DNA from: an uncultured Clostridia bacterium
GTDB taxonomy: Bacteria > Bacillota_A > Clostridia > Christensenellales > Aristaeellaceae
Reading direction: 5' to 3'
NCBI GenBank assembly: GCA_946408865.1
Contig: CAMJTZ010000018.1
Span: 1 to 20,273 of the forward strand
DNA: 20,273 nucleotides
Shown here in pieces: positions 1-20,273 of the stretch (position 1 is its first letter; the number at the start of each line of letters is the position of its first letter). The notes below the pieces were generated by a model. That model searched no databases. It worked only from the letters and a program-made list of their open reading frames with translations, and was not told the DNA's origin. A program made the position numbers and the translations under genes.

Positions 1-171
1 ATGGCCTTCCGTCGGCTTCTCCAGAAGATTGATACAGCGCAGGAGCGTGCTCTTGCCGGTGCCGGAAGGACCGATAACGGCGATCACATCCCCGTCGCGG
101 ATCTCCACGGAGACATCCTTCAGAGGCGTCGCGTTGGAATAAACCTTTTTCAGATGCTCAATCTTAATCAT
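1..171 (-). CDS. Amino-acid ABC transporter ATP-binding protein (N-terminal fragment)
   Basis: Only the first 57 residues lie in the window; the gene continues past the left edge. The fragment starts MIKIEHLKKVYSNATPLKDV and contains a Walker A P-loop, GPSGTGKST, followed by LLRCINLLEKPTEG. That stretch is typical of the polar amino-acid importer ATPases (GlnQ/HisP family), which hydrolyse ATP on the cytoplasmic face to drive uptake. Its ATG lies within the last codons of the upstream solute-binding/permease gene (8-bp overlap), so the two are almost certainly co-transcribed and translationally coupled, and the ATPase should serve that permease. Walker B, the signature motif and the C-terminus are outside the window. 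The family call is firm; the substrate (glutamine, another polar amino acid or cystine) cannot be told. Confidence 0.93.
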   Translation of the reverse strand, partial: MIKIEHLKKVYSNATPLKDVSVEIRDGDVIAVIGPSGTGKSTLLRCINLLEKPTEGH

Positions 172-1735
172 GGCGATTCACCCCCTTCAGAATACCGGCC
201 GGTTTGCGCTTCTTCGGATCGATGCGGATCCGGATCTTGCCGACCAGGAAGGCGAGGAGTCCCTCAAGCAGGAAATAGATGACGGTCACTGCAATCAGGG
301 GGAAGAAGGCTTCATAGGTGCGGCTGCGTACGATATCGCCCATCTTGGTCAGATCCTGCACGGCGACATAACCGACGACGGAAGTGGCCTTGATGAGGGA
401 GACGATCTCATTCTGATAAGCGGGAAGAATATGGGGCAGGGCCTGCGGCAGAATGATGCGGAAGAAGGTAACGCGGCCGGAAAAGCCCAGCGCCCAGGAA
501 GCCTCATTCTGGCCCGGGTCAATGGTGCCGACGCCCATCTTCAGGAGGCTGAAGACAGAGGAACCGAAAGTGAAAGTGAAACCGACCACCGCGACAAAGA
601 CGCCGCTGACAGAGACACTGCCAAAGACGATATAATACAGCACCATCAGGAGCACGACGACAGGCATGCCCTGCACCAGCCACATAAAGAAATGCGTAAT
701 ACTGTTGGCGAAGGGATTCCCGTTCCGGCAGAGCATGAAGACCGCAAAGCCGAGCAGCGTTCCGAGCAGGATGGCGAGAAGTGTAATGATCAACGTGGTC
801 AGGACGCCATCCCCGAAGAGTTTCCAGCGGTCCTCTCGGACAAAGGTTTTCCGGAAGCTTTCAGAAACGGAGTCCAGGAAGGAAAGCTTCTGATCCGCGC
901 CGGTGACAGGCGGCCCGTTCAGGACGGTCATAACGACGCCGCCGTGATAATCCGCCGAGCTGAAGTACATGCTTTCCGCCCGTTCGTCCGTGATGGTAAT
1001 GCAGCTGGCGGCGAAATCGCATTTGCCGGTCTGCACGGAGGCAAGGACAGCGTCAAAACTCATCTGGGTCACCTGCAGCCTGTAACCTTTTGCCTGGCAG
1101 AAACGGGCGGCCACGTCGATATCATACCCCATCGCTACGCCGTCCTTCACAAAAGCGAAGGGAGGAATGGTCGTATCCACCGCCATGGTCAGGGTTCCGT
1201 TTGTATCCGGGAGAGCGGTATAGTCGAGGACGGTACGCTTGGATTCATCCGTGCTGAACCAGATTTTGTCGATTTCCGACATGGTGCCGTTGGCCCAGAG
1301 CTGATCCACAAAGGCGCTGAACTCATCGCACAGCTCTTTTCCCGCGTCGGTTTTCGGAAAGACGGCGGCCAGATTGCTGGCGGCCAAAGGTTCCTTCAGA
1401 ATCTTCATATTCGGATGGGTCAGAATCATATAGCGGGCGACAGGTTCGTCGCAGCACCAGCCCTGCACTTTGCCGGTCTGCAGGGCCATCATGGCGTCTG
1501 TCTGGGAATTGAAATACTGGATCTTCGTGCCCTCGATCCGCTCCTGTGTCAGGACGTCGCAGATCATTCCCGTCTGCACCGCAATATCGGAATAAGCGAG
1601 ATCGTCCAGCGAGCTGATCGCGGAATTGCCGGGCGTCGCGGATTCAGGCCCGGCGGAGGGCGTTTCCGCAACGGCAGAACAGGTGCTGAGCAGTATAATG
1701 CACAGCAGGATGCACCATACCCGATTTTTTGTCAT
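164..1735 (-). CDS. Amino-acid ABC transporter, solute-binding domain fused to permease
   Basis: A 523-aa one-chain importer component. Residues 1-23 form a Sec signal peptide (cleavage probably after AVA). Residues 43-160 resemble the second lobe of family 3 amino-acid-binding proteins (VQTG at 53-56, DEPVARY at 96-102, then a C-terminal-type helix). Residues 181-272 resemble the first lobe (PPFAF, GYDIDVAARF, and ITITDERAES with the ligand-binding Arg). The lobes therefore stand in reversed order. After a linker, residues 310-500 are an inner-membrane permease of the HisM/GlnP type with the EAA loop at about 411-435 (EASWALGF, then ILPQALP). The start is supported by CCGGAGG just upstream. 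The next gene encodes the ATPase. Known family role: ATP-driven uptake of a polar amino acid, with the binding domain tethered outside the cell. The specific ligand is unknown. Confidence 0.9.
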   Translation of the reverse strand: MTKNRVWCILLCIILLSTCSAVAETPSAGPESATPGNSAISSLDDLAYSDIAVQTGMICDVLTQERIEGTKIQYFNSQTDAMMALQTGKVQGWCCDEPVARYMILTHPNMKILKEPLAASNLAAVFPKTDAGKELCDEFSAFVDQLWANGTMSEIDKIWFSTDESKRTVLDYTALPDTNGTLTMAVDTTIPPFAFVKDGVAMGYDIDVAARFCQAKGYRLQVTQMSFDAVLASVQTGKCDFAASCITITDERAESMYFSSADYHGGVVMTVLNGPPVTGADQKLSFLDSVSESFRKTFVREDRWKLFGDGVLTTLIITLLAILLGTLLGFAVFMLCRNGNPFANSITHFFMWLVQGMPVVVLLMVLYYIVFGSVSVSGVFVAVVGFTFTFGSSVFSLLKMGVGTIDPGQNEASWALGFSGRVTFFRIILPQALPHILPAYQNEIVSLIKATSVVGYVAVQDLTKMGDIVRSRTYEAFFPLIAVTVIYFLLEGLLAFLVGKIRIRIDPKKRKPAGILKGVNRHD

Positions 1736-1800
1736 GTAAACCTCCGGAAGCCTGTGCAGCGTATTTCGCGGGGATCATTCACAGGACTTTATGGGTAGAG

Positions 1801-1811
1801 AGTATAACATA
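1801..1811 (-). promoter_or_regulatory. Extended -10 promoter of the amino-acid importer
   Basis: On the minus strand the sequence reads TATGTTATACT, a textbook extended -10 element (TRTGN followed by TATACT). No good -35 hexamer lies 16-18 bp upstream, which fits extended -10 promoters. It sits about 65 bp upstream of the solute-binding/permease start. The same 13-bp string (AGTATAACATAAA on the plus strand) recurs upstream of the neighbouring exporter gene. Confidence 0.5.
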
Positions 1812-1862
1812 AACATTCCGATAATCCTATACGCTGACCCGGACTTCAAAAAAGAAAAAACG

Positions 1863-1882
1863 AAAAAAACCAGCAGGCGCTG
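1863..1882 (-). terminator. Weak candidate terminator of the exporter gene
   Basis: Read on the minus strand, CAGC-GCCT-GCTG is followed by G and a run of seven T, with further T-rich sequence beyond. The stem is only four base pairs, so this is a weak intrinsic terminator at best. It lies downstream of the exporter stop codon and upstream of the importer promoter, where a terminator is expected. Confidence 0.35.
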
Positions 1883-1918
1883 ACATAGTGAAACAGGCAG
1901 CCCCTAAATAAAGAACGA

Positions 1919-4093
1919 TCAGGAGTGCTTTCTGCGGCGGATGATCAGACGGTCGACGGCGGCAAGAAGGCCAGGAAGAATAAGAAGGATCAGCAGAATG
2001 GCGGAGAGGGCACCGACGGAAATCGTACGGCAGATCTCCGCAATGGTGGGATCCGGATAGGTATAGCCGAAAATACCCGTAATCACGACAATGATCAGCC
2101 CGGAAGTCATGATGGAGTGAACGGAACGCTGATAGGCATCGGACAGCGCGTCCGGGGAGGAAAGGGTCCTGCGGCTTTCCCGGTAACAATTTGTAAAGAG
2201 TATACCGTAATCGATTGTCGCTCCCATGAGAATACACTCCACCATCAGGAGGGCAAGGAAGTAAATCTGATATCCCTGCCAGCCGACGAGCGTGACGGTA
2301 ATAAAGACGCCGCACTGGACGATCAGTACCAGAACCGCCGGGACGACAAAGGAACGGGAAGTGATCAGCACGATCAGGAAGATCGCAGCCGCAGTCAGGA
2401 GTGTGACCGTCCACAGCTCGCCGGAGAAGGACTGCTGCATTTCGTCGCTCATGGCGGAATTGCCGATCAGGAAGTATTCGCCTTCCAGGCTTTTTTCCGT
2501 ATTCTTCAGCATTGTCATGAAGGCACTCGTCTGTTCCGACTCGACAGGGAGAGTGGAGTAAATGACCATCCGGGAGTAACGGGCGGTTTTCAGCATGGAC
2601 ATATTACTCCGCAGCAAATCCCCGGCTCCGACGGCTGCATCCCGGAGATCTGCGGGGATCAGCGAGAAAAAAAGCGGATTGGAGAGGATTTTTTCGCTCA
2701 CAAAACCGAACAGATCCGGAACGGTCAGTTTCCGCTCCTCTGGCGGGGCGGAACTGCCCCGGAAATACAGGTCATAAACCATGGAAAGCATGGACGGATC
2801 GGAGGGGAAAAAACCACCGAGCACTTCGGGCAACTCCTGCGCGGTATACGCCCGGCCAAAGAGACGGGGATAACTGAGGACCTGAATGACGCCGTCCGTC
2901 TCCAGAATACGGTCTTCCAGGGCGGCAATCTTTTCCTCGTCCCGGTTATCATAAACGATAACGAAGGTATTTTCCGGCGGAAAAACATCCCTGATCACAT
3001 CGGCCTTTGTCAGCGTATAGGCAATGGGTGTATTGCCCTGCAGAAAATAAAATGCCGCGAACATCAGGACAAAAGCGACGGACAGGATATACCGGCGCTT
3101 ATAACTGAAACGGGCGAGCCGGTGCATGGAAAACCGGAAGGTCTTCTTCTGCGTTTTTGCGATCAGGCGGTCCCCCATGATCACAACGCCGGGAAGCAAA
3201 GTCAGCGTACAGACCAGGCTGAGGAGTACGCCTTTGGCCAGAACAAATCCCATGTCAAAACCGATCCGGAAACGCATAAAGGCCAGCATCAGCAGACCGG
3301 CAGCCGTTGTCAGCGCACTGCCGGAAACGGACGCAAAGCAGTTGCGGAGGGCGGCTGACATCGCTTCACACGGCTTCAGACCCGAGGATTTTTCCTGGCG
3401 GTAGCGATTGAGCAGCATGACGGAATAGTCAATGGACAACACCATCTGCAGCATGGCGGCAATACAGGAGGATGGATAGGAGATGCTTGGAAGGAAGGCA
3501 TTGGTTCCCTCATTGAGGATGATCGCGACGCTGATGGTGATCAGAAAAAGAACCGGCTCGAACCAGGAAGGGCACATGACCAGCATGATGAACACCAGGA
3601 GGGCGCCGGCGACCAGGAACAGCCAAAGGGGCACTCCATCCGCGCCGGGATTGTCATTCTGATAAACGATATGGTATTCGCTGAAATTCTCCTTCAGCGC
3701 GTGCTCAATGGAACGCTCCTCCGGGGAACCATAATCCTGTGAGGTGGAAAGGACAAAGAGGGAATGCTTACCCCGGGTGTAGCGATCAGAACTGTCATGC
3801 ACCACGCTTTCCACGAAAGGAATGGATTTCAGCTTTGAGAGAAGGTCCGTTTTCTGTTCTGCGGTGAGCCCGTCCGCCATGACGCGAATGGACTTGTCCG
3901 CCCCCATCGGCGGGAATTCCGCGGCCATGAGATCCATCCCCTGCTTCATGGGCGAATCATCGGGCAGGTATTTCGTCATATCGTAATTAACTTTTACCTG
4001 AAGGTACAGAAAAACACAGGCGACCACAAGGATTCCCATGATTCCGAGAATCCAGCGCCGGTGTCTGACAATATAATCGGGAAGCTTGCGCAT
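1919..4093 (-). CDS. RND/MMPL-family membrane exporter
   Basis: A 724-aa membrane protein with the duplicated RND layout. A single helix (about 14-32) is followed by an extracytoplasmic domain (about 33-152) and a helix bundle (about 155-305). Then come a second single helix (about 335-352), a second external domain (about 353-558) and a second bundle (about 560-712). Each bundle carries the equivalent TM4 motif: SIDYSVMLLNRYRQE at 220-234 and TIDYGILFTNCYRE at 626-639. The Asp in the IDY motif fits proton coupling in the MMPL/HpnN/YdfJ branch. These proteins export lipids or hydrophobic compounds using the proton gradient; the substrate here is unknown. A GGAGG lies 12 bp before the ATG, a little far, so the exact start is slightly uncertain. 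There is no adaptor or regulator gene beside it. Confidence 0.9.
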   Translation of the reverse strand: MRKLPDYIVRHRRWILGIMGILVVACVFLYLQVKVNYDMTKYLPDDSPMKQGMDLMAAEFPPMGADKSIRVMADGLTAEQKTDLLSKLKSIPFVESVVHDSSDRYTRGKHSLFVLSTSQDYGSPEERSIEHALKENFSEYHIVYQNDNPGADGVPLWLFLVAGALLVFIMLVMCPSWFEPVLFLITISVAIILNEGTNAFLPSISYPSSCIAAMLQMVLSIDYSVMLLNRYRQEKSSGLKPCEAMSAALRNCFASVSGSALTTAAGLLMLAFMRFRIGFDMGFVLAKGVLLSLVCTLTLLPGVVIMGDRLIAKTQKKTFRFSMHRLARFSYKRRYILSVAFVLMFAAFYFLQGNTPIAYTLTKADVIRDVFPPENTFVIVYDNRDEEKIAALEDRILETDGVIQVLSYPRLFGRAYTAQELPEVLGGFFPSDPSMLSMVYDLYFRGSSAPPEERKLTVPDLFGFVSEKILSNPLFFSLIPADLRDAAVGAGDLLRSNMSMLKTARYSRMVIYSTLPVESEQTSAFMTMLKNTEKSLEGEYFLIGNSAMSDEMQQSFSGELWTVTLLTAAAIFLIVLITSRSFVVPAVLVLIVQCGVFITVTLVGWQGYQIYFLALLMVECILMGATIDYGILFTNCYRESRRTLSSPDALSDAYQRSVHSIMTSGLIIVVITGIFGYTYPDPTIAEICRTISVGALSAILLILLILPGLLAAVDRLIIRRRKHS

Positions 4094-4115
4094 AGAATCC
4101 GTGCGCCTCCGGTCT

Positions 4116-4125
4116 GCCGATCGGC
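4116..4125. promoter_or_regulatory. Perfect 10-bp palindrome in the exporter leader
   Basis: GCCGATCGGC is a perfect palindrome in the 5' leader of the exporter, between its extended -10 promoter and the start codon. It could be a short operator or a small RNA hairpin. Ten bases is short enough to be chance, and no second copy was seen. Confidence 0.25.
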
Positions 4126-4193
4126 CTTGTTCAGATCAGATTATTCATGCTGCCCGTCCATTCAAAGGCAGATATAAAAGGAGTCTTTTCTGC

Positions 4194-4204
4194 AGTATAA
4201 CATA
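4194..4204 (-). promoter_or_regulatory. Extended -10 promoter of the exporter gene
   Basis: The minus strand reads TATGTTATACT, an extended -10 element identical to the one before the amino-acid importer gene, about 100 bp upstream of the exporter start. A second TATACT lies 17 bp further upstream (4217-4222). No clear -35 hexamer is seen. Confidence 0.45.
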
Positions 4205-4301
4205 AATCGGAAAATCAGTATAGTCCCCAAGGATCCGGCGCAGGGCAGAAACGGGGAAAAGCACGACATGCCGATAAGACGGCAAAAAGACAGTATATTA
4301 T

Positions 4302-4329
4302 TTGCAAGCCGGCGGAAAGCAAATATAAT
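4302..4329 (+). promoter_or_regulatory. Sigma-A-type promoter of the lipoprotein gene
   Basis: TTGCAA, a 16-bp spacer and a perfect TATAAT lie about 55 bp before the lipoprotein start. The element faces away from the exporter promoter, so the region is a divergent promoter pair. Confidence 0.65.
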
Positions 4330-4384
4330 AGCACCGTAAAATAATTACACGTGATTATTATCTGCAAGAAAGGAAGCAAGGAGA

Positions 4385-4744
4385 ATGAAAAAGATTTTCG
4401 CGCTGATCCTGGTTCTCGTACTGGCACTGGCTGTATTCTCGTCCTGCGGCAAGAAGGAAGAGGCGAAGCCGACCTCTGTAGAATACAAAATTTACAACCG
4501 CAGCGGCATCAAAATTGACAAGCTGACCATCGGCAACAGCAAGGACAGCTCCGCCATCAGCACGGAGAATATCACGGACGGCACTGATTTCGGGATGACC
4601 TATACAAATCCGAACGACGGCTCAACAATCCAGATTCGTGTCAAAGCCGGTGATGTTGAAATCACAACGGGCGTGCCGGATGCAGCCAAGGACATTACTA
4701 TCGAAGCCGGCCCGAACGTCTCCTTCAGCGCTCCGGCCAAATAA
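4385..4744 (+). CDS. Small secreted lipoprotein of unknown function
   Basis: A 119-aa protein. Residues 1-20 are a lipoprotein signal peptide (MKKIF, a Leu/Ala/Val core, then FSSC), with lipidated Cys21 followed by a charged KKEEAK linker. The mature part (about 30-119) is predicted beta-rich, with the segments VEYKIYNRSGIKIDKLTIGN and IQIRVKAGDVEIT; it reads like a small immunoglobulin-like or beta-sandwich module. An AAGGAAG-type ribosome binding site lies 8 bp before the ATG, and a closer AAGGAG is also present. It has its own promoter upstream and a strong terminator downstream, so it is a single-gene unit. I do not recognise a named family; anchoring on the outer face of the membrane is an inference from the lipobox. 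Confidence 0.8.
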   Translation: MKKIFALILVLVLALAVFSSCGKKEEAKPTSVEYKIYNRSGIKIDKLTIGNSKDSSAISTENITDGTDFGMTYTNPNDGSTIQIRVKAGDVEITTGVPDAAKDITIEAGPNVSFSAPAK

Positions 4745-4761
4745 ACAAAACGCTTTTCCTG

Positions 4762-4796
4762 ACCCGGACCCGTTCAGCAGGTCCGGGTTTCATTCA
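4762..4796 (+). terminator. Intrinsic terminator after the lipoprotein gene
   Basis: ACCCGGACC and GGTCCGGGT form a perfect 9-bp stem with a 9-nt loop, followed by a T-rich tail (TTTCATTCATT). It closes the lipoprotein unit 17 bp after its stop codon. Confidence 0.8.
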
Positions 4797-4814
4797 TTGC
4801 CGGAGTCATGCCGG

Positions 4815-4843
4815 TGGACAGAAAGAACCGCCCATGATATAAT
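4815..4843 (+). promoter_or_regulatory. Strong sigma-A-type promoter
   Basis: TGGACA, a 17-bp spacer and a perfect TATAAT, with TG one base before the -10 (an extended -10 as well). It lies about 50 bp before the start of the 162-aa secreted protein. Confidence 0.75.
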
Positions 4844-4892
4844 ACCGGCCATACGGGTTGTTAATCCGAAAAATGAAAAGGAGATTACCTGC

Positions 4893-5381
4893 ATGATAAA
4901 GTTTATTTCCATTCTGATGACACTTTGCCTGCTGTGCAGTGCCGCAGCTGCTTTTGCCGGTGCTGTGGAAGAAAAGATTCCGGAACTGATTGAACTTCCC
5001 GATGCAAAAACCCTTGATCCCGACGCTGATATCGAGGAATCCGATTACGAAGGTGAATGGGTCCTGAAGTACGCCTATATCGGCACAGAGCCCGCCACCC
5101 CGGAACAGGTGGCTGAAAAAGGCATGATCATCCGTCCGCTGATCATCCGCGACGGCAGCGTGATCGACATCACCACGGATGAAAACGGCAATGAAAAAGA
5201 GAACGCCATGCCGTACGAATTCGAAGAAGATGTCGGCCAGCTGATCTGCTCGACGGAAGACGGAAAAATCGAATATGCCGTGGATCTGCTGGAGGACGAC
5301 AATATCCTGCTGTCCATTATGCTTTTCGGTGAAGAGGAAACGGTCTGCATCTCCCTTTACATGGTGCATCCCGAGGCCTGA
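4893..5381 (+). CDS. Secreted acidic protein of unknown function
   Basis: A 162-aa protein. Residues 1-23 form a signal peptide (MIKFISILMTLCLLCSAAAA, then FAG). The mature chain is strongly acidic. Residue 50 onward contains YEGEWVLKYAYIG and then alternating beta segments (MIIRPLIIRDGSVIDI, GKIEYAVDLLEDD, ETVCISLYMV). The GEW opening and all-beta pattern recall lipocalin-like secreted domains of clostridia, but that is only a resemblance. The start was chosen from AAGGAG 9-10 bp before the ATG and from the signal peptide; the open frame extends further upstream, across the previous terminator and this gene's own promoter, which excludes an earlier start. Own promoter and own terminator make it monocistronic. 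Confidence 0.8.
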   Translation: MIKFISILMTLCLLCSAAAAFAGAVEEKIPELIELPDAKTLDPDADIEESDYEGEWVLKYAYIGTEPATPEQVAEKGMIIRPLIIRDGSVIDITTDENGNEKENAMPYEFEEDVGQLICSTEDGKIEYAVDLLEDDNILLSIMLFGEEETVCISLYMVHPEA

Positions 5382-5398
5382 CAGACCAGACCTGCTTC

Positions 5399-5433
5399 AA
5401 GGAGAAACCTCGAGGAGGGATTTCTCCTTTTTT
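5399..5433 (+). terminator. Intrinsic terminator after the acidic secreted protein
   Basis: AAGGAGAAA pairs perfectly with TTTCTCCTT (9 bp). The loop contains CCTCGAGG, which can fold further, and the stem is followed by a run of T. It starts 17 bp after the stop codon. Confidence 0.8.
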
Positions 5434-5514
5434 ACGTATGATGGGTATTAGCAGACAGCGAAACGTGTTTCCTGCAGAACGAAATGCTCCGCAGCGGCGG
5501 AAAGGATGATCCAA

Positions 5515-5664
5515 ATGGACAAATACCTTAAGAAAACGAAAGAGAAAGACGAAGATCCGATTCCCCTGACGGATGAGGAATTCGCAAAATATCAGAAGAA
5601 GGAAAACCGGAAAGCCAGCATTTTTGTAACGATCATCGATTTCTTCCTGAGCTTCTTTCACTGA
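5515..5664 (+). CDS. 49-aa small protein, probably membrane-associated
   Basis: Translation gives MDKYLKKTKEKDEDPIPLTD, a charged middle (EEFAKYQKKENRKAS) and a hydrophobic, Phe-rich end (IFVTIIDFFLSFFH). AAAGGA lies 8 bp before this ATG; an in-frame ATG three codons earlier overlaps that site and is less likely. The gene is framed by a terminator upstream and a hairpin terminator downstream, which supports a real short transcription unit. No clear promoter was found. The layout, a charged N-terminus and an aromatic hydrophobic C-terminus too short for a full membrane span, suggests peripheral membrane binding. No known family is recognised. Confidence 0.55.
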   Translation: MDKYLKKTKEKDEDPIPLTDEEFAKYQKKENRKASIFVTIIDFFLSFFH

Positions 5665-5682
5665 CGGCTGAAACGCTGAAAC

Positions 5683-5717
5683 GCTCCCGGCATAAAAAAT
5701 GCCAGGAGCATGATTTT
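5683..5717 (+). terminator. Hairpin terminator after the small protein gene
   Basis: GCTCC-C-GGCAT, loop AAAAA, ATGCC-A-GGAGC: two 5-bp stems separated by one C/A mismatch, followed by ATGATTTTAT. The T tract is short, so termination may be partial. Confidence 0.6.
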
Positions 5718-5793
5718 ATGCGTATAAACAAAATGAGGACGTCAACGGTATTGCGTTCCCCAAACAAGAAAAACGAAACGGAGGATTTTCAAC

Positions 5794-6279
5794 ATGAAAA
5801 AGCGCACCTGGTTATGTGTTATGACGGCACTGGTCCTCGCGACGGGCTGCATTGCGGCGGCCGGCGCGGAACTCATTCCGCCGTACGGCGAGGGACAGAT
5901 CGGCCTGACTGGCGTCGTGCTGTGCGAAACGCTGTCGGTGCATTCTTCACCGGACACCGGTTCCGCGGTTGTGGACTCGCTGGAGAACGGCCGGAGGATC
6001 ATCGTGATGAACCGGGAGGAGGACGGATGGGCACAGATCAGCATCTCGGACGACGTGAACGGCTGTCCGCTCGGATGGGTGAAGACAGACTATGTCGCTG
6101 TTGATCCGTCATGGTATGAGACGGATTCCGATACGCCTGTATACGCCTGGGGCAGTCTGGAAGCGAAAAAGGTCGGCCTGGTGGAAGCGGGGATCCGGCT
6201 GCCGGTGCTGATGCAGGAAGGAGACTGGATCGTGGTCGGCCTGCGCGGCGCCGCCGGCTGGATTTATATGGGTCAATAA
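5794..6279 (+). CDS. Secreted SH3-domain protein
   Basis: A 161-aa exported protein. The N-terminal signal (MKKRTWLCVMTALVLATGC) ends in a possible lipobox with Cys19; ordinary cleavage after AAAGA at about 25 is the alternative. Residues 40-100 form a bacterial SH3 domain, including LSVHSSPDTGSAVVDSL and GWAQISI, then GWVKTDYV. Residues 115-160 look like a second, diverged SH3-like repeat (PVYAWGSLEAKKVGLV, WIVVGLRGAAGWIYM). Such domains usually bind cell-wall peptides or act as targeting modules beside a catalytic domain; no catalytic domain is present. GGAGG lies 9 bp before the ATG. No convincing terminator follows; the next promoter begins 13 bp after the stop. Confidence 0.82.
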   Translation: MKKRTWLCVMTALVLATGCIAAAGAELIPPYGEGQIGLTGVVLCETLSVHSSPDTGSAVVDSLENGRRIIVMNREEDGWAQISISDDVNGCPLGWVKTDYVAVDPSWYETDSDTPVYAWGSLEAKKVGLVEAGIRLPVLMQEGDWIVVGLRGAAGWIYMGQ

Positions 6280-6291
6280 TCCGAAAAAAGG

Positions 6292-6320
6292 TTGACGAAT
6301 ACGGGAATTCATGATAAATT
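6292..6320 (+). promoter_or_regulatory. Sigma-A-type promoter of the VOC gene pair
   Basis: TTGACG, a 17-bp spacer and TAAATT. Transcription from here gives a leader of about 120 nt before the first VOC gene, and that leader contains inverted repeats. Confidence 0.65.
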
Positions 6321-6328
6321 ACGTATCG

Positions 6329-6381
6329 AATAATTCAAATCCAGACAAAGTAACCGAAAGCGCTTAAGTGCTGGAATTATT
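6329..6381 (+). repeat. Nested inverted repeats in the VOC leader
   Basis: The outer arms AATAATTC (6329-6336) and GAATTATT (6374-6381) are perfect inverse complements. Between them, AGCGCTTAAGTGCT (6359-6372) is a 14-bp imperfect palindrome that pairs fully in RNA if G-U pairs are allowed. The structure starts just after the -10 box, so it may be an operator or a leader fold. It matches no riboswitch class I know. Confidence 0.4.
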
Positions 6382-6448
6382 TGCCTGCATGCTGCACGAA
6401 ACGACAAAAGGATAGATTTATTCAAATAATAATGAAGGAGAAATACCC

Positions 6449-6832
6449 ATGACAATTACTTCCTTTAACCCCCTGATCGTTACGAAAGACGCCGAAGCTG
6501 TCATTGCCCTGTTTGAGGCACTTGGCTTTGAACGCCGCCATATGAAGACCGGGATCAACGGCCACATTACAAGCGTGCGCATGCGTTATGAAGGCGAAGA
6601 CGGAAAGGTTTTCCACGTGGACGTGACTTCCGCTCCCGTACCGCAGGACATCAGCACGATCCGCATGAACGTGCGCGATTTTGACGAAGCATGCAAAGCG
6701 CTGGAAGAAAAAGGTTTCGTGAACGCTCAGGGCGACAAGATTACCGAAACTCCTTCCTCAAAAGCGACAATGATGGTTTCCCCGAGCGGATTCTCGATCA
6801 GCGTGGCTGAACATATCCGCAAGAACGGCTGA
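6449..6832 (+). CDS. VOC-fold (glyoxalase/bleomycin-resistance-like) protein, copy 1
   Basis: A 127-aa protein with the paired beta-alpha-beta-beta-beta layout of the vicinal oxygen chelate fold. The first module is about residues 1-62 (ITSFNPLIV, then DAEAVIALFEALGFERRH). The second is about 66-122 (TIRMNVRDFDEACKALEEKGF, then MMVSPSGFSISVAEH). The usual metal ligands are not visible: the first strand has no His, and the Glu expected after the final SPSGF turn is replaced by Ser. It may therefore be a metal-free binding protein rather than an enzyme. AAGGAGA lies about 9 bp before the ATG. It is followed 15 bp later by a close paralogue of identical length, presumably in the same transcript. 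The substrate is unknown. Confidence 0.85.
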   Translation: MTITSFNPLIVTKDAEAVIALFEALGFERRHMKTGINGHITSVRMRYEGEDGKVFHVDVTSAPVPQDISTIRMNVRDFDEACKALEEKGFVNAQGDKITETPSSKATMMVSPSGFSISVAEHIRKNG

Positions 6833-6847
6833 GCTGAGGTGAAAAAC

Positions 6848-7231
6848 ATGCAGATCACAACCTTTAATCCGATGATTCTCTCAAAAAACGCGGATGAAAT
6901 CGTCAGGCTGTTTGAGGAAATGGGCTTCGAACGGAAGCACCAGGTTAACAATATCGACGGAAAGGATATTTCCAGCATCCGAATGACGGACGGGAACGGA
7001 TTCAATGTGGACGTTGCCCGCGTCGAATCCATGGAGCGCGATATGACAACGATGCGGATGAATGTGCGCGATTTTGACGAAGCGTACGAATTCCTGAAGT
7101 CCCGCGGATTCAAAAACGCGCGCGGGGAGGACCACACGGTCGAATCCAAATCCGCGCGTTCCTGCCTGATGATTTCCCCTTCCGGATTCTCCATCCAGCT
7201 TACACAGCACATCCGGAAAGAGGACCAGTAA
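6848..7231 (+). CDS. VOC-fold (glyoxalase/bleomycin-resistance-like) protein, copy 2
   Basis: A 127-aa paralogue of the preceding gene. Both share FNP near the N-terminus, GFER, the block MNVRDFDEA, SPSGFSI and HIRK. The start at this ATG makes the lengths equal and aligns MQITTFNPM with MTITSFNPL. The GTG three codons earlier overlaps the likely ribosome binding site (GAGGTG) and is rejected. As in copy 1, the last-strand metal ligand is missing (GFSIQLTQH has Gln where Glu is usual). VOC proteins often work as dimers, so the pair may form a heterodimer, but that is inference. The gene ends before a strong hairpin. Confidence 0.85.
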   Translation: MQITTFNPMILSKNADEIVRLFEEMGFERKHQVNNIDGKDISSIRMTDGNGFNVDVARVESMERDMTTMRMNVRDFDEAYEFLKSRGFKNARGEDHTVESKSARSCLMISPSGFSIQLTQHIRKEDQ

Positions 7232-7253
7232 AAAAGTTCACAATCGTAAAAAT

Positions 7254-7277
7254 AACGCCGGAAATCCGGCGTTTTTT
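7254..7277. terminator. Probable bidirectional terminator
   Basis: AACGCCGGA and TCCGGCGTT form a near-perfect palindrome, with TTTTTT following on the plus strand and T-rich sequence following on the minus strand. It lies between the plus-strand VOC pair and the end of the minus-strand methyltransferase operon, so it can end both converging transcripts. Confidence 0.8.
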
Positions 7278-7296
7278 ACGTGGAACGAAATCGAAA

Positions 7297-8043
7297 TCAG
7301 CGGGTGAGGTCATACATCATGATTCCGGCCGCGACAGCGGCATTCAGGGACTCGGCGCCGCCGCGCATCGGCAGGCGGAGACGGTGGGTGGCTTCAGCTT
7401 TCACAGCGTCGGAGATCCCGTTACCCTCGTTGCCGATAACCAGAACGAAAGCATCCGACACATTTCCGCGCTCATAAAACGGATCGCCGTCGAGCTGGGA
7501 AGAAAGGACGGAGAAACCGCGCCCGCGAAGATCGCGCAGGCAGGAGGGCAGATCCGCCGGGAAGGCAAAGGACATCCGGAAGATACTGCCCATCGTGGAG
7601 CGAAGCACCTTCGGTGAGAACAGATCTGCACATTCCGCACTGAGGATCACGCCGTCCATTCCGGCGGCGTCCGCGGTACGGATGATCGTGCCGACATTGC
7701 CGGGATCCTGGACGGCGTCAAGCGCCAGGAGGCGGGACCCGGACAGGGGACGGACGCGGCGGGAAAGCACCGCGGCGACGCCCTGCGGCGTTTTGGTTTC
7801 GGTTACGGACGCAAAGGCATGGGCTGAAAGCACAAAGGCCGGAACATCCTCCGGCAGGGGGAAGGGAGGTTCAAAATCCTCCCGGAGGAGCACGGCCTGC
7901 AGGTCAAAATCCGACTGCAGCGCTTCGCGCACCATTCGGACGCCCTCCACGAGGAAGGCGTTCTGCGCGTCGCGGCCTTTGCGGTCCTGCAGGGAGCGCC
8001 AAGCCAGGACCCGCGGGTTTTTTACGGAGGAAATCAGTTCCAT
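7297..8043 (-). CDS. SpoU/TrmH-family RNA 2'-O-methyltransferase
   Basis: A 248-aa SPOUT-class enzyme. An N-terminal L30e-like RNA-binding domain (about 1-90; SSVKNPRVLAWRSL, FLVEGVRMVREAL) precedes the knotted SAM-binding domain with all three SpoU motifs: QDPGNVGTIIRTA (112-124, with the catalytic Arg), VIGNEGNGIS (202-211) and LPMRGGAESLNAAVA (224-238). These enzymes methylate a ribose 2'-OH in rRNA or tRNA using S-adenosylmethionine. This subgroup usually acts on 23S rRNA, but the target base cannot be deduced. AAGGAG lies 7 bp before the ATG. It starts 11 bp after the giant ASKHA gene ends, so it is the last gene of that operon. Closest named relatives are RlmB/TsnR-like proteins. Confidence 0.93.
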   Translation of the reverse strand: MELISSVKNPRVLAWRSLQDRKGRDAQNAFLVEGVRMVREALQSDFDLQAVLLREDFEPPFPLPEDVPAFVLSAHAFASVTETKTPQGVAAVLSRRVRPLSGSRLLALDAVQDPGNVGTIIRTADAAGMDGVILSAECADLFSPKVLRSTMGSIFRMSFAFPADLPSCLRDLRGRGFSVLSSQLDGDPFYERGNVSDAFVLVIGNEGNGISDAVKAEATHRLRLPMRGGAESLNAAVAAGIMMYDLTR

Positions 8044-8054
8044 GAGGACTCCTT

Positions 8055-11000
8055 TCAGGCAAGCAGGTCCAGAAGGTTACCGATCCAGGCGGAAAGGGAA
8101 TCATACGGTCGCGGCGTATCTGCCGGGGGGAAGGACTGATCCACAGAGGCGGCAATCACCGCGTCGCCCCGAGCGGAGAAGGGATGATAGGGATCGCTGG
8201 TAAAGAAACCCGGGAAGAGCAGTTCCGCGGAAGCCGGGAATTCGCGGCGGAAACGCAGCAGGAATTCCGGAAGGAGCTCCGCCGGACGGACGGCAATCGA
8301 GGCCGGAACGGACGGAGCGGGCGGAAGCATATGATACACTTCCTGCAGGAGAGAAAGACCGACCGGGATTTCCATCTTTTTCTCCGCAGAGAAAAGAAGG
8401 GAAAGGGAGGCCACTTTCCTGTTCCTGAACATGGAAAGGAAATGCCAGAGGGAGGTTTTTACCTGCGGCGGCAGCGATTCCAGGAGGGAAGCGCCGCGGC
8501 CGGAAATGCACAGGGACATCTGCTCCGGCAGGAAATCGTTCCGGCTTGGATCGGAAGCCAGCTGGAGCAGGACCAGGCCGGAAAGCATCATCAGATAAGC
8601 GAAATGCAGGATCAGCAGCGCCCCGGTACGGGAGGGCTGACCGGCGGACGCACGCTGCAGAGCACAGTTCATGAGCAAGGGCAGATGATCGGCCACAAAG
8701 AGATCGAGGGCGACGCGTGCGCGGCGGAAGGCGACCGGATCCGTCCGGGCGTCAGAAAGTGCGCGGACCAGCAGCGAAAGATCCCGGCGGAACGTCTCAT
8801 CCGGACAGAAACCAAAGTCGCTGACCAGCAGATCCGGCTCACGCAGGAGGGACGGCAGGAGCATATAATGCACGCCAAGGGGGATCTGGCAGGTGCGGAC
8901 AGCCTGCTCGCGGCCGCGCAGGAAGAGAGAAATATCCGCTGTGCAGGAACCGAGATCCAGCACCATGAAACCGCCGCGGGTATCATCCGCCGCACAGAGG
9001 CGGAAATAGGCGCCGAGCGCGGAACTTTCCGAAGCAAAGGTGACAGGAAGCCCTTCCGGCGGGCAGGGATAGCCGCTTTCCTCCAAGACGCTGCCGCACA
9101 GGGAAAGGAAGAGGTTCATCAGGGACTCGCGCCCTTCCTTCGCCATTTCGTCCGGGAGAGAGAAACGCCAGGAGAGCGCGGACGCGCCTTCAAAACGGGC
9201 CTGGAGGGCTGACATGAGCAGTACCTGATGGAGACAGACGAAGCCGGAACGGCCTTTTTCCTCTTCCCATTTCAGACTGGTATAAACCGCATCCGGCGGC
9301 GCGGAAAGCAGGTCATTCAGATCGGCGGGCATCAGGATAATCCCGTCCGCAAAGGGTACCGGCGCTGCGCCCGGCGCATTCCGGAAGAGACGGGAAACCG
9401 TCGGTAGCAGGGCGGACACCGGAACAGCCGGCAGGAATTCGCGGCGCAGCAGATCCCGGGAGGCGGACGGATTGATCAGAAGCGTACGGACCATGACCGG
9501 GCCGCTCATCGGACGGCGTGAACGCCCGGAAGCAAAAACGACCGAGGTTCCGGAGGAACCGAAATCCACGCATATTTCCACCGGATCGGCAGTGCAGATC
9601 AGCGGCTCGGGCAGGACATTCGGCAGGATTCCGACGGTTTTCACTGCCCCGGAATCCGGATCCGTCCGTGAGAAGGCGAAGCAGACCGGGAAGGAGGGCA
9701 GCACAGCGACACAGCGGCTGCCCGATATCGGCGGAACGGGACGGAAATCCTCCGTTTCCGTGCAGACAGAAACCGCAAACGGCTCCTGCAGGTGGGCGTA
9801 GGCGTAATAGGCGTGCCAGTCTCCGGCCCGGAACGGGACAGAGGGCCAGAGCGCGGCTGTCGGGATATCATGGGAATAAAGGAAGAGCGTTTCCTCCGCT
9901 GAATAAATGCGGACGAACTGAACGGGGAACACGCCGTCGAGCGTAAGCGTTACGCGGAAAGCCCCTTCCCCCGCGTGCTCAAAGCGAAGCAGATCCGGCT
10001 TCAGGAGCGTACGGCCTGCGGGCAGGGTGCAAAGCGCGCGACCGAAGGCGGGCGAAAGGGGCGGAAGGACAGCGTCAGACTGGAAGGACGCGGGATCAGC
10101 GTCGGAAGAAGCGTTTTCCCGCGGGAGAATCACGCACATGGCGGAAAAGAGGGAGTCTCCGATGATTTCCCGGCCGCGGGCAGGGAAAACAGCCAGCAGG
10201 TCCGCAAAGGGATCCAGCGCCGCCTCGGAGAGATCCTCTCCGAGGCTTTCCTGCAGAACGGTCAGCATGGAAGGAGACTTCGGATCCCAGGGCCAGGAGA
10301 AAACCGGCTCCCGACGGTCGACCGGCTCTGCGGATTCAGTGATAAGGGCGGAGAGCGCTTTCGCGTAATCCGGATCCGCAGAAGGATATTTTTCCTGCAG
10401 TTTCCGCAGGCCGGAAAGCAGCGCGTCGCGAAAATCATCGGAAGAGGCGGAAAGCGTTTCGCACTCCGCCTTCAGGCGGGCCAGCGTATAATCCTCACCG
10501 GCGGCGCGGGGACTGTCGAGCAGAAAACGGGAATTCTCCCGCGCGAAGGGCACTCCGCGGAAAAGATACAGAATCTCCTCCGGAATATCCGAACAGGAGG
10601 AGGCGCGGAAATCCACAATGCCGGTCAGGCAGGACGCCACAGGATCCTCCCCGAGGAAATGCTCATAGAAACAGGAAATTTTCGAAAGGCCGCCTTCATA
10701 CGCCGGAAGCGCGGACAGGCCGCAGACGGCGCGAAGCCGTGTTCTCCATTCCTCCGAGGGGGCCGCAGGCTCCAGGCTGCGGGAAAGATCCTGAAGGAAG
10801 GAACTAAGGAACCGGCGCAGCGGTGAGACCGGGGATTCCGGCAGGGAATCCAGGAAAGACGGGAGCAGCTCCAGGAGCAGACGGCGGTCGCCTTCGCCGA
10901 GGGAAGCACACGGATCCGAGAAGGTCAGTGAATCCGGATCGAACCAGACCGCGAAGGAAGGCACAAAATCCTTCTGCGCGGCGGTAAGCCGGGCCGGAAT

Positions 11001-13202
11001 AAACTGCTGTCCGGGAAGCACCAGGGCGAAGGGATAAGTTTTTTCTTCAGAAGAGAGGGAGAGAACGTACACCGCGTCTGCGCGACGGGTTTCCAGCCAA
11101 TAACGCAGCACGGGAGAAGAATCCGGACTCAGGCGGGAAACCGTAAGGGCAGCTTCACCCGAAAGGCGGCGACGGTACTGCCGCAGCAGGAGCATGGCCA
11201 GGAGACCGCGGCAAGCCGGCTCATCCTGCTCCGGAACGGAAACAGAAGGCAGGCGGGAAAGCAGATCCTCAATCCGCAGCAGGGGAGATTCCGCAAAGAG
11301 ATCTGGCAGAAGCGGAAGCTTCGGCATGACTCCGCGGGAAACGAAGCGGACTTCGGACAGATCCTGCGTGCAGACATCTGCTACCCGGGCCGCAAAGAAG
11401 GCGAGCGGATCGGCAGGGGCAGCGTCCCTGCAGGCCGCGGAAAGCGTTTTCAGACGGGCTTTGGGATCCGGTTCAGGCACATCCGGAAAGAGCGGGGGTA
11501 TCCGGGGCGGCGTATCCGTTTCCGCCGCCTGCAGCAGCTGCTCCAGCGCTTCGCAAGATTCGGCTGTCAGCGGAACGCCGGCATACAGGCCGGCATCCGC
11601 AGCACGCGCTGCGGCCGGAACAGAGATATCCAGCCGGACGGCGTCCGGCGTAAGCTCCTTTTCACAGCGGGAAACCGCGGCGGTAAGAAGACGGATGCGA
11701 CGCTCCCGTTTCAGGGCCGAGAACCGGTCCTCTCCCGCAGGCGGATCGGCCGCGCGACGGACCGTTTCCTCCAGCGCGGCACGGCAGCGGGAAAGACAGT
11801 CCAGCCGGACCTGCACGGAGCGGTAACCGCCGAGGGCGGAGAGAATTTCCGCACGGGCGTGCGCTTCAGACTCCAGCTGGGTCCGCATATCCTGCAGACG
11901 GCGGGCGAGCTGTTCCTCGTCCGTATCGGCAAGGGAAACCCGGTGCACGGGGCGCACGGCGTCCAGGCCGGACGCATGTGCTTCATCGGCAGAAGTATCC
12001 AGCTCGGAAGCAACCGTGATGTAGCGGCCGCAGGCGTTGACGGCGTTCTGCCAGAGAGAGGAAGTATCCGCTGAGAGACGCAGGGAGGCCGGAACGGCGC
12101 GCATCAGGGCCAGAATTTCGGAAACGGCCGCACGCAGCGCGGTTTCCAGCTGAGCGACCGCGGGAAGCAGATTCTCCCGCGCGGCGGAAAAGAGCTGGCG
12201 GAAAACCGCGTTTCTCGGATTGGCCGCAAGGCCGCGCAGGCGGGCCGGATGCGCAATCCAGGAGCGAAGGGCAGGAAGAAGATCCGACAGGAGCCAGACG
12301 GAAGAACGGAGAAAAACGGCGAAGGGGAACGCTTCCTCTCCCAGAGAGGAAACGGAAAGCGTACCGTCGATCTCCAGTGAGTGGACACCGGGAGTCAGCG
12401 GTTCCTTCTCCGAACAGAGCCGGCTGATGACGCGGGCAGCGGAAAGCGCGGTGAGGCGGAAAACGTCTTCCGTTTCCGCCATGGAGGAAGGCAGGGAAAC
12501 CAGCCACAGCGCATCCGCAAGGGAACGATCCTCCAGATCCTGCAGGGAAGCACGCAGGGCCGGGAAGAAGGAAGCCGGCAGGGGGGACGATGTCTCCGCC
12601 AGGGCAATCAGGGAAATAAAGACATGCCGGCCGGAGAAATGCTTTTTCATCCAGGACAGGAGCGAAAACATCACGCCGGCGGCGAACGGATCGCACAGGT
12701 CCGCAAGCAGCGTCAGGCGCAGGGGGGCCTGCTCCGTTCCGGCAGGAAGCGCACCAAGCCAGCCCATAAGAGGTCGGACAGACGGATCCTCCGGCCGGGA
12801 CAGGAGATCCGCGCAGCACCATTCGACCGCTTCCCGATCCGTCTGAAAGGAAAAAGGAAGCCCTTTGCCGCGCAGCGCAGCAATCAGCTGCGCCGTATCC
12901 GGATCCGCCCACAGATCCCGGACAGAACGGAAGGACAGCGCACATTCGCTGTAATCAAAAGAACACGGGAAAAGGGCGGAATTGTCTTCCGCCGAGAGCA
13001 GCGCATGGCACGCAGAAAAAGCGGAAGCAAGGGATTCCGCTTCAGACGGTTCCGCCGGATCCGGATCGCCGGCGCGGGCGGGAAGAACCGAAAAAATATT
13101 CAAAGACGGGACAGGAAAAGCGGCGCCGCAGGACAGCGCCGTAAATACCGTGGGAAGCATGCGGACGGCATAACGGCCGACAGCAAGAAGATATGAATTC
13201 AA
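8055..13202 (-). CDS. Giant ASKHA (Hsp70/actin-like) ATPase-domain protein with possible tubulin-like N-terminus
   Basis: A 1715-aa protein rich in Leu, Ser, Ala and Pro, with no signal peptide or clear membrane span, so probably cytoplasmic. Residues about 1208-1590 carry the ASKHA ATPase signatures in order: phosphate-1 ICVDFGSSGTSVVF (1210-1223), FASESSALGAY (1389-1399, resembling the DnaK connect region), phosphate-2 MVLDLGSCTADISLFL (1413-1428) and adenosine motif LCISGRGASLLESL (1564-1577). A beta-rich lead-in (about 1070-1200; ALWPSVPF, WHAYYAY) precedes it. Residues about 1-270 show a pattern (start YLLAVGRYAVRML, LTLLADLCDPFAAGVMFSLL, HVFISLIALAE, ALWLVSLPSSM) that recalls tubulin-like proteins of clostridia, but without an intact GGGTGSG loop. 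Residues 430-520 are helical, possibly coiled coil. A TTG start with GGGGAG 7 bp before it fits the N-terminus. Function unknown; the ASKHA fold is fairly sure, the tubulin part is not. Confidence 0.8.
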   Translation of the reverse strand: MNSYLLAVGRYAVRMLPTVFTALSCGAAFPVPSLNIFSVLPARAGDPDPAEPSEAESLASAFSACHALLSAEDNSALFPCSFDYSECALSFRSVRDLWADPDTAQLIAALRGKGLPFSFQTDREAVEWCCADLLSRPEDPSVRPLMGWLGALPAGTEQAPLRLTLLADLCDPFAAGVMFSLLSWMKKHFSGRHVFISLIALAETSSPLPASFFPALRASLQDLEDRSLADALWLVSLPSSMAETEDVFRLTALSAARVISRLCSEKEPLTPGVHSLEIDGTLSVSSLGEEAFPFAVFLRSSVWLLSDLLPALRSWIAHPARLRGLAANPRNAVFRQLFSAARENLLPAVAQLETALRAAVSEILALMRAVPASLRLSADTSSLWQNAVNACGRYITVASELDTSADEAHASGLDAVRPVHRVSLADTDEEQLARRLQDMRTQLESEAHARAEILSALGGYRSVQVRLDCLSRCRAALEETVRRAADPPAGEDRFSALKRERRIRLLTAAVSRCEKELTPDAVRLDISVPAAARAADAGLYAGVPLTAESCEALEQLLQAAETDTPPRIPPLFPDVPEPDPKARLKTLSAACRDAAPADPLAFFAARVADVCTQDLSEVRFVSRGVMPKLPLLPDLFAESPLLRIEDLLSRLPSVSVPEQDEPACRGLLAMLLLRQYRRRLSGEAALTVSRLSPDSSPVLRYWLETRRADAVYVLSLSSEEKTYPFALVLPGQQFIPARLTAAQKDFVPSFAVWFDPDSLTFSDPCASLGEGDRRLLLELLPSFLDSLPESPVSPLRRFLSSFLQDLSRSLEPAAPSEEWRTRLRAVCGLSALPAYEGGLSKISCFYEHFLGEDPVASCLTGIVDFRASSCSDIPEEILYLFRGVPFARENSRFLLDSPRAAGEDYTLARLKAECETLSASSDDFRDALLSGLRKLQEKYPSADPDYAKALSALITESAEPVDRREPVFSWPWDPKSPSMLTVLQESLGEDLSEAALDPFADLLAVFPARGREIIGDSLFSAMCVILPRENASSDADPASFQSDAVLPPLSPAFGRALCTLPAGRTLLKPDLLRFEHAGEGAFRVTLTLDGVFPVQFVRIYSAEETLFLYSHDIPTAALWPSVPFRAGDWHAYYAYAHLQEPFAVSVCTETEDFRPVPPISGSRCVAVLPSFPVCFAFSRTDPDSGAVKTVGILPNVLPEPLICTADPVEICVDFGSSGTSVVFASGRSRRPMSGPVMVRTLLINPSASRDLLRREFLPAVPVSALLPTVSRLFRNAPGAAPVPFADGIILMPADLNDLLSAPPDAVYTSLKWEEEKGRSGFVCLHQVLLMSALQARFEGASALSWRFSLPDEMAKEGRESLMNLFLSLCGSVLEESGYPCPPEGLPVTFASESSALGAYFRLCAADDTRGGFMVLDLGSCTADISLFLRGREQAVRTCQIPLGVHYMLLPSLLREPDLLVSDFGFCPDETFRRDLSLLVRALSDARTDPVAFRRARVALDLFVADHLPLLMNCALQRASAGQPSRTGALLILHFAYLMMLSGLVLLQLASDPSRNDFLPEQMSLCISGRGASLLESLPPQVKTSLWHFLSMFRNRKVASLSLLFSAEKKMEIPVGLSLLQEVYHMLPPAPSVPASIAVRPAELLPEFLLRFRREFPASAELLFPGFFTSDPYHPFSARGDAVIAASVDQSFPPADTPRPYDSLSAWIGNLLDLLA

Positions 13203-13209
13203 AGAATCA

Positions 13210-13215
13210 CTCCCC
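13210..13215 (-). promoter_or_regulatory. Ribosome binding site that sets the TTG start of the giant gene
   Basis: GGGGAG on the minus strand lies 7 bp before a TTG codon. The first in-frame ATG is 14 codons further in and would remove the first predicted strand, so TTG is preferred. Confidence 0.6.
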
Positions 13216-13241
13216 GGGAAAGGGAATTGACAGGCGGGTGA

Positions 13242-14147
13242 TTAAAGGGCGGGAGGATAGCTGCCGTTATCATGGAGCTTTTTGAGCTCGGCTGCGACAT
13301 ATTCCTTATCTTCCTTATAAGTAACACCGAACCAGACGGCATGCGTGGAAAGAACTTCCACCTGGAGGCCGGCAGTGTGCATCAGCGTATCGACCAGCGC
13401 GGGCAGGAGACATTCCTTTTTCAGAGGATCGCCGGACGGATCCTGAAGGAAATCATTCAGGTATTTGACGCCCGCCTCGAAGAAGGAGGGAGCGAAGCCC
13501 CACAGGTTCATGGAGACCAGCGCGTCGGGATCGAGGATGACGCCTTCGGGATCGTCATGAATGTCGCGGATCGTCCCGTCCGGGAAAGGAAGAATGCTGT
13601 ACGTTTCGGTAACTTTGACAAGATGACCGGCGGCGTCAGTCGAGCAGATGCCGCGGGTGACATGCCCGTTTTTCGAAACGGTATTTTTCAGATAATAGGC
13701 AACCATGGAGGCGCGGTTCGGCTCGGTGCGGAGTCGCTTCAGGGAAGCGGCCATGGCGGCGAAGGCGTCCTTGCCGTAATAATCGTCGGCATTGATGACG
13801 GCAAAGGGTTCACTGATCAGATCCTTTGCGCACATGACGGCGTGCACGGTACCGTAGGGCTTTACACGCTCGGCCGGGGGCACAAAACCGCCGGGCAGGG
13901 AATCATATTCCTGATAGGCGTAGTAAACTTTGACTTTTTTGGAAATTTTATCGCCGATGGCTTCGCGGAACATCTGATCCATGCTGCGGCGGATGACGAA
14001 AACGACCTTGTCAAACCCGGCTTCCAGCGCGTCGTGGATGGAATACTCCATCAGGATTTCACCGTTGGGACCGATGCGGTCCACCTGCTTGTTGCCGCCG
14101 TAACGGGAACCCAGGCCAGCTGCCATAATCAGAAGTGTGGTGTTCAT
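13242..14147 (-). CDS. Sugar-nucleotide-type nucleotidyltransferase
   Basis: A 301-aa enzyme of the NTP-transferase family (Rossmann-like GT-A fold). The nucleotide-binding loop is MAAGLGSRYGGNKQ (8-21), with PYGTVHAV at 97-104 and the metal-binding NADDYYG at 119-125. Such enzymes join a sugar 1-phosphate and an NTP to make an activated sugar plus pyrophosphate; the exact sugar and base are not deducible. The open frame extends 20 codons upstream, but the -10 box of the promoter lies inside that extension, and AGGAGAG precedes this ATG, so the shorter start is used. It is the first gene of the operon; the giant ASKHA gene begins 39 bp after its stop. No left-handed beta-helix acyltransferase domain follows, so this is the short, single-domain form. 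Confidence 0.88.
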   Translation of the reverse strand: MNTTLLIMAAGLGSRYGGNKQVDRIGPNGEILMEYSIHDALEAGFDKVVFVIRRSMDQMFREAIGDKISKKVKVYYAYQEYDSLPGGFVPPAERVKPYGTVHAVMCAKDLISEPFAVINADDYYGKDAFAAMAASLKRLRTEPNRASMVAYYLKNTVSKNGHVTRGICSTDAAGHLVKVTETYSILPFPDGTIRDIHDDPEGVILDPDALVSMNLWGFAPSFFEAGVKYLNDFLQDPSGDPLKKECLLPALVDTLMHTAGLQVEVLSTHAVWFGVTYKEDKEYVAAELKKLHDNGSYPPAL

Positions 14148-14191
14148 ACCTTGAACTCTCCTCTTTCCCTCATCATTATTAAACCGTAACA

Positions 14192-14220
14192 ATTTTACCA
14201 CGTTCAAAAGATCGAGTCAA
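14192..14220 (-). promoter_or_regulatory. Promoter of the nucleotidyltransferase-ASKHA-methyltransferase operon
   Basis: On the minus strand TTGACT, a 17-bp spacer and TAAAAT. It lies about 45 bp before the nucleotidyltransferase ATG and is the only good promoter seen upstream of the three-gene minus-strand run. Confidence 0.75.
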
Positions 14221-14256
14221 CGAAAGCGAAAAACGGCGGAAGGGGAACAAAAATAG

Positions 14257-14285
14257 TTTACAATCAGGACCGATAATGATAAAAT
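14257..14285 (+). promoter_or_regulatory. Promoter of the membrane protein-tilS-hpt-ftsH run
   Basis: TTTACA, a 17-bp spacer and TAAAAT, with TG one base before the -10. It diverges from the minus-strand operon promoter, with 36 bp between the two -35 boxes. The leader then contains a run of seven G (14314-14320). Confidence 0.75.
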
Positions 14286-14361
14286 TTATTATTAAGTTGC
14301 TTCTCTTAAATGAGGGGGGGGCTTCTTCAGGCGCGCCGGAAACGGCGGAAAGGGAATGTGC

Positions 14362-15915
14362 ATGAACCAGAACGGATACCATCCCAGCGGGATGCAGGAA
14401 TATGGCCGGCAGCAGGGCGGATATGCCCCGTACGGGACGACGCCTACCGGCCAGCAGAACGGGGGAGCGAATATGGCGCCTCCGGCCGCACCGATGAGCG
14501 GCGGGCCGATGGGCGGCACGCCGGCCGGAAATCCGTATGCGATGCCGCCGGCAGGCTATACCGCACCCGGCAGTTACACGATGCCGCCCCAGCAGGGGAA
14601 CGGCGGAAGCTTTATTCCGCAAACGCCGTACAGCCCGGGCTATACGAGCCCCGGATATCAGCCGCCGGCGGGCAACGGATATCCGCCCCAGCAGCAGGGC
14701 TATCTGCCGCAGGGATACCCGCAGGCCCAGCCCGGATACCCGCAGGGGCAGCCCGGCTATCCGCAGGCCCCGATGGCCGGATACCAGGCACCGCAGGGCG
14801 GCACCTATACCGGCGGATACAGTCCCTATGCCCAGATGGGCCGCGCACCGCAGGCGCCCGGGCAGCCCATGCAGGGCGAGTACAGCCCGAACAATCCGAT
14901 TCCGCTCAACGGAGGCGGTTATATTCCGCCGAAGGTACCGGTTCGGAAGCATGGATTTGAATTCAGGGAATGGCATCTGCTGGCGCTCAGCGGCATCCTG
15001 ATTGCGCTTTTCATCCTGGCCGTGCTGATCCTCAGAAGCCCGGCCCTGAAAATCATTCTGATGATTGCTGCGGCCGGCAGCGCCGGATTCCTTTGGATCA
15101 AACCGCTGGTAGCGGAAAACAGGCGGCTGACCTATACGATTGTCGCGCTGGCACTGTGCGTGCTGACCGCGGTGAGTTTTCTGATCAAAGCTCCGCAGGA
15201 CAATACGAAAAACAAGAACCAGAGCCAGCAGCCTGCTTCCGCCGCAAACACGCAGGCCCCCGTCCAGGGCGGCGTGCCTGAAATACCGGCGGCAGACCCC
15301 CTGAAAGAAGAAAACACGGAACCGGCCGTTGCCGACAACACACTGATGGAACGGCTGATCTACTTCTTCAAGCTCTGGAGTGAAAACCGGCAGGATGAAA
15401 TGCTGACCCTGTGCGCACCGAGCTGGACAGGGAAGCAGGAAAACCCGCGGACAAGCCTTTTCAACACGCTGGCAAACCGCTTTCCGGTCAATTTCAGGGC
15501 GGAAAGCATCACCGGGACCGACGCGGATTCAAGCCGCCAGGTGACGGTGACGACGGAGATTGACCGCAGGAACAACAAACCGCGGGTCAAATACCGGATG
15601 ACGGTGCTGATGGTGAAAGAAAACGGCGAATGGTACGTCGATCCCAAGAGCCTGCAGACCAACGATATCGAGGAAACACCCGATCCGAACATCACGCCCA
15701 CGCCGGCGCCCACGCCGACCGCGGCCGTATATGACAACACGGTGCTGTATTACAATCCGAAGGGCGGAAAGTACTATCACGCCGTACCGGACTGCAAGAA
15801 TGTCGGCGCGAAATACCTTCCACTGGCCGGCACCTTCTACTACAGCCAGCTGAACGACGCGGATTTCAAGGATCTGCAGCCCTGCAACGTATGTGGCGCT
15901 CCGCTGCGGCCATGA
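14362..15915 (+). CDS. Membrane protein with Pro/Gln/Gly/Tyr-rich head and Cys-containing tail
   Basis: A 517-aa protein. Residues 1-190 are low-complexity and rich in Gly, Pro, Gln and Tyr, including GYPQAQP-type heptads at about 118-138. Three hydrophobic helices follow (about 205-225, 228-247, 257-275). After a polar linker, residues about 326-432 resemble a small NTF2-like or DUF4878-type domain (MERLIYFFKLWSENRQDEML, then MVKENGEWYVDP). After a Thr/Pro linker comes a C-terminal domain with YYNPKGGKYYHAVPDCKNVG and LQPCNVCGAP, a His/Cys set that could bind zinc. The three helices put the head and the tail on opposite sides of the membrane. The ATG at 14362 was chosen over the one at 14356, because GAAAGGGA is 6 bp before the former and touches the latter. 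The stop overlaps the tilS start (ATGA). Role unknown. Confidence 0.82.
   Translation: MNQNGYHPSGMQEYGRQQGGYAPYGTTPTGQQNGGANMAPPAAPMSGGPMGGTPAGNPYAMPPAGYTAPGSYTMPPQQGNGGSFIPQTPYSPGYTSPGYQPPAGNGYPPQQQGYLPQGYPQAQPGYPQGQPGYPQAPMAGYQAPQGGTYTGGYSPYAQMGRAPQAPGQPMQGEYSPNNPIPLNGGGYIPPKVPVRKHGFEFREWHLLALSGILIALFILAVLILRSPALKIILMIAAAGSAGFLWIKPLVAENRRLTYTIVALALCVLTAVSFLIKAPQDNTKNKNQSQQPASAANTQAPVQGGVPEIPAADPLKEENTEPAVADNTLMERLIYFFKLWSENRQDEMLTLCAPSWTGKQENPRTSLFNTLANRFPVNFRAESITGTDADSSRQVTVTTEIDRRNNKPRVKYRMTVLMVKENGEWYVDPKSLQTNDIEETPDPNITPTPAPTPTAAVYDNTVLYYNPKGGKYYHAVPDCKNVGAKYLPLAGTFYYSQLNDADFKDLQPCNVCGAPLRP
14713..14775 (+). repeat. Three 21-bp in-frame tandem repeats
   Basis: Three consecutive 21-bp units starting GGATACCCGCAG or GGCTATCCGCAG encode GYPQAQP, GYPQGQP and GYPQAPM in the head of the membrane protein. 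The first two differ only at two positions. Copy number could vary by slippage without breaking the frame. Confidence 0.7.
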
Positions 15916-17297
15916 CGGACAAAATTGCTGCACTGCGCGCGAAAGCAGGCGTGTTTCCGCAGGGAAGATGCCTGGCGGGATTCTCCGGCGGGGCAGACAG
16001 TCTGCTGATGATGTTCATGCTCGCCGCGGAGCGGGACGCGGGACGTTCCGCACCTGAGGCGGTCCATGTAAACCACGGGCTGCGCGGGGAGGAGAGCGAC
16101 GGGGACGAGACATTCTGCCGCCGGATCTGCGAAGAACTGCAGATTCCCCTCCATGTGCTGCGGGCTGAACTGAGCGGAAGAGAGGATGAAGACGCCTGCC
16201 GGAAAGCGCGCTTCCAATGCTTCCGGGAGGAAATGGAGCGGACCGGCATCCGGCAGCTGGTGCTGGCGCACAACCGGGACGACCTTGCTGAAACCTTCCT
16301 GATGCGCCTGATGAGAGGCGCCGGAGCCGAAGGCCTCGACTGCATGAGCGGGCATGACCGCCGGGACGGATATGAAATCTACAGACCGCTGCTGACCTGC
16401 CCCCGGGCGGAAATCCGCGAAGCCCTGCGGGAGAACGGGACGACCTGGCGGGAGGATTCCCTGAACGGGACGGATGCCTATCTGCGCAACCGTGTGCGGT
16501 CAAAGCTGATTCCCCTGATGGAGGAAATGAGTCCGGGGGCCGCCGGAAGAATCGCGAAAACCGCAGAAATCCTGAGCGGAGAGAACCGGATGATGCAGGC
16601 GGAAGCTGAACGCTTCCTGCACCTGCACGCCGACGGCAGACAGATGGACACGGACGCGCTGCTCAGAACGGCAAAGCCGATGCAGGCAAGGATCCTGCGC
16701 GCCTGGTGGAAACAGAACATGCCGGAGCGCCGGGAACACACGCTGGACGCACGGCAGACCGCAGCGCTGACCGCACTGGCAGGAAAGCCGCGCGGGAAGA
16801 TCAACCTTCCGGGCGGGTGGAACGCCGTGAAAGCCCGGCACGGGATGTACCTGACCGGAATGAAGGAAGAAATTCCCGAAGAAATACCGCTGGATCCGGA
16901 AAGCCGGGAGACAGTCCGGTTCGGGAAAACCGAGCTTCGGATTACGGAGAGCGAAGGAAACCCGGGAAACGGACAGACGGAGCAGGAAGCGCCGGAGGAA
17001 TTTTTCCGCGGATGCGTGATCCGTACACGGCGCAGCGGAGACAGAATCCGCCCGTTCGGGATGAACGGCACGAGGAAACTGCAGGATTATCTGACGGACC
17101 GCGGCGTGGACGAACCGCTGCGGGACGGGATCCCGCTGATCTGCCGGGGAAGCGAAGTGCTCTTCGCCGCCGGGGTCGGTGCCGGCGCCATTCCGCCCTG
17201 GGACGGAACGAAGAAGAACATCCGGCTGAAATGGACCGGATGCGTGAGCCGGGGACAGTCAGAAAAGGAGGCGACAGAGGATGAATCAGAATTCTGA
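15912..17297 (+). CDS. tilS: tRNA(Ile)-lysidine synthase
   Basis: A 461-aa enzyme that attaches lysine to C34 of the CAU-anticodon tRNA-Ile, using ATP, so that the tRNA reads AUA and is charged with isoleucine. The N-terminal PP-loop ATPase domain shows SGGADS (25-30), VNHGLRGEESDGDE (53-66), LAHNRDDLAETFLMRLMRGAG (118-138, from the classic AHH-DDQAET motif with Asn and Leu substitutions) and DAYLRNRVR (188-196). The C-terminal tRNA-binding part carries RTRRSGDRIRPFGMNGTRKL, then LQDYLTDRGV. Length matches the full three-domain form. The start is the ATG of an ATGA overlap with the preceding stop; an in-frame ATG seven codons earlier has no ribosome binding site. It overlaps hpt by 17 bp, so translation of the three genes is coupled. 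Confidence 0.95.
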   Translation: MTDKIAALRAKAGVFPQGRCLAGFSGGADSLLMMFMLAAERDAGRSAPEAVHVNHGLRGEESDGDETFCRRICEELQIPLHVLRAELSGREDEDACRKARFQCFREEMERTGIRQLVLAHNRDDLAETFLMRLMRGAGAEGLDCMSGHDRRDGYEIYRPLLTCPRAEIREALRENGTTWREDSLNGTDAYLRNRVRSKLIPLMEEMSPGAAGRIAKTAEILSGENRMMQAEAERFLHLHADGRQMDTDALLRTAKPMQARILRAWWKQNMPERREHTLDARQTAALTALAGKPRGKINLPGGWNAVKARHGMYLTGMKEEIPEEIPLDPESRETVRFGKTELRITESEGNPGNGQTEQEAPEEFFRGCVIRTRRSGDRIRPFGMNGTRKLQDYLTDRGVDEPLRDGIPLICRGSEVLFAAGVGAGAIPPWDGTKKNIRLKWTGCVSRGQSEKEATEDESEF

Positions 17298-17844
17298 ACT
17301 GTACAAGGACCTTGACAGGATACTGCTGACACGCGAAGAGATCGCCGGGAAGGTCCGGGAACTCGGACAGCAGATTACCCGCGACTACGCCGGAAAGAGT
17401 CCGGTGCTGGTATGCATCCTGAAAGGAGCTTCCGTCTTCTTCACGGATCTGATCCGTGAGATCGACCTGCCGCTGACGCTGGACTTCATGGCAATCTCCA
17501 GTTACGGAAGCGCCACAAAGACGAGCGGCGTCGTACGGATCCTGAAGGATCTGGACAACGACATCCTCGGGAAAGACGTGATTGTTGTGGAGGATATCGT
17601 TGACTCCGGCGTGACGCTGTCTTACCTTACCAAAACGCTGATGCAGCGCGGAGCGAAAAGCCTGCGGATCGCGACGCTGCTGGACAAGCCGGAGCGGCGC
17701 AAGGTGAAGGACCTGAAGGTTGACTATATGTGCTTCCATATCCCCGACGCATTCGTCGTCGGATACGGGCTGGACTACGACCAGGTATACCGGAATCTGC
17801 CGGATATCGGCGTGCTGAGTCCGAGAATCTATGGGAACCAGTAA
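17281..17844 (+). CDS. hpt: Hypoxanthine(-guanine) phosphoribosyltransferase
   Basis: A 187-aa cytoplasmic purine-salvage enzyme that converts hypoxanthine (and usually guanine) plus PRPP to IMP (or GMP) and pyrophosphate. The PRPP-binding loop is VEDIVDSGVTL (103-113), with LKGA at 47-50 (pyrophosphate loop), the flexible-loop SSYG (73-76) and GYGLDYD (161-167) that helps bind the base. Length is normal for bacterial Hpt. AAGGAGG lies 9 bp before the ATG, inside the end of tilS. The tilS-hpt-ftsH order is a well-known Bacillota arrangement and supports the name. Confidence 0.96.
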   Translation: MNQNSELYKDLDRILLTREEIAGKVRELGQQITRDYAGKSPVLVCILKGASVFFTDLIREIDLPLTLDFMAISSYGSATKTSGVVRILKDLDNDILGKDVIVVEDIVDSGVTLSYLTKTLMQRGAKSLRIATLLDKPERRKVKDLKVDYMCFHIPDAFVVGYGLDYDQVYRNLPDIGVLSPRIYGNQ

Positions 17845-17933
17845 GCAGCGGGCCGGCACACGGTTACCGCCGCGGCGTCAGAAGAAATCCAGACAGACCG
17901 GAGAATACGGTATGAATCAATTGCGCGGTGCGC

Positions 17934-17939
17934 AGGAGG
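17934..17939 (+). promoter_or_regulatory. Ribosome binding site that sets the TTG start of ftsH
   Basis: A perfect AGGAGG lies 9 bp before the TTG at 17949. The GTG at 17928 that opens the frame would place this site inside the coding sequence, and no ATG is available before the first membrane helix. Confidence 0.75.
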
Positions 17940-17948
17940 AATAATCAT

Positions 17949-20021
17949 TTGAACAAGAAGCCATCAAGAGGAATATTCGGATACTTTATCCTGATCGGAA
18001 CCCTGCTTCTGATCGCGATCCTGCTGAACGGCGGGCTGAACCGAACGGTCAGCAAACGCATTGAATACCCGGATCTGCTGAAGGCCATCGACAGCGGCGA
18101 AGTTGGCCGCGTGGCCATTCGCGGAACCAGCCTGGTCGGCGTGTTTGACGGCAAGAAACGGCAGACCATGACGGCCGACGCCGATTTCCCGGAGCGGAGC
18201 TACGACTTCGAAACCACCATCGGTGACGACTTCCTGGAAACCGTGCGCCAGATGCAGGCAAAAAAGGACGGAAAAGCCCTGAACGAGGTTTCGGTCAAGG
18301 ACCTGTCGTTCAAGGTTCAGTACCGCGCGCCCATCACGATTCCCTGGTGGTATGAGTTTATCCCATACCTGATCATGCTGGGGATCATGGCGCTGGTATG
18401 GTTCCTGATGATGCGCGCGCAGGGCGGCGGAAACGGCCGCGTGATGTCCTTCGGGCGGAGCCGTGCACGGATGCAGGATCCGTCCAAGAACAAGGTCACG
18501 TTTGCCGATGTGGCCGGCGCGGACGAGGAGAAGGAAGAACTGCAGGAGATGGTCGATTTCCTGAAAAATCCGCGGAACTACACGGAACTCGGCGCCCGGA
18601 TTCCGAAGGGCGTGCTGCTTGTCGGACCTCCCGGAACGGGTAAGACGCTGCTGGCCAAGGCTGTGGCCGGCGAAGCCGGCGTGCCCTTCTTCTCCATCAG
18701 CGGCAGCGACTTTGTCGAAATGTTTGTCGGCGTCGGCGCCAGCCGTGTACGCGATCTGTTTGAACAGGCGAAGAAAGTGGCTCCCGCGATCGTCTTCATC
18801 GACGAAATTGACGCGGTCGGCCGTCACCGCGGCGCCGGTCTCGGCGGCGGACACGACGAGCGTGAACAGACACTGAACCAGCTGCTGGTTGAGATGGACG
18901 GTTTTGCCGTTAACGAAGGCATCATCGTCATGGCCGCGACGAACCGCCGCGATATCCTGGATCCGGCACTGATGCGTCCGGGCCGGTTTGACCGCCAGGT
19001 GACGGTGAACTATCCGGACCAGGACGGCCGGGTAGCGATCCTGAAGGTTCACAGCCGCGGAAAGACGCTGGCAGGCAACGTCGATCTCGAGAATATCGCG
19101 AAGCGGATGCCGTACGCAACCGGCGCGGACCTCGAAAACGTGATGAACGAAGCGGCCATTCTCGCGGCGCGCACAAGAAAAAAGGAAATCGACCAGCAGC
19201 TGCTGATCGACGCGATCGCCCGCGTGCAGATGGGACCGGAGAAGAAGAGCCACAAGGTCAACGAGCAGGACAAGCGCATGGTGGCCACCCACGAAGGCGG
19301 ACACGCGATCGTCGGCCATATGCTGAAAGGCTGCGACGAAGTGCACCTGATCACGATCGTACCGCGCGGACAGGCGGCCGGACATACGCTGTCCCTGCCG
19401 GCGGAAGAGCATGACAACATGAGCCGGACGCAGCTGCTTGACCAGATCACGATGATGCTGGGCGGACACGCAGCGGAAGAAGTCATCCTGGGTGAGATCT
19501 ACACCGGGTCAAGCAGCGACCTGAAGCGCGCGACGGAACTGTGCCGGAAGATGGTGACTCAGTTCGGTATGAGCGAGAACATCGGAACGATCTACCTCGG
19601 AAGCGACCAGGAAGTGTTCGTCGGTATGGAATTCGGCCAGAGCCGCGAATACAGCGAGGAGATCGCCGCGAAGATCGACCGTGAGGTTGCCAAGATCCTG
19701 AGCGAATGCTACGAACAGGCGAAGTGCATTCTGAAGGAAAAAGAAAATGAAATGAATGCGCTGGTAGAGGCGCTACTGAAGTACGAAACGCTGAACCGTG
19801 CCGAATTCCTCGCCGTAATGGAACACGGTGAAGTACAGGAAGGCCTTGGAAGCGACAAGCCCCGGACGACCGCGGAAGTGCTTGCGGAAGCGAAAGACGT
19901 ACTTGAAGCCGAAGAGAAGGAACGGGCTGAGGAACGCGCGAAGAAGGAAGCCGAACAGAAGGCGCTGGATGAAGCGGCAGGCATCGGATCCGAAGACGAC
20001 GATACCAATCTGCTCAACTAA
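17949..20021 (+). CDS. ftsH: ATP-dependent zinc metalloprotease FtsH
   Basis: A 690-aa membrane-anchored AAA+ protease that pulls membrane and soluble proteins into a hexameric chamber and degrades them. Two membrane helices (about 9-28 and 137-155) flank an external domain. The AAA module has Walker A GPPGTGKT (226-233), the pore loop FVGVG (259-263), Walker B VFIDEID (282-288) and the second region of homology with its arginine fingers ([18 protein letters not shown], 333-350). The protease site is HEGGH (448-452), with the third zinc ligand expected at Asp524 in [11 protein letters not shown]. The tail is highly charged and coiled ([16 protein letters not shown]), ending in acidic residues. 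The start is TTG, judged by the AGGAGG 9 bp upstream. A 104-bp gap separates it from hpt; it holds no clear promoter or terminator, so read-through is likely. Confidence 0.97.
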
Positions 20022-20065
20022 GGACGGGATGAACTTTTGACAAGGAAAGAAAGGCGGAGGGTGGA

Positions 20066-20273
20066 ATGAACAGGCAGAACAACCGCGGTTCAGACCGCCG
20101 GACGGAACCGCCGGGACGGGTGCAGGATGCAGCCGGACAGATGCGGAATACAGGTCCCCAGGGGACTTTCCGCGGATACGTGCCGCAGCCGACGGGAAGT
20201 CAGCGGCCTGCGCAGTATGCAATGCCCCCGCAGAACACGGGATGGAGCGGACAGCACGGAGCGGCAATGCCCC
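20066..20273 (+). CDS. Pro/Gln/Gly/Arg-rich protein (N-terminal fragment)
   Basis: A frame open to the right edge, 69 codons visible. It begins MNRQNNRGSDRRTEPPGRVQ and continues with low-complexity sequence (GYVPQPTGSQRPAQYAMPPQ, then NTGWSGQHG). GGAGG lies 5 bp before the ATG, 44 bp after the ftsH stop, so it probably belongs to the same transcript. Its composition, the MN-QN opening and PYAMPP/QYAMPP-like segments resemble the head of the membrane protein before tilS, so it may be a second protein with the same kind of disordered cytoplasmic head. The rest lies outside the window. Confidence 0.6.
   Translation, partial: MNRQNNRGSDRRTEPPGRVQDAAGQMRNTGPQGTFRGYVPQPTGSQRPAQYAMPPQNTGWSGQHGAAMP

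Follow-up and report, generated by a model that had tools for sequence, protein, structure and literature searches.

A giant Clostridia protein that appears to be a fusion of adjacent tubulin-like and ASKHA ATPase genes, with a tubulin half lacking the GTP loops

Introduction

What is a tubulin fold kept for without GTP, and can an actin-fold ATPase act as a switch for it? Both questions are raised by one giant gene in a 20,273-nucleotide stretch of DNA from an uncultured Clostridia bacterium (hereafter the window). To our knowledge, a tubulin fold and an actin fold normally occur in different polypeptides; in the FtsZ/FtsA pair, a tubulin-fold protein works with an actin-fold protein. A preliminary description had read the giant as a single chain joining an ASKHA ATPase domain to a possible degenerate tubulin-like domain, and this is what the 1715-codon frame and the structural models presented here indicated. 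Beyond that reading, sequence comparison pointed to the giant being a fusion of two genes that are adjacent in relatives.

Operons of FtsZl1 (Tubulin_2, PF13809) with vWA proteins were described by Makarova and Koonin (2010; PMC2875224). In the available part of that paper, the partners named for FtsZl1 are vWA proteins, kinases, GTPases and OmpA proteins, with no actin or Hsp70 among them. Tubulin_2 proteins are sparse and divergent, according to the accessible portion of another report (PMC9871819).

The giant gene and its family

The frame of the giant ran without interruption from a TTG start, with GGGGAG seven bases 5′ of it (Table 1). Two rounds of protein search returned 128 and 127 matches, comprising at least 123 distinct related proteins (P0002–P0124); one was identical to the query, the others shared 43–86% identity, and most of those listed were full length. 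An assembly error as the origin of the fused frame was rejected because the fusion recurs in other listed relatives. Each of 12 genomes contained a single match. The carriers are gut and rumen bacteria: the contig titles of 17 giant loci named uncultured Clostridia, Clostridiales and once Lachnospiraceae, many from ruminant samples. Viral contigs gave one pattern match and no relative.

Table 1. Positions in the window of the giant gene, its regions and motifs, and the two flanking genes.
Feature	Position	Strand	Basis
Gene for a SpoU-type methyltransferase, following the giant in 17/17 loci	7297..8043	-	Pfam, synteny
Giant gene, single frame of 1715 codons spanning a tubulin-like and an ASKHA half	8055..13202	-	ORF, protein search
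Residues 1–270, tubulin-like nucleotide-domain region without GTP loops	12393..13202	-	Model, fold search, profile comparison
Residues 9–12 (GRYA), place of loop T1 (GG[TS]G in 10/12 separate relatives)	13167..13178	-	Alignment
Residues 171–174 (DPFA), place of loop T4 (GGTG in 11/12 separate relatives)	12681..12692	-	Alignment, conservation
Residues 271–620, mostly long helices, within the span of the separate tubulin-like gene (aligned to residue 615)	11343..12392	-	hhalign, model
Residues 616–632, putative fusion junction region between two hhalign matches	11307..11357	-	hhalign
Residues 632–959, ASKHA-gene portion with mixed alpha/beta structure	10326..11309	-	hhalign, model
Residues 960–1204, beta-rich region	9591..10325	-	Predicted structure
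Residues 1205–1628, predicted ASKHA ATPase domain	8319..9590	-	Predicted structure, Foldseek, VIA-align
Residues 1213–1223 (DFGSSGTSVVF), phosphate loop 1	9534..9566	-	Sequence, 124-entry conservation
Residues 1415–1425 (LDLGSCTADIS), phosphate loop 2	8928..8960	-	Sequence, 124-entry conservation
Residues 1567–1574 (SGRGASLL), adenosine motif	8481..8504	-	Sequence, 124-entry conservation
Nucleotidyltransferase-family gene, upstream of the giant in 15/17 loci	13242..14207	-	Pfam, synteny

The window protein matched nothing in Pfam or NCBIfam, and Pfam searches with 28 giant members gave ten scattered single-member matches, none of them tubulin or ASKHA. The PDB sequence search returned weak scattered stretches and no tubulin; the best hit of one such search, an actin-like protein at E = 0.11 that aligned within the tubulin-like half, was judged to be chance.

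Purifying selection acts on the giant, and its degenerate tubulin half is still kept by selection. In a single pairwise comparison of the window with locus L001 (86% identity), dN/dS was 0.117 overall, 0.197 for residues 1–270 and 0.049 for the ASKHA domain (residues 1205–1630), which was the most constrained large region.

The ASKHA half

In the predicted structure, the C-terminal part contained the duplicated RNase H-like fold of actin and Hsp70 that characterizes the ASKHA superfamily. The two phosphate loops and the adenosine motif, already quoted in the preliminary description, are present in that order and are more than coincidence: key residues of the domain are kept in 118–124 of the 124 aligned entries (a count that includes the window protein, an identical database entry and some truncated sequences). 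D1213, R1569 and G1570 were kept in all 124 entries, D1416 (one gap) and D1423 in 123, E or D at position 1392 in 122, and K1311 in 118. Phosphate loop 2 is unusual where its second and third glycines would stand, with A or S at 1419 in 123/124 and C at 1420 in 106/124; it reads G-A/S-C in the giants and G-G-G or G-G-S in most relatives. Because of this reading, ATP hydrolysis by the giant is not certain.

MreB, BeeR and other bacterial actins share the ASKHA fold and were the best structural matches. Unlike them, the giant carries its ASKHA domain as the C-terminal quarter of 1715 residues, with large helical insertions. The domain was followed by ~87 residues predicted to be mostly helical. 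The stretch of highest hydropathy, at about residue 1528, was rejected as a membrane anchor because the predicted structure places it in one of the helices of the ASKHA domain. SrfB (PF07520) was absent among the Pfam matches of the window protein and the 28 members at E up to 1.

The tubulin-like half and its GTP loops

The model of the N-terminal part adopted the fold of the tubulin/FtsZ superfamily, and the matches listed pointed to no different fold for residues 1–270. All 50 rows listed by VIA-align were tubulin-superfamily entries; the matches listed by Foldseek were tubulins or tubulin-containing assemblies by title, and only two of them reached E = 0.001. The models place both a tubulin and an ASKHA fold in the giant.

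The preliminary description had also quoted the stretches YLLAVGRYAVRML (residues 4–16), LTLLADLCDPFAAGVMFSLL (residues 163–182), HVFISLIALAE and ALWLVSLPSSM, all of which are present, and had located the missing Gly-rich GTP loop correctly: D171–A174 align with the GGTG of the separate relatives. The giants showed neither T1 nor T4 as known in the tubulin/FtsZ superfamily (T4 = GGGTG[ST]G). GG[TSC]G was found within the first 60 residues in none of the 124 giant entries, among which the N-terminally truncated ones cannot show T1; GG[TS]G within the first 260 residues occurred once (P0062), at residue 230, outside the loop. At the place of T4, D171 was kept in 114/124 entries and F173 in 106/124. 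In alignment, the tubulin half has thus lost both loops, and it presumably no longer binds GTP.

Most of the separate tubulin-like proteins had intact-looking loops. T4 was DGWG in locus L067 and GGTG in the other 11 of 12; T1 was GGCG in L029, GIPG in L067 and GG[TS]G in the other ten. The L029 protein, with the loop GSLCGGTGSAG, matched Tubulin_2 at 4.4e-6 and 26.6 bits (cut-off 27) and Tubulin at 4.4e-5 and 24.3 (cut-off 33), and the L032 protein did so more weakly (0.0032 and 0.0063, respectively). The separate proteins also matched six canonical Tubulin_2 proteins of other Clostridia by hhalign (probability 93.3, E = 2.7e-7), across loops T1 to T4. The giants gave no hhalign match to these six FtsZl1 proteins and no match to the Pfam tubulin families (window protein and 28 members), and an HMM built from four separate tubulin-like proteins found none of the 18 giant genomes at E = 0.001. 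The sequence link from the giants to Tubulin_2 therefore runs through the separate relatives, and the tubulin-like half is probably a distant relation of FtsZl1. Like FtsZl1, the giant has an N-terminal tubulin-like domain followed by long helices; unlike FtsZl1, it lacks the GTP loops and is fused to an ASKHA ATPase.

Within the helical region, a loop at residues 418–430 (PVHRVSLADTDEE; window 11913–11951, minus strand) may be a binding motif. P418, V419, H420, R421, D426, T427, E429 and E430 were invariant in 43 giants, and a related VHR stretch was found in the L067 tubulin-like protein; model confidence at the loop was low (block means 70 and 65).

Separate genes in relatives and the fusion

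When a profile built from 28 giants was run on 297 genomes from the order around genome G001, 10 gave a match. Six of them contained full-length giants; the other four (G243, G153, G232, and G184) matched in the C-terminal part only, with frames of 1092–1419 codons, and in all four a tubulin-like gene lay directly upstream of this separate ASKHA gene. Residues 1–615 of the giant matched four separate tubulin-like proteins by hhalign (probability 98.8, E = 8.4e-17), and residues 1–461 matched a set of 11 (E = 7.2e-17). From residue 632 to ~1684, the giant matched the products of the four downstream genes (E = 3.9e-87, probability 100; profile columns 652–1698, the end residue being approximate). 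In a control comparison with alignments built separately, the first 660 residues of 43 giants matched 12 separate proteins at E = 1.7e-19 (probability 99.2); none of 30 column-shuffled controls did better than E = 0.093 (probability 0.6), and the reversed control gave E = 0.57 (probability 0.1). A direct BLASTP match of the L067 tubulin-like protein to the window protein covered residues 282–486 (E = 3e-9). By these comparisons, each half of the giant is homologous to its own separate gene.

A FastTree phylogeny was built on 1082 columns of the ASKHA part from 43 giants and 14 separate proteins. The giants grouped in a single clade (support 0.88), and L029 and L067 formed its sister group (support 1.0). 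These two separate pairs occupy the giant's own chromosomal slot. At L029, the genes that we take to be sugar transferase and GalE, together with the nucleotidyltransferase, precede the pair, and SpoU follows with at least one other frame between; at L067, the presumed GalE gene, inside which the contig ends, precedes the pair and SpoU follows. In five of 12 separate pairs (L029, L030, L031, L062, and L066), the second frame starts 4 bases before the first ends, and the L067 pair has the same overlap if its GTG is the start. A small frame change may then have fused the overlapping tubulin-like and ASKHA genes.

The related genomes show three states: two genes with intact-looking loops, two genes with damaged loops, and one fused gene without them. 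A one-way series of GTP-loop decay was rejected; L029, with T4 intact, and L067, with T4 damaged, are sisters, and the losses in L067 and in the giants thus look independent. At locus L060 (12804–13696, minus strand), the tubulin-like stretch next to an intact ASKHA frame seems to be fragmented.

The separate ASKHA ATPase is ~1030–1250 residues long. A profile of four such proteins matched 21 of 396 genomes of the order: judged by frame length, 8 have giants and 12 have separate genes, among which G757 and G016 matched weakly; the remaining match was in G163. In the class, it matched 4 of 391 genomes (G001, G384, G566, and doubtfully G469). The matches in G163 (a 439-codon frame with a stop) and G469 (a 301-codon frame) were judged unrelated and left out of the family. 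In eight of 14 loci (L030–L032 and L062–L066), a lipoprotein-like, a membrane, a tubulin-like and an ASKHA gene followed one another on one strand, the first two labels being read by eye from the sequences. L061 and L068 had the lipoprotein-like, tubulin-like and ASKHA genes, L029 and L067 were without the lipoprotein-like and membrane genes, and L069 was a short contig. No description of the four-gene arrangement was found in the open-licence literature searched. Some members of the lipoprotein have D-x-T-x-S-M-like stretches; it was not named a vWA protein because Pfam gave no vWA match and hhalign did not link it to canonical vWA partners.

Tubulin_2 matched 10 of 291 genomes of the class, eight over the cut-off. 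None of eight Clostridia Tubulin_2 loci (L081–L088) contained a frame with ASKHA motifs; five of them were informative, L087 and L088 being contigs of ~6 kb and the short L086 match possibly FtsZ itself. The only ASKHA-profile match among them, a 329-codon frame in L084 (E = 0.0017), was judged to be chance. The pair of tubulin-like and ASKHA genes is thus distinct from the operons of FtsZl1 with vWA proteins.

Proposed function and alternative explanations

We consider it rather likely that the giant is a fusion of adjacent Clostridia genes, one encoding an FtsZl1-related tubulin/FtsZ-like protein and the other an ASKHA ATPase, in which a GTP-free tubulin platform is combined with an ASKHA switch. 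The tubulin-like half would serve as a fixed assembly or docking platform, and the ASKHA half as an ATP-driven switch by which this platform is assembled or released. A scaffold role, as raised in the preliminary description, may apply to such a protein, and the stress role raised with it would be speculative. The giant could then be the fused counterpart of the FtsZ/FtsA partnership, which likewise combines a tubulin fold and an actin fold, and FtsA chains were among the best ASKHA matches. Unlike FtsZ/FtsA, it is one chain with a tubulin half without GTP loops, and its genomes also hold an ordinary FtsZ-family gene. Such a strong separate tubulin/FtsZ-family gene, presumably FtsZ, was found in six of six genomes (giants in G001, G005, G190, and G295; pairs in G243 and G703), so cell division is probably not the giant's job. 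A bolder version, which we regard as possible but unlikely, is a nucleotide-free tubulin-fold lattice in filaments or sheets, driven by the fused actin-fold ATPase and derived from an undescribed tubulin/ASKHA/lipoprotein membrane system.

That residues 1–270 are another Rossmann-like domain merely resembling tubulin is highly improbable. The giants themselves match neither the Pfam tubulin families nor canonical FtsZl1 proteins, as such a domain would predict, but the fold-search matches listed were of tubulin type throughout, and the separate homologues have GGTG loops, Tubulin_2 similarity and a canonical FtsZl1 match. It also seems improbable that the giant is a chaperone, with an Hsp70-like ASKHA half and the degenerate tubulin-like half as a client-binding or partner domain. 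DnaK has an ASKHA domain with motifs in the same order, and its chains were among the Foldseek and VIA-align matches; however, MreB and FtsA scored as high or higher (differences below 1 Z being ties), and neither the window protein nor the 28 members matched HSP70 in Pfam at E = 1. In Hsp70, a C-terminal substrate-binding part follows the ATPase domain, whereas the mostly helical tail of the giant leaves no space for one of the usual size. We likewise doubt that nucleotide turnover was lost in both halves to leave a static structural platform: neither GTP loop is left and the G-G-G of phosphate loop 2 is altered, but the strongest constraint falls on the ASKHA part, where D1213, D1416, K1311, E/D1392 and the adenosine motif are conserved.

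The platform-and-switch fusion may organize an envelope or surface-polysaccharide process, which is the weak step of the proposal. The suggestion comes from eight separate pairs that lie downstream of lipoprotein-like and membrane genes, and from many giants that adjoin nucleotide-sugar and sugar-transferase-like genes. A lipoprotein profile matched G232, G184 and, weakly, G016, but it matched none of the 18 giant genomes, whose completeness was unreported, nor G243 or G703, which weakens the envelope reading.

Gene neighborhood

The giant lies 39 bases after the nucleotidyltransferase-family gene and 11 bases before the SpoU gene, all on one strand. A gene that we take to be a sugar transferase from its sequence preceded the nucleotidyltransferase in 11/17 giant loci, and a presumed GalE gene lay between in 8/17; both are absent in the window. 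The context is weak evidence on function because FtsH, HPRT, TilS and SpoU are housekeeping neighbors. In L013 and L015, the usual nucleotidyltransferase upstream of the giant is missing; in its place lies, on the opposite strand, a very large frame resembling a repetitive surface protein. A gene of 519 codons (window 14356–15915, plus strand) encodes a protein rich in proline and glycine with a hydrophobic central part; the protein had no significant Pfam match, and the gene adjoined TilS in 14 of 17 related loci. Two small tandem paralogous genes, presumably VOC-like, were found at window 6449–7231 (plus strand), and L001 has three.
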